Shown piece by piece: positions 1-64,000 of a stretch of 64,000 nucleotides of DNA. This DNA comes from an uncultured Clostridia bacterium. Its GTDB lineage: Bacteria; Bacillota; Clostridia; Peptostreptococcales; Anaerovoracaceae. The position numbers and the translations under genes are program-made. The notes under the pieces are model-generated. The model had not been told where the DNA came from and made no database searches. It was given only the letters and a program-made list of their open reading frames with translations. Position 1 is the stretch's first letter, and the number at the start of each line of letters is the position of its first letter. The stretch spans positions 1 through 64,000 of the forward strand of contig CAKQQT010000001.1 in NCBI GenBank assembly GCA_934271235.1, in the 5' to 3' direction.

Positions 1-233
1 ATTTCCATACGCTCGTTGCAGGCTTGGTCGATCTCGGCAAGGTGCCGATGCAGCGTTCCGCTTGTGAGCAGGTTTGCGTAGAGAACAGGACGATGTTCTT
101 TCAGATAGCTGCGGCGCATACGCCCATACTTTCCGATCTGGTATTCCGGTTCGTCCGGCAGCGCAAGGTTCGGGATAAGATAATCACCCTCCTGACGGTA
201 AGTGCCGCCCATTTCTTCAAATAGAGATTTTAT
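1..233 (-). CDS. TnpV family transposon protein, partial, start codon degraded
   Basis: The minus strand encodes KSLFEEMGGTYRQEGDYLIP followed by YLKEHRPVLYANLLTSGTL, the N-terminal signature of TnpV, a small accessory protein of Tn4451-type mobilizable transposons; its function is not well defined. The gene runs off the left edge. A good ribosome site (AAAAGGAG, 241-248) is followed at normal spacing by ATA at 233-231, where relatives as I recall them have ATG. The next in-frame ATG is codon 8 (212-210). Either a weak ATA start, the internal ATG, or loss of expression is possible. It marks the edge of a mobile element lying mostly outside the window. No gene is seen from 234 to 447. Confidence 0.75.
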   Translation of the reverse strand, partial: MKSLFEEMGGTYRQEGDYLIPNLALPDEPEYQIGKYGRMRRSYLKEHRPVLYANLLTSGTLHRHLAEIDQACNERME

Positions 234-447
234 AAGAATCAGCTCCTTTTTGTGTTGATTTGCAGCGGTTATAAGGCTTTTTTGACTCCTTTCCTACAAC
301 TGCTGTTCCATTCACCACAAATGAGCCGCAGTCATATGTATTAGATGGGAGAAACCACCCTCTACATAGTAACTCTTGTTTTCCGCTTTGTTTACAATAT
401 GATCAGAAAGCATTCTTTGCAAAAACAGATGAAAGAAGTGAGGCATC

Positions 448-1184
448 TTGGAGACGAAGCAAAAACAGCAGCTGGATATGCTGCATGGTCCGATTTGGAA
501 TAAGCTGATCCGGTTTGCGCTGCCGGTGGCGGCAACGGCTATTTTGGAGCAGTTGTTCAACGCGTCGGACGTGGCGATCGTCGGCAATTTTGCCGGCGGA
601 GACCGGACCGCGGCCGTCGCGGCAGTCGGCGCCAACAGTCCGGTCATCGGGGAACTGGTGGCTGCGCCGCTGCTGAAACTGCTGCAGGTCTCGGATGATG
701 TATTCCCACTGGCACTGCTGTACCTGCGCATTTATCTGGTGGGACTGCCGGTCATCCTGCTGTATAACTTTGAAGCGGCTATCTTCCGCAGTGTCGGGGA
801 GACGAAGATCCCCCTGATGGCACTGGCTGTTTCCGGTGTGATCAATGTCCTTTTGAATCTGTGCTTCGTTGCCGGTCTCGGTATGAGCACGGACGGCGTA
901 GCGATCGCGACCGTGATCTCCAACGGGCTCAGCGCGCTGCTGCTTTACCGGAAACTGCGCTGCACGACGCTGGATGTGCGCGTGGAACTCCGAGAGCTGC
1001 GGGTCGACCGGCGGGCTATGAAGAGAATCCTGCGGATCGGACTTCCGGCCGGACGATCATGACCGTTTACCCGATCAGTCTGTCAACAACGGCGCTGCTG
1101 ATCTTTTTGGCGGTGCCTTACTATCGGCCGGCGAGACGGAACGAGAAACAGCAACAGGTGCAACCTCTTCAAAAGAATGCTTGA
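448..1184 (+). pseudogene. MATE efflux pump remnant with two internal deletions
   Basis: Reading from TTG 448 (GAAGTGAGG just upstream) gives a typical MATE N-terminus, with LIRFALPVAATAILEQLF and GANSPVIG. The text then jumps in frame at about 646-656 to ELVAAPLLKLLQVSDDVFPL, skipping roughly 40-50 residues that intact MATE pumps have there. It continues to RIGLPAG near 1055. There a second junction joins, in another frame, to TIMTVYPIS and a C-terminal tail ending at 1184, so about 200 residues are missing. Intact family members are near 450 residues and export cationic drugs by Na+ or H+ antiport. This copy cannot make a full 12-helix pump. The comparison to intact relatives is from memory of the family. 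Confidence 0.8.
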
Positions 1185-1243
1185 CCGTGAGCCGGGTGTT
1201 TATGTTAAGGCAAGAGAAAAGAGCAACGCAAGGAGGAAACAGG

Positions 1244-2118
1244 ATGCAATACAGAACATTGCCGCATGGCGGCGAAAAGATCGGTGTCATCGGACTCGGT
1301 ACTTCCGTAGTCGGTGAAGTCAGCGAAAAGAACGTGACGGAAACCGTGGACTTTGCGCTCGCGCAGGGCATCAACTATATCGACTTGGCCGGCGGCCACG
1401 CGTCGATCTTTGCGGGGATCGGCAAAGCGCTGCAGGGCAGGCGAAAAGACGTGATGGTACAGCTCCACTTCGGCGCGGATTATACATCGGGCGAATACGG
1501 CTGGAATATGACCTTGGACGGCGTCAAAAGATCCGTGGACTGGCAGCTGACAAAACTGGGAACAGACTACATCGATTTTGGATTTATGCACTGCATCGAC
1601 GAGCTTGCGGATCTGGAGCAATATGAGAAACGAGGCATCCTGCAGTTTTTACTGGACAGGAAAGCCGACGGCGTGGTCAAGCACTTGGGCTTATCGACAC
1701 ATGCGCCGGTGCTGGCGAACAAGGTGCTGGATATGGGACTGATCGACATGCTGATGTTTTCCATTAATCCGATGTATGACTATGGGCAAGGAGACTATTC
1801 CATCGGCAGCGGTTCCGAACGCTATGCGCTTTATACCCGGTGCGCAAAAGAGGGGGTTGGGATCTCAGTCATGAAACCGTTCAACGCCGGACAGCTTCTG
1901 GACGCGAAGAAGTCGCCGTTCCATCGAGCGCTGACTCCGGCACAGTGCGTTCAGTATGCGCTTGACAGGCCGGGGGTATTGACCGTGCTGCCGAGCATTA
2001 CCGGACGCTGGAGAAGAACGCCGCGGACTGCGTGCAGTGCGGCCACTGCAACAGCCGCTGCCCGTTCTCCGTCGATCAGATGGCGAGAATGAAAGAGATC
2101 GAGGCGTATTTCGGATAG
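1244..2118 (+). pseudogene. Aldo/keto reductase with C-terminal 4Fe-4S domain, internally deleted
   Basis: ATG 1244 follows AGGAGG (1231-1236). The frame encodes an aldo/keto reductase barrel (GEKIGVIGLGTS, KHLGLSTHAP, MKPFNAGQLL) up to GVLTVLPSIT near 2000, then goes out of frame and would end at 2092. A different frame from about 2009 to the stop at 2116-2118 reads LEKNAADCVQCGHCNSRCPF and DQMARMKEIEAYFG, which is the expected ferredoxin-like end with its CxxCxxCxxxC cluster. The segment between, including the first cysteine motif normal for this family, is gone (my estimate is 80-90 codons). The deletion also shifts the frame, so the gene is broken. Confidence 0.85.
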
Positions 2119-2152
2119 AGCGATGAAATGATCGCCGAAAAAATGGTGCGAG

Positions 2153-2190
2153 AAGCTGTAAAATTTGTCACAGGATTTTACAGCTTTTTT
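2153..2190 (+). terminator. Rho-independent terminator after the reductase remnant
   Basis: A 12-bp perfect stem (AAGCTGTAAAAT with ATTTTACAGCTT), 10-nt loop and a T run to 2190. Confidence 0.8.
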
Positions 2191-2220
2191 GTAACATTTG
2201 CGTTTTTCCGGACTCTAATA
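2190..2220 (+). promoter_or_regulatory. Possible ECF-type promoter of the sigma operon
   Basis: TGTAACATTT (2190-2199) and CTCTAATA (2213-2220) resemble the GTAAC-type -35 and CGTCTAAT-type -10 seen at autoregulated ECF sigma operons of Firmicutes. They sit 18 nt before the sigma start codon. Inference from motif likeness only. Confidence 0.4.
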
Positions 2221-2237
2221 AGAGAAAGGAGGTCAAT

Positions 2238-2729
2238 ATGGACGATTTTGAGAAACTCTGTCAGCAAAATAAAGAACTTGTGTACCGCTATCTTCTGGCG
2301 CTTTGCCATGATGCGCATCTGGCGGAGGAGCTGACCGCAGAGACCTTTTATCGGGCCTATCTTCATATTGACCGTTTTCGCGGGGAATGTAAAGCAGCAA
2401 CCTGGTTGTGCCGTATCGCGCGCAATGCGTATTACAAAACGTGCAAAAAAGCAAGCAGGCAGGAGTCCTTGGAGAACATCGCGGAAACTGCCGCGGCCGA
2501 GCATTTTTTGGATAAGCTCTGCGACAGGGAGCAGGCCATGGAGATCTATCGGGCGCTGCATGCTTTGCAGGAACCGTACAAAGAAGTTTTTTCTCTGCGT
2601 GTTTTGGGGAACCTGAGTTTCAAGGAGATCGCGGGCATCTTCGCAAAGACGGACACCTGGGCGCGGGTCACCTATTATCGGACAAAGGAAAAGCTGATAC
2701 AGAGGATGGAGGCGAAAGATGAAGATTAG
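2238..2729 (+). CDS. ECF-type RNA polymerase sigma factor
   Basis: This 163-residue protein has sigma region 2 (LVYRYLLALCHDAHLAEELT, then ETFYRAYLHIDRFRGE) and a region 4 helix-turn-helix (VFSLRVLGNLSFKEIAGIF), with no region 1 or 3, the ECF layout. AAAGGAGGTC lies 6 nt before ATG 2238. The stop overlaps the next gene, a zinc anti-sigma, by 11 nt, the standard pairing in which the anti-sigma holds this factor inactive until a membrane signal. A third cotranscribed gene encodes an ATC-hydrolase-like enzyme, a likely operon target. The inducing signal is not visible. Confidence 0.9.
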   Translation: MDDFEKLCQQNKELVYRYLLALCHDAHLAEELTAETFYRAYLHIDRFRGECKAATWLCRIARNAYYKTCKKASRQESLENIAETAAAEHFLDKLCDREQAMEIYRALHALQEPYKEVFSLRVLGNLSFKEIAGIFAKTDTWARVTYYRTKEKLIQRMEAKDED

Positions 2730-3315
2730 CTGCGATGTCGCAAAAGACCTTTTACCGTTATATGCGGAGGATCTTTGTTCAGAGGACAGCAAGCGCTTAC
2801 TGCAGGAACATTTGCAGACGTGCGGCGATTGCCGCGTACAATATGAACGCATGAAAAACGCGGAACTTTTCCCGGCAGAAACTCAGGAAGCAGACGAGCA
2901 GAGCGCGGAGACCTGTTTGACCGCTTATGCGAAGAAAATCCGCAGGCGGCGGATGCTGCTGCGGTGTCTGATACCGGTTCTGATCCTGCACTTGATCTTC
3001 GCGCACTATGAAGAAGCGGTGCTGCTCTTTCGCTGCAGCGCGGGCAGCAGTATGGAGACGTATTTTGACGGACTGATAAAACAAAAGTGCAGAGAAAGTA
3101 TCTTATTCTTTACGCATGCAGGCTATCAGGGCATGGACGAGGATCTGCTGGAACTCTTGATCTCCGTGCAGTTTGACAGCTATCGACGGATTGTCGGAAC
3201 CTGTCCGGACCGGCAGACGGCAGAACGGTCGGTGCAGGCATTGATGACTTATCACTACGGCGGCTGGGTTGCTTTCTTCGATGGTATAAAGCAGGAGGAG
3301 GCAGACGCAAGATGA
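2719..3315 (+). CDS. Membrane anti-sigma factor with zinc-finger (ZAS) domain
   Basis: The 198-residue protein starts with a ZAS-type zinc site: Cys5, His31, Cys35 and Cys38 (HLQTCGDC). One membrane helix follows at about residues 79-96 after a stretch of arginines, then an extracytoplasmic domain of about 100 residues I do not recognise. It overlaps the sigma gene upstream by 11 nt and the hydrolase gene downstream by 4 nt, so the three are translationally coupled. The zinc domain should bind and silence the neighbouring ECF sigma. Confidence 0.85.
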   Translation: MKISCDVAKDLLPLYAEDLCSEDSKRLLQEHLQTCGDCRVQYERMKNAELFPAETQEADEQSAETCLTAYAKKIRRRRMLLRCLIPVLILHLIFAHYEEAVLLFRCSAGSSMETYFDGLIKQKCRESILFFTHAGYQGMDEDLLELLISVQFDSYRRIVGTCPDRQTAERSVQALMTYHYGGWVAFFDGIKQEEADAR

Positions 3316-3944
3316 AATACAACGGTTTTTATTATTGGATGTTCCAAGGCTCCATGAAAAAGGTACTGGCCGAAAAGTACGGCAAGGCCTATGCCGCGCA
3401 GATCATGAAAAAAAGCAAAAAAGTCTATCGGGAGTTGGTGGAAAAAGCCGACGATATCGGTAACGATAACCCGATGGCATATAACGAACTGTTCGCGCTG
3501 GCCTTTGTCGCGCCTTATGTGGCGAGTGAAAAAAAGATCCCGCCGGAGACCGTGCAGGAAATGATGCGGCGTGCCCTCTATCATATCAAGTGGTATTTTG
3601 GCAGGACTGATCTGAACACAGATAAAGGCAAGGCGGAGAATAAAAAGAGCATTCTAAAATATGTCAAATGGTATACGCCGGAAAAAGAAGCGCGGTATCC
3701 GAATTCGTTCCGCGTGGACTTTGTCGGTCAGCCGCATGCGGACGCTTGTTACTACCGCATCACGCGCTGCCCGATCTGCGACTATGCGGCAAAACTGGGC
3801 GTTTCGGAATTGATGCCGCTGTTTTGCGAGCTGGACAATGTGATGATCACGCTCCAGCACGGCGTGCTGCATCGGCAGCAGACCATCGCGGCAGGCGGGG
3901 ACTACTGCGATTACTATATCACAGGAGATAAAGAGACCGTTTAA
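3312..3944 (+). CDS. L-2-amino-thiazoline-4-carboxylic acid hydrolase-like protein
   Basis: The 210-residue protein matches the ATC hydrolase family (PF14196 as I recall it): a helical N-terminal half, then YYRITRCPICDYAAKLGV, LMPLFCELDNVM and a closing GGDYCDYYI motif. The founding enzyme opens a thiazoline ring in L-cysteine formation, but most members are uncharacterised. It is the last gene of the sigma/anti-sigma operon (ATGA overlap) and a terminator follows at 4044. A second relative is at 16296. The substrate here is unknown. Confidence 0.75.
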   Translation: MKYNGFYYWMFQGSMKKVLAEKYGKAYAAQIMKKSKKVYRELVEKADDIGNDNPMAYNELFALAFVAPYVASEKKIPPETVQEMMRRALYHIKWYFGRTDLNTDKGKAENKKSILKYVKWYTPEKEARYPNSFRVDFVGQPHADACYYRITRCPICDYAAKLGVSELMPLFCELDNVMITLQHGVLHRQQTIAAGGDYCDYYITGDKETV

Positions 3945-4043
3945 GCAGAGAAAATACAAAAGATACGGAGCAGGAAAGCAGAGCCGTCGCATTAACGGAA
4001 ACTACCTGTTATGGCACAGCCCTGTATTTTGCGGCTATTATGA

Positions 4044-4085
4044 GACCCCTGGCAAAGAAAAACTGTCAGGGGTCCTTTGGTTTTT
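4044..4085 (+). terminator. Terminator of the sigma/anti-sigma/hydrolase operon
   Basis: GACCCCTG (4044-4051) pairs with CAGGGGTC (4067-4074), followed by a T-rich tail to 4085. Confidence 0.75.
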
Positions 4086-4115
4086 GCCGTGAATAGCGAT
4101 GAAACGCAAAACGGA

Positions 4116-4399
4116 TGCATAATGTACTGCTTTTTTGCAATTTTCAAAAAATCTGCACGCGATGAAGTTTGAAAAATAGGATTATTTTACAAATAAAGAG
4201 AACGCTTCCTGTTGGCGCAGGAGAATTTTTGTCGAACCCTGTCGAAAATGCCCAAAGCGTGTCACCGCAAATGTGTCCCTGAAGTTTATTGACCCGATTT
4301 GACTTATAGAAAATGTGAAAAATGTGCCGGAGTACGAAGAAATCCTGTGCAAGTCCGTGCAGATTTTTCAAAAAGGACGGAAAAGCAGTACATTATGCA
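4116..4399 (+). repeat. 284-bp dispersed element with 44-bp terminal inverted repeats, copy 1
   Basis: The ends 4116-4159 and 4356-4399 are inverted copies: the outer 19 bp (TGCATAATGTACTGCTTTT) and inner 13 bp (AAAAATCTGCACG) are identical, with 12 diverged bp between. The body has no convincing gene. A second copy lies at 19460-19754 in the same orientation. Similarity goes past the inverted repeats on both sides: ATGAAACGCAAAACGGA on the left, and ACTTAGAAAATTATGGAAG plus a GACTGCAATAAGGACA block near 4441 on the right. This resembles a miniature inverted-repeat element, though no target duplication is evident. It fills most of the gene-free stretch 3945-4568. Confidence 0.8.
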
Positions 4400-4514
4400 C
4401 ACTTAGAAAATTATGGAAGTTCATCGTGCGTCCTCTCATGACTGCAATAAGGACAACAAGGGGTTGAGGCGATTTTCTGTTAATGCGACGGTATCTTTTT
4501 AGTAAAATAGTAGA

Positions 4515-4563
4515 TAAAATATGAGCTAAAACTTGATATTTTACGCAAAATAGGATAAAATAT
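4515..4563 (+). promoter_or_regulatory. Repeated TAAAATAT operator-like sites before hipB-like gene
   Basis: TAAAATAT occurs at 4515-4522 and 4556-4563, with its complement ATATTTTA at 4536-4543. The array ends just before the HTH gene at 4569. HipB-type antitoxins repress their own operon from such inverted sites, so autoregulation is the likely role. The region is A+T-rich and no strong ribosome site is seen before ATG 4569. Confidence 0.5.
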
Positions 4564-4568
4564 TAGCC

Positions 4569-4847
4569 ATGATAGTATTAGACAGACAAACACCAAAAGA
4601 AATACAAATGCAAATCGCAAACAACGTGCGTGCCGTCCGCAAGCGCAGAAAGATATCACAAAAAGCCCTAAGCGAAAAGTCAGGCGTCAGTTTAGGTTCC
4701 GTGAAACGTTTTGAAACCAGCGGTGAGATTTCCCTGCACGCCTTGACCAAGATCGCGATCGCGCTCGATATGGACGATGCGCTGATCCATCTCTTTGAAG
4801 ATGTTCCGTTTTTATCGATAGAGGAGATTATCAATGGACAAGATTAA
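4569..4847 (+). CDS. XRE/HipB-type HTH antitoxin-like regulator
   Basis: The 92-residue protein has one Cro/CI helix-turn-helix: NNVRAVRKRRKISQKALSEK, then SGVSLGSVKRFE. It overlaps the following hipA-like gene by 14 nt, the usual hipBA arrangement in which this protein binds DNA and the kinase. The frame is intact although the partner is broken, so it may persist as a lone repressor. The start is uncertain because no Shine-Dalgarno sequence precedes ATG 4569; ATG 4608 is an alternative. Confidence 0.8.
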   Translation: MIVLDRQTPKEIQMQIANNVRAVRKRRKISQKALSEKSGVSLGSVKRFETSGEISLHALTKIAIALDMDDALIHLFEDVPFLSIEEIINGQD

Positions 4848-5663
4848 ACAGTTACAGGTGCTTTATGAGGGGCGAACCGTCGGAACGATGGCATTATACC
4901 GGAAACATCTCGCTGTTTTTCAGTACAGCGAAGAATGGCTTGCAGACGGATTTTCTATCAGCCCGTTTTCGCTGCCTTTGGGTAGAAAGGTTTTCGTGCC
5001 GCAGATTTTGCCTTTCGATGGAATCTTTGGCGTCTTTGCGGACAGCCATGGATAATCAAGTTTCCGTCGAAGGAAGACTATGGTGAGATTGGTTTGCAGG
5101 AATACGAGTATGCGCTCTGTGCCAAAGCCTGTGAAATTGAGATGGCAGAAACCAGATTGTTCCCGTCCAAAATTTGCAGTGGATATTTCGGAACAAGGCG
5201 GTTCGACCGAGCACGCAAGGAAGACGGAAAGGAAAAGAGAATCCATGTGATCTCGGCAGCAGGGCTTTTGGAAACCTCACATCGTGATCTGACGTTGGAT
5301 TACGATATTCTGATGAAAGCCTGCCTGAAGTTGACCGGAGATTTCCAAGAGATAGAGAAACTGTACCGCCTGATGTGTTTCAATGTGTTCGCGCATAACC
5401 GGGACGACCATGCAAAGAATTTCAGCTTTCTTTATGACGAAACAGAGAGAAGATGGAGGTTGTCACCGGCGTATGATCTGACATACAGTCATTCGATCGG
5501 CGGCGAACATGCCACCAGTGTGCATGGAAACGGCAAAAATCCGACAGCAGAGGACCTGCTTGCAGTCGCGGCCCAAATCGGTATGGACAAAAAACAGGCG
5601 ATGCGCATAACCCAAAACGTGCAGGAATGCGTGATAGAACATTTAAGGAAATATCTCGGATGA
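4834..5663 (+). pseudogene. HipA-like serine/threonine kinase, internally deleted
   Basis: ATG 4834 (GAGGAG upstream) starts a HipA N-terminal subdomain (QVLYEGRTVGTMALYRKHLA, LPFDGIFGVFADS) that stops at about 5055. From 5053 in another frame the text resumes as IIKFPSKEDYGEIGLQEYEY and runs on to 5663 through the kinase core: VFAHNRDDHAKNFSFLYD with the catalytic Asp/Asn region, then RRWRLSPAYDLTYS. Intact members have a linker of roughly 80 residues plus the Gly-rich loop between the two halves, missing here. The kinase toxin is therefore dead, while its antitoxin stays open. Confidence 0.85.
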
Positions 5664-5828
5664 TACAACAATGCGTGAGACCGCGCTCAGAAATTTCATA
5701 GCTGCTTATAAATTTGCGAATATCTTTCCATCCTTGAGTTGATCGGTTAATATGAGTTTATCAAAATTTGAGAGATCAAACGAGAAATCAAAAGATCAAA
5801 TGGAAAAATCCAAACGGAGGTAAACGAA

Positions 5829-6074
5829 ATGTTAAACGAAGCAGTTGTAAACGTATTAAAAAATGGGATGTGGGATCTGGCAACCTGTGCGGACGGCGAG
5901 CCGAATGTGGTACCGGTGGCTTTTAAGGATGTAACGGAAGACGGCAAACTGGTGGTCGGCGATGTTTTCCTGGAAACGACCTTAAAAAATATCAAGGCAA
6001 AGGGCGCACTGATCATCACGCCGCAGAAGGTCATTGTGACCACGCCGGGCGCAGAGAATAAGAAAGAACTGTAA
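5829..6074 (+). pseudogene. Pyridoxamine-5'-phosphate oxidase-like flavin protein with in-frame deletion
   Basis: ATG 5829 follows CGGAGG. The product starts like the small FMN-binding split-barrel family (LNEAVVNVLKNG, DLATCADGEPNVVPVAFKDV) but is only 81 residues, where relatives have about 125-130. LKNIKAKGALIITPQKV looks like a fusion of two strands with the central strands (about 45 residues) cut out near 6000, still in frame. A shortened protein could be made, but the flavin-binding barrel would lack its middle. I rank it a deleted gene; an alternative is a genuinely short variant. Confidence 0.6.
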
Positions 6075-6087
6075 ATAACGATGAAAC

Positions 6088-6119
6088 AAAAACGGAGTCT
6101 GCGTGAAGGCTCCGTTTTT
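6088..6119 (+). terminator. Rho-independent terminator
   Basis: AAAAACGGAG pairs with CTCCGTTTTT around a 12-nt loop. Confidence 0.8.
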
Positions 6120-6273
6120 GCCTGTGAATACTGTCTGCACGTCAATTGACCGTGCATGTACTATGAATTTTCATAGGAACTTTTCAAATAAAAGATTCTG
6201 CGATATAATAGAGTAAGCGAAAAGAGAAAAGCACAAAATGCAAAATGCAAGTCGGAGAGGAGGCTGTCTCAAG

Positions 6274-6657
6274 ATGGCGAAATATCAGAAAAAATTGGAG
6301 GATGATATCCGCTGCCCATTGGAATATGGTCTTGCCGTATTCGGCGGCAAGTAGAAGTCTCGGATTATCTGCGTACTGGCGTCTAATGAAACCTTGCGCT
6401 ACAGTCAGATCCGAAAAGAGATGCACAACATCACCGATGCGGTACTGGCGGCAACCCTAAAGGATCTGATTTTGGACGAAATTGTACGCCGTAAATCTTA
6501 TGACGAAATCCCGCCGCGAGTGGAATACTCTTTGACGGAGAAAGGGCAGTCCGTCGTTCCGATTTTGCAGAGCATCTGCCGGTGGTCGGATATTTTCTAT
6601 AAAGAAGATAGTGAAAATGCATTGGTACAGTGCCAGAAGTGCGATTATCGCAGGTAG
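6274..6657 (+). pseudogene. HxlR-family regulator with in-frame amber codon
   Basis: From ATG 6274 (GGAGAGGAGG upstream) the frame reads EDDIRCPLEYGLAVFGGK then TAG at 6352-6354, where HxlR proteins have the conserved Trp of GGKWK; a TGG to TAG change explains it. After the stop the same frame continues SRIICVLASNETLRYSQIRK, the winged helix, and LEYSLTEKG-type wing (here VEYSLTEKG) to 6657. The family represses stress and detoxification genes in response to aldehydes or redox signals. The next gene on the same strand is a YeiH-type exporter. Confidence 0.85.
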
Positions 6658-6692
6658 GCGGACTAAAAAATTTATAAAACGAGGTAACATAC

Positions 6693-7742
6693 ATGGAATT
6701 TATACGAAAAAACTACGCAGGCATTCTGACCTGCTTCGGTATTGCAGTCCCGGCATGGCTGCTGGGGAAAGCATTTCCGGTCATCGGTGGACCGGTCATT
6801 GCGATCCTGATCGGCATGCTGCTCACGCTGGTCTGGAAAGACAAGGGTAAGGCGGCACCGGGCATTAAATGGACATCTAAGATCGTTCTGCAGACGGCGG
6901 TAGTACTGCTGGGCTTTGGCATGAACTTGGGCGTGATCTTCCAGACCGGAAAACAATCTCTGCCGATCATCATCTGCACCATCAGCACATCCCTGATCGT
7001 GGCGTGGATCCTGCACAAGGCACTGCGCATGCCGGGGAATACGGCTGTGCTGGTAGGTGTCGGATCTTCCATCTGCGGCGGCTCTGCAATCGCAGCAACG
7101 GCACCGGTCATCGGGGCAGACGACAACGAAGTTGCGCAGTCCATTTCGGTGATTTTCTTCTTTAATGTGCTGGCTGCCATCTTTTTCCCGATGTTTGGCA
7201 GTGCCATTGGGTTCGATACCGGTGCGGGCGATGCATTTGGCATTTTTGCGGGAACGGCAATCAACGATACGTCATCGGTAACGGCTGCGGCTTCAACCTG
7301 GGACAGCATGTGGAATCTCGGAAGCCAGACACTGGACAAGGCGGTCACAGTAAAACTGACCCGTACCCTGGCGATCATTCCGATCACGCTGGCTTTGGCA
7401 GCATTCCGTGCGGGAAAGACTGCAAAAGACGGCAGTAAGGCAGAAGGCAAAGCGGAGGGTTTTAGCCTGAAGCGGGCGTTCCCGATGTTTATTTTGTATT
7501 TTGTGCTTGCATCGGTGATCACGACCATCTGCATTCAGGCCGGCATGGATGCGGGCATTTTCGCCCCGCTGAAAGAATTATCCAAGTTCTTCATCATCAT
7601 GGCCATGGCGGCTATCGGCCTGAACAGCAACATCATCGAGCTGATCAGAACCGGCGCAAAACCTTTGCTGCTGGGCGGATGCTGCTGGCTGGGGATCACG
7701 GCAGTCAGCCTCGTGATGCAGCATGTCATGGGGATCTGGTAG
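6693..7742 (+). CDS. YeiH/UPF0324-type putative sulfate exporter
   Basis: The 349-residue protein is full length for the YeiH (UPF0324) family: about ten hydrophobic helices, GFGMNLGVIFQTGK, VGVGSSICGGSAIAATAPVI and the GTAINDTSSVTAAAS motif. Family members are predicted inner-membrane anion (sulfate or sulfonate-linked) exporters with little direct proof. CGAGG precedes ATG 6693. The broken HxlR gene lies 35 nt upstream and may once have controlled it. No frame damage is visible, in contrast to the genes before it. Confidence 0.85.
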   Translation: MEFIRKNYAGILTCFGIAVPAWLLGKAFPVIGGPVIAILIGMLLTLVWKDKGKAAPGIKWTSKIVLQTAVVLLGFGMNLGVIFQTGKQSLPIIICTISTSLIVAWILHKALRMPGNTAVLVGVGSSICGGSAIAATAPVIGADDNEVAQSISVIFFFNVLAAIFFPMFGSAIGFDTGAGDAFGIFAGTAINDTSSVTAAASTWDSMWNLGSQTLDKAVTVKLTRTLAIIPITLALAAFRAGKTAKDGSKAEGKAEGFSLKRAFPMFILYFVLASVITTICIQAGMDAGIFAPLKELSKFFIIMAMAAIGLNSNIIELIRTGAKPLLLGGCCWLGITAVSLVMQHVMGIW

Positions 7743-7773
7743 GAAATACAGGTCGGTTGAATGGAGATTTGCG

Positions 7774-7809
7774 TTATACCCTTGCATAATTGAGTATAAA
7801 AGGGTATAA
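7774..7809 (+). promoter_or_regulatory. Perfect inverted repeat before the AAA ATPase gene
   Basis: TTATACCCTT (7774-7783) and AAGGGTATAA (7800-7809) are exact inverted copies with a 16-nt A+T-rich spacer. The right arm includes a TATAAT-like box. It could be an operator over the promoter of the gene at 7847, or a weak terminator for the exporter gene; no long T run follows, so I prefer an operator. Confidence 0.45.
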
Positions 7810-7846
7810 TTCTCCATAGAATAAAAGCATCACGGAGGTGTATGTT

Positions 7847-9640
7847 ATGGACGAGAAACAGCTTTGGCTGCAGGCGGAAGCATTGGAACGGCAAATTGCG
7901 CTGCTGCCTGCCGGCTCCATTACCAAAAAAAAAGTAAATGGCAGAGAATATTTCTATCATAGATGGACCGAAGAAAAAAAGCGCAGAGAAAAGTATATTC
8001 CGGCAGATGAACTCAGCGATTTTCAGAAAAAAATCGAGAAAAGAAAAGTGCTGGAACGTGAATTAAAAGAAATTCGGAGACAGCTGCCCCAAAAGAAAAC
8101 CTCTGATAAAACCATGTTCAAAACACATATCCTCAAAGGAAGTAGATTGCGGAAATTTGCCGACAGCGTGAGAGATTACCGAAAGCGGGAATGCTTTCTC
8201 ACACTGCACGATTATATCTATGGAGAACCACAGGATAAAGTCTTGATCCTTTACGGCTTGCGGCGGACCGGAAAAACGACGATGATCCGCCAGATTTTCG
8301 CGGAAATGAACGATGAGGAACTTTCCCAAGCTGCATTCATACAGACCACCGCAAAAGATACACTTGCAGATGTGAACCATGATCTGAAAATATTAGAATC
8401 ACAGGGCGTCCGATATGTGTTTCTGGACGAGGTGACCTTGATGGAGGATTTCATCGAAGGTGCTGCGATCTTTTCTGATATTTTTGCGGCCTGCGGCATG
8501 AAGATCGTGTTGTCGGGAACCGATTCACTGGGTTTCTTGTTTACAGAAGACGAGCAGCTATACGATCGCTGTATTTTGCTGCATACGACGTTTATCCCTT
8601 ACCGGGAGTTTACGCGGGTGCTGGGTGTTCAGGGCATTGACGAATATATTCGGTATGGCGGAACGATGAGCCTTAGCGGTATACATTACAATCAAACTTC
8701 GCCTTTTGCGGACAAGGAACATGCGGATGAGTATGTAGATACGGCGATCGCCCGCAACATTCAACACTCGCTGCAATGCTATCAATACGGAGATCATTTT
8801 CGCCTTTTAAGGGAGCTGTATGAAAAAAAAGAGTTGACCAGTGCGATCAATCGTGTAGTGGAAGACATCAACCATCGCTTTACGCTGGAAGTTCTGACGC
8901 GTGATTTCAAATCCCATGACCTTGGGATCTCTGCGAATAATTTGCGGCGAGACCGAGAAAATTCCACAGATATTCTCGATCGCATCGATCTTGCAGGTGT
9001 GACGAAAAGCCTGCGCCAACTGCTGGAAATCCGGAATCGGGAGGAACAAACGGTCAATCTGCGGGAGGCGCATGCCGCAGAGATCAAAGAGTACCTGGAG
9101 CTGTTGGATCTGACCAAAGATGTGGATGTCCTGCATTTTCCTCATGTGAATGAGACCTCAAAGCGTACGGTCATTACCCAGCCGGGACTTCGCTATGCGC
9201 AGGCAGATGCACTGATCCGCAGTCTGCTGCTGGATGAAACCTTTGCTTCGCTGTCCCTTGTCGAACGAAATGCGGTGCAGAAACGTATTCTGACCGAGAT
9301 CAAAGGCAGAATGCTGGAAGACCTTGTTCTGCTGGAAACGAAACTGGCAGATCCGCACAAGCAGGTATTTGTGCTGCAGTTTCCGATCGGAGAATTTGAT
9401 ATGGTCGTAGCAGATCCGGAGACAGCGTCCTGCAGGATCTTTGAGATCAAGCACAGCAAAGAAGCTGTACCGCAGCAGTACCGTCATTTGATCGACGAGG
9501 AAAAATGTGCGCAGACAGAGCATCGTTATGGAACCATTACCGGAAAATTTGTTCTTTACCGTGGAGAAGATCAGGTCATAAACGGGATCCAATATCGCAA
9601 TGTCGAAGAATATCTGCTCCACAATGCAAGTTTTTCATAA
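7847..9640 (+). CDS. AAA ATPase with C-terminal nuclease-like domain
   Basis: The protein has 597 residues from ATG 7847, chosen because GGAGGTG lies 6 nt before it; GTG 7838 overlaps that site. The N-terminus (LPAGSITKKKVNGREYFYHR) resembles short DUF6788-like domains of Clostridia. An ATPase follows with Walker A GLRRTGKTT (about 137-145), Walker B YVFLDEV (about 188) and VLSGTDS as sensor 1. Near the end, GEFDMVVADPETASCRIFEI then KHS has the spacing of a PD-(D/E)xK nuclease core (D, E, K). This layout is like the DUF4143 ATPases, such as the one at 58717. Role unknown; defence or a nucleic-acid function is speculation. Confidence 0.8.
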   Translation: MDEKQLWLQAEALERQIALLPAGSITKKKVNGREYFYHRWTEEKKRREKYIPADELSDFQKKIEKRKVLERELKEIRRQLPQKKTSDKTMFKTHILKGSRLRKFADSVRDYRKRECFLTLHDYIYGEPQDKVLILYGLRRTGKTTMIRQIFAEMNDEELSQAAFIQTTAKDTLADVNHDLKILESQGVRYVFLDEVTLMEDFIEGAAIFSDIFAACGMKIVLSGTDSLGFLFTEDEQLYDRCILLHTTFIPYREFTRVLGVQGIDEYIRYGGTMSLSGIHYNQTSPFADKEHADEYVDTAIARNIQHSLQCYQYGDHFRLLRELYEKKELTSAINRVVEDINHRFTLEVLTRDFKSHDLGISANNLRRDRENSTDILDRIDLAGVTKSLRQLLEIRNREEQTVNLREAHAAEIKEYLELLDLTKDVDVLHFPHVNETSKRTVITQPGLRYAQADALIRSLLLDETFASLSLVERNAVQKRILTEIKGRMLEDLVLLETKLADPHKQVFVLQFPIGEFDMVVADPETASCRIFEIKHSKEAVPQQYRHLIDEEKCAQTEHRYGTITGKFVLYRGEDQVINGIQYRNVEEYLLHNASFS

Positions 9641-9660
9641 GAAGTACGAAAGGAACCTTT

Positions 9661-10506
9661 ATGTATCGATTATTTCCGGACAAAGCCGTGAATTGCAGCA
9701 GGATCCGCATTCCGCGCAAGAACGGCGGTACCTTCCCGGCGCTGGTGGTTTCTCCGAAAAAACCGCAGACAGACGCACCGGGTGTGTTATGGCTGCATGG
9801 AGGCGGTTACCTGGCAGGAATGAAAGAAATGGTGCATATGTCCAGAGCTGTTGATCTGGTGAAACATTACGGAGCCGTTGTGATCGCACCGGGATACCGG
9901 TTGTCATGGGCAGCCCCTTATCCGGCTGCGATCGACGACTGTTACGACGCGCTGCTTTATGTCAAACAGCATACGGATGCGCTGCGCATCAATCGACATC
10001 AGATCATGGTAGGTGGTGAGAGTGCAGGCGGCGGGCTGTGTGCTGCATTATGCATGATGGCCAGAGACCGCAGCGAGGTGCAGATCGCATACCAAATGCC
10101 GCTGTATCCGATGTTGGATAACCTGGACACAGAATCTTCTGCGGATAATCACGGCAGGGTCTGGAACACAAGAAAAAATCATATCGCATGGCGGCTTTAT
10201 CTGAGAAAAGACGCGAAGAAAGCAGTTTCGCCATATGCGGCACCTGCACGGCAGACCTGCTATACCGGACTGCCGCCGGCCTATACGTTTGTCGGGGACG
10301 GTGAACCGTTTTATGCGGAGACCTGTACGTTTATCGAAAACCTGAAGCGTGCCGGCGTTGAGGCAGAGATGGACGTATACCCTACAAATATGCACGCATT
10401 TGACATGATGCGGCCGGAAGAACCGTTGAGCAAACAAGCAGCGGCAAAATTCAATGCAAAATTTGACTATGCACGGAAGCATTATTTCGCAGAGAATCAA
10501 AAGTGA
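9661..10506 (+). CDS. Alpha/beta hydrolase (HSL-type esterase)
   Basis: The 281-residue protein has the hormone-sensitive-lipase group hallmarks: oxyanion motif LWLHGGGYLAG, nucleophile GGESAGGGLC, and a late NMHAFDMM that carries the catalytic His, with an Asp in FVGDGEPF. The start ATG 9661 follows AAAGGAACC. There is no signal peptide, so the enzyme is cytoplasmic, acting on short-chain esters. It begins 20 nt after the ATPase gene and may be cotranscribed with it, but nothing links their functions. Confidence 0.85.
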   Translation: MYRLFPDKAVNCSRIRIPRKNGGTFPALVVSPKKPQTDAPGVLWLHGGGYLAGMKEMVHMSRAVDLVKHYGAVVIAPGYRLSWAAPYPAAIDDCYDALLYVKQHTDALRINRHQIMVGGESAGGGLCAALCMMARDRSEVQIAYQMPLYPMLDNLDTESSADNHGRVWNTRKNHIAWRLYLRKDAKKAVSPYAAPARQTCYTGLPPAYTFVGDGEPFYAETCTFIENLKRAGVEAEMDVYPTNMHAFDMMRPEEPLSKQAAAKFNAKFDYARKHYFAENQK

Positions 10507-10603
10507 AGATTTTTTAATTTTCCTGTGGCACATAGACAGAAAATGTGATAGAATAAAGATAAAAAAGAACGTATGTTTGCAACGCGAAAAGAGGAGAATA
10601 TAG

Positions 10604-11167
10604 ATGATATACAAAACGCATTATGATTCGCCGCTGGGCGGCATGCTGCTGTCGGCGGATGACAAAGGGCTGACAGGGCTATGGTTTGACGGACAGAAAT
10701 ATTTTGCCTATGGGCTGGCGGAATCTGAGACAGTCGGGGCGGCCTGTCATGGATCTTGTGAAGAAGAAACTTTGCCGCTGCTGGCTGAGGCGAAGCGCTG
10801 GCTGGACATCTATTTCGCGGGAAAAGAGCCGGACTTCGACTTGCCGCTCAACCTGTCGGGAACTGCGTTTCAGAAAAAAGTCTGGGGAATTTTATGCACG
10901 ATCCCTTATGGTAAGACCATGACCTATGGAAAGATCGCGGCGCAGCTTGCGGCAGAACAGGGAGCCGTGCATATGTCGGCCCAGGCGGTCGGCGGTGCAG
11001 TCGGACGTAACCCGCTGAGCATCATCGTTCCGTGCCACCGGGTTGTTGGTACGAACGGCAGCCTGACCGGATATGCCGGAGGCATTGACCGCAAGATTAA
11101 ACTGCTCACACTGGAAGGCACCGATATGAGCAAGTTTTTCGTGCCGAAAAAGGGAACGGCATTGTGA
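10604..11167 (+). CDS. ogt: Methylated-DNA--protein-cysteine methyltransferase
   Basis: The 187-residue suicide repair protein moves the alkyl group from O6-methylguanine to its own cysteine. The active site is IIVPCHRVVG, preceded by the winged-helix DNA-binding part (GTAFQKKVWGILCTIPYGKT, TYGKIA) with its arginine finger region AVGRNPLS. Length and domain order fit Ogt. AGAGGAG lies 8 nt before ATG 10604. Confidence 0.95.
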   Translation: MIYKTHYDSPLGGMLLSADDKGLTGLWFDGQKYFAYGLAESETVGAACHGSCEEETLPLLAEAKRWLDIYFAGKEPDFDLPLNLSGTAFQKKVWGILCTIPYGKTMTYGKIAAQLAAEQGAVHMSAQAVGGAVGRNPLSIIVPCHRVVGTNGSLTGYAGGIDRKIKLLTLEGTDMSKFFVPKKGTAL

Positions 11168-11201
11168 CAAAAGTGTGCATAATAAAAAACGATTAGATTT
11201 T

Positions 11202-12098
11202 TTAATCCGTGTATGCGATCCGAAAATAATCCAAATATGCTTTATACTTATCCTGCGCAGCCAGACAGGTATCGGTCAGATACCCCTTTTCGCGGGTCCA
11301 TTCTTTCAGCCCGCGGTAATAAAACAGCTTCAGATCGTCCTCAATGATAAACGGAACGATATGATATTTCAGGCATTCCTTAAACAGGATCAGCCTGCCT
11401 ACGCGTCCGTTGCCGTCCTGAAACGGGTGGATCTGTTCAAACTTTACATGAAAGTCCAGAAGATCTTCGAATGTATGCGCTTGCTTGCGATGGTATTCCG
11501 CTAACAGGGCTTTCATCTTGTCCGCCACATCTTCCGGCAGCGCGGTGTCCGTACCACCAACTTCGTTGGGAAGTTTCTTATAATTGTCGGCAGCAAACCA
11601 ATCTTTGCGGGAGTCACTGGTACCGGTTTTCAAGATCAGATGCAGTTCCTTGATGAACTTTTCTGTCAGCGGTGCTTTTGCGTGATCTATGATCCTATCA
11701 ATGCAGCGAAAATGATTGGCTGTTTCGATCACATCATCTACGTTGAGGACTTCTTTTTCTATGCCAATGGTATTTGTCTCGAAGATATAGCGTGTCTGCT
11801 CATGGGTCAGGCGGCTTCCTTCCATATGATTCGAATTGTAGGTCAGATCGATCTGTGTCTTATGATAAATGCCGCCGGAATATTTTTTCTTTTTTTCTTC
11901 CTGTAAAATATCCAGCAGCGTCATCGGCGGAGCATCTTTCTGATTGGAACGCGCAGGTTTTTCTGCGTTTTCGGGGATATTCCAGGTCTTTCCGGTAAGA
12001 AAGGCGCCAGGGACCCGCCCTTTGGCGCAGTAATTTCTCACACTGCGCTCGGAGATATTCCATTTTTTTGCGATATCCGCAACGGAAAGATATTGCAT
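11202..12098 (-). CDS. Fic-domain protein with N-terminal helix-turn-helix
   Basis: Residues 1-45 look like an excisionase/MerR-type DNA-binding segment (SVADIAKKWNISERSVRNYC). The Fic core follows with catalytic motif HPFQDGNGR at 224-232, all key residues present. SNHMEG at 89-94 fits the (S/T)xxxE(G/N) inhibitory helix placed N-terminal to the Fic core (class II), whose Glu blocks ATP. Such enzymes add AMP to target hydroxyls. The HTH plus the palindromic site pair upstream (12149-12204) suggests self-regulation. Targets are unknown. Confidence 0.85.
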   Translation of the reverse strand: MQYLSVADIAKKWNISERSVRNYCAKGRVPGAFLTGKTWNIPENAEKPARSNQKDAPPMTLLDILQEEKKKKYSGGIYHKTQIDLTYNSNHMEGSRLTHEQTRYIFETNTIGIEKEVLNVDDVIETANHFRCIDRIIDHAKAPLTEKFIKELHLILKTGTSDSRKDWFAADNYKKLPNEVGGTDTALPEDVADKMKALLAEYHRKQAHTFEDLLDFHVKFEQIHPFQDGNGRVGRLILFKECLKYHIVPFIIEDDLKLFYYRGLKEWTREKGYLTDTCLAAQDKYKAYLDYFRIAYTD

Positions 12099-12148
12099 CT
12101 ATCGTCCTCCTGTTTGATCCAAAAGTTGCATAAGAATAGTATATCATA

Positions 12149-12204
12149 TTATCGGCAATAAATGTACAACTTATTTGATTATAAAATGAAGTTTTTGCCG
12201 ATAA
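12149..12204 (-). promoter_or_regulatory. Inverted 10-bp sites upstream of fic gene
   Basis: TTATCGGCAA (12149-12158) and TTGCCGATAA (12195-12204) are exact inverted copies 36 nt apart, upstream of the Fic gene. They could be a pair of operator half-sites for its N-terminal helix-turn-helix. The remainder of 12099-12397 shows no gene. Confidence 0.45.
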
Positions 12205-12397
12205 CGTCAAGTTTAGCGTTAGAAATAAATGAACGATAAAGTCTGAGACTTTTGCAGACGACTGATAAGAATGTAATGTTGCCTGTACTCAGAAAATATG
12301 GTACGATGATAATAACATTCGAAGTATATGGAAATGGCACTGCTTTCCTGACATGGAGAGGGCTTCAATGCCTGAAATACCTTGGAGGTAAGGAACT

Positions 12398-12664
12398 ATG
12401 AGAGAGAATACAAGACCCTCCATTATGCAAAACTTTGATGCGGAGCTTGCAGGGATGATCTCCAAAAGCAGAGGGGTATCGCTGATGGATGGATTGCGTA
12501 TCTTTTTGAGATCGCAAACCCATAAGATGCTTCTTGACAATGAACTGAGACTCTGGTATTTTAGTCCGCTGGCCATCTTTGATATGTGGGAAAATGAAGA
12601 GGCAACAGGCGATCCCGGGAACTCCCTGTATCTGAGAGGTGATGAAATTGACGAAAGAATTTAA
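12398..12664 (+). CDS. Small unrecognised protein, first of a possible toxin-antitoxin-like pair
   Basis: This 88-residue protein starts at ATG 12398, 7 nt after GGAGGTAAGG. It is mostly helical (AELAGMISKSRGVSLMDGLR) with a tail ending LRGDEIDERI. I cannot name the family. Its stop overlaps the next small gene (12642) by 23 nt, so the two are translationally coupled. The second is DUF3791-like, a family found in Clostridia next to toxin-like genes. Confidence 0.6.
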   Translation: MRENTRPSIMQNFDAELAGMISKSRGVSLMDGLRIFLRSQTHKMLLDNELRLWYFSPLAIFDMWENEEATGDPGNSLYLRGDEIDERI

Positions 12665-12857
12665 GTTTTTTGCCTACCTGTTGGAATGTTATGCGGTGCA
12701 TAAGGAAACTACGGCAGATAAGATTCTGGAAATCCTGGATGAAAAGAATCTGACTCAGTTTGTCTATGATATGTATGAATTATATCACAGCGAAGCGATC
12801 GAAAATGCGTTTACCGATCTTGACAGCGTGATCAAAACCGGCAAACCGGCATACTAA
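12642..12857 (+). CDS. DUF3791-like small protein
   Basis: The protein has about 71 residues (FKFFAYLLECYAVHKETTAD, then FVYDMYELYHSEAIENAF), with the helix pattern of DUF3791 proteins, which lie in two- or three-gene modules in Clostridia. The start is ambiguous: GTG 12639, ATG 12642 or TTG 12648. TTG has the best spacing from GAGAGG (12634-12639). It ends before a shared terminator facing the LysR gene. Confidence 0.65.
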   Translation: MKLTKEFKFFAYLLECYAVHKETTADKILEILDEKNLTQFVYDMYELYHSEAIENAFTDLDSVIKTGKPAY

Positions 12858-12878
12858 GAAAAATATAACCATACGCAC

Positions 12879-13730
12879 TTACCGACCGGAAAAAATCCTT
12901 GTGAATTTTTTTCGGTCTTTTTCTTTTGCAATGAAATAGAAAGTGACATTGACCTCAGGGTCGGTGATTGGCACGAAAACACGGTCTTGTGGATGAGTAT
13001 AGTCGTGCATGGCAAGGTTGGTGGAGAAATACGGCAGGACAGAGGCTGCGATCAGATCTTCAAACGATGTACGGTCAGTCTGCACAAGGAAGCGGGAGTC
13101 CGGCATTTTTTCATCGACGATGTCGCGCCAAAAGCCCAGGTTTGGCATGATGATTATGTTTTGACCGTTGATGTCGGCAAGCCGCAGCGTTTTGGCCTTT
13201 GCTTTCGGGTGGCTCTTGGGCAGGGCGAACATGAGGTGCTCCTCTGCAAACGGAACGGCTGTGCAGTCATCGATTTCGGGATGTTCTTCGGCCGCAGCGG
13301 GCAGAATGATAAATTGATAAGTATCCTGCAGGAGTCCCTCTTTGAGCTGCGGGATATTTTTGATCTCGGAAGCGATGGTCATATCCGGATAAGCCCGGCG
13401 GAGCATGCGGACAAGCTGAATGCCGGGCATCGGTGCGCTGGAGCCGATGCTGATGGTGTTGTTCATGCGGTCAAAGGCACGGACACGGAATACCATGTCA
13501 CTGAGCTGATCGATGACTTTTTGTGCATACTCCACGGCGAGCTGACCATTTTCGTTGAGTGTGAGACGGTTCTTTTGGCGTTCAAAGAGCGAAACGCCCA
13601 GTTCTGCCTCAATTTGCTGCATAGTACGGCTCAGCGACGGTTGAGAGATATGCAGTTCTTCTGCTGCTGCGGATAAAGTGCCGCACTTCGCAAAAATCAG
13701 CAGTTGCTGCAGTTGGCTGGTTTCTAACAT
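12879..13730 (-). CDS. LysR-family transcriptional regulator
   Basis: The 283-residue protein has the LysR winged helix in residues 1-60 (LLIFAKCGTLSAAAEELHIS, QPSLSRTMQQIE) and a substrate-binding domain (ISIGSSAPMPGIQLVRML and onward). Length is normal and no damage is seen. It is divergent from the aldo/keto reductase remnant at 13907, with 176 nt between, so that gene was probably its target. On the plus strand of that gap, TTGTAC and TATACT (about 13833-13862, 18 nt apart) look like the target promoter. Confidence 0.9.
   Translation of the reverse strand: MLETSQLQQLLIFAKCGTLSAAAEELHISQPSLSRTMQQIEAELGVSLFERQKNRLTLNENGQLAVEYAQKVIDQLSDMVFRVRAFDRMNNTISIGSSAPMPGIQLVRMLRRAYPDMTIASEIKNIPQLKEGLLQDTYQFIILPAAAEEHPEIDDCTAVPFAEEHLMFALPKSHPKAKAKTLRLADINGQNIIIMPNLGFWRDIVDEKMPDSRFLVQTDRTSFEDLIAASVLPYFSTNLAMHDYTHPQDRVFVPITDPEVNVTFYFIAKEKDRKKFTRIFSGR
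12884..12920. terminator. Bidirectional terminator between convergent genes
   Basis: GACCG then an A run pairs with a T run then CGGTC, with a CTTTTTCTTTT tail on the plus side. It overlaps the last codons of the LysR gene. Confidence 0.65.
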
Positions 13731-13876
13731 GATGATGACCTCCCCAGTGTTTTCTGGGAATAGTATAGCGGATTATCCGGGAAAAAGCAAGTTCCAGTAT
13801 TCATATAATGCATAGCAGTATTGAAAAGCGATATTGTACTTTTTGCGAAAGCTGCACTATACTAGGAGACAGATAA

Positions 13877-14242
<366 letters not shown>

Positions 14243-14278
14243 CAGAAAGACAACAGACAAAAAAGGGGGCGAAACGAT

Positions 14279-14403
14279 ATGAAAACAAAAAAAGGAAAAT
14301 GGAAAACAATTTTATGCATCACGGCGGCAGTTCTGGCCATCGGTTCAGCAGCGGCGCATCGGATGCTGATATTACAGACTGGGTAAACTCGCTGGGACTG
14401 TAA
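14279..14403 (+). pseudogene. Flavodoxin-like lipoprotein or exported flavodoxin remnant (both ends only)
   Basis: ATG 14279 follows AAAGGGGGCG and opens a signal peptide (MKTKKGKWKTILCITAAVLA). After about 28 codons the reading frame changes near 14358 and yields SDADITDWVNSLGL ending at TAA 14401, a typical flavodoxin C-terminus. Nearly the whole middle (over 400 bp by comparison with the family) is gone. The signal peptide and C-terminal tail are clear; the family name is inferred from the tail. Confidence 0.55.
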
Positions 14404-14482
14404 GCAGCGGCTATGCGCAGCGACAGAAACAGAAATTTTGCGTTTTCGCTTTGAAGCGAGAAACAGGAAAGGCGGCAATGTG

Positions 14483-15640
14483 ATGAATAATTTTATCTAT
14501 GAAAATAAAACGAAAGTCTATTTCGGCAAGGGCAGTGTCAAAGAACAGTTAGGAAATCTGTTGGACCGTTACGGCAAAACGGTTATGCTGGCTTATGGCG
14601 GCGGTTCGATCAAGCGCAATGGCGTATACGATGAAATCATGGAGATCCTGCAGGGAAAACAGAAGGACGTGGTTGAGTTTTCCGGTATTATGTCGAATCC
14701 GACCTATGCAAAGGTGCAGGAGGGCGCGAAACTGGCAAAAGAAAACCATGTAGACCTGATCCTCGCGGTTGGCGGCGGTTCCGTATCGGATTGCTGCAAA
14801 GTGGTTTCTGCACAGGCCAAAGTGGACGAAGATATCTGGGAGATGCAGACCGTCAAACACATTCTGCCGACGGCATTCATTCCGCTGGGCACGATCGTGA
14901 CCGTGTTCGGTACCGGTTCGGAAATGAATAACGGTGCAGTCATCACCAACGAAGAAAAGAAGATCAAAGGTGCAGTCTGGGGTGCACAGGCGGATTTCGC
15001 CTTCCTCGACCCGGCGTACTCTCTGTCGGTTCCGTTCAAACAGGTCATCTCCGGCGCATTCGATACATTGAGCCATGCGATGGAAACTTATTTCGGAAAG
15101 CCCGATGTGAACAACCTGTCCGATGATCTCAGTGAGGCTGTGATGCGCAGTGTGATCCGCAATATCCGCGTACTGCTCACGGATCCGGAGAACTATGAAG
15201 CTCGCAGTGAACTGGCATGGGACTCTGCCATGGCCGAAAACGGAATCCTCAAGATCGGTAAGGTCACAGATTTCCAGGCGCATCAGATGGAACATCAGCT
15301 CGGTGCCTATACCGACTGTAATCACGGCGCAGGTTTAGCAGCCATTCACCCGGTGCTGTACCGCCATATCTATAAGGACGGCGCGGCGCGCTTTGCCCGT
15401 TTCGCGCAGAACGTATGGGGCATCCCGCCGCAGGGCAGTGAGGAAGAAACCGCATTGGCGGGTGTGGCAGCGCTGGCAGACTTTATCCGCGAGATCGGCA
15501 TGCCGACAACTTTCGCAGAGCTTGGGATCCCGGCAGATACCGATTTTCGTGCGATCGCAGACTCGACGAACCTGACGCCGGGCTGCTGCAAAAAGCTGAC
15601 CCACGACGAAATCTATGATATACTGTTAGCATGCAAATAG
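14483..15640 (+). CDS. Iron-containing alcohol dehydrogenase (NAD(P)H-dependent butanol dehydrogenase type)
   Basis: The intact 385-residue group III dehydrogenase has coenzyme motif AVGGGSVSDCCK. Its metal ligands lie in FDTLSHAMETYF (Asp, His), DFQAHQMEHQLGA and NHGAGLAAIHP (two His). The start ATG 14483 follows AGGAAAGGCGG. It interconverts aldehydes and alcohols in the cytoplasm, usually in the reducing direction in fermenters. It sits among remnants of other oxidoreductases, which suggests this locus once held a redox/aldehyde detoxification cluster of which this gene survives. Confidence 0.9.
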   Translation: MNNFIYENKTKVYFGKGSVKEQLGNLLDRYGKTVMLAYGGGSIKRNGVYDEIMEILQGKQKDVVEFSGIMSNPTYAKVQEGAKLAKENHVDLILAVGGGSVSDCCKVVSAQAKVDEDIWEMQTVKHILPTAFIPLGTIVTVFGTGSEMNNGAVITNEEKKIKGAVWGAQADFAFLDPAYSLSVPFKQVISGAFDTLSHAMETYFGKPDVNNLSDDLSEAVMRSVIRNIRVLLTDPENYEARSELAWDSAMAENGILKIGKVTDFQAHQMEHQLGAYTDCNHGAGLAAIHPVLYRHIYKDGAARFARFAQNVWGIPPQGSEEETALAGVAALADFIREIGMPTTFAELGIPADTDFRAIADSTNLTPGCCKKLTHDEIYDILLACK

Positions 15641-15698
15641 CAAGCAGATAGAAAGTACAGTGCAGATTGTAAGAGCACAGAAAAATTTTTTGGAGGAA

Positions 15699-16155
15699 AT
15701 GGAATACGAGTATTTTATTTATCAACGGAAGCCCAAATAGGAGCGGAAATACCGCAGCACTGGCGGCAGCGCTGCTGGCAGGCAAGGATTACGAAACCTT
15801 AACTCTGACCGATTACACCATCGGCAGCTATGGACAGAATCTGCCGGGAGATGGTCTGGATACGGTGATCGCAGCCATGGAAAAAGCAGACACGATCGTG
15901 ATCGGTTCCCCATTGTATTGGCACAATATCTGCGGCAGCGTGCGCAACGTACCGGATCGCTTCTACGGGAAAGTGGAGAACGGCGCACTGGCAGGCCGTA
16001 AGCTTTTCTTCGTATTCCAGGGTGCTGCACCCGAAAAATGGATGCTGGAAGCAGGCGAATTTACGATGAAACGCTTTGCTGCGCTGTATGGCTTGACTTA
16101 CGGCGGTATGGCTGTCAACAAAGAAGAAGCCGCAAAGCTGCAGAAGGAAGTATAA
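15699..16155 (+). pseudogene. NADPH-dependent FMN reductase/flavodoxin-like protein with start-proximal frameshift
   Basis: GGAGGAA is followed by ATG 15699, but that frame closes within 14 codons. From 15703 another frame encodes the complete family: NTSILFINGSPNRSGNTAAL (flavin phosphate loop), IVIGSPLYWHNICGSVRNV, FFVFQGAAPEKWMLEAG, to 16155. Removing one G after the ATG (15701-15702) would restore an about 150-residue protein of normal size. It is a natural frameshift or a sequence error. GTG 15865 could give only a truncated product. Confidence 0.75.
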
Positions 16156-16214
16156 TCTCCGCGAATGGATTGACAAAGCGCTCTCTCAAATTTATAATAA
16201 GATCAAGAACCGAC

Positions 16215-16246
16215 GAAAGCCGCCTGTTTCCGGGCGGCTTTCTTAA
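16215..16246 (+). terminator. GC-rich hairpin terminator
   Basis: GAAAGCCGCC pairs with GGCGGCTTTC around 8 nt. The T tail is short, so termination may be weak. Confidence 0.6.
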
Positions 16247-16295
16247 GAATAAACGGTTAGCATACGCTAACGCTAAAGAGAGGATCAACATCGAC

Positions 16296-17006
16296 ATGAA
16301 AGACCAGGATTTACAATTTGACCGCAGCTGCCATGTGATCTATACCAAGGCATGCAAGGAACAGATACAAGATAAGATCGCCCGGCATTATCCACAGGCA
16401 GAACGGGAAGCTGTCTGGGAAAAGGTGCAGATGCAATATGTGGATTTCCTCAAGGATTGGCGGACAGACCTCGGCGGCGCAAAGAATTTCCATAACGGCG
16501 CCGGCGGTACTTATGACTGTATCGCCTTGATGAGCTATTATGTGGTCTGCAAAGCGGTGACGAGCCTTGCAGAGATCGAGGAAATGGAGGGCGAACTGTT
16601 TCTGCCCGCGTTCCGGAGATTGCAGAAGATCGGCCTGATCGACTGCAATAAGTCGTTTTGGAAAAAGCTCCTGCACAAGGCGTTTCAAAACGCCAAGAAA
16701 AAATGCGATGCATGGGGCGATTATCAGATGTATTTGGCGCCTTACGAAAAGGATAAGCCGATCTACTATGAGTTTACGCATTGCCCGACCGCAGAGTTTG
16801 CAAAGAAACACGATCTGCTGGAAGTCATGCCTGCTCTGTGCAACCCGGACTATACCGGCATGGAACTGATCGGAGCCAAACTGGTGCGCACTACGACCTG
16901 TTCCAACGGAGACAAGTGCGACTATACCATTTGCGGCAGCAAAGATCCGTATAGCAAGGAGCATCCGGAGTACGTCGATGAAGAAGGCTACCGGCGCAAC
17001 CGGTAA
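16296..17006 (+). CDS. ATC hydrolase-like protein, paralog of the 3312 gene
   Basis: The 236-residue protein has the same ending pattern as the gene at 3312: YYEFTHCPTAEFAKKHDL, LLEVMPALCNPDYTGMELIG, and TTCSNGDKCDYTI with the CxxGxxCDY motif. The first half has GGAKNFHNGAGGTYDCI. The family includes L-2-amino-thiazoline-4-carboxylate hydrolase; the true substrate is unknown. AGAGAGG at 16277 is 12 nt from ATG 16296, a long spacing, so the start is moderately sure. It stands alone between a terminator and the toxin-antitoxin locus. Confidence 0.7.
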   Translation: MKDQDLQFDRSCHVIYTKACKEQIQDKIARHYPQAEREAVWEKVQMQYVDFLKDWRTDLGGAKNFHNGAGGTYDCIALMSYYVVCKAVTSLAEIEEMEGELFLPAFRRLQKIGLIDCNKSFWKKLLHKAFQNAKKKCDAWGDYQMYLAPYEKDKPIYYEFTHCPTAEFAKKHDLLEVMPALCNPDYTGMELIGAKLVRTTTCSNGDKCDYTICGSKDPYSKEHPEYVDEEGYRRNR

Positions 17007-17043
17007 ATGCGCAGCTGAAGAAATACCCAGATAGAATTTGCAC

Positions 17044-17072
17044 TTGTACTTTGTTTTCCATTATGCTAGAAT
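17044..17072 (+). promoter_or_regulatory. Promoter of the antisense (antitoxin) RNA
   Basis: TTGTAC (17044-17049), 17-nt spacer ending TATGC, TAGAAT (17067-17072). It points toward the shared terminator with no open frame between, predicting a start near 17079. Confidence 0.7.
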
Positions 17073-17078
17073 AGAGCC

Positions 17079-17162
17079 AAGAAGAAAGCTGAACGGCTGA
17101 CTTCCTAATTGGCTTAAAAAATTAAAACCGCCTTAGGTGTGCAGACCGGAGGGCGGTTTTTA
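17079..17162 (+). ncRNA. Predicted type I antitoxin RNA
   Basis: A short transcript from the promoter at 17044 to the hairpin at 17124-17160 would be about 80 nt with no plausible protein. Its 5' end (AGCCAAGAAGAA, then CGGCTGACTT) is nearly the same as the 5' end of the opposing toxin mRNA (AGCCAAGAAGAA, then CGGTTGACTT). It also overlaps the toxin mRNA 3' end through the terminator. These are the features of Fst/RNAII par-type and TxpA/RatA-type antitoxins. Prediction from sequence only. Confidence 0.65.
17124..17160. terminator. Shared bidirectional terminator of the toxin-antitoxin locus
   Basis: AAAACCGCC (17124-17132) pairs with GGCGGTTTT (17152-17160), with T runs in both directions, so both convergent transcripts end in it. 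Confidence 0.8.
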
Positions 17163-17240
17163 CTTTCCTCTGTGGTTATCCATCTGAACTAATAACCCCA
17201 TAATCATTAAAATGATTACAAGCAGTTCATAGTTCGACAT
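17160..17240 (-). CDS. Type I toxin-like hydrophobic peptide, 26 residues
   Basis: The minus strand has GGAAAGGAC, a 4-nt spacer and ATG 17240. It opens a 26-residue peptide: MSNYELL, a membrane span (VIILMIMGLLVQM), then a polar, positively charged end (DNHRGK), stop 17160-17162. This is the form of Fst, TxpA and BsrE-like holin-type toxins that insert into the membrane. It has its own promoter (17295-17323) and a convergent small RNA. The peptide is well under the usual annotation size cutoff. Confidence 0.75.
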   Translation of the reverse strand: MSNYELLVIILMIMGLLVQMDNHRGK

Positions 17241-17294
17241 AAAAGTCCTTTCCGAAAGTCAACCGCTCACAGACAATTCTTCTTGGCTAAATTT

Positions 17295-17323
17295 ATAATA
17301 GCACAAACGAAAGAAAAGAACAA
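17295..17323 (-). promoter_or_regulatory. Promoter of the toxin mRNA
   Basis: On the minus strand TTGTTC (17323-17318), 17-nt spacer, TATTAT (17300-17295), giving a 5' leader of about 45-50 nt before ATG 17240. Confidence 0.7.
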
Positions 17324-17381
17324 GCGTTCTTTTGAGTGGTGTAACTTAAAAAACCGATTATTATGAAAGGAGCAAAACGCT

Positions 17382-17876
17382 ATGCAGCATTACGGAAAGA
17401 AAGAGGTGCTCGCGCTTTTGGACGCGCAGGGCATCGATTACGAAGTGCGGGAACATACCGCAGTCTATACCGTTGAAGAGGCAGACGCTTTAGGACTTCC
17501 TTATCCGGAAGCGGCGGCGAAGAACCTTTTTCTCAGAGATGATAAGAAAAAGAACTTTTATCTTGTCGTGGCACGCGAGGATGTCCCGATCAACCTAAAG
17601 GATCTACGAGAAAAGATCGGCTCCCGGCCGCTGTCGTTCGCGTCGCCGCAGTTCTTGGACGAGATGCTGGGCGTGATCCCCGGTTCGGTAACGCCGCTGG
17701 GGATCCTCAATGATACGGAACGCAAGGTAGAAGTCTTGTTGGACGCGGCCTTTGCAGACCGGCTGATCGCCATGCACCCCAATGAGAACACGGCGACACT
17801 TTGGATGCAGGAAAAAGACCTTTCCCGCATCATCAAGGAACACGGCAATCCGGTCCGGTTTGTGGAGTTAGACTGA
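17382..17876 (+). CDS. Prolyl-tRNA synthetase-associated (YbaK/ProX) editing-domain protein
   Basis: The 164-residue free-standing editing domain (ALLDAQGIDYEVREHTAVYT, AAKNLFLRDDKKKNFYLVV, SVTPLGILNDTERKVEVLLD) is the family that removes mischarged alanine or cysteine from tRNA-Pro or related tRNAs in trans. Length is typical of ProX-type proteins. GAAAGGAGC lies 9 nt before ATG 17382. No neighbour explains it further. Confidence 0.9.
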   Translation: MQHYGKKEVLALLDAQGIDYEVREHTAVYTVEEADALGLPYPEAAAKNLFLRDDKKKNFYLVVAREDVPINLKDLREKIGSRPLSFASPQFLDEMLGVIPGSVTPLGILNDTERKVEVLLDAAFADRLIAMHPNENTATLWMQEKDLSRIIKEHGNPVRFVELD

Positions 17877-17949
17877 CCGGAAGCGCCGCACAGCCTGCTC
17901 GGTTCATGCAGGCTGCGCGCCTTGGATATTTCGAGCCCTATACATTTTT

Positions 17950-18498
17950 TTATGCCAGCTTCTCCGCGAGGACTTTGATCTGCGCTTCGGCGTCGGTCTC
18001 TCTGACAGCTCCCGGCGGATAGAGGCCCGGGATCAGGATCTCACCGGCGTTTTCGCCCTGCATCAGACCGATGGTCTTGCGGTAAGCAAACAGGATGCCG
18101 TCAAAGGCCTCCATCTCTTCGTCGCCGCAGCAGGAGAGCAGAACGCATTTTTTGCCTGTAAACAGATGCTTGCTGCCGTAAAGACAGACAAAACGGTCGA
18201 TGACATTCTTGATCTGTGCCGGGAACGTATACCAGTAGACCGGCGCGGCGAAGATGACGCCGTCCGCGGTTTCCAGTTCTCTGGCGATCGGATTGAAATC
18301 GTCGTTGTTAAACACACAAGGATTGCCGGTACTGTAGCACTTGCGGCAGTCGCGGCAGCCGTTCAGTTTCAAAAAAGCCGTATCAAAACGGACCACCTCA
18401 TCCCCGTGGGCTTTCAGTTCCGCGGTCAGCATATCGGCCATGATCGCGGTGTTTCCGTTCTTGCGCGGACTCCCGGTCAGAATTACATATCTTTTCAT
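17950..18498 (-). CDS. Flavodoxin-like NAD(P)H oxidoreductase with Cys cluster
   Basis: The 182-residue flavodoxin-fold protein has phosphate-binding loop TGSPRKNGNTA, isoalloxazine-binding APVYWYTFPAQIKNVIDR, and a CRDCRKCYSTGNPC cluster after the first strand pair. That cluster occurs in iron-sulfur flavoprotein relatives and may hold a metal or cluster. It is intact, unlike the related frame-shifted gene at 15699. AGGAGG precedes the start. Cytoplasmic electron transfer or quinone/nitro-reduction is likely. Confidence 0.85.
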   Translation of the reverse strand: MKRYVILTGSPRKNGNTAIMADMLTAELKAHGDEVVRFDTAFLKLNGCRDCRKCYSTGNPCVFNNDDFNPIARELETADGVIFAAPVYWYTFPAQIKNVIDRFVCLYGSKHLFTGKKCVLLSCCGDEEMEAFDGILFAYRKTIGLMQGENAGEILIPGLYPPGAVRETDAEAQIKVLAEKLA

Positions 18499-18638
18499 TA
18501 CACAACCTCCTGATTTAAACAGACAGCCGCGAAAAGCACACTGTCTGCGGTTGATCTTAATATAGCATTTTTTGTATTCCTACGCAATCAAAGCCTGCGA
18601 AATCCGGCGTAGAAGTTTTTATACAGGAAAATTTCCGG

Positions 18639-19289
18639 CTAATCAGCCCAGAAAGCGACTGCGCGGAGCGGCGCGCCGTCGGCGTTTTCCCATTTGAGCG
18701 GGAGCGCGAAGAACCAGAACGGCTCCTTGCCGCATTGATTGAGATTGCAAAGATTTTCGATATTGATCAGGTCATGCTCGCGGAAAAGTTTCTTGTGCCG
18801 CGGCAGATCGGCGTCCGCGATCGGGTCGACGCCGATCACATCAAAGCCGATACCTTTTTTGTCTGTACGGAGAATGAAATCGATCACCGCGTCATCGATG
18901 CAGGGATAGTCGCCGAAATAGCCATCGGTGCCCCAGCGGCGGTCCCACCCGGTATGGAACAGCAGGAAATCGACGTTTTCCGCGTGCGTAAGTCCGGCAG
19001 TCTCCACTTCTTTCATCGTGATCGCTTGCCCCTCCGCAAGATGTGTGCAGTCGATGACCAGCGCACGGCCTGCAAACTGTTCGATCGGCAGCGCATCGAG
19101 GGTCGTACGGTCCGCGAACAGGTGCGCGGGCGGATCGACGTGCGTACCGGTATGGGAAGAGATGGCGAGCAGCGTTTCCCGAAAGCCGTCTTTTTCGTAA
19201 CTGTTGGCTTGCGTCAGAGTCGGAGATTCGGTACCCGGATAGACCGGCATGTTCTCCGCGATCGTATGCGTTAAGTCTAAGATCCTCAT
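18639..19289 (-). CDS. Cyclase/kynurenine-formamidase-like metal hydrolase
   Basis: The 216-residue protein belongs to the PF04199 cyclase family. SSHTGTHVDPPAHLF holds the HxGTHxDxPxH metal-binding motif, and LDLTHTIAENMPVYPGTESP is the usual N-terminus. Members hydrolyse amides or lactones such as N-formylkynurenine. AGGGAGG precedes ATG 19289. It stands alone, so the substrate cannot be inferred. Confidence 0.85.
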   Translation of the reverse strand: MRILDLTHTIAENMPVYPGTESPTLTQANSYEKDGFRETLLAISSHTGTHVDPPAHLFADRTTLDALPIEQFAGRALVIDCTHLAEGQAITMKEVETAGLTHAENVDFLLFHTGWDRRWGTDGYFGDYPCIDDAVIDFILRTDKKGIGFDVIGVDPIADADLPRHKKLFREHDLINIENLCNLNQCGKEPFWFFALPLKWENADGAPLRAVAFWAD

Positions 19290-19390
19290 AAATAAAACCT
19301 CCCTAGATCCATAAAACGAATATGCTTGTTTCTATTATACGCTGATGCGGATGCTTCTTTCAAGGGGATCCCGACGGATCGCCGCAGCAC

Positions 19391-19428
19391 TTTCCGACGA
19401 TCGGCAAAATATTTTTCCGATGATCGGC
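19391..19428 (+). repeat. Two tandem TTTCCGAYGATCGGC repeats
   Basis: TTTCCGACGATCGGC (19391-19405) and TTTCCGATGATCGGC (19414-19428), each nearly palindromic around CGATCGG, lie between the cyclase gene and the inverted-repeat element. Function unknown. Confidence 0.6.
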
Positions 19429-19459
19429 GGGACGTTCTTTTTATGAAACGCAAAACGGA

Positions 19460-19754
19460 TGCATAATGTACTGCTTTTTTGCAAGTTTCAAAAAATCTGC
19501 ACGCGACGCAGTCTGAAAAAATGGGGTTGTTTTACAAAAAAGAAAATACCTCCTGTTGGTGTAGAGGAACTTCATGTCGACTTTTGTCGAACCCTGTCGA
19601 AAATGGACAAAGCGTGTCACCGCGAATGCATACCGGAAGTTTATCGGCCCGGTTTGACTTGAAGAAAATGTAAAAAATGTGCCGGAGTACGTAAAAAGCC
19701 TGTGCGAGCCCGTGCAGATTTTTCAAAAAGGACGGAAAAGCAGTACATTATACA
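19460..19754 (+). repeat. 295-bp dispersed element with 44-bp terminal inverted repeats, copy 2
   Basis: This is the same element as at 4116-4399: ends 19460-19503 and 19711-19754 are inverted copies (one extra mismatch in the outer end), and the body shares long blocks such as GTCGAACCCTGTCGAAAATG. Orientation is the same as copy 1. The left flank ATGAAACGCAAAACGGA and right flank ACTTAGAAAATTATGGAAG are also shared, so the mobile or recombining unit may be larger than the inverted repeats. There is no gene in 19290-20002. Confidence 0.8.
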
Positions 19755-19774
19755 TACTTAGAAAATTATGGAAG

Positions 19775-19892
19775 GCCATCGCGCGCCAGGCCATCGCGCG
19801 CCAGGTCATCGCGCGCCAGGTCATCGCGTGCCAGGCATCGCATGCCAGGCCATCGCGCGCCAGGCCATCGCGCGCCAGGTCATCGCGCGCCA
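19775..19892 (+). repeat. 15-bp minisatellite, about 8 units
   Basis: GCCATCGCGCGCCAG or GTCATCGCGCGCCAG repeats head to tail from 19775, with one 14-bp unit and single-base variants, ending in a half unit. The equivalent place in copy 1 (about 4420-4435) holds one diverged unit only, so the array expanded at this copy. It encodes no credible protein and has no spacers. Confidence 0.85.
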
Positions 19893-19923
19893 TCGTGCGC
19901 TTTCTCCTGACTGCAATAAGGAC

Positions 19924-19969
19924 AAAAAGCGGCTGCACCCTAACGGTTGTTTCCCGTTAACGCGCAGCC
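19924..19969 (-). terminator. Terminator of the dipeptidase transcript
   Basis: On the minus strand GGCTGC and GCAGCC plus TTAACGG/CCGTTA form a two-part stem, followed by GCTTTTTG. Confidence 0.65.
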
Positions 19970-20002
19970 CTTTTGATAGAATCTTGGTTTGCTGTCTGCG
20001 CT

Positions 20003-20965
20003 CTATTTTCCGATGATATCGGTCATGGCGCGCAGGACGTTGCCGTGCAGGAGCAGGTCGATCTGGTCTTCGCTGTAATGCTTGTGCATCGCGTCGATGA
20101 CTTTGTCGAAGCCGGTGTAGTTGACCAGTTCGCCGGTCGTATCAATGCCGTCAAAGTCAGAACCGAAGCCGACATGTTCGATACCGGCCTTGTCTACCAT
20201 GTAATTGAGATGGGTGATGATCTGATCGACTGTCGCGTGATCGGAACCTTCCTTTAAGAAAGAACATTCAAAGTTGACGCCGACTACGCCGCCTGCATTG
20301 CCGAGCGTCTTGAGCTGATCGTCCGTCAGATTGCGTTTGTGCGGGCAGAGTGCTTTGGCGCAGGAATGCGTGGCCAGGAACGGCTTTTTGCTGTGGCGTG
20401 CCACATCGTAGAAACCGCCTTCGGACATATGAGAGACGTCGATGATCATACCGAGCTCGTTCATCTTGTCGACCGCTTCCAGACCGAACGGGGTCAGACC
20501 CTGCGCGTTCTGCTGCGGATCATCATAGCACGGATAGCCCATAGAATTCGGGAATCCCCACAGCAGCGTGAGCAGGCGGACGCCCATATCGTAAACTTCC
20601 TGGATCCTTTCGATTTTTCCGTCGACAAAGACGCCGTCTTCGATCGTCAGGAAAGAGGAAAGGTAACCTTCTTCCGCATTTTTGAGAATATCTGCGGCAC
20701 AGTAAGCCGGGCGCAGGATATCCTGATTTTCCTGAATTTCGGAAATATAGTTTTGGTAGATCGCTTTAAACAGGTCGTACGGATCCATCGTCTGCATTTC
20801 GTGACGCGAAAGATAGATCGCGAAAAACTGTCCCATACCGCCGTGTTCTTTCATCATCTGCAGGTTCAAATGGCCCTTGCCGGCACGCAGGGAGCGGTCT
20901 TCATGCCGCCAGCATTCGATGAGCGTGTCGCAGTGCATATCTAAGATCTTCATCGATTGATTCAT
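20003..20965 (-). CDS. Membrane dipeptidase family (peptidase M19)
   Basis: The 320-residue zinc dipeptidase of the renal-dipeptidase family has metal ligands in DMHCDTL, the bridging Glu in FLTIEDGVF, and His residues in IDVSHMSEGGF and ATHSCAKAL, with GFGSDFDG near the end. The family cleaves dipeptides including L-D and D-D types. The start ATG 20965 is fixed by GGGAGG 9 nt upstream. A near-perfect sigma54 promoter lies 47-62 nt upstream (21012-21027) and the sigma54 activator is divergent, so this gene is a likely direct target. A terminator follows it. Confidence 0.9.
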   Translation of the reverse strand: MNQSMKILDMHCDTLIECWRHEDRSLRAGKGHLNLQMMKEHGGMGQFFAIYLSRHEMQTMDPYDLFKAIYQNYISEIQENQDILRPAYCAADILKNAEEGYLSSFLTIEDGVFVDGKIERIQEVYDMGVRLLTLLWGFPNSMGYPCYDDPQQNAQGLTPFGLEAVDKMNELGMIIDVSHMSEGGFYDVARHSKKPFLATHSCAKALCPHKRNLTDDQLKTLGNAGGVVGVNFECSFLKEGSDHATVDQIITHLNYMVDKAGIEHVGFGSDFDGIDTTGELVNYTGFDKVIDAMHKHYSEDQIDLLLHGNVLRAMTDIIGK

Positions 20966-21011
20966 ATTTTTATACCTCCCGGAATCATGATGTAACATGA
21001 ACATTTTAATA

Positions 21012-21027
21012 TGCAAAAAATATGCCA
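21012..21027 (-). promoter_or_regulatory. Sigma54 (-24/-12) promoter of the dipeptidase gene
   Basis: The minus strand reads TGGCATATTTTTTGCA, matching TGGCAYR-N4-TTGCA with exact GG-N10-GC spacing. The predicted start is near 21000, leaving about 35 nt to the ATG. Confidence 0.8.
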
Positions 21028-21056
21028 TGGATCAAGGCCCGAACATGCGGTATACA

Positions 21057-21085
21057 TGGACAAAACCGACAATTTATGGTAGACT
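21057..21085 (+). promoter_or_regulatory. Sigma70-type promoter of the sigma54 activator gene
   Basis: TGGACA (21057-21062), 17 nt, TAGACT (21080-21085); start near 21092. Confidence 0.6.
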
Positions 21086-21095
21086 GTGCACAGAA

Positions 21096-21110
21096 CGACC
21101 GTTTCGGTCG
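21096..21110. promoter_or_regulatory. Palindrome CGACCG-TTT-CGGTCG, possible activator site
   Basis: Six-bp perfect arms lie about 85-100 bp upstream of the dipeptidase sigma54 promoter and inside the activator's own leader. The position suits an enhancer site that would also give self-control. Inference from position and symmetry. Confidence 0.4.
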
Positions 21111-21127
21111 AGGCAGGGGGACTGAAT

Positions 21128-23002
21128 ATGGAAAACGCGATGCACATCATGGAAGAGATTCTGGAAACGGAGTACAAGGGACTGATTTTTATCAACGAAG
21201 CGCGGAAGATCGGTTCCTACAGCCGATGTGCGAAAAAGATCACCGGGATACTGCTGGAAAACGAACAGAAACATCCCGGCGGTCGGATCGAGGAGGGCGA
21301 TATCGTCATCATTGCAGACAACGAACTGGGGAACGATGACGCTTTGATCACCGAAGAACTGGAGACGATCGGCATCACGGACCGCAACATCAAAAAAGGC
21401 GACGCCCTGATCGCCGTCGGCGTTTATAAGAACAAGAAGATCCAGCCGCAGTATAAATATGTCAAAGGATACAATCCCAACGGCCGCTTTGAGCTGGCAG
21501 TCAATTATCTGGGCTTTGAGATCGCGAGCCGGATCGATTTCGCGCGTAACAGCATGGAGATCTCGGTAAACGGCGATGTGTACGCGATGATCTTTTTTGA
21601 ATCGGTCGGTCACATGGTCGTCATCGACAGCGTGACCGGAAAGGTGAAATTCTTCCAGGCACGCGGATACGGCTACCGCGGCGAGGAGATCGGCAGATTG
21701 CTTGCCGGCAAGTCGTACCTGCCGAAGCTGGACTATGAGACGAGCGACGAAGAAGGCAGCGAGCTGCTGCCGACTGTCGGCGCGGAGATCGGCAGCATTC
21801 TTTACGGAGATGAGATCCTGGCAGAAATCGAAAAAATGTTCGGAGAAGCGGACGGCTGCACGGAAAAAGGCATTTATGAGATCCATAAACGTCCGATGTT
21901 CTGTGTGCTGACAAGGATCCGCAAGGGCAACGCGCAGGACGGCGTATACCTGATCCTGCAGGACGCATCCCTGCTGGAGGATGTGCGGCGGGAACGTGAC
22001 GCGATCATCCAGACACTGGAGCAGCGGCAAAAGAAGATCCACCGCAAGCCTTACGATCTGGAGTTTCATGGGGAAGCAATGGGGGATTTCATCGGCGAAG
22101 ATCCGGCCATGAACGAGGTCAAACGGCTGGCGTATAAGGCTTCCCAGACCAATTTCAATGTGATCATCACCGGAGAAAGCGGAACAGGAAAATCCCGTTT
22201 GGCGCGTGAGATCCACAAGATGGGCAAAAAGGACGCGCCGTTTGTAGAAGTGAACTGCAACGCGATCGCCCCGAGCTTGTTTGAAAGTGAACTGTTCGGC
22301 TATGCTGCCGGTGCGTTCACCGGCGCGGCGGCAGGCGGCAAAGCCGGGTTCTTTGAAGAAGCGAACGGCGGTACGATCTTCCTGGATGAGATCGGCGAGA
22401 TCCCGCTCGGCATTCAGGTAAAACTGCTGCACGTCCTGCAGAACAAGCGTATCTACCGTGTCGGTTCTTCGAAACCGATCGATGTGGACGTCCGCGTGAT
22501 CACGGCGACCAACCGCAGTCTGGAAGAAGAGGTCCGCAAAGGGAATTTCCGGCAGGACCTTTACTACCGTATCAATGTGTTCCCGATCTGCATTCCGCCG
22601 CTGCGGCAGCGCAAGGGAGATCTGTATATCCTGATCAATTCGGTGCTCGACGATATCTGCAAGCGCTATCACATGAAGCACATGCTGCTGTCCGAGGAGG
22701 CGCTGCAGAAGATGATGAATTACAGCTGGCCCGGCAACGTGCGGGAACTGGAAAACGTCATGGAGCGCGCAGTCACGATCTGTGATTCGCCGCTGATCTA
22801 TTCGGAACATATCCTGATCGAAGAAGAAGCCAAGCAGGCTATGACGCTCAAAGAGCAGCTGGAACGAGAGGAACGCCGGATCATCGCGGAAACTCTGGCG
22901 AACAACCGATACAAGCGGCGGGAGACCATGGAAGAACTGGGGCTGTCCAAGAGCGTCTTTTACGAAAAGCTGAAAAAATATCAGCTTGGCGGAGACGAAT
23001 AA
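21128..23002 (+). CDS. Sigma54-dependent transcriptional activator (enhancer-binding protein)
   Basis: This 624-residue protein has three parts. The N-terminal 290 residues are a sensor region I do not recognise, possibly including PAS-like folds; there is no response-regulator receiver. Then comes the AAA+ domain with Walker A GESGTGKS (about 349-356), GAFTGA (about 396-401, the loop that contacts sigma54) and Walker B GGTIFLDEIGE. It ends in a Fis-type helix (RRETMEELGLSKSVFYEKLK). ATG 21128 follows AGGGGG. Three sigma54 promoters within 6 kb precede genes for peptide and D-amino-acid use, making them its probable targets. Confidence 0.9.
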   Translation: MENAMHIMEEILETEYKGLIFINEARKIGSYSRCAKKITGILLENEQKHPGGRIEEGDIVIIADNELGNDDALITEELETIGITDRNIKKGDALIAVGVYKNKKIQPQYKYVKGYNPNGRFELAVNYLGFEIASRIDFARNSMEISVNGDVYAMIFFESVGHMVVIDSVTGKVKFFQARGYGYRGEEIGRLLAGKSYLPKLDYETSDEEGSELLPTVGAEIGSILYGDEILAEIEKMFGEADGCTEKGIYEIHKRPMFCVLTRIRKGNAQDGVYLILQDASLLEDVRRERDAIIQTLEQRQKKIHRKPYDLEFHGEAMGDFIGEDPAMNEVKRLAYKASQTNFNVIITGESGTGKSRLAREIHKMGKKDAPFVEVNCNAIAPSLFESELFGYAAGAFTGAAAGGKAGFFEEANGGTIFLDEIGEIPLGIQVKLLHVLQNKRIYRVGSSKPIDVDVRVITATNRSLEEEVRKGNFRQDLYYRINVFPICIPPLRQRKGDLYILINSVLDDICKRYHMKHMLLSEEALQKMMNYSWPGNVRELENVMERAVTICDSPLIYSEHILIEEEAKQAMTLKEQLEREERRIIAETLANNRYKRRETMEELGLSKSVFYEKLKKYQLGGDE

Positions 23003-23013
23003 AAAGAACAAGG

Positions 23014-23041
23014 AAAGAGCCGGCACCGTGCCGGCTCTTTT
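23014..23041. terminator. Strong bidirectional terminator
   Basis: A 12-bp perfect stem (AAAGAGCCGGCA with TGCCGGCTCTTT) and a 3-nt loop, with T/A runs on both sides, between the convergent activator and alr genes. Confidence 0.85.
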
Positions 23042-23073
23042 GCTTGTCTGTATGATTCTGTGGATTTTTCCCC

Positions 23074-24195
23074 TTATTTCCGATAAACTCGGACCGGACG
23101 CAGCGAGATGCGGGCAAGAATGTCGTTCTTGTTCGTACCGGCCAGTGTCGAGGCCTCTTGGATCGTCATTTCGTCTGTGCCGCTGCCGTAGATGGTCACC
23201 CAGTCCCCTTCTGCGATATCGGCAACCTCCGTAACATCGGCCATGACCTGATCCATGCAAAGCACGCCGACCAGCGGACATTTAACACCGCGGATGGTGA
23301 CGTAGCCTTTGTCGCGCAGGTTCCGCGGATAACCGTCCGCGTAGCCGAACGGCAGTGTGGCGATGACGGAATCACGCGGTGCTTTCCAAAGGTAATCATA
23401 GCTGACTCCCTCGCCGGCTTTGATGTAATGGAGCTGTGAGACAGCGGCCTTGAAGGTCAGGACCTGCTCGACCGGCACAAAGCCCTTGTGGAAGCCGCGC
23501 ATACCGTAGATGAGCGCGCCGACACGGACCATGTTCAGCCGAAACTGCGGATCATCGACGGTGGCGATGCTGTCCGCTAAGTGATAGTAACGGAACACGA
23601 TGCCGTCCTCCTTGAGACGGTCCGCGATATTGGCGAACAATTGATACTGTTTGTCGTTTTCTTCGTCGTTGACCAGCGCGAGATGGGAGAAAAGACCCTC
23701 TGCGTCAATATGCGGCAGCGCGGTGATCGCGCGGATGGTCTGCAGGGTCTGTTCGCAGTCTTTCGCGTCCAGACCGAGACGGTGAAAACCGGTGTCCAGC
23801 TTGATGTGTACTTTTGCTTTTTTGCCTGCTTTTTCTGCCAGTGTGTCCAGGATCTGCGCCTGCTGCAGGCTGAAGATGGTGGCGGTGATGTCGTGATCGA
23901 CAACATGCGGAAGGTATTTGTCCGGCGTATGGCCCATGATAAAGACGGGATAGTCCGGATATACGTTTTTGATCTCCACGGCTTCCGAGAGCGTTGCTAC
24001 CGAGAGGTAGTCTGCGCCGCTCTCCATCAGCGTTTCAGCGACGCCGACCGCGCCATGTCCGTAGGCGTTGGCTTTTACGACGGCCGTGATGGCGGTGTCC
24101 GGACCGACCAGTTCACGGATCAGCCGCATATTTTGAGCGAGTTTGCCAAGGTCGATCTCAACGACCGTATCTCTGAGAACTTCCTGCGTGATCAT
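23074..24195 (-). CDS. alr: Alanine racemase (PLP enzyme)
   Basis: The 373-residue fold-type III racemase has PLP lysine motif VVKANAYGHGA, HIKLDTGFHRLG, NMVRVGALIYG, catalytic Tyr region VSYDYLW, and VGVLCMDQVMADV. Length is normal. It overlaps the M20 gene by 4 nt (ATGA), so the two form one operon behind a sigma54 promoter at 25456. That control is not usual for a cell-wall alr and suggests a catabolic racemase. Substrate preference (alanine, serine or a diamino acid) cannot be read from the motifs. Confidence 0.9.
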   Translation of the reverse strand: MITQEVLRDTVVEIDLGKLAQNMRLIRELVGPDTAITAVVKANAYGHGAVGVAETLMESGADYLSVATLSEAVEIKNVYPDYPVFIMGHTPDKYLPHVVDHDITATIFSLQQAQILDTLAEKAGKKAKVHIKLDTGFHRLGLDAKDCEQTLQTIRAITALPHIDAEGLFSHLALVNDEENDKQYQLFANIADRLKEDGIVFRYYHLADSIATVDDPQFRLNMVRVGALIYGMRGFHKGFVPVEQVLTFKAAVSQLHYIKAGEGVSYDYLWKAPRDSVIATLPFGYADGYPRNLRDKGYVTIRGVKCPLVGVLCMDQVMADVTEVADIAEGDWVTIYGSGTDEMTIQEASTLAGTNKNDILARISLRPVRVYRK

Positions 24196-25388
24196 TCGAT
24201 TTCCACCCCCATGATCTTGAATACGGCGAGCACTTCCGCCAGAATACCGGTATGGATGCAGTCTTCGTCCGGATCGAGGATCGCGGAGTGCAGCGCCTGC
24301 TGCGGCGTACCCGGCGTATGGCAGCCGAGATTGAAATACAGACCCTTGCCGGCATGGCAGAAATAGGCGAAATCGTCCGCGCCGAGACTGGACTTCGGAT
24401 TGATGATCACATGCTCATCGCCGATCTTTTCCCGGCAGATCTCGGAGACCGTATCCAGAAGCTCCTGGTTGTTGATCAGAGTCGGGTAGCTGTCGGTGTA
24501 ATCCACGATGCAGGACGCGCCGTAGGCTTTGGCGATGTTATCGCAGAGCTCTGCCAGCTGCTTTTTGATAAAGTCGCGGTTATCCATGTCGAGCACACGG
24601 ATGATACCGGTGAAAACGGTTTCGTCCGGAATGATGTTTCCGGCGATGCCGCTGTGGAAAGAACCGACAGTGATCAGTGCCGCGTCGACCGGATGGATGT
24701 GGCGGGTGATGATGCTCTGCAGAGAGCTGACCATCGTGCAGGCCGGCAGCAGCGGATCGATGCCGGTGAACGGGCTTGCGCCGTGGCAGGACTTGCCTTT
24801 GACGGTGACGGTGAACATGGTGGACGCCGCGTTCATGCAGCCCGGAATGAATTCCAGCTTGCCGACATCCACGGACGGTTCGATATGCAGACCGATCGTC
24901 GATGCGACATGCGGTTCCTCCAGACAGCCATCCTCGATCATGTATTTCGCGCCGCCGCGGGTTTCCTCGGCCGGTTCGAACAGGCAGACGACCGACTGCG
25001 GCAGGTCTTCCTGCAGGGCTTTGAGCACCGAAGCGGTACCGAGCAGGACGGATGTGTGGATATCGTGTCCGCAGGCATGCATCACGCCGTCATTCTGCGA
25101 TCGGAACGGAACCTCGACTCGCTCGCAGATCGGAAGAGCATCCATATCCGCGCGGATGGCGATCGCCTGCTCGGAAGATCTTCCTTCAATGACAGCTTTG
25201 ATGCCGTGACCGGCGATCTCAGAGCGGTACGGGATCCCAAGATGATCCAGTTCGGAACGGATCCGCGCAGAGGTCTGCACCTCCTGCTCGCTCAGTTCCG
25301 GATCCTGATGGATGCTTCTGCGGATGGCGATGCTTTTCGGAGCGGCAGCGTCGACCAGCGTTTTGATTTTATCGTAACTTATTTTCAT
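24192..25388 (-). CDS. M20-family amidohydrolase (aminoacylase/carboxypeptidase type)
   Basis: The 398-residue dinuclear metal hydrolase has RADMDALPI, HACGHDIHTSVLLG, FEPAEETRGGAKYMI and a dimerization domain in the middle (CHGASPFTGIDPL). The family removes acyl groups from amino acids or cleaves dipeptides. It is first in the operon with alr. A sigma54 promoter lies 68-83 nt upstream (25456-25471). With the racemase it could free and racemize amino acids from small peptides. Confidence 0.9.
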   Translation of the reverse strand: MKISYDKIKTLVDAAAPKSIAIRRSIHQDPELSEQEVQTSARIRSELDHLGIPYRSEIAGHGIKAVIEGRSSEQAIAIRADMDALPICERVEVPFRSQNDGVMHACGHDIHTSVLLGTASVLKALQEDLPQSVVCLFEPAEETRGGAKYMIEDGCLEEPHVASTIGLHIEPSVDVGKLEFIPGCMNAASTMFTVTVKGKSCHGASPFTGIDPLLPACTMVSSLQSIITRHIHPVDAALITVGSFHSGIAGNIIPDETVFTGIIRVLDMDNRDFIKKQLAELCDNIAKAYGASCIVDYTDSYPTLINNQELLDTVSEICREKIGDEHVIINPKSSLGADDFAYFCHAGKGLYFNLGCHTPGTPQQALHSAILDPDEDCIHTGILAEVLAVFKIMGVEIE

Positions 25389-25403
25389 ATACAGCAGCCT
25401 CCC

Positions 25404-25432
25404 TTGACTTTCGTTTTGTTTTGCGTTATATT
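25404..25432 (+). promoter_or_regulatory. Sigma70-type promoter of the small membrane gene
   Basis: TTGACT (25404-25409), 17 nt, TATATT (25427-25432), pointing to the gene at 25485. Confidence 0.5.
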
Positions 25433-25455
25433 CTAAATATTATAACAGAAACTGA

Positions 25456-25471
25456 TGCAAAAAGTGTGCCG
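25456..25471 (-). promoter_or_regulatory. Sigma54 promoter of the M20-alr operon
   Basis: The minus strand reads CGGCACACTTTTTGCA, with exact GG-N10-GC spacing and only the first T of the consensus changed. It overlaps the leader of the divergent small gene. Confidence 0.75.
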
Positions 25472-25484
25472 AGAGGAGAAATCA

Positions 25485-25730
25485 ATGGATAAACTGAAGA
25501 TCGTGGTAGGACTGGCCATTATCGTGGCGTCATTCGTATACATCATCAAAAATAAAGGCTCTTTACTGGACAATCTGCTCAAAAAGAGCGTAGAGGACTA
25601 TGAAAAACAGCAGAAGATCAAGAACAAAGCACAGGATGTCGTAGACGGAAATGCAGATGCATTCGACACGCTGGCAGATTCCGTGAAACCGGTCATCGAG
25701 GACATCAAGCAGCGGCAAAAGCCTCAATAA
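25485..25730 (+). CDS. Small single-span membrane protein of unknown function
   Basis: The 81-residue protein has an N-terminal membrane helix (LKIVVGLAIIVASFVYII) and a charged, probably coiled tail (SVEDYEKQQKIKNKAQDVVD and onward). ATG 25485 is chosen over an upstream in-frame ATG (25455) because GAGAGGAG lies 6 nt before it. I do not recognise the family. It is divergent from the M20-alr operon and has its own terminator. Confidence 0.7.
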   Translation: MDKLKIVVGLAIIVASFVYIIKNKGSLLDNLLKKSVEDYEKQQKIKNKAQDVVDGNADAFDTLADSVKPVIEDIKQRQKPQ

Positions 25731-25770
25731 AGCTGACGGTCCGACCGTCCCGATCAAAACAAAAAACAAT

Positions 25771-25803
25771 AAAAAGCCCTTTCCTGATCGAAAGGGCTTT
25801 TGT
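25771..25803. terminator. Bidirectional terminator
   Basis: AAAAGCCCTTTC pairs with GAAAGGGCTTTT around 6 nt, between the convergent genes at 25485 and 25825. Confidence 0.8.
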
Positions 25804-25824
25804 AATATTCTTTTTTATTCCGAT

Positions 25825-26457
25825 CTATTGGAAGTTTTCCATCAGACCGATGATGACGGCGATCGGTGTGAAACAGTTGAGGGCAAGAAGGACATCCAGA
25901 CACGCGTAAGCGAAAGCAACGTACTTCCATTTGCGGCTGTAGCCGGGAACTTCCTTATAAGAACGATAAACGACGAAGCGCTCTGTGTCCCCGATAGCAG
26001 CTTCTCGCTCTTTGAGCAGGTCATAAAACTGTTTGTGCTCCAGAGCGTTGATCTTGCCGTCACGGAAGAGCGGGATGAAAAAGATCGCTTTTTTCTTGTC
26101 GGCGGCATCCTCTTTGTGCGCGAAGAAGCGGATGCCTCTCTTGTCAAAAAAAACCGCCCGGGCGTCCTCGAAGCGGAACTCCTTTTTGGCGCGGGTAAGC
26201 CGATTCCGGTAAATGGCTGTTTCACTGTTGTATTCGGTATAACAGACCTTATGGCCGTTCGACAAAAGCAGCCAGAACGCAAAGAATATCGCGTTGATGA
26301 GCAGTTCCAAAGGAAGATTGAGCTTGTCCGCGTAGCCTTCGACCTGATAGACAACGATCTGGATATCCATGATCGAACGCAGGACCAGATAAAAGGCGCA
26401 GATGTAAAACAGCAGCTGCTTTGGGACATTTGTATAAGTATAGGTCAGTTTTTTCAT
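25825..26457 (-). CDS. Unrecognised membrane protein with PH-like middle domain
   Basis: In this 210-residue protein, two N-terminal membrane spans (about 15-32 and 50-66) are followed by a soluble stretch with alternating strands (VCYTEYNSETAIYRNRLTRA, then FRFEDARAVFFDKRGIRFFA). One C-terminal span (about 183-205) closes it. The pattern resembles YcxB/bPH2-like membrane proteins, but I cannot assign a family. The divergent gene at 26905 belongs to the sigma54 operon; a shared role is not shown. Confidence 0.6.
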   Translation of the reverse strand: MKKLTYTYTNVPKQLLFYICAFYLVLRSIMDIQIVVYQVEGYADKLNLPLELLINAIFFAFWLLLSNGHKVCYTEYNSETAIYRNRLTRAKKEFRFEDARAVFFDKRGIRFFAHKEDAADKKKAIFFIPLFRDGKINALEHKQFYDLLKEREAAIGDTERFVVYRSYKEVPGYSRKWKYVAFAYACLDVLLALNCFTPIAVIIGLMENFQ

Positions 26458-26643
26458 TCATATTCTCCTTTGATCAAGGTTTGCCTTGCTGTTTCCGCCG
26501 TGCTTATGATCACGAGGCAAGGCTGTCTGGGATTATTATAACATATTTATAGAAATAAGCAAAATTTATGCCGTCAAAAAAGAACAAAATCCGCGGCATT
26601 TTTTTTGTGTTTCGTCTGTTTTTCGCTAAAATGATACAAAAAT

Positions 26644-26682
26644 AGTCCTAAAAACAGGACTATAATTCCTAAAAACAGGACT
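26644..26682. promoter_or_regulatory. Tandem palindromes, likely enhancer sites for the sigma54 operon
   Basis: AGTCCT-AAAAAC-AGGACT (26644-26661) and ATTCCT-AAAAAC-AGGACT (26665-26682) repeat with a 21-bp period, two helical turns, about 145-180 bp upstream of the sigma54 promoter at 26827. Distance, symmetry and helical phasing fit upstream activating sequences. A further inverted pair CCGCTAAA/TTTAGCGG lies at 26757-26780. There is no gene in 26458-26904. Confidence 0.55.
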
Positions 26683-26826
26683 GCAACACAAAAGAACTGA
26701 AGGATTGTGAAGAAAGGATGAAGAACCTGTGATTTTCCGCACAAGAAAAAACAAAGCCGCTAAACCATTGATTTTAGCGGAAACTATACGAAAAAGCCGC
26801 AGCCGCACGTACCTTTGTGATTTTCT

Positions 26827-26842
26827 TGGCATATAAATTGCA
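26827..26842 (+). promoter_or_regulatory. Sigma54 promoter of the spmA/B-like - ldcA-like - lysA operon
   Basis: TGGCATATAAATTGCA matches TGGCAYR-N4-TTGCA with exact GG-N10-GC spacing. The start would be near 26854, about 50 nt before ATG 26905. Confidence 0.85.
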
Positions 26843-26904
26843 AATAGGTAGAGCGTCATAATAAAAAAATTGTCGGAATTATACGAAAAAGGAGGAACGA
26901 TATT

Positions 26905-27612
26905 ATGATGAACTATATCTGGGTCGGATTAGTCGTGATCGCGGTTGTCGCGGGCGCTTTTACCGGCACAATGGAAGGTATTTTGAACAACATCTTTGAT
27001 TTCGCGAATACCGCTGTCGAAATCTCTCTCGGTTTGATCGGCATCATGGCATTCTTCTGCGGACTGATGAAGGTCATGCAGGAAGCCGGTATCTGCGACA
27101 AGCTCGCGAAGGGAATTGCGCCGGTTATGACCAAATTATTCCCGGAGGTTCCGAAGGATCACCCTGCAATGTCCGCGATGGCACTTTGGATCGCAGCCAA
27201 CATGCTGGGTATCGGCAACGCCGCGACTCCGTTCGGTCTGAAAGCTATGCGTGAATTACAGACTCTGAACCCTACCAAGAGCATCGCAACAAATGCACAG
27301 TGCATGATGCTGGCGATCGGTACCACTTCCGTAACCCTGCTTCCGGTTACCGTCCTTGGCCTGCGTGCCGCTGTACAGACAGACGGCGCGGCTGAGATTA
27401 TCGTTCCGGTCATCATCGCGACTACGATCTCCACAGTTGTCGGTATCGTATTTACTTTGATCTTCCAGAAGACAAAGAGATGGAAATGGGAAAACGTAAT
27501 CGAAAAAGAAATCGCAGCCGGAACATTAGAACTGAACGAGCACTATGCAGGCGGAGAAAACCCGATCGTGCTTCCGGAAGGCTATGTTTGCAAGTATGCT
27601 GAAGAAGAATAG
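26905..27612 (+). CDS. SpmA-like nucleoside-recognition (Gate) membrane protein
   Basis: The 235-residue multi-span protein has GLIGIMAFFCGLMKVMQEAG, ALWIAANMLGIGNAATPFGL and NAQCMMLAIGTTSVTLLPVT, the pattern of spore maturation protein A / Gate-domain proteins. Such pairs are found as spore genes but also as putative transporter halves beside amino-acid catabolism genes. It is the first gene of the sigma54 operon, preceded by GGAGG. Because it is coexpressed with peptide enzymes I infer transport of a substrate or product, not sporulation. Confidence 0.8.
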   Translation: MMNYIWVGLVVIAVVAGAFTGTMEGILNNIFDFANTAVEISLGLIGIMAFFCGLMKVMQEAGICDKLAKGIAPVMTKLFPEVPKDHPAMSAMALWIAANMLGIGNAATPFGLKAMRELQTLNPTKSIATNAQCMMLAIGTTSVTLLPVTVLGLRAAVQTDGAAEIIVPVIIATTISTVVGIVFTLIFQKTKRWKWENVIEKEIAAGTLELNEHYAGGENPIVLPEGYVCKYAEEE

Positions 27613-27624
27613 GAGGGACTGCAA

Positions 27625-28164
27625 ATGACATTTTCAGATGTAATGACATTAATATCGAACTGGGCTATTCCTCTGGTTGTAGCTCTTGTATGCTTCTGGG
27701 CTATCTTGAAGAAGGTGCCGGTATATTCCGTATTTACAGAAGGCGCTAAGGAAGGCTTCTCCACTGCTGTTATGATCATCCCGTATCTGACCGCTATGCT
27801 GTGCGCGATCGGAATGTTCCGCGCGTCCGGCGCGATGGATTGGCTGTGCGCGATCTTAGACCCGGTTACCAGTTTGATCGGCTGCCCATCCGAGATCCTG
27901 CCGCAGGCCATCATGAGATCCTTCTCCGGCGGCGCGTCCGAGGGTATGCTTGCTGACCTGCTTGCTCAGTATGGCACGCAGTCCAAGATCGGCCGTATCG
28001 CTTCCGTAGCGCAGGGCTCCACCGAGACCACTTTCTACATCATCGCGGTTTACATGGGCTCTGTAGGCGTTTCCAACACAAGACACTCCGTTGCTGCCGG
28101 TCTGCTGGGCGACTTAGGTTCCCTGCTCGCTGCAGTAGCGATCGTAAACATCATGTGGTTCTAA
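27625..28164 (+). CDS. SpmB-like membrane protein, partner of the SpmA-like gene
   Basis: The 179-residue protein, close to SpmB in length and pattern, has CFWAILKKVPVYSVFTEGAK, GFSTAVMIIPYLTAMLCAIG, MRSFSGGASEGMLADLL and GSTETTFYIIAVYMGSVGV. It starts 12 nt after the SpmA-like gene with AGGAGGG. The two should form one membrane complex with the helices of both Gate domains. Confidence 0.8.
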   Translation: MTFSDVMTLISNWAIPLVVALVCFWAILKKVPVYSVFTEGAKEGFSTAVMIIPYLTAMLCAIGMFRASGAMDWLCAILDPVTSLIGCPSEILPQAIMRSFSGGASEGMLADLLAQYGTQSKIGRIASVAQGSTETTFYIIAVYMGSVGVSNTRHSVAAGLLGDLGSLLAAVAIVNIMWF

Positions 28165-28196
28165 GCACATAAAATATTTTGGAGGAGACAAAACCA

Positions 28197-29117
28197 ATGA
28201 TATATCCTAAAAAACTGGAAAAAGGTTCAACGATCGGAATCATCTGCCCGAGCTCTCCGATTTCCGCGGAACGTGAAGCACAGTGTGTGAGCACGCTGGA
28301 AGCGATGGGCTTTAAGGTAAAGAAAGCTGACAATCTGACCAAGGATTATGCCGGCTACATGGCAGGCACAGGCGAAGAAAGAGCAGCCTGGATCAACAAG
28401 ATGTTCGCGGACAAAGAGGTGGATGCGATCTTCTGTGTCAGAGGCGGCGACGGTGGTTCTCGTGTGATCAGACATCTGGATCTGGATATCATCAGAAGCA
28501 ATCCGAAGATCTTTGTAGGATACAGTGATGTAACATGCCTGCATATGCTGTTCAATCAGAAGTGCGACCTGGTTACGTTCCATGGACCGATGGTATCATC
28601 CAACATGGTAAGCGCTTTTGATGATGACACCAAGAACGCGTTCTTTGACGCGCTGACGGCAGAGGGAACTTACGAATTCAAGAATCCTGCAGAGCAGCCG
28701 CTCGAGGTCCTTAAGAGCGGCAAGGCGACCGGTCCGGTCATTGGGGGTAATCTCTCACTGATCTCGGCAGCAGTCGGAACACCGAGCGAATTGGACGCAG
28801 AGGGCAAGATCATCTTCATCGAAGAAGTCGAAGAACCGCTCACCAAGATCGAAAAATGGACCTACCAGCTGAAGCTGGCCGGCGTTTTCGAAAAGTGCAA
28901 GGGCGTTCTGCTCGGACAGTTCACGGAAGTTTCCAACAAGTATCAGCCGGAATACGACGTGAAAAAATTATACGAAGATCTGCTTGCGGAATATGATATT
29001 CCGGTTATGTATAACGTACAGTCCGGTCACGGCGACAAGATCATCACGATCCCGTTCGGCGCGGAATGCACGATGAATACAGAAGATAAGACGATCGTTT
29101 TCAAGGTGGAAAGATAG
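28197..29117 (+). CDS. LD-carboxypeptidase family (peptidase S66)
   Basis: The 306-residue S66 serine peptidase has nucleophile region FVGYSDVTCLHM, late IEEVEEPLTKIEKW and SGHGDKIITIPFG with the Glu and His of the Ser-Glu-His triad, and the N-terminal KKLEKGSTIGIICPSSPIS. Family enzymes remove the terminal D-amino acid after the diamino acid in murein tetrapeptides. The start ATG 28197 follows GGAGGAG. There is no signal peptide, so it works in the cytoplasm on imported peptides. Diaminopimelate decarboxylase follows in the same operon, which supports a muropeptide substrate. Confidence 0.9.
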   Translation: MIYPKKLEKGSTIGIICPSSPISAEREAQCVSTLEAMGFKVKKADNLTKDYAGYMAGTGEERAAWINKMFADKEVDAIFCVRGGDGGSRVIRHLDLDIIRSNPKIFVGYSDVTCLHMLFNQKCDLVTFHGPMVSSNMVSAFDDDTKNAFFDALTAEGTYEFKNPAEQPLEVLKSGKATGPVIGGNLSLISAAVGTPSELDAEGKIIFIEEVEEPLTKIEKWTYQLKLAGVFEKCKGVLLGQFTEVSNKYQPEYDVKKLYEDLLAEYDIPVMYNVQSGHGDKIITIPFGAECTMNTEDKTIVFKVER

Positions 29118-29146
29118 ACAATCCATCCAAAGACAGACACTACCTG

Positions 29147-29185
29147 CAGCCTGCGTGTCAGACTTCTTGTCCGATGCGCAGGCTG
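29147..29185 (+). other. Intercistronic hairpin before lysA
   Basis: CAGCCTGCG (29147-29155) pairs with CGCAGGCTG (29177-29185). There is no T tract, so it is more likely an RNA processing or stability element than a terminator. Confidence 0.55.
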
Positions 29186-29212
29186 TGAAATAACTAAGAA
29201 GGAGAATGGCAC

Positions 29213-30517
29213 ATGATTTGTGATAACATTCGCATATCAGAGGATGGAAAGCACCTGCTTTTTGCCGGACAGGATGTCGTGGATCTGGCAAAGAAATACG
29301 GAACACCGCTCTATCTGATGGACGAAGATAAGATCCGTGAAAAATGCAGATTATACAAAGATGCATTAAACAAATATTACGGTGAAAAGGCCAAGCCGCT
29401 CTATGCTTCCAAAGCTAACTGCTTCAAGCGGCTTTACGAGATCATGACCGAAGAGGGAATGGGCATTGACGTGGTTTCCTCCGGCGAGATCTACACGGCA
29501 CTGCAGGCCGGATATGATATCCGGAACGCTTATTTTCACAGCAACAACAAGACGGACTGGGATATCAAATACGCGATGGAGAACAACATCGGCTATTTTG
29601 TCGCAGACAATACCGAAGAAGTTGATGCGATCGACAAGGAAGCCAAGATCCAGGGCAAGGTGCAGAAGGTTCTGCTGAGATTGACCCCGGGGATCGACAC
29701 CCATACTTTTGAAGCGGTTTCCACCGGCAAGGTGGACTCCAAGTTCGGACAGGCCATCGAGACCGGTCAGGCAGAAGAGATCACCAAACATACGCTTGCC
29801 AAGGAAAACGTTTCCCTTGAAGGATTCCACTGCCATCTGGGTTCCCAGATCTTCGCAGAAGATGTCTTCGAGCGCGGCGCGGTCATCATGTTTGAATTTA
29901 TCGCCGAAATGCGCAAAAAGTATGGATTTGAATGCAGACAATTAGACCTGGGCGGCGGATTCGGCGTCAGATACGTAGAGTCCGACCCGGAGCTTGATAT
30001 TGATAAAAGGATCGGTGAGATCGCGGAAGTCGTCAAGGCGACCTGCGCGAAGCTCGGACTGGAAATGCCGGAGATCCGCATGGAACCGGGCAGATCGATC
30101 GTTGCCGATGCCGGCATGGTGCTGTACACTGTCGGAACGGTAAAGAAGATCCCGGGATACAAGAATTACGTATCCATCGACGGCGGTATGCCGGATTCCC
30201 CGCGTTACGCACTTTATAAATCGAAATACACCTGCTACGTGGCGAACAAGATGGACGAAAAGACAGACTTTGAAGCTTCGATCGTCGGCAGATGCTGCGA
30301 GTCCGGGGATATCATTCAGGAGAACGTGATGGTTCCGTCCTCCGTGCAGAGATACGATACCGTTGCGGTCTGTACGACAGGCGCGTACCATTACTCCATG
30401 GCGTCCAACTATAACCGGATCCCGAAACCGGCGACCGTGATGCTGCGCGGCGGAAACGAAAACTATATCGCGGTAAAAGCGCAATCCCTTGAGGACCTGG
30501 TCCGCAACGAACTGTAA
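29213..30517 (+). CDS. lysA: Diaminopimelate decarboxylase-type PLP enzyme
   Basis: The 434-residue fold-type III decarboxylase has PLP lysine motif LYASKANCFKR, HCHLGSQIF, LDLGGGFGVRY, RMEPGRSIVADAG, and RCCESGDII with the active-site Cys contributed across the dimer. The motif set is that of meso-diaminopimelate decarboxylase, yielding lysine and CO2. It is the last gene of the sigma54 operon. Control with an LD-carboxypeptidase and not with lysine biosynthesis genes suggests a catabolic use. A variant acting on a related diamino acid cannot be excluded. Confidence 0.85.
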   Translation: MICDNIRISEDGKHLLFAGQDVVDLAKKYGTPLYLMDEDKIREKCRLYKDALNKYYGEKAKPLYASKANCFKRLYEIMTEEGMGIDVVSSGEIYTALQAGYDIRNAYFHSNNKTDWDIKYAMENNIGYFVADNTEEVDAIDKEAKIQGKVQKVLLRLTPGIDTHTFEAVSTGKVDSKFGQAIETGQAEEITKHTLAKENVSLEGFHCHLGSQIFAEDVFERGAVIMFEFIAEMRKKYGFECRQLDLGGGFGVRYVESDPELDIDKRIGEIAEVVKATCAKLGLEMPEIRMEPGRSIVADAGMVLYTVGTVKKIPGYKNYVSIDGGMPDSPRYALYKSKYTCYVANKMDEKTDFEASIVGRCCESGDIIQENVMVPSSVQRYDTVAVCTTGAYHYSMASNYNRIPKPATVMLRGGNENYIAVKAQSLEDLVRNEL

Positions 30518-30553
30518 CGCATCACACAACAAACGCAAAAAAAGTAGAAGACA

Positions 30554-30587
30554 ATGGGGAGACGCTGCGCTCCCCATCTTTGCTTTT
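30554..30587 (+). terminator. Terminator of the sigma54 operon
   Basis: ATGGGGAG pairs with CTCCCCAT around 8 nt, followed by CTTTGCTTTT. Confidence 0.75.
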
Positions 30588-30684
30588 ATGTGCCCCGGCA
30601 GCGCGCTTGCCGGCGCTTGACAAAAGACGTGATCCGTGCAATACTTGCAGGCAGAAACAGAACGATCAAAAGCAGGATTCAAAA

Positions 30685-32082
30685 ATGAAAAAAGAACAGC
30701 AGCTGATAAATGAAAATATCTCGACGCGCAAAACCGTCCTTTTGCTCGCTTGGCCGGCGATCTTGGAAGAGGTCATGCGGACAATGGTGAGTTATGTGGA
30801 TACCGCCATGGTCGGCAGCATGGGCGTGAGTGCCGCCGGCTCCGTCACGATCAATACGACGCTTTTGTGGCTGATGAACGGTATCATATCCGGTCCGGCA
30901 ACGGGATTTTCGGTGCTGACTGCCACAGCGGTCGGCGAGGGAAACCGCGAAAAGGTTTGCCGGATCATGCGGCAGGCGGTGATCGCGATGCTGGCTTTGG
31001 GCGCGGCGATGCTGCTCCTGATGGAGGCACTGGTACCGTTTTACGCGCGGGCGATGGGCGCGGAAGCAGATATCATTCCGGATGCCAAAGCCTATCTGAC
31101 GATCATCGGCTTCAGTATCCCGTTCCAGATCCTACTGGCGGTCAGCAGCGGCGTTGTCCGCGGGACCGGAGACACCAAAACGCCGATGTTCTACAACGTT
31201 TCCTTTAATCTGATCAATATCGTGCTGAACTACCTGCTGATCTATCCGGTCGGCAGTGTAAAACTGATGGGCCTTATGGTGCCGACATTCGGACTCGGTC
31301 TGGGTGTCCGCGGCGCGGCGCTGGGAACGGCGGGAGCTGCGGTCATTGCCGGACTTCTGATGCTGCGTGTGCTGTTTTCGGTGAAAAGATCCAACCACAT
31401 TTCTCCGCGGGAAAGCTATCGCGTCGACAGACCGGTCATGCGGCAGATGCTGGAGCTGAGTATCCCGGTGGTCTTTGAGCGTGTCAGCATTTCGGTCGGG
31501 CAGATCCTGACGGCGGCCCTGGCGACCGGACTCGGAACGGCGGCCCTGACCGCGCATCAGCTGGCAAACACAGCCGAGTCGATGTGTTATATGCCGGCGT
31601 TCGGTTTCGGCGTTGCAGTCACGACGCTGGTGGCCCAGGCCAGAGGCGCCGGTCGGGAAGACCTGAAACGAGAATACGCGCGGATCTGCATGATCTACGA
31701 TGTCGCGATCATGTGTGTGATGGCGACCTTGCTGTACGTCTTCGCGCCGCAGCTGATGGGCTTCTTTATCGCTGACGCGGCGGTCATCAAAGCCGGAGCT
31801 GCGCTGCTGCGCATCCAGGCTTTCGCGGAGCCTTGTCTGGCGATCAACTATGTGGCGACCGGGATCATGAAAGGCGAGGGCGACGCCAGATGGCCGTTCC
31901 GGATCGCGATCATCGGCATGTGGCTGGTGAGAGTGCCGCTGTCGTTCCTGTTCATCAAGGGTCTTGGCTTGGGGCTGAACTTCCTCTGGGTGGCCATGGC
32001 CTGCGACTGGCTTTCACGAACGATCGTCTGCGTGATACGCTTAAAGAAGGGTGCGAGGGTCGAAAACGATCCCATAAAGTAA
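30685..32082 (+). CDS. MATE-family efflux transporter
   Basis: This intact 465-residue pump has 12 predicted spans: VLLLAWPAILEEVMRTMVSY, VDTAMVGSMG, GVVRGTGDTKTPMFYNV, LTAHQLANTAESMCYMPAFG, GVAVTTLVAQARGAG. MATE proteins export cationic drugs or metabolites using Na+ or H+. Start ATG 30685 is chosen for its match to the family N-terminus. It serves as an internal reference for how complete a MATE gene should be, against the remnants at 448 and 33468. Its role next to lysA and dapF is unclear. Confidence 0.9.
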   Translation: MKKEQQLINENISTRKTVLLLAWPAILEEVMRTMVSYVDTAMVGSMGVSAAGSVTINTTLLWLMNGIISGPATGFSVLTATAVGEGNREKVCRIMRQAVIAMLALGAAMLLLMEALVPFYARAMGAEADIIPDAKAYLTIIGFSIPFQILLAVSSGVVRGTGDTKTPMFYNVSFNLINIVLNYLLIYPVGSVKLMGLMVPTFGLGLGVRGAALGTAGAAVIAGLLMLRVLFSVKRSNHISPRESYRVDRPVMRQMLELSIPVVFERVSISVGQILTAALATGLGTAALTAHQLANTAESMCYMPAFGFGVAVTTLVAQARGAGREDLKREYARICMIYDVAIMCVMATLLYVFAPQLMGFFIADAAVIKAGAALLRIQAFAEPCLAINYVATGIMKGEGDARWPFRIAIIGMWLVRVPLSFLFIKGLGLGLNFLWVAMACDWLSRTIVCVIRLKKGARVENDPIK

Positions 32083-32142
32083 GAAACAAAACAAAATCAA
32101 GAAAGGAGAACGCAGCCGGATCCTGTGCTGCGGATCAAAGCT

Positions 32143-32988
32143 ATGAAATTTACAAAGATGCAGGGAGCGGGAAACGATTTCATCGTCATCAATAACATCG
32201 AAGAAAAGATCCCGCAGGAGAAATTTTCCTTATTGGCTAAAACACTTTGCACACGTCGAATGTCCATCGGAGCCGACGGCATGATGATCGTGGATCATCC
32301 GCAGAATGGCGGCGATTATCGGATGCATTTTTATAACGCGGACGGCAGTCTCGGCGAGATGTGCGGCAACGGCGCGCGCTGTATCGCCAGATATGGTTAT
32401 GAAAAGGGGCTGGCGGGTGAAACGCAGCGGGTAGAGACCACGGCCGGTCTGGTCATCGGACAGCGCCGGGACAAGCGGATGTACACCGTGCGTTTGAACG
32501 ATATCACAAAGTTTGAGCAAAATGTGACCATGGAGATCGACGGCAAAGCCGTACCGTGCGATTATCTGGAACTTGGTGATCCGGGCCTGCCGCACGCTGT
32601 CGTGCTGCTTGGCGATGACTGCGCGATGACGCAGGACGCGCTGCGCGATCTGGGCAAAAAGACACGCGCCAACGCGGCTTTTCCGAAAGGCGCGAACGTA
32701 AACTTCTGTCGAGTGATCGGAGAGAATGAAGTGGAAGAACTGACCTACGAACGCGGCGTCGAAGATTTTACGCTGGCCTGCGGCACCGGGACCGGTTCCG
32801 TTGTCGCGGCTCTGACGCGCAGAGGACTTGTCAGCGGCGAGAATACTCGCGTGCACGTACCGGGCGGCGAGCTGTTCATCACTTTAAACATCGATCCGCA
32901 GACACAGGAGATCAAGGATATCTACCTGACCGGACCGACGAATATCGTAGCCGAGGGAGAAGTCTGCGACGAGGATCTGGCAATTTAG
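32143..32988 (+). CDS. dapF: Diaminopimelate epimerase
   Basis: The 281-residue enzyme has both catalytic cysteines: LGEMCGNGARCIARY and DFTLACGTGTGSVVAA. MKFTKMQGAGNDFIVIN is the standard N-terminus, so ATG 32143 is used although only a weak ribosome site precedes it. It interconverts LL- and meso-diaminopimelate for lysine and cell-wall synthesis. It lies downstream of the MATE gene and near lysA. Its last 4 nt overlap the end of the convergent LysR remnant. Confidence 0.95.
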   Translation: MKFTKMQGAGNDFIVINNIEEKIPQEKFSLLAKTLCTRRMSIGADGMMIVDHPQNGGDYRMHFYNADGSLGEMCGNGARCIARYGYEKGLAGETQRVETTAGLVIGQRRDKRMYTVRLNDITKFEQNVTMEIDGKAVPCDYLELGDPGLPHAVVLLGDDCAMTQDALRDLGKKTRANAAFPKGANVNFCRVIGENEVEELTYERGVEDFTLACGTGTGSVVAALTRRGLVSGENTRVHVPGGELFITLNIDPQTQEIKDIYLTGPTNIVAEGEVCDEDLAI

Positions 32989-33465
32989 AGCAAATGCTCT
33001 TTGACCAGGCGGATAAACAGTTCCATGGCAGGACTGATCCATTTATTCTTATGATAGGAGATCACGGCGTCGATACAGGATGCGGGCATGTCGGCAGGCA
33101 ATTCGATCAGACGTTTTTGCGCCAGCTCTTTTTCGACGCAAAACCGCGGCAGGAAAGCAATCCCGAGGTTGCTCATGGCGCTGAGTTTGATGGCCTCGAT
33201 GCTTTGGATCAGAAGACGGTCGTCGCAATCGATGCCTTTTGCTTTGAGGTATTCGTCAAAAACATGGTAATAAAAGCTGTCGCGGTCTCCGTAGAGAAGC
33301 GTCAGATGTTTGGTTTGCGCGGGCAGGATAAAATCCTGCTCGTTTTTTGCCAGATCCGGGGAACCGACCGGCACAAACGGAAACGCAGTGATCACATCCT
33401 GCATTTTGTAAACGAGCAGAGATTCCGGGATCGCGACTTTTAAAGTGCCGGTCAGCTGCTGCTGG
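32985..33465 (-). pseudogene. LysR-family regulator, C-terminal remnant
   Basis: The minus strand from about 33465 encodes QQQLTGTLKVAIPESLLVYK then MQDVITAFPFVPVGSPDLA and continues to 32985, the effector-binding domain of a LysR regulator. The whole DNA-binding half is missing: at about 33465 the sequence passes straight into the C-terminal end of a plus-strand MATE gene. ATG 33404 gives a 139-residue frame but lies inside the domain. One large deletion explains both remnants. Confidence 0.8.
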
Positions 33466-33467
33466 CG

Positions 33468-33641
33468 ATGACTGTGATCCTCGTTTGCTGGTGCGCGGTC
33501 CGCGCTGTATTTTTGCTGACGACCATGTATTTCGTTCCGGACGTGCGGGTGATCTATTGGTCTTATCCGCTCACCTGGATGTTAAGCGCCGCTGCTTTTT
33601 TGGTTTATTATGCGAAGGGAAAGTGGATGAATTTGAAATAG
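33468..33641 (+). pseudogene. MATE-family pump, C-terminal remnant
   Basis: The last about 58 codons of a MATE gene remain: MTVILVCWCAVRAVFLLTTM, then RVIYWSYPLTWMLSAAAFLV and a basic tail ending in TAG at 33639. Everything upstream is replaced by the LysR remnant on the other strand. It is similar in type to the deleted MATE gene at 448. Confidence 0.7.
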
Positions 33642-33772
33642 CTGAGCTGACTTTTGATTTGTAAAATATTCTCTGTAAAAATATATAAATAAAATGCTTG
33701 AAGTTGTCACGGAACTGTGATAAAGTAAAAGAAAGATATTTACAAATATAGAAAACTATAGGAGAACGTGCC

Positions 33773-34826
33773 GTGAGTCAAAAGTCAGTGAAAAGTAAAA
33801 AGAGAAGAGAAGATCAATTATCAAATCCGATAAAAGCGCAGAAGCGTATACAAAGCCGTATGGGCGAGAAACCGTAGCGCAATCACAAGGACTCAACGTT
33901 TTGCCTGCTGTTTTCTGAGCCGCAGCGAGCCATTGAATTGTACAATGCTGTTACCGGGGAAAATTTGCCGCCGGATACGGAATTAACCTATACCACACTC
34001 AAAAATGCTATTTATATCGACCGCAACAATGACCTTAGTTTTGTCATTAAAGACCGTTATCTGGTAATGTCAGAATGCCAAAGCACTGTCAATATGAACA
34101 TCCCGATGCGCTGTCTCGGCTATGTTAATCGCACTTTGGAGAACCTCGCAGGCAGAGAAGGGCTTTACGGTAGGAATTTAGTGCAGTTTCCTGCACCCGA
34201 ATTTTACTTATTCTATGTGGGTAAAGAGACATGGTCGCGCAAGACCTTGCGTTTGTCGGAAAGTTTTTTGGTCGAACCAAAAGAAAATTCACTCGAGCTG
34301 GTTGTCAACCTGATCAACTTGAATTATAATGTCCTTGTCACAGCGAGTGCAAAGCGGCAGCGCATGCAGAGCTGATGAAAGACAGATGTCCGAGCGAAGG
34401 CGATTGGCAAGCCGTCAGGCGCAGACAGAGCCACTCAGCACACGGACCACTGAAACTAATGAAATACTACAGAGAAGTCCGTCGCTGTTGGGATACAGTA
34501 AATTGCTGTATCATATACAAGAGGAAATGAGTGCAAACGGCGGTGATTTGAAACGAGCCATCGATACGGCAGTGAAAGTGTACATTGACGAGGGTTTGAT
34601 CGCGGACTTCCTGCATAAACATAGCAAAGAGGTGACAGGCATGCTGTTCAATGAGATCACAGTAGAAGAATTTGCGGAGATCCGGGCGCGTGAAGCCTAT
34701 GCGGATGGCGAAAAGGCTGGAGAGGCCATTGGCTACGAAAAAGGTGAAAAGATTGGGCTTGCACGTGGCGCGGCGACCAGAGGAGATCGCGGCACTTTAA
34801 GTAAAAATCAGCTTTATACTTTATAA
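33773..34826 (+). pseudogene. Rpn/PD-(D/E)xK transposase-like nuclease, broken
   Basis: AGGAG is 8 nt before GTG 33773. The frame (MSQKSVKSKKRREDQLS) meets TAG at 33875 and then continues in the same frame with the family signature: HKDSTFCLLFSEPQRAIELY, DRNNDLSFVIKDRYLVMSEC and NMNIPMRCLGYVNRTLE. The frame ends at 34375, and the C-terminal part (SLLGYSKLLYHIQEE, IDEGLIADFLHKHSKEVTGM, GYEKGEKIGLARG) is in another frame to 34826. One nonsense codon and one frameshift or rearranged middle therefore break it. Rpn proteins are recombination-promoting nucleases. Promoter-like TTGAAG/TAAAGT lies about 60 nt upstream. Confidence 0.75.
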
Positions 34827-34869
34827 TTGTGGATACAGATGAAACATGAACATGCACGGCAAAAAATGC

Positions 34870-34897
34870 TTGCTTTTTGGTGTGGATGTAGTATAAT
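34870..34897 (+). promoter_or_regulatory. Promoter of the rpsF operon
   Basis: TTGCTT (34870-34875), 16 nt, TATAAT (34892-34897). Confidence 0.65.
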
Positions 34898-34925
34898 AAT
34901 TAAGCATGAGTTTGCTCGTGTGAAT

Positions 34926-34981
34926 CTCTGCGACGAGAATGCGGGAAAAGCCGGAACGGCGGAACCTGCAGAGAGCGTCGC
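34926..34981 (+). promoter_or_regulatory. Structured leader of the rpsF operon, possible S6:S18 leader
   Basis: Two overlapping pairings are possible: CTCTGC (34926-34931) with GCAGAG (34968-34973), and GCGACG (34930-34935) with CGTCGC (34976-34981). They enclose CCGGAACGGCGG. S6:S18 autoregulatory leaders carry a conserved CCG in a bulge before rpsF in many bacteria. Position and CCG content fit; the exact motif is not verified. Confidence 0.4.
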
Positions 34982-35007
34982 CATATAGTCCACAGGGAGG
35001 TGACAAA

Positions 35008-35295
35008 ATGACAAATTATGAAGTTATGTTCATTATCGATGCTGCTTTGGAAGACGAAAAGAAGGACGCAACAGTAGAAACTGTACAGTCCATCATCGCT
35101 GCTGACGGTGAAGTTGAAAAAGTAGACGTTTGGGGAATGAGAAAGCTTGCATATCCGATCGACAAGAAAGCCGAAGGATATTATGTAGTCGTTGACTTCA
35201 AAGGCAATCCGACATTACCGAAGGAACTTGACAGAAGACTCAAGATTTCCGATAACGTTATCAGACACATCATCATCAACAATGATGCACAGTAG
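35008..35295 (+). CDS. rpsF: 30S ribosomal protein S6
   Basis: The 95-residue protein has the S6 pattern TNYEVMFIIDAALEDEKKDA, VWGMRKLAYPIDKKAEGYYV and a C-terminal RRLKISDNVIRHIII. GGGAGGTG lies before ATG 35008. It binds S18 on the small-subunit platform. It is first in the rpsF-ssb-rpsR operon, the standard order in Firmicutes. Confidence 0.97.
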   Translation: MTNYEVMFIIDAALEDEKKDATVETVQSIIAADGEVEKVDVWGMRKLAYPIDKKAEGYYVVVDFKGNPTLPKELDRRLKISDNVIRHIIINNDAQ

Positions 35296-35310
35296 GAACG
35301 AGGTGCAAGC

Positions 35311-35739
35311 ATGAACAGTGTAGTATTGATCGGGAGACTGACCAGAGATCCGGAAGTTCGTTATTCTGCCGGAACGCAGATGGCGATCTGCAGATTCGCG
35401 GTAGCGATCGACAGACCGCCGAGACAGAACGGCGAAAAGCAGACGGACTTTCCGAACGTTGTCGTATTCGGCAAACAGGCTGAGAACTGCGAGCGCTTCC
35501 TCGCAAAAGGAAGACTGGTAGGCGTTCAGGGAAGGATCCAGACCGGCAGTTATACCAACAAGGACGGCGCAACTGTTTACACCACGGAAGTCGTAGCTGA
35601 CAGAGTAGAATTTTTAGAATGGGGCGACAGACCTGCAGGCGGCCAAGGCGGCATGAGAGCGCAGGCACAGGAAGCTGCACCGAGATTCGATGCGGCACCG
35701 GAAGGATTCTCCGCGATTGACGAAGATATCCCGTTCTAA
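35311..35739 (+). CDS. ssb: Single-stranded DNA-binding protein
   Basis: The 142-residue OB-fold protein has [20 protein letters not shown], a Gly/Gln-rich linker (about 107-125) and the acidic tip AIDEDIPF, the conserved docking site for replication and repair partners. It lies 15 nt after rpsF and 19 nt before rpsR. Confidence 0.97.
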
Positions 35740-35758
35740 AAGAAAGGAGATAAGAACT

Positions 35759-35995
35759 ATGATGGATAAGAGACGCGGCGGTGGCATGAGAAGAAAAAAA
35801 GTATGCCAATTCTGCGCTGACAAGACAGAAAAAATCGATTATAAGGACACAGAAAAATTAAAGAGATACGTGACCGAAAGAGGCAAGATCCTGCCGAAGA
35901 GAATCACAGGTACTTGCGCAATGCACCAGAGAGAAGTAACCACAGCGATCAAAAGAGCAAGAATCGTTGCACTGCTTCCTTACGTTGCAGACTAA
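35759..35995 (+). CDS. rpsR: 30S ribosomal protein S18
   Basis: The protein has 78 residues and ends in [11 protein letters not shown]. The N-terminal region has CQFC and a later Cys in GTCAMHQRE, so this is a cysteine-containing, probably zinc-binding form. Two adjacent ATGs (35759 and 35762) are possible starts after AAAGGAG. It is the last gene of the operon; a GC hairpin with a TTCG loop follows at 36011. Confidence 0.97.
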
Positions 35996-36010
35996 TCAGA
36001 TCGAAACCGT

Positions 36011-36032
36011 GCAGAGAGCTTCGGCTCTCTGC
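36011..36032 (+). terminator. UUCG-loop hairpin after rpsR
   Basis: GCAGAGAGC-TTCG-GCTCTCTGC is a 9-bp perfect stem closed by the very stable C(UUCG)G loop. It lacks a T tract and lies 8 nt before tRNA-Val, so it may serve in processing between the mRNA and the tRNA. Confidence 0.6.
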
Positions 36033-36039
36033 AGACTGC

Positions 36040-36115
36040 GATTTGTTAGCTCAGCTGGGAGAGCACTTGGGTGACAACCAAGAGGTCGGCAGTTCGAGCC
36101 TGCCACAAATCACCA
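36040..36115 (+). tRNA. tRNA-Val (anticodon GAC)
   Basis: The cloverleaf is complete. The acceptor stem is GATTTGT with ACAAATC and the D arm is GCTC/GAGC. The anticodon stem CTTGG/CCAAG holds loop GTGACAA (GAC at 34-36), and the T arm GGCAG/CTGCC holds TTCGAGC. A genome-encoded ACCA end is present. Confidence 0.95.
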
Positions 36116-36122
36116 AAATGAA

Positions 36123-36173
36123 AAAGAGCGTTGACATGAGCAGAACATCCTGCGAAATGGGCCGCTCTTTTTT
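36123..36173 (+). terminator. Terminator after tRNA-Val
   Basis: AAAGAGCG pairs with CGCTCTTT, followed by T residues to 36173; the loop is long (32 nt). Confidence 0.6.
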
Positions 36174-36248
36174 GTTGCGTTCAAAAGGGAGATATAGTAA
36201 AATAAAAGAAGGTATAACCGAAAATCGAAAGAGAGGATTGTGCAGCAT

Positions 36249-36971
36249 ATGGAAGAACAAGGCACAGCCAAAAAAGTGAAGACCGAAACCAAAAAAGAAG
36301 TGAAAAGACCGATCCCGGCGGGCGTTCCGTACTTGGGAGCAGGCATCGCGTTTTTTATCCTGGCGATGATCCTGCCGATGTACCGGCTCTGGGCGCTGAT
36401 CGCGGATCTGGTGATCGCGTTTGCGCTCTGCGCGGCTCTGGGAAGCATGCGCAGGAAACAGATCGCGGCGATGCCGGTCGTAACGCCGGTGCAGCAGCGG
36501 GCGGATGAGATCTCCAAAATGCTGGATGCAGGCAGAGATCAGATGTATGCGCTGCAGCCGAAGATCCGGAGCAGCAAGGTCGCGCAGACCGCGGGAAGCA
36601 TGGCAAACACCATGGAAAAGCTCGCGGACAATCTGGAAAAGAACCCGAAAGACCGCGGCAAGATCCGCAAGGTCGCAGTGCATTATGTACCGATGATCAC
36701 CGACCTGGTCAAGAATTACATCAATCTGGAACAGCAGGGCATCGACGGCGCGAATATTTCCGCAACCATGTCCAGCATCGAAAACGGTCTGGACAAGATC
36801 GACGAGAGCCTCAAACAGTACTTAGACGATATGTTTGAAGATGATAAGATGAGCATCGAAACGGACATCGAAGTTCTCAAGCAGTTGATGAACAAAGACG
36901 CGAATGACGTAAATAAAATGAACTTTGACGATATCTTAAAAGAAACAAATGGAGGAAAAGAAAATGTCTGA
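36249..36971 (+). CDS. XpaC-like (5-bromo-4-chloroindolyl phosphate hydrolysis) membrane protein
   Basis: In this 240-residue protein a charged N-terminus (KKVKTETKKEVKRP) precedes two membrane helices (about 27-44 and 48-66). A long helical cytoplasmic domain follows (KVAVHYVPMITDLVKNYINL, SIENGLDKIDESLKQYLDDM), as in XpaC proteins. XpaC is routinely found next to TelA, as here, where the genes overlap by 8 nt. Function is poorly defined, linked to envelope stress. GTG 36240 is an alternative start. Confidence 0.75.
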   Translation: MEEQGTAKKVKTETKKEVKRPIPAGVPYLGAGIAFFILAMILPMYRLWALIADLVIAFALCAALGSMRRKQIAAMPVVTPVQQRADEISKMLDAGRDQMYALQPKIRSSKVAQTAGSMANTMEKLADNLEKNPKDRGKIRKVAVHYVPMITDLVKNYINLEQQGIDGANISATMSSIENGLDKIDESLKQYLDDMFEDDKMSIETDIEVLKQLMNKDANDVNKMNFDDILKETNGGKENV

Positions 36972-38163
36972 TGAAATGAAAACAATGGAAACAACGGAAA
37001 CCGTGGGAACCGCGGTTGATACGAAAGAAGCGGAAATGCCGGTTTTGATCCTTCCGGGCGAGGATGTAACGCCGCTGGATCAGATGATGGTCGAAGCATC
37101 CGCGCAGCCGACAGTCAAAGAAGTGAACATCGAGGATAAGATCCAGCTGACTGACGCGGAGAAAAAAGCGGTAGAAGAATTCGCGGCGAAGATCGATATC
37201 AGCAACGCGACACATATCCTGCAGTACGGCGCGGACGCACAGGCAAAGATCACCCAGTTCTCCGATATGGCGCTCGAAAAAGTCAGGACGAAGGATCTGG
37301 GATCTGTCGGCGATACACTCAGCGAACTGGTCGTAGAACTCAAAGGCTTCGATCCGACCGAGCAGAAAAAGGGTTTTCTCGGACTCTTCAAAAAAGCAGG
37401 CGGCGGCATCGCGCAGCTGAAAGCGAAATACGACAAGGCGGAAGTCAACGTTGAAAAAGTCGTCGATGTGCTGGAAGGCCATCAGATCACGCTGACCAAG
37501 GATATCGCCGTACTCGACGAAATGTTCAAGGCAAACATGACCAACTTCAAGCAGCTTTCCTTATACATCGTAGCCGGCAAAAAGAAGCTGGAAGAAGTGC
37601 AGAACGTGACGCTTCCGGCGATGCAGGCAAAGGCGTCCGCGTCCGGCTCCATGGAAGACGCGCAGGCGGCAAACGACTACGCAAATCTTGCTAACCGTTT
37701 TGAAAAGAAGCTGCACGACCTCGATCTGACCAGGACCGTTTCCCTGCAGATGGGTCCGCAGATCCGTCTGATCCAGAACAACGACACCCTGATGGTCGAA
37801 AAGATCCAGACTACGCTGCTCAACACGATCCCGCTGTGGAAGAGCCAGATGGTGCTCGCTCTGGGGCTTGCGCACAGCGAACAGGCGATGCAGGCACAGA
37901 AAGCAGTTTCCGATACGACCAACGAACTGCTCAAAAAGAACGCACAGCTGCTCAAGGAAACGACCGTCGGCGTGGCGCAGGAATCCGAACGCGGTATCGT
38001 GGACATCGAAACGCTGCAGCACACCAACCAGATGCTGATCGACACACTGGACGAAGTCGTAAAGATCCAGAACGACGGCAGAGCAAAACGCAAGGCTGCG
38101 GAAGTGGAACTTATGAACATCGAAAACCAGCTTAAGGATAAGATGCTGGAGTTTAGAGGCTAA
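36964..38163 (+). CDS. TelA/KlaA family toxic-anion resistance protein
   Basis: The 399-residue soluble helical protein has the TelA layout: IDISNATHILQYGADAQAKI, GLFKKAGGGIAQLKAKYDKA, LTKDIAVLDEMFKANMTNFK, and the C-terminal ETLQHTNQMLIDTLDEVVKI. Family members give resistance to tellurite, bacteriocins or cell-wall drugs by an unknown route. The start ATG 36964 follows GGAGG, which lies inside the last codons of the XpaC-like gene. The cluster continues with LemA-like and TPM genes, together an envelope-stress set. Confidence 0.9.
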   Translation: MSDEMKTMETTETVGTAVDTKEAEMPVLILPGEDVTPLDQMMVEASAQPTVKEVNIEDKIQLTDAEKKAVEEFAAKIDISNATHILQYGADAQAKITQFSDMALEKVRTKDLGSVGDTLSELVVELKGFDPTEQKKGFLGLFKKAGGGIAQLKAKYDKAEVNVEKVVDVLEGHQITLTKDIAVLDEMFKANMTNFKQLSLYIVAGKKKLEEVQNVTLPAMQAKASASGSMEDAQAANDYANLANRFEKKLHDLDLTRTVSLQMGPQIRLIQNNDTLMVEKIQTTLLNTIPLWKSQMVLALGLAHSEQAMQAQKAVSDTTNELLKKNAQLLKETTVGVAQESERGIVDIETLQHTNQMLIDTLDEVVKIQNDGRAKRKAAEVELMNIENQLKDKMLEFRG

Positions 38164-38168
38164 GGCTT

Positions 38169-38720
38169 ATGAAAATATTAGAAAAGAAGGGCGTCTGCCT
38201 GCTCTTGATGGTGGTGCTGATCGCGGCCGGTTTTCTGATCGGCGGCTATAAAGGGCTAGCCGGACAATATCAGAAAGCCGCGGATGTGTTTTTTCTCGGC
38301 GAAGACCGTGACGGGATCTGTATTGCCAATGATATGGCGGAACGCGCGGCGGCGCTGACGAACCTGCAGACCGTTGCCGCGAAGTATCTGACTGCGGACA
38401 GCTCGGCCCTCAAAGCCGCGAAGGATGCGGTCAACGCGTATACGCAGGCAGAGGGGGATATCCGCGCGATGTTTGCGGCCAATACGAGTATGGATACCGC
38501 GATGGCGGATCTTTATCAGGATCTGGACGGAAAGACATTGGCGGCCAAGGATGAGAGCTATCGGCAGCGGCTGTACGCGGACTTCAACTCCCGCAATGAT
38601 ACCATCAGCCACGACCCGTATTACACCTATGCGTCGGATTACAACAAGATCCTTTCGCATTTTCCTGCGAATCTGATCGCGGCGGCAACGCCGGCCAAGA
38701 CCGCAGCGATCCTGTATTGA
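38169..38720 (+). CDS. LemA-like membrane-anchored protein
   Basis: The 183-residue protein has an N-terminal signal-anchor (VCLLLMVVLIAAGFLIGGYK), then long helices with AAALTNLQTVAAKYL and LYADFNSRNDTISHDPYYTY. It resembles the extracellular helical domain of LemA but is diverged. The neighbour order LemA-like then TPM is common in bacteria. It starts 5 nt after telA. Confidence 0.6.
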   Translation: MKILEKKGVCLLLMVVLIAAGFLIGGYKGLAGQYQKAADVFFLGEDRDGICIANDMAERAAALTNLQTVAAKYLTADSSALKAAKDAVNAYTQAEGDIRAMFAANTSMDTAMADLYQDLDGKTLAAKDESYRQRLYADFNSRNDTISHDPYYTYASDYNKILSHFPANLIAAATPAKTAAILY

Positions 38721-38805
38721 CGCGGGCGAGCTCGCGCTGCGTGCCGGCGCGTGACCGGCAATGCGGGGAAAAGGACAGAAAGGGCAAAGAAAGGCGAAAA
38801 AGAAG

Positions 38806-39822
38806 ATGAAACAAAGAGGAACAGCCATACTTCTGACCGTGCTCCTGGTGCTGACGTTATCCTGCGGAAGTGCTTTCGCAGGCATACCGGATGCGCCGGA
38901 TCCGTTCTACGCGGCGGACTTCGCGAATGTGCTGGATGCGCAGACCGAGGAACACATCGTGGATCAGAACGGCATTTTGGAAAATCTGTGCGGCGCGCAG
39001 ATCGTCGTGGTGACGACGGATTTTCTGGACGGCATGAACATCGAGGATTATGCCTACAAGATCTTCAATGACTGGAAGATCGGAGATTCCGAAAAGAATA
39101 ACGGGGTCCTGCTGCTGCTTGCGATCGGTGAGGAAAATTACTGGTGCATGCAGGGCAAAGGACTGGAATCCGTGCTGACGAGCGGGGACCTCGACGATAT
39201 CCTCTGGGACAATCTTGAGGAGGACTTTGCTGCTGAGGATTACAGCGCCGGCGTGACTAAGACTTTTGACGCGCTTTATGACAGCGTGTATTCTTACTAT
39301 GCGGGTACGACAGCCGGAGATACCGGAAACGGAAACGCCGGATATCCGCAGGGAAATGAAAACTACGCGGGCGGCGGGATCCGCTTTTCGACCGTTGTGA
39401 AATTGCTTGTGCTGATCTTTGTCATCATACTGATCCTCAGCCTGATCGGCAGCCGCGGAAGCCGGCGCAGGAGAAGCGACTACGGCGGAACAAACTACGG
39501 AAACCGCAATTACGGCAGCGGACCGGTCTTTATCCCGATGAACAATGGGCGCAGACGCAGGAGAACGCCGATGCCGCCGAGCGGCCCGTTTGGAACTCCG
39601 CCGAGCGGCAGCAGGCCGCGGCAGCCACAGCAGCCGCAGCGCAGAAACCCATCCGGCGGCGGACTTTTCGGCGGTGGTTCCTCCTTTGGCGGGGGTTCGA
39701 GCCACCGGAGCAGCGGTTCTTTCGGCGGCGGTCACAGCTCGTTCGGCGGCGGCAGCCGCGGGAGCGGACGCGGCGGTGGCGGCATGAGCCGCGGCGGCGG
39801 AGCCGGCCGCAGAGGCAGATAA
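38806..39822 (+). CDS. TPM-domain membrane protein with Gly/Ser-rich tail
   Basis: The 338-residue protein has a signal peptide (about 1-27) and a TPM domain from FYAADFANVLDAQTEEHIVD through LCGAQIVVVTTDFLDG and ILWDNLEEDFAAEDYSAGV. A membrane helix near 205-225 precedes a low-complexity tail rich in Gly, Ser, Arg and Pro ending GGGAGRRGR. TPM proteins (YgcG/Psb32 type) lie outside the membrane and are linked to repair or envelope stress. A terminator follows. Confidence 0.85.
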   Translation: MKQRGTAILLTVLLVLTLSCGSAFAGIPDAPDPFYAADFANVLDAQTEEHIVDQNGILENLCGAQIVVVTTDFLDGMNIEDYAYKIFNDWKIGDSEKNNGVLLLLAIGEENYWCMQGKGLESVLTSGDLDDILWDNLEEDFAAEDYSAGVTKTFDALYDSVYSYYAGTTAGDTGNGNAGYPQGNENYAGGGIRFSTVVKLLVLIFVIILILSLIGSRGSRRRRSDYGGTNYGNRNYGSGPVFIPMNNGRRRRRTPMPPSGPFGTPPSGSRPRQPQQPQRRNPSGGGLFGGGSSFGGGSSHRSSGSFGGGHSSFGGGSRGSGRGGGGMSRGGGAGRRGR

Positions 39823-39832
39823 CAAGAACAGA

Positions 39833-39868
39833 AGGATCCTACTCACTGCGAGTGGGATTCTTTTTTTG
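39833..39868 (+). terminator. Terminator of the TelA cluster
   Basis: GATCCTACTC pairs (with G-T pairs) with GAGTGGGATT, followed by CTTTTTTT. Confidence 0.7.
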
Positions 39869-39875
39869 AATAAAA

Positions 39876-39942
39876 ATGTAAAGTATGCTTGACATAAAGA
39901 AAAAGCGTGCTATAATATGTCATGTAAAGCGAGCTTTACATG
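39876..39942 (+). promoter_or_regulatory. Promoter with two flanking palindromic operators
   Basis: TTGACA (39889-39894), 16 nt, TATAAT (39911-39916). A 22-bp perfect palindrome, CATGTAAAGC-GA-GCTTTACATG, spans 39921-39942. A diverged copy ATGTAAAG-TATG-CTTGACAT (39876-39895) overlaps the -35. The HTH protein encoded just downstream is the obvious ligand, giving autorepression. Confidence 0.75.
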
Positions 39943-39976
39943 TGAGATCCAAAGAAAGAAACGAGGAGAAAAATTT

Positions 39977-40168
39977 GTGAAGAACCGAATTGAAGAGATC
40001 CGGAAGGCGCGCGGGGTCAACCAGGAAGAACTGGCAAAGGCGCTCGGCGTATCGCGGCAGACGATCAGTTCGCTGGAGAACGGACGCTATAATCCGTCGA
40101 TCGAACTGGCGTATAAACTGTCAAAATATTTTGGCATGACGATCGAAGAAGTCTTTATTTTTGAGTAG
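39977..40168 (+). CDS. Small Cro/CI-type HTH regulator
   Basis: The 63-residue protein is essentially one helix-turn-helix: RIEEIRKARGVNQEELAKAL, GVSRQTISSLENGRYNPSI, YFGMTIEEVFIF. GTG 39977 is taken as start because GAGGAG lies 8 nt upstream. This type of regulator is commonly followed by a small membrane protein and an ABC system, as here. The strong palindromes at its promoter suggest tight self-repression. Confidence 0.85.
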   Translation: MKNRIEEIRKARGVNQEELAKALGVSRQTISSLENGRYNPSIELAYKLSKYFGMTIEEVFIFE

Positions 40169-40198
40169 ATTTTAGGCAGAGCAAGTAAGGAGAAGAGC

Positions 40199-40603
40199 AT
40201 GAGAGATTATAGCAAAAGAATTTATTTTTCGATCCTGTGGATCGTGAGCGGGACCATCCTGTTTGTGCTGGGCTGTACCGGAACGCTGGATTCGTTCTGG
40301 AGCGGCATGGGCGGCGGGCTCCTGGGCGTCGGCATCGTGCAGACGGCTCGCTGGATGCATTATCGCAAGGACCCGGTATATAAGGAAAAGTTTGATGTTT
40401 CGGTCCGCGATGAACGCAACCGCTTCCTTTCCAACAAGGCGTGGGCCTGGGCCGGATACCTGAGCGTGATGATCGGAGCTGCAGGGGTCGTCGTCTTTAA
40501 AGCAGTCGGGCTTGACGAAGTGAGCACCTTCTGCAGCATCGCGGTTTGTCTGCTGATGGTACTTTACTGGGGATTCTATTTGATCCTGAAACGGAAATAC
40601 TGA
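40199..40603 (+). CDS. Small membrane protein partner of the HTH regulator
   Basis: The 134-residue protein has four predicted spans in two pairs (IYFSILWIVSGTILFVLGCT, GGGLLGVGIVQTARWM, AWAGYLSVMIGAAGVVVFKA, CLLMVLYWGFYLIL). The soluble middle carries VSVRDERNRFLSNKAWAW, a motif typical of DUF2178-like proteins next to such HTH genes. Function unknown. AAGGAG precedes ATG 40199. Confidence 0.7.
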   Translation: MRDYSKRIYFSILWIVSGTILFVLGCTGTLDSFWSGMGGGLLGVGIVQTARWMHYRKDPVYKEKFDVSVRDERNRFLSNKAWAWAGYLSVMIGAAGVVVFKAVGLDEVSTFCSIAVCLLMVLYWGFYLILKRKY

Positions 40604-40629
40604 TAAAACAAAAAAGGGGATGTAATAAA

Positions 40630-41379
40630 ATGTGGGAACAAGAAAAGAAGCCGGGAGAAACACAGACGGAAGTGATGCCGCTGCAGATCCGGGGACTGAC
40701 CAAACAATACCCGGGCTTTTGTCTGGATTACGCGGAGCTTACGGTAAAGCCGGGTGAGATCATGGGTCTGGTCGGCGAGAACGGAGCCGGTAAGAGTACG
40801 CTGATGAAAGCAATGCTGGATCTGATCCGCAAGGATGGCGGCGAGGTCCTGTTTTGGGGACAGCCGCTTGCCGATGACGCCGTGTCCGTCAAAAATCGGA
40901 TCGGGATCGTGCTGGATGAGATGAATTTTTATCAGACTCTATGCGCGGATGATGTCGGCAGGATCTGTGCCGGGATCTATCGGAACTGGCAGCAGAGCCG
41001 CTACGAGGACTTCCTGAACAAAGCCGGCATCAACCGAAAAAAGGCGATCAAGGACTTTTCCAAGGGGATGAAAGTGAAGCTGTCATTAGCGGCGGCACTG
41101 TGCCACGGTGCGGATCTTTTGATCCTCGACGAGCCGACGAGCGGTCTGGATCCGATCGCCAGAGAAGATATCCTGGAGATTTTTCGGGATTATGTCGCAG
41201 ATGGGAAAAAAGCGATCCTGCTTTCGTCTCATATCACAGGTGATCTGGAAAAGATCGCAGATGAGATCACGTTTCTGCATCAGGGAAGGATCGTATTTAC
41301 CAGAGACAAGGCAGAGCTGCTCGCGGAGGGCGAGATCAGCGAGATCATGAACCGGTACGCAAGGGGGTGCGCAAGATGA
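40630..41379 (+). CDS. ABC transporter ATP-binding protein
   Basis: The 249-residue ATPase has Walker A GENGAGKST, signature FSKGMKVKLSLAAAL, Walker B LLILDEPTSGLD and the switch His in LSSHITGDLEKIAD. It is closest to the ABC-2 group often paired with GntR or HTH regulators for drug or antimicrobial peptide export. It overlaps the permease gene by 4 nt. The HTH/membrane protein upstream probably belongs to the same operon. Confidence 0.9.
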   Translation: MWEQEKKPGETQTEVMPLQIRGLTKQYPGFCLDYAELTVKPGEIMGLVGENGAGKSTLMKAMLDLIRKDGGEVLFWGQPLADDAVSVKNRIGIVLDEMNFYQTLCADDVGRICAGIYRNWQQSRYEDFLNKAGINRKKAIKDFSKGMKVKLSLAAALCHGADLLILDEPTSGLDPIAREDILEIFRDYVADGKKAILLSSHITGDLEKIADEITFLHQGRIVFTRDKAELLAEGEISEIMNRYARGCAR

Positions 41380-42008
41380 GAGGATTGATCTTAAAAGAAC
41401 TTTTGGGGATGAGAAGCTTTGTGAAAGGAACGCTGTCGGCGATCCTGATCATGAGTATCTGCTTTTATTTTTCGGTCGGAGCGGAGGGCATCATCGCTGC
41501 CGTAGCGATCATGTGCGCGACCATGATCGTGACGACCTATACGCTTGACGAACGGTACAGCTGGCAAAAATATGCGTTGGCCATGCCGATCTCAAGACGG
41601 CAGTATATCGGAGCAAAGTATGTGACCAATCTGATCTTCTGCGGCGCAGGCGTCCTTCTGGGAAGTGTGATCGCGTTGATCCTCTCCTTGCTCAAGCATA
41701 CGACGGATCTTGCGGCGCTGGGTGCAGTCGCGGCGGTCGGGCTGATCATCAGCCTGCTGTTCGGTGCCGTCATCATTCCGCTCCTGACCTTTTTCGGCGC
41801 GGAAAAAGCCAGGATGATCATGATGGGCGTGATCGCCGTGCCGACGATCCTGATCTATCTGATCGTGGATAAAACGGATATCCTCCATCTCACGCTGACC
41901 GGAAAACAAGAGACCTTGCTGGCGATCGGGAGCGTTGGGATCTTCGTGCTGCTGATGCTGCTGTCTTACCTGATCAGCGTACGTATTTTTGAGAAAAAAG
42001 AGTTGTAG
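41376..42008 (+). CDS. ABC-2 type permease
   Basis: The 210-residue protein has six predicted spans and a DERYSWQKYALAMPISRRQY loop typical of ABC-2 permeases that work with BcrA-like ATPases. ATG 41376 overlaps the stop of the ATPase gene. The pair likely exports an antimicrobial or lipid-like substrate; nothing points to a specific one. Confidence 0.85.
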   Translation: MRGLILKELLGMRSFVKGTLSAILIMSICFYFSVGAEGIIAAVAIMCATMIVTTYTLDERYSWQKYALAMPISRRQYIGAKYVTNLIFCGAGVLLGSVIALILSLLKHTTDLAALGAVAAVGLIISLLFGAVIIPLLTFFGAEKARMIMMGVIAVPTILIYLIVDKTDILHLTLTGKQETLLAIGSVGIFVLLMLLSYLISVRIFEKKEL

Positions 42009-42118
42009 ATGGCAGGCTGTGATAATTTTTTTTGGCACTTTCCAAAGCCCTGATTTTGCTGTATAGTATAGGAAAATCACGAAAAAAGTCGAACCGGGCA
42101 TAGGAGGCGCTTACCACG

Positions 42119-43027
42119 ATGAAAGAAGACGCACTTTTTAAAAAAATAGGAATAAGCTGGAAACAGATCGGCTATCTTTTGACGGCAAATGTGGGTTATG
42201 CCCTTGCGCTGAACCTGTTTTATGTCGGCAATAATATTGCGGCAGGCGGACTTGCGGGTATCGGTACCGTACTGAACTACTTTCTCTCGGTTCCGGTCGG
42301 CTTAACCGTATTTGTACTCAACATTCCGATCGTGCTGTGGGGTCTGACGATCAAAGGCAAGCGCTATGTTCTGATCTCCATGATCACGGTCGGCGTTTAT
42401 TCCGCGATCGTGGATGCGTTGGCATTCCTGCCGTGTCTGACAGATGATAAGATCGTAGCGGTTGTCTGCGGCGGGATCCTTTACGGAACGGCCGCATCCT
42501 TTTCGGTAAGAGCACGGATCTCTACCGGAGGGACGGATCTTCTGGCAAAGCTTTTGATCACCAAATTCAAGGCCGTCAGCATCGGGCAGATGCTGATGAT
42601 GATCGACGGCTCGATCGTGGTCCTGGCGATCCTGATCTACCGCAATATCGAAGCCGGGATTTATGCCATTCTGGCCATTGCCGTGGCGGCGGTCGTGAAC
42701 GACAAGCTGAACAGCGGCTTCAACAAGGCCAGCGTATTCTATATTTTCGCGAATAAAAATCTGGATAAGATCTCAAAAGCGATCCTCAACGACATGGGGA
42801 GAGGCGCTACGCTGCTCGAGGGTGAGGGCCTTTACTCCCACGCGGAAAAGCAGATCCTGTTCGTGGTGGTGAAACCGAGCGAAGTACCGCGGCTCAAAGC
42901 CATCGTTCACAAATACGATCGTTCCGCCTTTATCATTCTTTCCTCCGCGACGGAGATCATCGGCGAGGGGTTTGAAACGCTGAACATGACGGCGACCATT
43001 CATGACGACGACGATGTGGAAGACTGA
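42119..43027 (+). CDS. YitT family membrane protein
   Basis: The 302-residue protein has five or so N-terminal membrane spans (GLAGIGTVLNYFLSVPVGLT, STGGTDLLAKLL) and a C-terminal soluble DUF2179 domain (LLEGEGLYSHAEKQILFVVV). The family is widespread in Firmicutes without a firm function. It stands alone, with TAGGAGG before the start and a strong terminator after. Confidence 0.9.
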   Translation: MKEDALFKKIGISWKQIGYLLTANVGYALALNLFYVGNNIAAGGLAGIGTVLNYFLSVPVGLTVFVLNIPIVLWGLTIKGKRYVLISMITVGVYSAIVDALAFLPCLTDDKIVAVVCGGILYGTAASFSVRARISTGGTDLLAKLLITKFKAVSIGQMLMMIDGSIVVLAILIYRNIEAGIYAILAIAVAAVVNDKLNSGFNKASVFYIFANKNLDKISKAILNDMGRGATLLEGEGLYSHAEKQILFVVVKPSEVPRLKAIVHKYDRSAFIILSSATEIIGEGFETLNMTATIHDDDDVED

Positions 43028-43051
43028 TAAGACATCATACATATTAAGAAG

Positions 43052-43099
43052 CGATCCCCCGGACTGTGCGCGGACTGCCGCAGTTCGGGGGATCGTTTT
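43052..43099 (+). terminator. Strong terminator after the yitT-like gene
   Basis: CGATCCCCCGGACTG pairs with CAGTTCGGGGGATCG (one mismatch), then TTTT. Confidence 0.85.
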
Positions 43100-43138
43100 C
43101 GTAAACGATAGAATGAATTTCTGAATGGATCTGCGCGG

Positions 43139-44422
43139 CTATGCGCTGTGGATCTCGGTCAGGGCATGCATGCAAAGCTCTGTGGCGGCGAGGATGCAGT
43201 CCTCGTCGAGGTCGAATTCCGCGTTATGCAGCGGAGCGGTCGTGTTGGCGCCGATCCCGATGTAAGTGCCTTTGCCGCCGTGCTGCTGCACGCGGGTCAT
43301 CATGGCAGCCGCGTCATCCGTACCGCCGACATTGCCTTCAAAGTAGATCTTTTCGAACCAAGGGACCTTGTGTGCCGCGCGTTGGATGATCTCCATCATC
43401 GCGTCGTCGCTCTTACCGGAAGGTACCTCGCCGTAATCATCATAGGTATAGGTCAAGTCGTACATTTTGGCGGCACCGTCGAGAATATCGAAGACACGCT
43501 TGTTGAGGTATTCGCAGATCGCCGGAGTTTCACCGCGGTACTCCAGACAAAGGAACGCATTCGGCGCGATGGTGTTCGGCGCGATACCGGCACTCATCTG
43601 TCCGACGTTGACTCTGGTCAGGCCCTCTTCGTGCGGTGCGATCGCATGGAGGTTCAGGGCTGCCGTACAGGCGCCGAGCAGCGCGTTCTTGCCTTCCTGC
43701 GCGGCGCCGCAAGGATGCGCGGCAGCACCGGTAAAGGTAACGTCGATCTGGCGGTCACTTAAAAAGTCTTTGCAGCCGCAGCAGATCGTGTGGGACGGCA
43801 GCGGCTTGTTTTCGGCGCTCAAAGCCACATGCATAGCGATGAAGTTGTCCACATCATCCAGATGGCCCTTATCGATGATGGAAAGCGCGCCGCTGAAGGT
43901 TTCTTCGGCAGGCTGGAAAATAAGACGGATCTTGCCGACAAAGCTGTCTTTCTTTTCGAGCAGAGCTGACGCGATCGAAAGCCCCATTGCGGTATGCGCG
44001 TCATGGCCGCAGGCATGTACGGATTGTTCGTTGCAGGAGACATAATCCTCATCAAAAGGGCGATACCCGGCTTTGCGCGGCTCATCGTACGGCAGACAGT
44101 CGATATCAAAACGGAATGCGGTGATCGGACCGGGACGTCCGGTGTCAAACTCGGCGATGACGCCGGAGATACCGCGCGTTTTTTCTACGAATTCCGGATC
44201 GGCGCCCTGCGCGATCGCGCGCTCTTTGCAGGCTCGGATCTCTTCTTCGGATGGACGTACCAGGTCGATGATCGAGTCAACGTTGACCACATCCGGACCC
44301 ATGAGACAGTGATATCCCATTCCGGTCAGGATCTCCGCGATCCTGGCACTGGTGCGGATCTCACGCCAGCCGTTTTCCGGATATTTGTGAAATTCACGGC
44401 GGTATGCAATAAATTGGTTCAT
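43139..44422 (-). CDS. M20-family amidohydrolase (aminobenzoyl-glutamate utilization B-like)
   Basis: The 427-residue dinuclear metal hydrolase has FRFDIDCLPYDEP, HACGHDAHTAMGLSIASAL, FQPAEETFSGALSIID and GGTDDAAAMM. An insert after residue 50 (IIDLVRPSEEEIRACKERA) is typical of the AbgA/AbgB-like subgroup. ATG 44422 follows AAAGGAG. The divergently ordered MocR-like regulator and YfcC carrier next door suggest uptake and hydrolysis of an acylated amino acid or dipeptide. Confidence 0.85.
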   Translation of the reverse strand: MNQFIAYRREFHKYPENGWREIRTSARIAEILTGMGYHCLMGPDVVNVDSIIDLVRPSEEEIRACKERAIAQGADPEFVEKTRGISGVIAEFDTGRPGPITAFRFDIDCLPYDEPRKAGYRPFDEDYVSCNEQSVHACGHDAHTAMGLSIASALLEKKDSFVGKIRLIFQPAEETFSGALSIIDKGHLDDVDNFIAMHVALSAENKPLPSHTICCGCKDFLSDRQIDVTFTGAAAHPCGAAQEGKNALLGACTAALNLHAIAPHEEGLTRVNVGQMSAGIAPNTIAPNAFLCLEYRGETPAICEYLNKRVFDILDGAAKMYDLTYTYDDYGEVPSGKSDDAMMEIIQRAAHKVPWFEKIYFEGNVGGTDDAAAMMTRVQQHGGKGTYIGIGANTTAPLHNAEFDLDEDCILAATELCMHALTEIHSA

Positions 44423-44540
44423 AGGGAAAGCTCCTTTCGTTTGCAGGTTCTGTGTTTTTGATACATGGCAGGAATAAACGGATCGTGTATTTGAACGAAG
44501 AGACCGAAACGGTATCTTCGGAGAAAACAAAGGTTACCGG

Positions 44541-45983
44541 TCACAGATCCTCGCGGATGCATGCATCCAGAGCTTCGCCCAACAGGCGGACTCCCTCACG
44601 GATCTCATCGTCGCTGCACTTGGAAAAGGACAGGCGGATGTGGCCGCATCCTTGATACCCTTGAGGATAAAAAAGAAATCCGGGCATCAGAAGCAGTCCT
44701 TTCTTTCGCGCGATCTGATAAAGACGGCGTTCTTTGATGTTGTCGGCAAGGCGGCACCAGAGCAGGAGTCCGCCGTCGGGCAGATCCCAGTCAAGCCCTT
44801 TGCTTCGGATCGTTTCCAGTTCCCGGGTCAGCAGGTCTCGTTTGGCACGGTAGTGCTCCGCCAGCCATTCGGTATGCTGCCTGAAAAGCCCGCGCTCGAT
44901 ATATTCGTTGAGCAAAAAATGATCCACATTTTTAAGATCGTATCCGTTGACCATAATGCAGCGGCCGAGCTGCTCTGCCAGGTCATAAGGGCCGATCATA
45001 TAGCCGGTTTTGATTCCGTAAGGAACGGTGAGCGTAAAGGAATGAAGGTAGATCACGGAATTCTGTTTGTCCAGAGAATACAGGCTTGGCAGCCGGCTGT
45101 CTGTATAACGAAATTCGCGCTGGGAATCCTCTTCGATGATCGGGATCCCGCAGCTCTGCGCGATATGCAGCAGCTGCAGCCTTTTTTCCAGTGACATCGT
45201 GATGCCGGTCGGATTGTGATGATTCGGCATGGTATAGATGAACTTGGGCTTATGCTTGGCGATCAGGGATTGCAAAGCGACCAGATCCATGCCGTCATGT
45301 TCCATGGGAACGGTTACTAAATGAAGACGTTTTTGCCGAAAAAGAGAAACATTGTCGGGTACGATCGGCTCCTCTGCAAGGATGCAGTCGCCGTCATGCA
45401 GAAACAGATCCATCAGGAATCCGATCGCCTGGTTGGTTTCGGACACAATTTGAATGTTCTTTTTGTTGACATAGATGTTTTCGGAAGAAAGCAGCCTGCA
45501 GATGTTCCCCTTGAGACGTTCGAGTTCGTCTGTGCAGCTGTGGAACATGCCGCACGCCAGTTTGTCGATCTGCTGTGTCGGATAAGCCTCGCGGCTCATG
45601 ATCAGACCGCCCATGCAGATGTGGAAATCCTCACTGGAACGATCAAAAATTTCCAGGAACGTTTTTTCACGTTCGTTAAAATCATATTGGATCAGCTTTT
45701 CCAGCGGAAAGAATCTGCCGGTAAAGCTTTGGTGATCCTGTGACTCCGTAACAAAGTAGCCTTTGGGTGTTTTTCTGGAAGCATAAAGATAGCCTTCGCA
45801 GGTCAGTTCACTGTAGGCTTTGACGACGGTGTTGCGATGCACGGACAACTCCTCCGCGAGCTTGCGCTCAGATGGAAGTTTATAACCGGAAATCAGTTCC
45901 TGCGAAGTGATCAGACTGATGATCGCGGTTTTGATCTGCAGATAGATCGGCGTCTCGCTGTTCCGGTTGATCTTGATATTCAT
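44541..45983 (-). CDS. MocR-type GntR regulator lacking the PLP lysine
   Basis: This 480-residue protein has an N-terminal GntR winged helix (1-80: YLQIKTAIISLITSQELISG, LPSERKLAEELSVHRNTVVK) fused to a fold-type I aminotransferase domain (TMPNHHNPTGITMS, EEDSQREFRY, GHIRLSFS). In GabR and relatives the PLP Schiff-base lysine lies in FSK; the gapless match here is VIYLHSFTLTVPYGIKTGYM, with Leu318 in its place. The neighbouring Tyr after Asp286 is Ser. It may bind another ligand or PLP non-covalently. Neighbours M20 and YfcC are likely targets. Confidence 0.85.
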   Translation of the reverse strand: MNIKINRNSETPIYLQIKTAIISLITSQELISGYKLPSERKLAEELSVHRNTVVKAYSELTCEGYLYASRKTPKGYFVTESQDHQSFTGRFFPLEKLIQYDFNEREKTFLEIFDRSSEDFHICMGGLIMSREAYPTQQIDKLACGMFHSCTDELERLKGNICRLLSSENIYVNKKNIQIVSETNQAIGFLMDLFLHDGDCILAEEPIVPDNVSLFRQKRLHLVTVPMEHDGMDLVALQSLIAKHKPKFIYTMPNHHNPTGITMSLEKRLQLLHIAQSCGIPIIEEDSQREFRYTDSRLPSLYSLDKQNSVIYLHSFTLTVPYGIKTGYMIGPYDLAEQLGRCIMVNGYDLKNVDHFLLNEYIERGLFRQHTEWLAEHYRAKRDLLTRELETIRSKGLDWDLPDGGLLLWCRLADNIKERRLYQIARKKGLLLMPGFLFYPQGYQGCGHIRLSFSKCSDDEIREGVRLLGEALDACIREDL

Positions 45984-46116
45984 TCCCTTCACGCTCCTGA
46001 ATCTTAGATACACAAACAGGGCGGCACCGAAAGAATCTGCCTTTCGATGCGCCTGCCCGTGTTTGGTTTTCTTTATTATAATTCAGTTTTGATAAAAAAA
46101 CTACAGACAATTTAAA

Positions 46117-47511
46117 TTAAATGCCCAGTGCAACACCGGCGATCATGAAGATGCACTGCAGGATGAACATCATGCCGAACAGCTTCAGAACAAATTTATA
46201 CCAGTGTCCCAGAGAAATACCCATGATGCCGCATTCGGTCGCGACTGCGGTCGGCCAGATCATGTTGGAGAAGCCGTCTCCGAACTGGTAAGCAACGACA
46301 GACATTTCGCGGCTCATACCGACAACGTCTGCCAACGGAGCCATGATCGGCATCATGACGACGGCCTGTCCGGAACCGGACGGAATGAAGAAGTTGATCA
46401 GGTTCTGTACGACCAGCATACCGATACCGGTGAGGGTGGTCGGAAGTGTGCCGACAAGATTGCCGAGTGCGTAAACCACGGTATCGATGATGGAACCTGC
46501 GGTCATGACCATAGAAATGCCTCTGGAGAAGCCGACGAGCAGGACGCCGTACATGGTCGCTTTTGTGGATTCTACGAAAGTTTCCGCGATCTCGTTTATT
46601 CCCATTTTATTGATGAAAGCGGTTGCCAGCATGAATACAAAGAAAAGCGCGGCGATGTCAGTGAACCACCAGCCTTTGGCGATGATACCCCAGACGAGGA
46701 TCACGACCAGCAGCAGGAAACCGAACATGGAAATCTTGTGTGCGGTCGTAAATTCTACGCTCATGCATTCTTCCCGGCTCATCAAGCCGGAGATGTCTTC
46801 GTGATGACCGTAGAGGATACTCTTGGTCGGGTCTTTTTTGATCTTGTTGGCGTAGTACATGACATAACCAACGGTCAGGATCAGGAACGCGACAAAGGCA
46901 ACGGTACGGAATATCGTAATCTTGGTGTCCACCAGCGGAACGTTGGCAACGTCAGAAGCAACGCCGATCGTGAACGGATTCAAAATAGCTGCGGAAAATC
47001 CGACGGAAACGCCCAGATATACGATAGCGCCGCCGACGATACGGTCATAGCCGAGCGTGATGGCAATGACGATAAATGCCGGGATCAGTGCGTAGGTCTC
47101 TTCGAACATACCGAATGTGGTGCCGCCGATGGCAAAGAAAGTCATGAAGATCGGGATGATCAAGTTGTCGTGGTCGCCGATCTTGCGCAGCATCGCGCCG
47201 GTCATGGCATTCAGGGCGTTGCTCTTGGTGAGAACGTAAACATAGGATGATGCGAAGATGATGAAGAACATAATATCCGCAGCATCGACAAAGCCGTCAA
47301 ACAGGGATGTGAAGATCTGCCAAAGTCCGACCGGGGAGCTTTCGATCTGATGATAGGTTCCGGGAACCACGAGGTCTCTGCCGGTGACTTCGTCGAACGC
47401 GGTTTCAAACTGTCCTGCAGGGATGATCCATGTCAGAAGCGCACAGACGATCATGATGCAGAAGATAATGACGAACGCATTCGGTTCAAATTTCTTCTTT
47501 CTCTTTTCCAT
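46117..47511 (-). CDS. YfcC family secondary transporter
   Basis: The 464-residue protein has about 11 spans: NAFVIIFCIMIVCALLTWII, GGTTFGMFEETYALIPAFIV, NLINFFIPSGSGQAVVMMPI, and FSNMIWPTAV near the end, the paired-loop motifs of YfcC/DcuC-like carriers. Members are predicted to move C4-dicarboxylates, basic amino acids or peptides. AGGAGG precedes ATG 47511. It lies in one direction with the MocR-like and M20 genes, 133 nt upstream of the former, so they may form a cotranscribed set. Confidence 0.9.
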   Translation of the reverse strand: MEKRKKKFEPNAFVIIFCIMIVCALLTWIIPAGQFETAFDEVTGRDLVVPGTYHQIESSPVGLWQIFTSLFDGFVDAADIMFFIIFASSYVYVLTKSNALNAMTGAMLRKIGDHDNLIIPIFMTFFAIGGTTFGMFEETYALIPAFIVIAITLGYDRIVGGAIVYLGVSVGFSAAILNPFTIGVASDVANVPLVDTKITIFRTVAFVAFLILTVGYVMYYANKIKKDPTKSILYGHHEDISGLMSREECMSVEFTTAHKISMFGFLLLVVILVWGIIAKGWWFTDIAALFFVFMLATAFINKMGINEIAETFVESTKATMYGVLLVGFSRGISMVMTAGSIIDTVVYALGNLVGTLPTTLTGIGMLVVQNLINFFIPSGSGQAVVMMPIMAPLADVVGMSREMSVVAYQFGDGFSNMIWPTAVATECGIMGISLGHWYKFVLKLFGMMFILQCIFMIAGVALGI

Positions 47512-47783
47512 AATAAATTCCTCCTAGCAATGATAGATGATAGCGATAAAGGCACACGGATTGACTTTGCTGCTAAGAAAACGCTAAGACAATACATGCT
47601 TAATACTCATTATATGGGATAGTTTCCGCTTCGGTAAGTACCAAAAAAAATAAGTTGCACAGCCCAAAAGTCGGCGCGCCGCCGTTTTGGACCAGGGAAG
47701 TTCCGAACAGATGGTACTTGCATCTCGGCAGATATCTGCTATCATAAACTCAAACAAAAAAGCAGGAAAGGCGGTGCAGTAAG

Positions 47784-49010
47784 ATGGTATTGTTTAAAAA
47801 TTGCAGACTGATCCCGGAATTGACAGAGGGATATGATTTTGCGGCGGCTGGGGCGAACATGTTGGCAGATGTGCTGGTCTCAGACGACTGGCTGATCGAA
47901 CGGATCGAACCGGCAGGAACCTTAGGTGATCGGATCACGATGAAGGAGGCGCAGGTGGTGGACGCAGAGGGCGGAACTCTGCTTCCGGGATTTTTTGATC
48001 TGCACGCGCATCTTTGTCTGACGGATCTGGATTTTAAAGAACTGCGCAACCGCAGCTGTGAGGACAGCTGCTTTGAGATGTACGATTACGCCAGAGAGTA
48101 TCTGAAACAGGGCTATACGACAGTACGAGACGCCGGCGGACCGTTTCAGGTGACGGCGGCGCTGAAGCGGGCGGCAAAAAACGGCAGGATCAATATCCCG
48201 CAGATTATTTCCTCCGGACAGATCGTGACACCGACCGAGGTCGGCAATGATACGTTTGCGTCATTGTACGCGGTGGCAGACTCGCCTTACGAGGTGCGCA
48301 AGGTCTGCAGGCAGCAGTTCGAAAGCGGCAATGATGTCATCAAATACATGGTGACCGGGGCTTATCTGAACGAAGCGGGAAATCCGGGTGATCTGATCGC
48401 GACAGAGGATGAGCTGCGTGAGGCCGTGAAGATTGCTGAAATGAAAAGCAGCTATGTCATGGGCCATGCACATGGGGCAGAGGGCATTAAACTGGCGATC
48501 CGCTGCGGGCTGAGAACGGTGGAGCACGGCAGTTTCATTGATGAAGAGGGGATTGAAATGCTGAAGCATTCGGATCGGACCTGGCTGGTACCGACGGCTG
48601 CGATCGGCTTGGCCTGTATCGAGGATGAGGACGGTGCGCTTTCGGCGGATGCGATGGAAAAGAGTAAAAAATATGAGGTCATGGAAAAGACCGCACTCAA
48701 CAACGCATATCGCGCGGGCTTGAAATTGGGCTTCGGTTCGGATATCGACAAGAAAAATTTCTGCGCGCATCCTGGCATGGAATTCTACGCGCGTACGGAC
48801 TGGTATGACTTTAAGCCGCTGGATATTCTGCTGCAGGCGACCAAATACAGCGCGGAGATCGCCGGTGTGGATGACCGTAAAGGCACGATCGCAGTCGGCA
48901 AGAATGCGGAACTGGTCATTGTCGACGGCAAGCCGGATCAGGATATTTACGTGATGAAGCAGAAACCGCGTTATGTTTTTTATCGCGGTGAGTTGATCGT
49001 GAATGCGTAA
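47784..49010 (+). CDS. Amidohydrolase-superfamily metal hydrolase
   Basis: The 408-residue protein has the imidazolonepropionase/prolidase-like amidohydrolase motifs: LLPGFFDLHAHLCLTD (HxH), NDVIKYMVTGAY with the carboxylated Lys candidate, GHAHGAEGIKLAI, VEHGSFIDEEG and GFGSDID. The family hydrolyses peptide-like or cyclic amide bonds. It is divergent from the YfcC carrier, fitting a peptide or amino-acid derivative use island. The 47512-47783 gap has no further gene. Confidence 0.85.
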   Translation: MVLFKNCRLIPELTEGYDFAAAGANMLADVLVSDDWLIERIEPAGTLGDRITMKEAQVVDAEGGTLLPGFFDLHAHLCLTDLDFKELRNRSCEDSCFEMYDYAREYLKQGYTTVRDAGGPFQVTAALKRAAKNGRINIPQIISSGQIVTPTEVGNDTFASLYAVADSPYEVRKVCRQQFESGNDVIKYMVTGAYLNEAGNPGDLIATEDELREAVKIAEMKSSYVMGHAHGAEGIKLAIRCGLRTVEHGSFIDEEGIEMLKHSDRTWLVPTAAIGLACIEDEDGALSADAMEKSKKYEVMEKTALNNAYRAGLKLGFGSDIDKKNFCAHPGMEFYARTDWYDFKPLDILLQATKYSAEIAGVDDRKGTIAVGKNAELVIVDGKPDQDIYVMKQKPRYVFYRGELIVNA

Positions 49011-49045
49011 AAGGAGAGTCCCGCGGAGTTAAACGACGCGATCGC

Positions 49046-49225
49046 CTATTTTCCTTTTTTCCACGGCAAATTACCGGATTTGGCGTCGGCGTACAGTCTG
49101 AGCAGAGCGGTCAGAAGCAGCAGGATGCCGCCGATCCCGCCAAGAGCGCGGATCTTCAAAAGAAGATAAAAGGCAAAACACAGGAGCGCGGCTCCCAAAA
49201 GGATCTTATAAAGTTTTTCAAACAT
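49046..49225 (-). CDS. 59-residue membrane protein
   Basis: The minus strand carries TGGAGGTATTGCTTT and ATG 49225. It opens 59 codons: MFEKLYKILLGAALLCFAFY, a second span (GGIGGILLLLTALLRL) and a basic tail (GNLPWKKGK), stop 49046-49048. The good ribosome site and two clean spans support a real gene. It is too short for many gene finders and of unknown function. Confidence 0.6.
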   Translation of the reverse strand: MFEKLYKILLGAALLCFAFYLLLKIRALGGIGGILLLLTALLRLYADAKSGNLPWKKGK

Positions 49226-49364
49226 AAAGCAATACCTCCATGTGATACACTGACTTGCCAGTCATTGTATCACAGCAAAATTGGAAAAGCAATGTCTTTC
49301 TTTTTGCCAAAGGTTGTGTTATGATGAAATTACAAAATTTATGAAAGCAAGAGGGAGAAGTGAG

Positions 49365-50387
49365 ATGAAAAAACTTTTAGCTCTGGTGCTGATATTGGCA
49401 CTGGTATTTACTTTAGGCGGCTGCATGTATACGACAGATGAACTGGTGATCAATGCGGACGGGTCCGGGACCAGCCAGACGTTTATCGAAGTGAAAAAAG
49501 CGGCTTATGATACGCTCATCCAGGAAATGGGCGGCAGCGGTGACGTGGACCTGTTTAACGGCGAAGTACCGACCGTTGTGACAAAGGACGGAGAGGAATA
49601 TTATCAGTTGAAGCAGGAGACGAAGTTCACGTCTTTAAAAGAACTGGAAGCCGGCTTGGCGGAAGGAGGCTATACGGATATTCTTGTTTCCGAGAACGGT
49701 GTTCGATTCTGTGTAGATGCAGGCTTGACACAAGCGGACTATGACGAAATGGCAGAAGCTTATGCGTCGCTCGGCGTGGATGTGAACAGCATGGTAAACT
49801 GCATCATGCGCATCAAAATGCCGAAAAAGATCGAAGCGGTCAGCAAGAACGGAACGATTTCCGCCGACGGCTATACGGCAGAATTTTCGTTAGGGATGAA
49901 AGACCTGATCGGCTATGTAGAGTTCATGGTATCCACGGCCAAGGAAGAAATCGCTCCGACGATCAGCGGTGTGACGGACAAAAAAGTCTACAATAAGGCG
50001 ATCAGCTTCAAGGTGAGCGATCCGAGCGGCATCGAAACCGCCGTCTATCAGAAGAACAACGGTACGGCTGTCGCGTTTGACTGCACGCAAAAGATCAAAA
50101 AGAACGGGACCTATACCGTGACCGCAAAGGATTATTACGGCAATGAGGCTGTCACGACGTTCAAGATCAAGGACACTAAGAAACCGACGGTCACCGGCGT
50201 CAAGAACGGTAAGACTTACACCGGTGCAAAGGTGATCAAGTTCAAGGACAACTGCGGCGTAGCGAAAGCAACGCTGAACGGCAAGAAGATCGCCAGCGGC
50301 AAGAAGATCTCCAAAAAAGGAAGCTACAAACTGGTTGTGACCGATGTCAACGGGTTGAAGACCACGGTGGCGTTCAAGATAAAATAG
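49365..50387 (+). CDS. Lipoprotein with LppM-like and Ig-like repeat domains
   Basis: The 340-residue protein has a lipoprotein signal (LVLILALVFTLGGC, Cys about 19). The first half (TTDELVINADGSGTSQTFIE) resembles LppM-like domains. The second half holds two Ig-like repeats of the KKPTVTGVKNGKTYTGAK type, rich in Lys. It is exported and anchored outside the membrane; binding to the anionic wall is plausible from the basic repeats. ATG 49365 follows GGGAGAAG. Confidence 0.75.
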   Translation: MKKLLALVLILALVFTLGGCMYTTDELVINADGSGTSQTFIEVKKAAYDTLIQEMGGSGDVDLFNGEVPTVVTKDGEEYYQLKQETKFTSLKELEAGLAEGGYTDILVSENGVRFCVDAGLTQADYDEMAEAYASLGVDVNSMVNCIMRIKMPKKIEAVSKNGTISADGYTAEFSLGMKDLIGYVEFMVSTAKEEIAPTISGVTDKKVYNKAISFKVSDPSGIETAVYQKNNGTAVAFDCTQKIKKNGTYTVTAKDYYGNEAVTTFKIKDTKKPTVTGVKNGKTYTGAKVIKFKDNCGVAKATLNGKKIASGKKISKKGSYKLVVTDVNGLKTTVAFKIK

Positions 50388-50413
50388 CGTAAAATAAAAT
50401 AATGTGAAACGAG

Positions 50414-50469
50414 AAAGGCTCTTGCGGATGGTCTGCTGCGCGGCAGCAGGTCATCCGGCAAGGGCCTTT
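50414..50469. terminator. Long hairpin between convergent genes
   Basis: AAAGGCTCTTGCGGATG pairs with CATCCGGCAAGGGCCTTT, with an inner GCTGC/GCAGC stem. It overlaps the last codons of the M20 gene. T runs are short. Confidence 0.55.
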
Positions 50470-51611
50470 AAGATTTGCAGCATCCGTTCGAAGCGCTTCG
50501 GTACGGTGGTGAGATCCAGAAATTCTTTTTCGCTGTGCGGGAATCCGCCGCCCGGGCCGCAGCCGTCAAGGATCGGGATCCCGAGGTCCGCGAGGCGGTT
50601 GGCGTCTGAAGTACCGCCGGCACGGACGCAACGAAGATCCAGCGGGGCAAGACGGTCCATCATCGCGCGGGTCTGGGGCGTGATCACCAGCGGCGGATAA
50701 TGGCTGATGCGGGTCACGCGGATCTTGGCGCCGTCGAGATGCGGATGGGTCTGCAGTTTGTCGAGTGCACGCAGCACACGCCGGAACTCTTTGGCGTCGG
50801 TGTAGCGAACTTCCATTTTTGCCGATGCGTGCGGCGCGATCATATTTAATGCCGTGCCGCCTTCCAGAAGGCCAACGTTGATCGAAGTGCCGTGCTCCAG
50901 CCGCTGCAGCTTGGAAAGATCGACGATCGTTTTTGCCAGTTCCAGGATCGCGCTGACACCCTCCGCCGGGGCCGTGCCGGCATGGGAAGCGACGCCGCTT
51001 ACGTCGATCGCAAACTTGGCGATGCCTTTGCGTTCGTTGACAAACTGTCCCTGCTTGCGCTGTCCCTCGAAGATGAAGATCGCCTGCGCGTCCTGCGCAG
51101 CGGAACGCAGCAGGGCGGCACTGTCCGGAGAACCGATCTCTTCATCGCTGTTGAGCGCGACGGTCAGCGGGATCTGCGGATCGGCTTCGGCGAGATATTC
51201 CGCCAGATAAAGGATCAAAAGCGCGCCGGCTTTCATGTCGACTGTGCCGGGGCCGTAGACGAGATCGCCGTCCCGGCGGTAAGGGCGCGCAGTCGTGGGC
51301 CCTTTGGGGAACACGGTATCCAGATGGCCGCAGAGGAAAAAAGGTTTGATTGGCAGCGAGGCAGCTGCGTCTGCCTGCGCCTCTGTGGTCTCTGCGTTCG
51401 GAAGAACGCTTGCCGCCGCCGGATTCCTTGCCAGCAGGACCGGACGCTGCGCGTCGCCCACTCGGCGCAGTTCCGTATCGAACCCGATCTTGCAAAAACG
51501 CGTTTCAAAAAAGGCTGCCATTTGGCTGCAGCCTTCGATGTCAGCGGTACCGCTGTCGGTATTGATCAAAACCTCGAGATCTTCGAGGAATGCTTTGAAC
51601 GGAAATTCCAT
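50451..51611 (-). CDS. M20-family peptidase (carboxypeptidase G2 type)
   Basis: The 386-residue protein has FFLCGHLDTVFPKGPT, GPGTVDMKAGALL, NSDEEIGSPDS, HAGTAPAEGVSAILELAKT for the lid domain, and GGGFPHSEKEFLD near the end, all metal ligands present. It removes C-terminal Glu-like residues or splits dipeptides. This is the third M20 enzyme in the window. AAAGGAGTC precedes ATG 51611. It lies 39 nt after the cobalamin gene cluster in the same direction, so readthrough is possible. Confidence 0.9.
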   Translation of the reverse strand: MEFPFKAFLEDLEVLINTDSGTADIEGCSQMAAFFETRFCKIGFDTELRRVGDAQRPVLLARNPAAASVLPNAETTEAQADAAASLPIKPFFLCGHLDTVFPKGPTTARPYRRDGDLVYGPGTVDMKAGALLILYLAEYLAEADPQIPLTVALNSDEEIGSPDSAALLRSAAQDAQAIFIFEGQRKQGQFVNERKGIAKFAIDVSGVASHAGTAPAEGVSAILELAKTIVDLSKLQRLEHGTSINVGLLEGGTALNMIAPHASAKMEVRYTDAKEFRRVLRALDKLQTHPHLDGAKIRVTRISHYPPLVITPQTRAMMDRLAPLDLRCVRAGGTSDANRLADLGIPILDGCGPGGGFPHSEKEFLDLTTVPKRFERMLQILKALAG

Positions 51612-51650
51612 GGAAAGACTCCTTTCTCGCCGGTCCGGCGAGGTATATGG

Positions 51651-52286
51651 TCAAAAGGCTCGCCATTCGGCTGCCTTGCTGTCCTTGAAGCAGACCGTAT
51701 AGCCGTGCCCCGGATCCGGGATCCATTGCCAGAAGTTTTCGCGCTGTCCCGGGAAATAGTGTTCCATGGCCGCGGCGATCACACCGCCGTGGCAGACGAT
51801 CAGTGACACCGCGTCGTTTCCGTTGTGGCGGCAGGAAAGTTCTTTGAGCCGGTGCAGACCTTCCAGTTCTTTCAGTCCGCTGCGGATGCGCGCGTAAAAG
51901 CTGTTGATGGAATCGCCGCCCTCCGGGAACGCAAAGGAGCCGTCTGTCGTGGACATCCAGGTCTCAAAAAGCTCTTTGCGAGCCGTATCGGCTTTGATCT
52001 CGTCAAAGGTCATGCCCTCCCAAGCGCCGAAATTCATTTCGCGCAGAAGCGGCAGCGCCTTGTGCGGCAGATCGCCGTAAATGGTCTGAAAAGTCTGTTC
52101 GGTACGCAGCATACCGGATGTGTAGCAATCCGCGCCTTGGGCGTTCGGATAGATCCCGTCCGCCCGCAGCTTTTGCAGTTGGCCGACGCCGCGTTCCGAG
52201 AGCGGGATATCGATACTTCCGTAATACCAGCCGTTTTCGTTGCCGGCCGTGATGCCGTGCCGGATAAAGTGGATATAGGAATTCAT
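51651..52286 (-). CDS. Histidine phosphatase, alpha-ribazole phosphatase-like
   Basis: The 211-residue phosphoglycerate-mutase-fold phosphatase has HFIRHGITAGNENGWYYGS, a TSGMLRTEQTF strand, MNFGAWEGMTFDEI and VSLIVCHGGVIAAAMEHY, with RHG and CHGG supplying the catalytic histidines. Its place at the end of the cobT-cobU-cobS set indicates CobC, which takes phosphate from alpha-ribazole phosphate in nucleotide-loop assembly. Start ATG 52286 is the family N-terminus. Confidence 0.8.
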   Translation of the reverse strand: MNSYIHFIRHGITAGNENGWYYGSIDIPLSERGVGQLQKLRADGIYPNAQGADCYTSGMLRTEQTFQTIYGDLPHKALPLLREMNFGAWEGMTFDEIKADTARKELFETWMSTTDGSFAFPEGGDSINSFYARIRSGLKELEGLHRLKELSCRHNGNDAVSLIVCHGGVIAAAMEHYFPGQRENFWQWIPDPGHGYTVCFKDSKAAEWRAF

Positions 52287-52358
52287 ATAGCCTCCGTTTA
52301 TGCGATGCCGCTGCAAAGTTTCACTGCCGCTGCGGCATCGGTTGGTTACTTGTGGGAA

Positions 52359-52736
52359 TTATTTGATACGCTGACCGAGACCGCAGAACACACGGTGTAC
52401 TTCATCCGCCTCGCGGCCCAGCCAGAGCATGGTCCTGCCGACTTCTTCGCGCCAGGCTCTGCGATCCGGATCGATCGGCACAACGCCTTGTGAAACATCG
52501 TCCAAAATGATGATCTTGTCATCAAGCGGTTCCGCATACATCTGAAGCGTTCCCTTAGTCTCCGCATCTTCGCAGACACAGGCGAAGCAGAATTTTTCCA
52601 GTCCGTAAATGACTTTTTTGGAGAGATCGATGCTTAAGTTTTCTTCACAGTAAAAGATATCGTTCTCTGTAAAATCCCAATGTTCTTTTGCGTATTCCAG
52701 TTTCCCCTGAAAAGCGCCTCCGAATATCAAAATCAT
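52359..52736 (-). CDS. CobU-like P-loop protein, shortened
   Basis: The 125-residue protein starts MILIFGGAFQGKLEYAKEHW, a P-loop in the CobU position, and has IIILDDVSQGVVPIDPDRRA and EADEVHRVFCGLGQRIK, the late motifs of adenosylcobinamide kinase/guanylyltransferase. True CobU is at 53669, so this is a second, shorter relative (CobU is normally 170-185 residues). It lacks the guanylyl-accepting His region. Role in cobinamide handling is inferred from place. Confidence 0.65.
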   Translation of the reverse strand: MILIFGGAFQGKLEYAKEHWDFTENDIFYCEENLSIDLSKKVIYGLEKFCFACVCEDAETKGTLQMYAEPLDDKIIILDDVSQGVVPIDPDRRAWREEVGRTMLWLGREADEVHRVFCGLGQRIK

Positions 52737-52763
52737 TTCTCAATCTCCTTCATAAGGTTAAGG

Positions 52764-53666
52764 TCAAAACAGCGCCAATGCCAGAATGCCGAAAAGCTCG
52801 CCCCAGACGATGCCGTAGCCGGCAATATCTCCGCTCATGCCGCCGAGCTGTTTCCTGGCATAAAGAATGGCAAGACAGGTCGCCGCGGCGCAGAAAAGGC
52901 ACATCAATGCGGTTACGATCGGGTAACTGGAACACCAGAATGCCAGTGCCAGGTAGATCACGAGCTGTATCAGGAGCAGGATGATCCCCTGTTTCTTGCT
53001 TGCGGGCTGCGCGGCTTTCGGCAGGTCATCCGCTGCGGATCGCGGTACGGAAACCGCGTCGCAGACATCTGTCTCTGCAATCGTTTTTTCTGCGGCCGCT
53101 TCTGTCGGTGTGCCGTCCGTTTCGTCCGCCGCGTTTTCTTTGACAACGTCCGCCATCTGCGCGTATTGACTTGTTTTCATCGGCTTGCAGAGCAGAACGT
53201 GCAGACCGGAGACCGAACGGCTCAGGCAGACGAGCAGGATCATATTCACGAAATCAATCCCGATGGTGATCGCCGTCGAGGCGAATGAAAAATACGCCAG
53301 GATCAGGAACGCGATGCTGACTACGGCAAAGGCACCGGTATGGCTGTCCTTGAGGATCCGCTGCCGTTCCTCGAGCGGGCGGCGTGAAAGGATCGCGTCC
53401 GAGCAGTCCATGAAGCCGTCCATGTGCATGAAGCCGCAGAGAGCGAAAGGCAGGAAGGTCACCAGAAAGGCAACGACCAGATACGGGATGCCGAAATAGA
53501 CTGCGGCGAAGTATAGCGCGGCCCAGATAGCGCCGATGATCAGACCGACGGACGGCAGAAAGCCGAGCATCAGTGACTTGGCGTCATTGTCCCAGCGTTT
53601 GCAGGGGCAGGGCAGGCTGCAGAAATTGCCCCAGGCCATAAAGAAGCCTGTCAGATAATTTTTCAT
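52764..53666 (-). CDS. cobS: Adenosylcobinamide-GDP ribazoletransferase
   Basis: The 300-residue membrane enzyme joins alpha-ribazole to GDP-cobinamide. Markers: CGFMHMDGFMDCSDAILSRR and LKDSHTGAFAVVSIAFLILA, then GMSGDIAGYGIVWGELFGIL. A polar insert at about residues 172-226 (ENAADETDGTPTEAAAEKTI and onward) separates the last spans and is not usual for CobS. Start ATG 53666 is chosen by the family N-terminus. It overlaps no gene but lies 2 nt after cobU. Confidence 0.9.
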   Translation of the reverse strand: MKNYLTGFFMAWGNFCSLPCPCKRWDNDAKSLMLGFLPSVGLIIGAIWAALYFAAVYFGIPYLVVAFLVTFLPFALCGFMHMDGFMDCSDAILSRRPLEERQRILKDSHTGAFAVVSIAFLILAYFSFASTAITIGIDFVNMILLVCLSRSVSGLHVLLCKPMKTSQYAQMADVVKENAADETDGTPTEAAAEKTIAETDVCDAVSVPRSAADDLPKAAQPASKKQGIILLLIQLVIYLALAFWCSSYPIVTALMCLFCAAATCLAILYARKQLGGMSGDIAGYGIVWGELFGILALALF

Positions 53667-53668
53667 GA

Positions 53669-54226
53669 TCAAAATCCTTTCCAATAATGTTTGAGGCCAT
53701 AGGTGACTTCGATGACCTGATCACAGCATTTGGCGAGCGCGCGGTCGCATTTGGCGAGCGCCTCACGGTAGTGGTCGGTGAAGTCGTCGAAACGCAGCGC
53801 GTCCGAATAAAGATAATCCGAAACAAAGACGGTGTTTCCGGTCTTTCGCGCAAAGTCTGTCAATTCTTCTGCCAGACGGATACCGGCGGCAAGATCCACA
53901 CTTCCGTCCGCGCGGAACATTTCGTTGGAAAGCAGAGCTGTCACGCTGTCCAGCAGAAAAACGCCGCCGGCATTGACGGGCTGTCCGCTGACCGTTGTGC
54001 CGCAGAGTGCCGCGCAGATGTCCGTGCCGCGCTCGATGGTCTCAAAGCCCCAGCCGTCCCGTTCGCTGAGGTGACGGCGGATGCGCGCCCGGTCTTCCGC
54101 GTCGTGCGGGATCATCGTCGCCAGATAGTAGAGCGGCAGTCCGTTTTGCGCGGCCATATCTCTTGCCAGCTCCTGTGCGTGATAGGACTTGCCGTTTTTA
54201 CAGCCGCCGCTGATAAAAATATTCAT
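53669..54226 (-). CDS. cobU: Adenosylcobinamide kinase / adenosylcobinamide-phosphate guanylyltransferase
   Basis: The 185-residue enzyme has FISGGCKNGKSYHAQELA (P-loop), ATMIPHDAEDRARIRRHLSE with the His that accepts GMP, and GVFLLDSVTALLSNEMF and VFVSDYLYSD. It phosphorylates cobinamide and makes GDP-cobinamide. Its ATG overlaps the cobT stop by one base (TGATG). Confidence 0.9.
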   Translation of the reverse strand: MNIFISGGCKNGKSYHAQELARDMAAQNGLPLYYLATMIPHDAEDRARIRRHLSERDGWGFETIERGTDICAALCGTTVSGQPVNAGGVFLLDSVTALLSNEMFRADGSVDLAAGIRLAEELTDFARKTGNTVFVSDYLYSDALRFDDFTDHYREALAKCDRALAKCCDQVIEVTYGLKHYWKGF

Positions 54227-55383
54227 CAGAAAAAGTTTCCTTTCTTGCCTTCTTCCAGATAGTCGGCGTCGATCGCGCCTTCCGCGAAGGTGGCCATGCC
54301 GTTCATCGCGGCGCAAGCCGTCTCGATGATCTTAAAGCTGATCGGGCAGCCGCTGCCCTCGCCCAGCCGCATGCCGAGGTCGAAGAACGGCCGGATGCCC
54401 AAGGCGTCCATGGCGATCAAATAGCCCTGTTCTTTGGAAACATGTGAACCAAACAGATAACCGGCCGTCTTTGGCGCCAGACGGACGGCCGCCAGCGCTG
54501 CCACCGCGGAGATATATCCGTCGATAACTGCCGGAAGTTTATAGTAAGCGGCACCCAGAAAAGCGCCGACCATCGCGCAGATGTCAAAGCCGCCGACTTT
54601 GGCGAGGATGCCAAGGACATCGCTTGGGTCGAGTCCCCGGATCGCTTCATCCACGATCCGGATCTTTTTGGCCAGTCCTTCATCGTTGAGACCGCCGCCG
54701 CGGCCGACGACATCCGCACCGTGCTTGCCGCAGAGCGCCGCCAGTACACAGGCGCTGGTCGTGGTATTGCCGATTCCCATTTCACCGACGCCGAAGATAT
54801 CATAGCCGCAGCGCTTGAACGCTTCGACGGCTTCCATGCCGGTCAGGATCGCCTGCAGGGCTTCCGCCTCGGTCATCGCCGGTTCCTGCGCGAGGTTTTT
54901 GGTGCCGTTCGCGATCCGCCGGTTGACGATCTTAGCGGTCAGTCCGTTGCGGCAGCAGCCGTCGCTGCAGATATGCTCGATCATCTCAGGCGCGTACAGG
55001 CTTTCGGGGATCGGCATTTTCACGCCGACATCGACGACCAGCAGGTCGATGCCGAAATAGGCGGCCATCGAGCTGACGCCGGTCAGGTGCCGTGTAAAAT
55101 TGATGGTCTGGGAAAGCGTCACCGACTGCGGCGCGGACGCGACGCCCTCACTGACGACGCCGTTGTCCGCGGATAGGATGACGATCGCCTGTTTTTTCAT
55201 ATCATTTTTGACCTTGCCCGTGATCCCGGCAAGCTGAACCGAGATATCCTCCAAGCGGCCGAGCGCGCCGGTCGGTTTCGCGAGCACTTCCTGCCGTGCC
55301 CGCGCGTCTGCCATGGCGCTTTCGCTTAAATCGCCCATCTCCTCGATGGTGTCCAGGATTTCTCTTAACTGCATATTCTGCAT
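54226..55383 (-). CDS. cobT: Nicotinate-nucleotide--dimethylbenzimidazole phosphoribosyltransferase
   Basis: The 385-residue enzyme makes alpha-ribazole phosphate. Markers: LAKPTGALGRLEDISVQLAG, VILSADNGVVSEGVASAPQS, FGVGEMGIGNTTTSACVLAA, GRGGGLNDEGLAKK, and the late Glu region EGAIDADYLE. ATG 55383 has GGAGG at 7 nt; ATG 55389 is too close. It is coupled to cobU and follows the isomerase gene by 55 nt. Confidence 0.92.
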   Translation of the reverse strand: MQNMQLREILDTIEEMGDLSESAMADARARQEVLAKPTGALGRLEDISVQLAGITGKVKNDMKKQAIVILSADNGVVSEGVASAPQSVTLSQTINFTRHLTGVSSMAAYFGIDLLVVDVGVKMPIPESLYAPEMIEHICSDGCCRNGLTAKIVNRRIANGTKNLAQEPAMTEAEALQAILTGMEAVEAFKRCGYDIFGVGEMGIGNTTTSACVLAALCGKHGADVVGRGGGLNDEGLAKKIRIVDEAIRGLDPSDVLGILAKVGGFDICAMVGAFLGAAYYKLPAVIDGYISAVAALAAVRLAPKTAGYLFGSHVSKEQGYLIAMDALGIRPFFDLGMRLGEGSGCPISFKIIETACAAMNGMATFAEGAIDADYLEEGKKGNFF

Positions 55384-55438
55384 CTTCATTCCTCCAGTCT
55401 GAATTTTAAGATATCGGTAGTTTCCGGATTTCATAAAG

Positions 55439-56224
55439 TTATAGGAATTGGTTCGCTTCCAGCCAAGCAAGACAAGGAAGCGGTTCGCGCGCCTCAATGG
55501 TAAAGGTCACATCGCGTGCGCAGCGATCGGCGATGGTATCCAGGATCTCCCGCATATCCATACTGCCGTCCGCGAAAGCCGCGTGGCTGTCGCCGCTGCC
55601 GTCGTTGTTGTGCAGATGAAAGTGCGCGAGGTACGGACCCAGGACCCGGATCCATTCGGTGACCGGAAGATTTTCCCCCGTCATCGTGTTGGCGTGACCG
55701 ACATCCAGGCAAAGACGGATGCGCGGATCCTCGATCTGCCGCATCATCTCCGCGAGCATATAGGGTTCGTCTTCCAGCACATTTTCGACGTAGATCCGAA
55801 GATCCGCCGGTTTGTCCTCTAGGAACGTCTGCCAGAACTGCGCGCCTTTTTCGGCCTGCCAGCTCTTGAAGTAAATGAACGGCAGCCAGCCGGTGTGCAC
55901 GACCATGCGCGTAACGCCGAGTGCCGCGGCGACCTCGTAGGCCTCGTTGAGGCGCTGCATGCCGAGCTCTCGCATCCGATAGTCAATGGCTGCCGGGTGG
56001 ATCTCGGTAAACGGCCCGTGCAGGATCAGCTTCTGCGGGACATCGGCGCCGCTCTTTGCCATATCACCGCGGATCTCTGCCAGCAGCGCGCTGCGGCTTG
56101 GCGGATCCAACGCTTCGGAGATGCAGGTGTGGTTGATCTCCAGCCCGAGGCTGTACGCGCGCGCGGTCTCTGCCGCGTCATTGGAAAAGGTTGCGATAAA
56201 TAATCTGTCTTTTAAAATCTCCAT
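55439..56224 (-). CDS. Sugar phosphate isomerase/epimerase-like TIM barrel in cob operon
   Basis: The 261-residue xylose-isomerase-like barrel has LILHGPFTEIHPAAIDYR, VTRMVVHTGW, DLRIYVENVLEDEPYMLAEM, LCLDVGHANTMTG and LAHFHLHNNDG, the metal-binding strands. It heads the operon with cobT, cobU and cobS. Related barrels are found beside cobalamin genes in Clostridia, but the reaction is not known to me. It may help make the lower-ligand base or ribose part. No cobalamin riboswitch was found in 56225-56408. Confidence 0.7.
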   Translation of the reverse strand: MEILKDRLFIATFSNDAAETARAYSLGLEINHTCISEALDPPSRSALLAEIRGDMAKSGADVPQKLILHGPFTEIHPAAIDYRMRELGMQRLNEAYEVAAALGVTRMVVHTGWLPFIYFKSWQAEKGAQFWQTFLEDKPADLRIYVENVLEDEPYMLAEMMRQIEDPRIRLCLDVGHANTMTGENLPVTEWIRVLGPYLAHFHLHNNDGSGDSHAAFADGSMDMREILDTIADRCARDVTFTIEAREPLPCLAWLEANQFL

Positions 56225-56303
56225 AATAAATCTATTGTAACAAAAAAAAGGGGTTTGTGCTACCGAAACCGCAAAATATTCCGAGAATTCCATGCGGACC
56301 GCC

Positions 56304-56332
56304 TTGCAGAGAAGCGTATTTTTTGCTAGAAT
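56304..56332 (+). promoter_or_regulatory. Promoter of the DMT transporter gene
   Basis: TTGCAG (56304-56309), 17 nt, TAGAAT (56327-56332). Confidence 0.65.
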
Positions 56333-56408
56333 ACAAGAATACACGAGAATCTCGTCGGAGACAAAGAAGGAAGAATCAAGTAAGAGAAGAAAAAGGAAGA
56401 GGTTATCC

Positions 56409-57338
56409 ATGAGTAAAAAAATGTTGAGCAATTTCATGCTTCTGTTCACGGCGATCATCTGGGGTTCCGCGTTCGTTGCGCAAAAGAGCGGAATGGACTA
56501 TATCGGGCCGTTCACCTACGGCGGCATCCGGACCTTTATCGGCGGTCTGGCCCTGATCCCGGTGATCGTGTTTATGAATAACCGGAGCAGCAAAAAGGCG
56601 GGCAAGGAAGAACAGACAAAGGTGTTTGATCCGGAAAAAGACAAGACCGCGTTCATCGGCGGCCTTTGCTGCGGCGCTGCGCTGTTCGTGGCATCCAGCC
56701 TGCAGCAGTTCGGCATGCTCTACACAACGGCCGGAAAAGCCGGGTTCATCACGACTCTTTATGTGGTGTTTGTTCCGATCCTGAGTCTTTTCTTAAGAAA
56801 ACGTGTCCGTCCGATCATGTGGATCTGTGTGGCGCTCGGCGCAGCAGGGCTGTATCTGCTGTGCATGACCGACGCGTCCTTTCAGCTGCAGCGCGGCGAT
56901 ACGCTCGTCCTGCTGTGCGCGGTCGCGTTTGCGGTCCATATCCTGGTGATCGACTATTTCGCGCCGAAAGCGGACGGCGTGAAGATCTCCTGCGTACAGT
57001 TCCTGTTCGCGGGCGCGCTCGGCATCATCTGCATGTTTATCTTCGAGACACCGGACCTTGACAATATCCTCGCCTGCTGGCTGCCGATCCTCTATGCGGG
57101 TCTTTTGTCCAGCGGCGTCGGCTATACGCTGCAGATCGTAGCGCAGAAAGAGGCGGACCCGACGGCAGCGTCGCTGATCCTGTGTCTGGAATCTGTTTTC
57201 GCGGTGATCTCCGGGGCGGTCATCCTGCACGAAACGATGAGCCTGCGTGAACTCTCGGGCTGCGCGGTCATTTTCCTGGCCGTGATCATTTCCAATCTGC
57301 CGGAGCGAAAAACAAAGCTCCCGGACGAAGCAAGATAA
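56409..57338 (+). CDS. EamA/DMT-family transporter
   Basis: The 309-residue protein has ten spans in two EamA repeats: NFMLLFTAIIWGSAFVAQKS at the start, LGAAGLYLLCM in the middle and ASLILCLESVFAVISGAVIL near the end. A charged loop (about 57-80) lies after span 2. Family members export amino acids or other metabolites. ATG 56409 follows AAGAGG. It is divergent from the cob operon and precedes the HD and xpt genes, which are close together. Confidence 0.88.
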   Translation: MSKKMLSNFMLLFTAIIWGSAFVAQKSGMDYIGPFTYGGIRTFIGGLALIPVIVFMNNRSSKKAGKEEQTKVFDPEKDKTAFIGGLCCGAALFVASSLQQFGMLYTTAGKAGFITTLYVVFVPILSLFLRKRVRPIMWICVALGAAGLYLLCMTDASFQLQRGDTLVLLCAVAFAVHILVIDYFAPKADGVKISCVQFLFAGALGIICMFIFETPDLDNILACWLPILYAGLLSSGVGYTLQIVAQKEADPTAASLILCLESVFAVISGAVILHETMSLRELSGCAVIFLAVIISNLPERKTKLPDEAR

Positions 57339-57429
57339 ACGGAAAAACGCAGCGGCACGAGAAACTGCGCAAAAATGATAAAAGCTATGAAGAAAAAAGA
57401 ATAAAAAATTTATGCTAGGGGGCAAGAAC

Positions 57430-57987
57430 ATGATCACAAGAGAAGAAGCATATGAATTGCTGAAAAAGTACAACAAGGATGATTTCCATCTGCATCACGG
57501 CAGAATGGTGGAGGGTACGATGCGCTACTTCGCAAAGAAACTCGGCTACGCGGACGAGGAAGAATTCTGGGGCATCGTCGGCCTGCTGCATGACATCGAC
57601 TTTGAAATGTGGCCGGAAGAACACTGCAAGAAAGCGCCGGAGCTTCTGCGCGAAGCAGGCGTGGATGAGGACATGATCCATGCCGTCGTATCGCATGGTT
57701 ACGGCCTGTGCGTCGATGTGGCACCGGAAAAAGAAATGGAAAAGGTGCTCTTTGCCTGTGACGAACTGACCGGCCTGATCGGCGCCGCTGCGCTGATGCG
57801 TCCGTCCAAGAGCGTACAGGACATGGAACTCAAGTCTTTAAAGAAGAAATTTAAGGACAAGCATTTCGCTGCCGGCTGCGACCGGGAAGTTATCAAAAAA
57901 GGCGCCGAAATGCTCGGTTGGGAACTCGATGAACTTCTCGGCGAAACGCTGGAAGCAATGAAGACCTGCGAAGAACCGGCAGAGTAG
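57430..57987 (+). CDS. HD-domain hydrolase
   Basis: The 185-residue protein has the HD metal site VGLLHDIDFEMWPEEH, with His residues earlier (DFHLHHGRMVEG) and later (AVVSHGYGLC), as in HDIG phosphohydrolases. ATG 57430 is chosen over the in-frame ATG 57412 because AGGGGG lies between them at good spacing. It ends 15 nt before xpt, so one operon with a nucleotide or purine theme is likely. Confidence 0.85.
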   Translation: MITREEAYELLKKYNKDDFHLHHGRMVEGTMRYFAKKLGYADEEEFWGIVGLLHDIDFEMWPEEHCKKAPELLREAGVDEDMIHAVVSHGYGLCVDVAPEKEMEKVLFACDELTGLIGAAALMRPSKSVQDMELKSLKKKFKDKHFAAGCDREVIKKGAEMLGWELDELLGETLEAMKTCEEPAE

Positions 57988-58002
57988 AAGCGAGGCAGTA
58001 TC

Positions 58003-58575
58003 ATGGAATCACTGAAACAGCGAATCAAAACAGAGGGCGTGGCGGTCGGATCGGACCGCATCAACGTGGACGGCTTTATCAATCATAAGATCGATACCCG
58101 TTTTATGGATGCGATCGGTGCGGAATTCGGCAGACGGTTTGCGGATGTACCGATCGATAAGATCTTGACCGTGGAAGCGAGCGGGATCGCGATCGCGCTC
58201 GCGGCGGCCAGATACTTTGACTTTGTGCCGGTGGTCTTTGCCAAAAAGGCCGCGCCGAACACCATGGTCGAGGATTGCTATACAGCAGACGCTTTTTCCT
58301 TTACGAAGCAGACGAACAATCTGCTGCGCGTGGCGAAAAAGCACCTGGAAGCAGGCGAACGCGTCCTGATCATCGACGATTTTTTGGCGCACGGCGAAGC
58401 ATCGCTGGCACTCTGTAAGATCATTGAAGAGGCCGGTGCGCAGGTAGCAGGCGTCGGGATCGTCATCAGCAAGGATTTCCAAGGCGGCAAGGCCGCGTTG
58501 GAAGAGAAAGGCTACCGCGTCGAGACACTGGCGTCCGTATCCAAGCTCGAAAACGGGGAGATCGAATTCGCCTAA
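58003..58575 (+). CDS. xpt: Xanthine phosphoribosyltransferase
   Basis: The 190-residue purine salvage enzyme has IDKILTVEASGIAIALAAAR, VPVVFAKKAAPNTM and the PRPP loop VLIIDDFLAHGEASLALC. Length is as in other Firmicutes. The reaction is xanthine + PRPP to XMP. It is preceded closely by an HD hydrolase and followed by a terminator; no purine riboswitch is found between. Confidence 0.95.
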   Translation: MESLKQRIKTEGVAVGSDRINVDGFINHKIDTRFMDAIGAEFGRRFADVPIDKILTVEASGIAIALAAARYFDFVPVVFAKKAAPNTMVEDCYTADAFSFTKQTNNLLRVAKKHLEAGERVLIIDDFLAHGEASLALCKIIEEAGAQVAGVGIVISKDFQGGKAALEEKGYRVETLASVSKLENGEIEFA

Positions 58576-58648
58576 ACCCGCATCCCTCGCGGATCGACTG
58601 CAAGTAAACTGCAGCCCGATCGCGGTCCGAAACAAGACAACACGAAAC

Positions 58649-58681
58649 AACGCCCGTCGGCCTAGGCCTGCGGGCGTTTTT
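58649..58681. terminator. Terminator between xpt and the convergent ATPase gene
   Basis: AACGCCCG pairs with CGGGCGTT around a 14-nt loop that contains its own CCTAGG, then TTT. Confidence 0.75.
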
Positions 58682-58716
58682 GCAAAGTTACAAGCATTGC
58701 AGAATTTCCACACTTT

Positions 58717-60072
58717 TCATCGTACCAGATCCGGAGAATTTGCGGAGCACAGAGCCAGGTTGATCAATCGATCTGTATGGTCAGCCATGAACAGCGGAAT
58801 ATTTAGGATATCGCCGTCCAGCTTCAAATTATCTAATGAAAAACGAATGCGAAGTTTTATCTGATCCGGAAAGCGTTCCTTAAATTTTTTAAGACTGCGG
58901 CTAGTAGTGTTGGCTGCGGATTTCACCTCGATAGGGAAGATATCATTTTCTCGCTGGATCAGGAAATCAACTTCATAGGGCGGATTATTTTGACTCCAGT
59001 AACGGGGCATGACTTCAAACTGTGTGACCAGCGTCTGAAGCACGTAATTTTCGGTCAAAGCGCCTTTGAATTCCGTAAACAGACGGTTACCTTCGCCGAA
59101 AGCTGTCGGAGCAAGCTGTGCCAGACGGCGGAGAAGACCTACATCGGCCAGATAAATTTTAAATGCAGACAGGTCATCGTAGGCGGCCATCGGCAGTCCC
59201 GGCGCGGTACTGCGATACACTTTGTGGACAAGCCTTGCATCCACCAACCATTGAAGGGCGTCTTCATATTCGCGAGCGCGAGCGCCTTCTTTTACCACTT
59301 TGTAGAGGAATTTTTTGTTTTCACGGGAAAGTTGGGACGGAATGGACTTCCAAATCATTGAAATCTTCGGAAATTCATTGATATTGGGGTGTTTCGCGAA
59401 ATCACGTTCATACGCATGGATGATATTGGATAGGGCTTGCTGCATAGCGTTCACATCGCGAGCTTCCGTCCACATCAATACCGATTCCGGCATACCGCCT
59501 GTAACATAATACATTTTGAGTTTTTCGCACAGCGGATTAAAAAAAGCGTCCGGCAGGGGCGCCAAAGTGTCGGTTGTATCCAGATATTTCACCAGATTTT
59601 CATCACCGTTGGCGAGCAGGAACTCTGTGAAAGTCATAGGATCGATCTGCATGAAATCGACCTTGCCGACAGGAAAGGCGGTTGGTTTTGCCAGCGCGAT
59701 GCCGAGAAGAGAACCGGCACAAGCAATGTGATATTGCGGAGCATTTTCGCAAAAATATTTCATGGAATTGATGACCTTCGGACAGTCCTGTATCTCATCA
59801 AAGATCAGGAGCGTCTTTTCCGGTACGATCTTTTGGCCGCTGACAAGCATCAGATTTTGCAGAATGCGATCGACATCCTTGGTCGTTTCAAAAAATTGTT
59901 TGTATTCTTCGTGTTCGTCGAAATTGAAGTAGGCGGTGTTTTCGTAACAACGTCTGCCGAATTCCTTGAGCAGCCATGTTTTGCCCACCTGCCGCACACC
60001 TTTGAGGATCAGAGGCTTGCGATAGGGAGAATTCTTCCATTTCAACAGTTGTTTCAAAATCAATCGTTCCAT
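58717..60072 (-). CDS. DUF4143-type AAA ATPase
   Basis: The 451-residue protein has Walker A GVRQVGKTW (25-33), Walker B LLIFDEIQD (about 103-111) and GSLLGI after a strand. Its C-terminal DUF4143 domain reads YEVDFLIQRENDIFPIEVKS, the PD-(D/E)xK-like core (D, E, K). The family is widespread in anaerobes and of unknown job. ATG 60072 follows GGAGGG. It is divergent from the AlbA_2 gene across a region with a 36-bp inverted repeat. Confidence 0.88.
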   Translation of the reverse strand: MERLILKQLLKWKNSPYRKPLILKGVRQVGKTWLLKEFGRRCYENTAYFNFDEHEEYKQFFETTKDVDRILQNLMLVSGQKIVPEKTLLIFDEIQDCPKVINSMKYFCENAPQYHIACAGSLLGIALAKPTAFPVGKVDFMQIDPMTFTEFLLANGDENLVKYLDTTDTLAPLPDAFFNPLCEKLKMYYVTGGMPESVLMWTEARDVNAMQQALSNIIHAYERDFAKHPNINEFPKISMIWKSIPSQLSRENKKFLYKVVKEGARAREYEDALQWLVDARLVHKVYRSTAPGLPMAAYDDLSAFKIYLADVGLLRRLAQLAPTAFGEGNRLFTEFKGALTENYVLQTLVTQFEVMPRYWSQNNPPYEVDFLIQRENDIFPIEVKSAANTTSRSLKKFKERFPDQIKLRIRFSLDNLKLDGDILNIPLFMADHTDRLINLALCSANSPDLVR

Positions 60073-60150
60073 AGAGATCCCTCCGACATATTTTGTCTTA
60101 TCGTTAGTATACCCGCAAATATTCAAAAAAACAAGAAAATCACGTAAAAA

Positions 60151-60186
60151 TATATAAAAATGTGATGAGGATCACGTTTTTATATA
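60151..60186. promoter_or_regulatory. 36-bp inverted repeat between divergent genes
   Basis: TATATAAAAATGTGAT (60151-60166) and ATCACGTTTTTATATA (60171-60186) pair over 16 bp with one mismatch and a 4-nt centre. A further ATCACGT half-site lies at 60139-60145. The symmetry suggests a dimer-binding operator controlling one or both divergent genes. Confidence 0.5.
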
Positions 60187-60362
60187 CTAAGTTGAACGCA
60201 TTTATCACACTTTTATATTTTCGCTCCAATCGAAATGTGATCCGGAAGCCGGACTTTTTCATAGACAAACCCACAGCTGCATGCTAGAATGAACCTATAT
60301 GAGGTACACTCTGAGATGAGAGGCTGCTTGCAGCCGGATGGAATCCGCAAAGGAGGAGAAAG

Positions 60363-61826
60363 ATGATCGACTTTTCCAAAATCGAGCAGTATCGGGAAAA
60401 CAACCGCATTGAGGCTAAAAAAGCTCTCGGCGGGCTGCCTAAGAGTATTTGGGAGACATACTCCGCGTTTGCCAATACGTACGGCGGGATCATCCTGCTG
60501 GGAGTAGAGGAATGGGCAGACAAGTCTTTGCATACGGTGGATCTGCCGGATCCGGACAGGCTCATCAAAGAATTCTGGGATATTGTCAACAATCCCAACA
60601 AGACCAGTGTGAACGTTCTCTCGTCGAAAGACGTATTCGTGCAGGAGATCGACGGCGACCACATTGTTGTCATCCGTGTACCGCGTGCCGAACGTTCTTA
60701 TAAACCGGTCTATGTGGACGGCAATCCTCTTTGCGCTTATCGCCGCAACGGTGAGGGCGACTATCGCTGCACCAAGGAAGAATATCAGGCCATGGTGCGG
60801 GACGCCTCTGTGAAAACACAGGACATGCTGGTACTGCAAGAGATGGACCTGCATGTGTTCAACAAAGAGAGCATCCGCAGTTATCGCCGGAGAATGCGGT
60901 TATCTCGCCCCGGCCATGTGTGGGAAGGTCTGGAGGAAGAGGAGTTCCTGCTGAAACTGGGCGCTGTCGGCATCGGCGCTGACGGAAAGAAGCATCCGAC
61001 TTCTGCGGGACTGCTCATGTTTGGCAATGAGTATGACATTGTGCGGGAATTCAACGCCTACTTTCTTGATTATCAGGAACAGTACGAGGCTGACACTCGC
61101 TGGACGGATCGCATCATTTCTTCCTCCGGAGATTGGAGCGGCAATGTGTATGATTTCTATTTCCGTATCTATAACAAACTGATCCAGGACATCAAGGTGC
61201 CTTTCAAAATGGATGGCGGCACCCGTGTGGATGATACGCCGGTACACCAAGCCCTGCGTGAGGCTTTGGCCAATTGTTTGGTCCACGCCGATTATTACGG
61301 CAGACAGGGACTGGTCATCATCAAAAAAAGAGACTGTATCACCATGAGCAATCCCGGCAGCTTTCGTATCGAGATCGACGCGGCAAAAAGCGGCGGCATT
61401 TCCGATCCGCGCAACGGGGCGATGCTGAGGATGTTTAACCTGATCGATATCGGCGAGCGTGCCGGAAGCGGTATTCCGAATATCTTCCGCGTCTGGCGCG
61501 AACAAGGATGGACAGCACCTGAGATCACAGAACAGCTTGAGCCGGAGCGAACGACATTGACGCTTACGTTCGAAAAAAAAGAAAAAATCGGCGATAAAAA
61601 ATCGGCGATAAAAATCGGCGATAAAAAATCGGCGATAAATACAAAAATGAAAGAAACGATCATTGAGTATCTTACCGATCATGCAGAAGCCAAAGCATCT
61701 TCGATTGCGGATTATATCGGCCTAAAACCGTCCCGCACCAGAGATTATCTGAACGAGCTGATCACGGAAGGCGCTGTCGTCGCTGAGGGTGGGAACCGAA
61801 ACCGGACTTATAAGCTGAAAGCATAG
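60363..61826 (+). CDS. AlbA_2-domain ATP-binding regulator-like protein
   Basis: The 487-residue protein has an AlbA_2 (Schlafen-like) domain at about 10-125 (NNRIEAKKALGGLPKSIWET, SAFANTYGGIILLGVEE) and a GHKL ATPase-like part (VHQALREALANCLVHADYYG, MSNPGSFRIE, RAGSGIPNIFRVW). A C-terminal winged helix follows (SIADYIGLKPSRTRDYLNEL). Between the last two lies a tandem repeat linker (KIGDKKSAI twice). The family is known as putative transcriptional regulators or RecG-like helicase relatives. ATG 60363 follows GGAGGAG. Confidence 0.85.
   Translation: MIDFSKIEQYRENNRIEAKKALGGLPKSIWETYSAFANTYGGIILLGVEEWADKSLHTVDLPDPDRLIKEFWDIVNNPNKTSVNVLSSKDVFVQEIDGDHIVVIRVPRAERSYKPVYVDGNPLCAYRRNGEGDYRCTKEEYQAMVRDASVKTQDMLVLQEMDLHVFNKESIRSYRRRMRLSRPGHVWEGLEEEEFLLKLGAVGIGADGKKHPTSAGLLMFGNEYDIVREFNAYFLDYQEQYEADTRWTDRIISSSGDWSGNVYDFYFRIYNKLIQDIKVPFKMDGGTRVDDTPVHQALREALANCLVHADYYGRQGLVIIKKRDCITMSNPGSFRIEIDAAKSGGISDPRNGAMLRMFNLIDIGERAGSGIPNIFRVWREQGWTAPEITEQLEPERTTLTLTFEKKEKIGDKKSAIKIGDKKSAINTKMKETIIEYLTDHAEAKASSIADYIGLKPSRTRDYLNELITEGAVVAEGGNRNRTYKLKA
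61587..61637 (+). repeat. In-gene tandem repeat ATCGGCGATAAAAA, four units
   Basis: Units of 14, 13, 14 and a partial 10 nt. A pair is 27 nt and keeps the frame; a single unit gain or loss would shift it. Confidence 0.8.
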
Positions 61827-61915
61827 CCCGAGCGCGGATTTTGTCATATATCACAAAGGAAGGACGGCATCCAACCGGCCACAGAAACGAAATTCGAATT
61901 AAAAATACAAAAAGT

Positions 61916-61952
61916 AAAAACAATGTTCGAAATAATCCGAACATTGTTTTTT
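61916..61952 (+). terminator. Terminator after the AlbA_2 gene
   Basis: AAAACAATGTTCG pairs with CGAACATTGTTTT around an 8-nt loop, followed by TT. Confidence 0.85.
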
Positions 61953-61990
61953 ATATTATAAAAAATATGACAAATTGTTCGAATTTTTGC

Positions 61991-62019
61991 TTGTACCGTT
62001 TTCACACGAGGATTATAAT
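61991..62019 (+). promoter_or_regulatory. Promoter of the BMP lipoprotein operon
   Basis: TTGTAC (61991-61996), 17 nt, TATAAT (62014-62019); leader of about 65 nt. Confidence 0.75.
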
Positions 62020-62091
62020 AAACACATAAAAACCACAAAATATTTTTTTGAAAGTGATAAAAACTGAGAGAAAAGAGAAAAAGGAGAAGAA

Positions 62092-63306
62092 ATGAAAAAG
62101 GTTTTAAGTGTTTTACTGGTATTCGTAATGATCTTTTCACTGGCGGCATGCGGCAGCGATGACAACGCCGGTGCCGACGGTGAAGTGTACAACGTAGGCA
62201 TGATCTGTATCGGCGACGACAACGCTGCATACGACAGAAACTTCTATATGGCTGCTGACGCTGCACAGGAACAGCTTGCGGCAAAGGGCATCAACATCAA
62301 CTGGATCAAGACTTACAACCATCCGGAAGGCGACCCGGTTGCGACAGACTGCCGTGACCTCGGAGATCAGGGATGTATCGCAGTATTCTGCAACTCCTAT
62401 GGTATGGAACCTGCTATGCTGACCGTTGCACCGGAATATCCGGATACCGTATTCGTAGGCATGACGAACGAAAACTCCTGGAAAGACTCTTTAGATAATA
62501 CCGTCAATGCATTCCCTTCCATCTATGAAGGAAGATATCTGGCAGGCGTAGCTGCAGGCATGAAGCTGCAGGAAATGATCGACAATGGCGAGATTAAGGA
62601 AGATGAGGCAGTGATCGGTTATGTGGGCGCTTACACATTCGCAGAAGTTATCTCCGGATACACCGCATTCTTCTTAGGCGCACAGAGCACTTGCCCGTCC
62701 GCGACCATGATGGTAGAGTTCATCGGTTCCTGGGGTGATCCGACAATGGAAGCAAACACTGCACAGGACCTGATCGACAGAGGCGCAGTTCTGATCTCTC
62801 AGCACTCCGACTCCACGACTCCGGCAACGACTGCACAGTCCAACGGCGTTTACCACGTTGGCTACAACATTGACATGAGCGACGTTGCAGCGGATGCCTC
62901 CATCATCTCCTCCAGAATCGACTGGACAAACTACATGGTATATGTGATCGAAACGATCGTAAACGGCGGAACCGTTGATCAGGACTACAAACAGCACGGT
63001 CTTGCAGACGGAGACGTTGTACTGACAGACTTAAATGAATCCGTTGCAGCAGAAGGAACAGCCGCAAAGCTGGAAGAAGTCAAAGCAGCGATCGCTGATG
63101 GTTCCCTCCAGGTATTTGACACTTCCAAGTTCACCGTTGGCGGCAAGGAATTAACCACTGCATTTGCGTTGGATACCGACGGAGACTTTACCGCAGACAG
63201 TGAAGAAGCAGTATTCGACGGAGCATTCCACGAATCCTACTTCCAGTCCGCACCTTACTTCGCACAGAGAATCGACGGCATTACGCTCATCAACGAAAAA
63301 TACTGA
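62092..63306 (+). CDS. BMP-family ABC transporter substrate-binding lipoprotein
   Basis: The 404-residue protein has a lipoprotein signal (MIFSLAACGSD) and the BMP (PnrA-like) fold: DQGCIAVFCNSYGMEPAMLT, NAFPSIYEGRYLAGVAAGMK, GYVGAYTFAEVISGYTAFFL and DLIDRGAVLISQHSDSTTPA. Such proteins usually catch nucleosides or related ring compounds outside the membrane. The gene is first of an ABC operon, followed by an attenuator-like hairpin and the ATPase gene. GGAGAAG precedes ATG 62092. Confidence 0.9.
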   Translation: MKKVLSVLLVFVMIFSLAACGSDDNAGADGEVYNVGMICIGDDNAAYDRNFYMAADAAQEQLAAKGININWIKTYNHPEGDPVATDCRDLGDQGCIAVFCNSYGMEPAMLTVAPEYPDTVFVGMTNENSWKDSLDNTVNAFPSIYEGRYLAGVAAGMKLQEMIDNGEIKEDEAVIGYVGAYTFAEVISGYTAFFLGAQSTCPSATMMVEFIGSWGDPTMEANTAQDLIDRGAVLISQHSDSTTPATTAQSNGVYHVGYNIDMSDVAADASIISSRIDWTNYMVYVIETIVNGGTVDQDYKQHGLADGDVVLTDLNESVAAEGTAAKLEEVKAAIADGSLQVFDTSKFTVGGKELTTAFALDTDGDFTADSEEAVFDGAFHESYFQSAPYFAQRIDGITLINEKY

Positions 63307-63364
63307 TCGATCGCTGTAAATACCCACGCAAGACAGGAAAAGGGCACAACAGATAAAGATGTCT

Positions 63365-63390
63365 AAAGAGGACTTTTCAGTCCTCTTTTG
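63365..63390 (+). terminator. Attenuator between substrate-binding and ATPase genes
   Basis: AAAGAGGACT pairs with AGTCCTCTTT around TTTC, then T. This placement limits readthrough so that more lipoprotein than ATPase is made. Confidence 0.75.
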
Positions 63391-63435
63391 GCGTTTTCAT
63401 ATGAGTTAGCATTGTTACATAAAAAGGTGAATGGA

Positions 63436-64000
<565 letters not shown>

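Follow-up and report, generated by a model that had tools for sequence, protein, structure and literature searches.

Why does a Clostridia genome gather peptidases, an alanine racemase and a diaminopimelate (DAP) decarboxylase around a sigma54-dependent activator? The locus lies in a stretch of 64,000 nucleotides (the window) from an uncultured Clostridia bacterium, and was originally predicted to be a compact sigma54 regulon for the use of D-amino acids or cell-wall peptides. Conserved promoter sites, an enrichment of wall-peptide and DAP enzymes and a group-specific site motif, all read from sequence, support a regulon for wall-peptide use. The locus probably represents a sigma54 regulon under one activator that serves to break down DAP-containing wall peptides by way of lysine. 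The regulon itself (genes, promoters, site motif, conservation and co-occurrence) appears well supported from these comparisons; activator binding, inducer, substrate, transport and flux we infer.

Table 1 Predicted genes, promoter sites and other elements of the window discussed in the text.
Feature	Position	Strand	Basis
M19 (membrane/renal-type) dipeptidase, 320 aa	20003..20965	minus	Pfam PF01244, 3e-87
Sigma54 -24/-12 site of M19 gene	21012..21027	minus	Exact consensus; matrix score 16.3
Sigma54-dependent activator (EBP), 624 aa	21128..23002	+	PF00158, 1.6e-65
Terminator-like hairpin between activator and alr	23013..23041	both	Consensus scan
Alanine racemase (alr)	23074..24195	minus	TIGR00492, 302.9 bits (cut-off 168)
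M20D amidohydrolase	24192..25388	minus	TIGR01891, 325.3 bits (cut-off 153.75)
Sigma54 site of M20D-alr pair, weak	25456..25471	minus	One mismatch; matrix score 9.4
Small ORF, 81 aa	25485..25730	+	No family match (Pfam, NCBIfam)
hyp210, 210 aa	25825..26457	minus	Unmatched in Pfam and NCBIfam
Fourth sigma54 site, for hyp210	26558..26573	minus	Matrix score 16.1; absent from the original prediction
Candidate activator site 1, TCC-N8-GGA	26646..26659	.	Top de novo dyad
Candidate activator site 2, TCC-N8-GGA	26667..26680	.	21 bp after site 1
Sigma54 site of Gate A-Gate B-S66-lysA operon	26827..26842	+	Exact consensus; matrix score 19.0
Gate-domain membrane protein A	26905..27612	+	PF07670, 6.7e-13
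Gate-domain membrane protein B	27625..28164	+	PF07670, 1.2e-13
S66 LD-carboxypeptidase family protein	28197..29117	+	PF02016 and PF17676
Diaminopimelate decarboxylase (lysA)	29213..30517	+	TIGR01048, 397.2 bits (cut-off 297.9)
Terminator-like hairpin 3' of lysA	30554..30577	+	Consensus scan
Diaminopimelate epimerase (dapF)	32125..32988	+	TIGR00652, 216.4 bits (cut-off 114.65)

Family models bore out the enzymes first named for the locus, namely the M19 dipeptidase, M20 amidohydrolase, alanine racemase, LD-carboxypeptidase and DAP decarboxylase. The M19 protein, whose start codon was picked by eye from its ribosome-binding site, is by its domain a Peptidase_M19 member with predicted dipeptidase activity, and the M20D and alr genes overlap by 4 bp. 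Both S66 domains place the S66 protein in the LD-carboxypeptidase family with predicted activity on murein tetrapeptides; its nearest solved relatives include MccF, the closest type, and muramoyltetrapeptide carboxypeptidases. The best solved relatives of the lysA product are DAP decarboxylases, and it carries CESGD, which we take to be the motif of that enzyme. The dapF gene falls just outside the interval first described, beyond a terminator-like hairpin, and the matrix site list for the 64-kb window contains no sigma54 site of its own for it. The label that gained no support was "SpmA/B-like" for the two membrane proteins, which matched the Pfam Gate domain and no SpmA or SpmB model. Gate A had no NCBIfam match and no convincing match in a PDB sequence search (best 0.078), and Gate B is distantly similar to PRK10519 (37.1 bits, below the cut-off of 111); Gate A is possibly one half of a transporter. 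The hyp210 product shows hydrophobic stretches by eye and was found in 17/55 relatives' loci, and ORFs 60% identical to the small 81-aa ORF occur in two (L005 and L034). An Rfam scan of 15000-36000 gave no match, and no enzyme was identified for the gamma-D-Glu-DAP bond.

All three promoter sites proposed originally, those of the M19, M20D and first Gate genes, contain GG-N10-GC at the expected positions and strands, and their distances to the start codons (46 nt to the M19 ATG at 20965, 67 nt and 62 nt, respectively) fall inside the predicted 45-85 nt. The longer consensus put forward with them, TGGCAYRN4TTGCW, is exact at 21012-21027 and 26827-26842; at 25456-25471 a single base departs from it, the first, which is C instead of T. 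Counting loose matches to this consensus (up to two mismatches) gave 35 against 31.6 expected, no excess over chance, so we relied instead on conservation and on a weight matrix built from 28/30 promoters that a published table gives for C. difficile. The three highest matrix scores of the whole 64 kb are those at 26827, 21012 and 26558, the last a fourth site, and three sites score at least 14, where 10 Markov-shuffled windows average 0.2. By their TGGCA/TTGC context, these three fit the sigma54 promoter pattern, and 25456 fits it weakly.

Loss of the -24/-12 sites in relatives had been named in advance as grounds for rejecting the regulon; the sites are kept. Counting the window's copy, sites scoring at least 12 lie upstream of 21/26 Gate A genes, 11/16 M19 genes and 9/17 hyp210 genes, against 19/520 other genes. 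Upstream of M20D genes such sites were found in 2/21 cases, and in 5/21 at a score of at least 9, the window among the five. The weak M20D form CGGCAY-N5-TTGCA recurs in three relatives' loci (L012, L013 and L053), with a TAGGCA form in L014. In L010, the reverse complement of the weak M20D-type site occurs upstream of the M19 gene.

The activator was correctly placed amid the operons, and its AAA+ domain bears the GAFTGA loop and a Walker A motif (GESGTGK). Pfam and structure models describe a PAS-like sensor, the AAA+ domain and a weak Fis-type helix-turn-helix; the HTH_8 match is 20.1 bits, under the cut-off of 22, the predicted model has C-terminal helices there, and PF02954 is present in many relatives of the activator. 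In the predicted structure the PAS fold is split by a strand-rich insert of ~170 residues holding many conserved residues, and a PDB sequence search with the sensor gave no convincing match (best E 0.073).

The sensor half was found in 55 loci of the genome collection, where frequent partners are DAP decarboxylase, DAP epimerase, LD-carboxypeptidase, M19 dipeptidase, alanine racemase and D-peptidases. One carrier of this activator is the named isolate Aminicella lysinilytica DSM 28287. Of eight wall/DAP families, picked after viewing a first set of loci that includes some near-duplicates, two or more occur in 40/55 activator loci versus 0/20 loci of other activators (Fisher, 4e-9). The 20 control loci, drawn in pairs from 10 of the same genomes and 8.6-19.9 kb long, replaced 30 earlier ones (mostly 3.5 kb) that were too short, one of which had a DapF match. 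Across 75 non-redundant loci (the window plus loci chosen by the activator alone, after 11/86 were dropped as redundant at 95% activator identity), lysA is the most widely shared neighbor, present in 52; 44 of the 52 have a sigma54 site in the lysA operon, at or before lysA. A class-level set repeated this in 10/10 loci from nine genomes, two of the ten already being in the first set. The DAP-to-lysine step is the most widely shared part of the regulon. None of seven wall/DAP families was found in 11/75 loci, 10 of them shorter than 13 kb and one (L134) of 19.9 kb, and in one genome (G137) the activator and lysA are ~148 kb apart. In other loci, the Gate pair gives way to an Opp ABC system or an SDF symporter. 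We also considered whether relatives' "LysA" proteins of 35-47% identity might be D-ornithine/D-lysine decarboxylases, and dropped this on NCBIfam scores: those of L006, L028 and L042 reach 451-464 bits for TIGR01048 (cut-off 297.9) and 195-216 for NF052544 (cut-off 700).

The original prediction had missed a candidate activator site that occurs twice between the hyp210 and Gate genes. The motif was the best de novo dyad, at 44/79 promoters versus 3.2 expected (promoters with <150 bp upstream left out), and it precedes 43/77 sigma54 sites in activator loci versus 53/711 other upstream regions (<250 bp left out), both counts at a site threshold of 12 plus the window's 25456. At a threshold of 14 it accompanies 0/25 sigma54 sites in the 20 control loci. 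These counts make TCC-N8-GGA a candidate for the activator's own site, specific to its group. Across the whole genomes of 37 carriers, the dyad and a sigma54 site coincide at 13 promoters, of which seven precede Gate A or lysA and one (G020) lies far from the activator; this strict pattern was missing from 25/37 carriers. The tandem dyad occurs at 27 places in 26 genomes versus 10 for a reversed control, many of them GC-rich and coding-like. A clear candidate site was seen at 3/9 M19 promoters and 0/3 M20D promoters, and these two promoters may answer to another activator.

Three other readings of the locus were weighed. The promoter-like sites might be chance matches, or belong to unrelated activators, with their clustering a coincidence. 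The loose consensus counts and the weak site at 25456 fit such an account, which the matrix scores, site conservation and group-specific motif make very improbable. The system could instead serve general fermentation of dipeptides and D-amino acids, in which mixed peptides are used, D-alanine is racemized and DAP is a minor substrate. C. difficile sigma54 operons that pair M20D or a dipeptidase with membrane proteins, and for which no lysA is listed, point this way, as do the diverse substrates of solved M20D relatives. We nonetheless consider it unlikely given the prevalence of lysA, together with dapF, DAP dehydrogenase and the M15 and M55 D-peptidases also found among the neighbors.

Slightly less likely still is a biosynthetic or self-recycling system, in which sigma54 tunes the cell's own DAP and lysine supply or recycles its own wall. 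A survey linking sigma54 to the supply of building blocks for the cell exterior, among which its account includes peptidoglycan (PMC3162934), is in keeping with this. Single copies above cut-off predominate among carriers (lysA 23/27, dapF 26/27), so a biosynthetic role is possible where dapB exists. Set against it are genes for peptide transporters and SDF symporters that lie within relatives' operons or next to them, and the apparent absence of dapB, which all known routes of DAP synthesis require. In the relatives' genomes, dapB was unmatched in 11/30 carriers, where de novo DAP synthesis would be impossible if the assemblies are complete; part of this absence may be missing sequence because many carriers are metagenome assemblies. 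Within a family draw, dapF is present in 10/10 dapB-less carriers versus 10/36 dapB-less non-carriers (seven weak DapF matches discarded). The activator also co-occurs with lysine 5,6-aminomutase, in 24/24 carriers versus 46/124 non-carriers of one family and 12/14 versus 16/377 at class level, in tests without phylogenetic correction.

For catabolism of wall peptides through DAP and lysine, we envisage that the PAS-type sensor would detect a wall-derived signal, which we guess to be DAP or a peptide containing it. The activator would bind the paired TCC-N8-GGA sites and drive sigma54 RNA polymerase at as many as four promoters. Import of wall peptides or DAP might fall to the Gate pair; the S66, M19 and M20D peptidases would trim them, and Alr would handle D-alanine. 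DapF and LysA would then convert DAP to L-lysine, which activator carriers could ferment via lysine 5,6-aminomutase. A bolder version, which seems to us evenly balanced, has the PAS domain with its insert as a dedicated sensor for DAP or murein peptides, Clostridia fermenting wall peptides via DAP and lysine, and DapF and LysA as purely catabolic in dapB-less carriers.

Wall peptides are plentiful wherever bacteria die, and to our knowledge anaerobic users of their DAP are poorly known. The activator, its candidate DNA site and the core operon offer a searchable genomic marker for such use. If true, our reading would connect the turnover of walls with short-chain fatty acids and the fermentation of lysine. 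It would also explain why lysA and dapF occur in organisms seemingly without dapB, where they would be unusable for biosynthesis.

Among known systems, the E. coli iadA-yjiGH operon likewise has two Gate-domain genes next to one for a dipeptidase, though the peptidase differs; we know of no sigma54 link for it. A search of open-licence PMC papers found no description of a regulon with this DAP core, and phrases for DAP catabolism returned no papers. Clostridial sigma54 activators of peptidase operons include the YpdR and XcyR groups, annotated "peptide degradation", YpdR also with a membrane protein (PMC6615313). Compared by named targets alone, none of the 39 activator groups in Table 1 of that paper, where some targets are given just as hyp or pep, names a lysA, dapF or alr target. 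In B. thuringiensis, KamR and sigma54 control kamA in lysine catabolism, and the same source lists lysA with a poor -24/-12 match and a 2.27-fold change (PMC4428206). This shares sigma54 and lysine catabolism with the window, but concerns a downstream step and another activator, and the part described has no wall-peptide enzymes. C. difficile CD2862-CD2860, beside activator CD2863, resembles the window in placing a dipeptidase together with membrane proteins behind a sigma54 promoter; its row in Table 4 of PMC7438776 gives no fold change, and unlike in the window no DAP genes are listed. CD2699-CD2697, whose expression falls to 0.03 to 0.09 in a sigL mutant (PMC7438776, PMC9130780), shares with the window a sigma54 promoter, an M20D peptidase alongside membrane proteins, and an adjacent activator (CD2700), but by listed operon content differs in having no lysA, dapF, S66, alr or M19. 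The original claim that no regulon of such composition had been described was therefore too wide, since these C. difficile operons share parts of it; for the DAP core it is in line with the literature searched.

Within the interval 20003–30517 of the window, enzymes predicted to act on wall peptides and on diaminopimelate (DAP) are encoded around a sigma54 activator gene, with the M20D and alr genes overlapping by 4 bp. All three sigma54 sites named in the original prediction (21012–21027 minus, 25456–25471 minus and 26827–26842 plus) are present. A weight matrix built on published C. difficile promoters (28 of the 30) ranked the site at 26826 first in the 64 kb, that at 21012 second, and third a site missing from the earlier list, at 26558 on the minus strand, which stands before hyp210 (a 210-aa protein). 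Scores of 14 or more were reached at 3 sites, versus a mean of 0.2 in 10 Markov shuffles. The M20D site scored 9.4, which is insufficient alone, and a comparably weak form lies upstream of M20D in relatives too. Downstream of the M19 gene, at 19773–19892, a GC-rich unit of 15 bp, AGGCCATCGCGCGCC, forms an array of roughly eight copies.

Features of the interval and its downstream flank
Feature	Position	Remark
M19 dipeptidase gene	within 20003–30517	
Sigma54 activator gene	within 20003–30517	
Alanine racemase (alr)	within 20003–30517	
M20D amidohydrolase	within 20003–30517	
Small ORF	25485–25730	without family match
hyp210	25825–26457	without family match
TCC-N8-GGA, copy 1	26646–26659	
TCC-N8-GGA, copy 2	26667–26680	
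Gate-domain membrane proteins (two)	within 20003–30517	
S66 LD-carboxypeptidase-family protein	within 20003–30517	
Diaminopimelate decarboxylase	within 20003–30517	
Terminator-like hairpin	30554	5' of MatE-family gene and DAP epimerase gene
DAP epimerase gene	32125–32988	beyond the hairpin and a MatE-family gene

A homology search with the PAS-like sensor half of the activator returned 162 proteins, and scanning a genome collection with the sensor-half alignment, the activator being the sole selection criterion, yielded 55 loci. Most of the window's gene set surrounds the activator in Emergencia, Aminicella, Hornefia, Bacilliculturomica and Proteocatella, and a reduced set in Sedimentibacter, Tissierella, Geosporobacter and Maledivibacter. 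Counted by BLAST, with family names assigned from representatives, neighbours included lysA in 35 of the 55 loci, S66 (30), dapF (21), M19 and alr (15 each), M15 D-Ala-D-Ala dipeptidase and M55 D-aminopeptidase (10 each), SDF symporter (7) and DAP dehydrogenase (4). Judged by gene content, the common core of these loci is DAP genes. Class-A-type beta-lactamase family genes recur in 11/55 loci (e.g., L011, 10418–11308; PF13354, assigned from one scanned member), and are possibly wall-peptide hydrolases.

Control loci were 20 loci of other activators, two per genome from 10 of the same genomes (356 kb). Of eight wall/DAP families, chosen after the main set had been seen, one or more occurred in 48/55 activator loci, some of them near-duplicates, versus 3/20 control loci, and at least two in 40/55 versus 0/20 (Fisher 4e-9). 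One control locus (L091, genome G003) holds hyp210, both Gate-domain (PF07670) membrane proteins, Gate A and Gate B, S66 and M20D. Further draws again contained the activator, a sigma54 site and dapF-lysA, with or without SDF; a sigma54 site precedes lysA in 10/10 class-level loci (nine genomes), two of which (L155 and L160) also belong to the first set. Pooling gave 86 loci, 75 of them non-redundant with the window counted. Any of seven wall/DAP families was found in 64 of the 75, and 10 of the 11 loci with none are <13 kb. lysA is present in 52, and under a lenient rule that has no background rate of its own, 44 of these carry a sigma54 site at or before lysA, inside its operon.

Matrix sites lie upstream of 21/26 Gate A, 11/16 M19, 9/17 hyp210 and 12/36 lysA genes, window included, against a background of 19/520 other genes, some of which head DAP operons themselves (a GNAT gene before dapF-SDF-lysA in L001; a DAP dehydrogenase gene in L045). 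The conserved divergent site suggests that hyp210 is probably a regulon member. In locus L009 (15053–15098) only 12 bp separate the divergent promoters of M20D and M19, leaving no room for an activator site between them.

A search upstream of sigma54 sites that presupposed no motif ranked the dyad TCC-N8-GGA first; this candidate activator site was found at 44/79 promoters (3.2 expected) and, where at least 250 bp lay upstream, at 43/77 versus 53/711 other upstream regions. Adjacent copies are mostly spaced 21 bp apart (15 cases; runner-up 19 bp, 4 cases), and 51/73 copies fall 50–150 bp before the -24 element. By target, the dyad accompanies 16/19 Gate A and 9/9 hyp210 promoters, which have a common intergenic region so that these counts are not independent, as well as 5/13 lysA, 3/9 M19 and 0/3 M20D promoters; it occurs at 0/25 sigma54 sites of the 20 other-activator loci. 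The hyp210–Gate A region of the window also has, at 26620–26636 and 26757–26780, repeats of CGCTAAAA and a further dyad, CCGCTAAA...TTTAGCGG, possibly a binding site for a different regulator or a terminator.

Genome-wide across 37 carriers (genomes with the activator), a sigma54 site combined with TCC-N8-GGA gave 14 matches, at 13 promoters in 12 genomes, and the reversed control pattern 1; this strict pattern had no match in 25/37. Five promoters precede Gate A, two lysA, one a PF00144 serine hydrolase, one a PF03553 antiporter adjoining another activator, and one, with two matches (G054), an ABC permease gene adjoining the activator; one in G004 is directed into the 3' end of the activator gene itself, and two lie within ORFs. 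The Gate A site in G020, on a different contig from the activator and at least about 130 kb away, argues for regulation rather than simple proximity. The Gate A match in G051 and the lysA match in G009 likewise lie on contigs other than the activator's, in fragmented assemblies whose contigs may adjoin. Two dyads 21 bp apart occur at 27 places in 11/26 genomes (reversed control: 10). Most of the AT-rich places checked are in the hyp210–Gate A gap or upstream of lysA, and many others resemble coding sequence. In each of the genomes G001–G010 (1.7–4.7 Mb) the sigma54 activator domain gave between 14 and 60 matches; some of these may not be true activators, as all 14 control genomes were positive in this search too.

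Deriving each enzyme step from family knowledge, we propose the following as the probable steps, in an order that may differ: the Gate pair (in other loci Opp or SDF) would import wall peptides or DAP, S66 would release D-Ala, M19 would cleave dipeptides, Alr would racemise D-Ala, and DAP would be epimerised and decarboxylated to lysine for fermentation. Among 148 genomes of one family, 24 of them carriers at E <1e-30, lysine 5,6-aminomutase alpha (E <1e-100) was found in 24/24 carriers versus 46/124 others (Fisher 1.3e-9), and among 391 genomes of the class lysine 5,6-aminomutase was found in 12/14 versus 16/377 (1.1e-13); both tests are without phylogeny correction and a few genomes recur between draws. 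The two class-draw exceptions have only a weaker match (about 150–165 bits), which we take to be ornithine aminomutase.

A dapB match was absent from 11/30 carriers. Among these are the isolate of Hornefia and G103, in which one contig of 1.74 Mb is almost the entire 1.7 Mb genome; others are metagenome assemblies and possibly incomplete. Since dapB is absent from 36/124 non-carriers of the family draw as well as from 10/24 carriers, its loss is not itself peculiar to carriers. Among dapB-less genomes of the family draw, dapF was present in 10/10 carriers versus 10/36 non-carriers (p 4.5e-5). lysA over the cut-off is single-copy in 23/27 carriers having it (in G137 ~148 kb from the activator), which is compatible with catabolic use; where dapB is present, its role may be biosynthetic.

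Our literature searches found no description of the DAP core, of the activator group with its site, or of dapB-less carriers. Two C. difficile sigma54 operons with adjacent activators are described (PMC7438776, PMC9130780): CD2699-CD2697, with membrane proteins and an M20D peptidase, and CD2862-CD2860, with a dipeptidase and membrane proteins. Table 1 of PMC6615313 covers 39 activator groups, two for peptide degradation, and names lysA or dapF as the target of none; kamA in B. thuringiensis is under KamR with sigma54 (PMC4428206). Regulation by sigma54 of the use of peptides and lysine is thus of a known kind.
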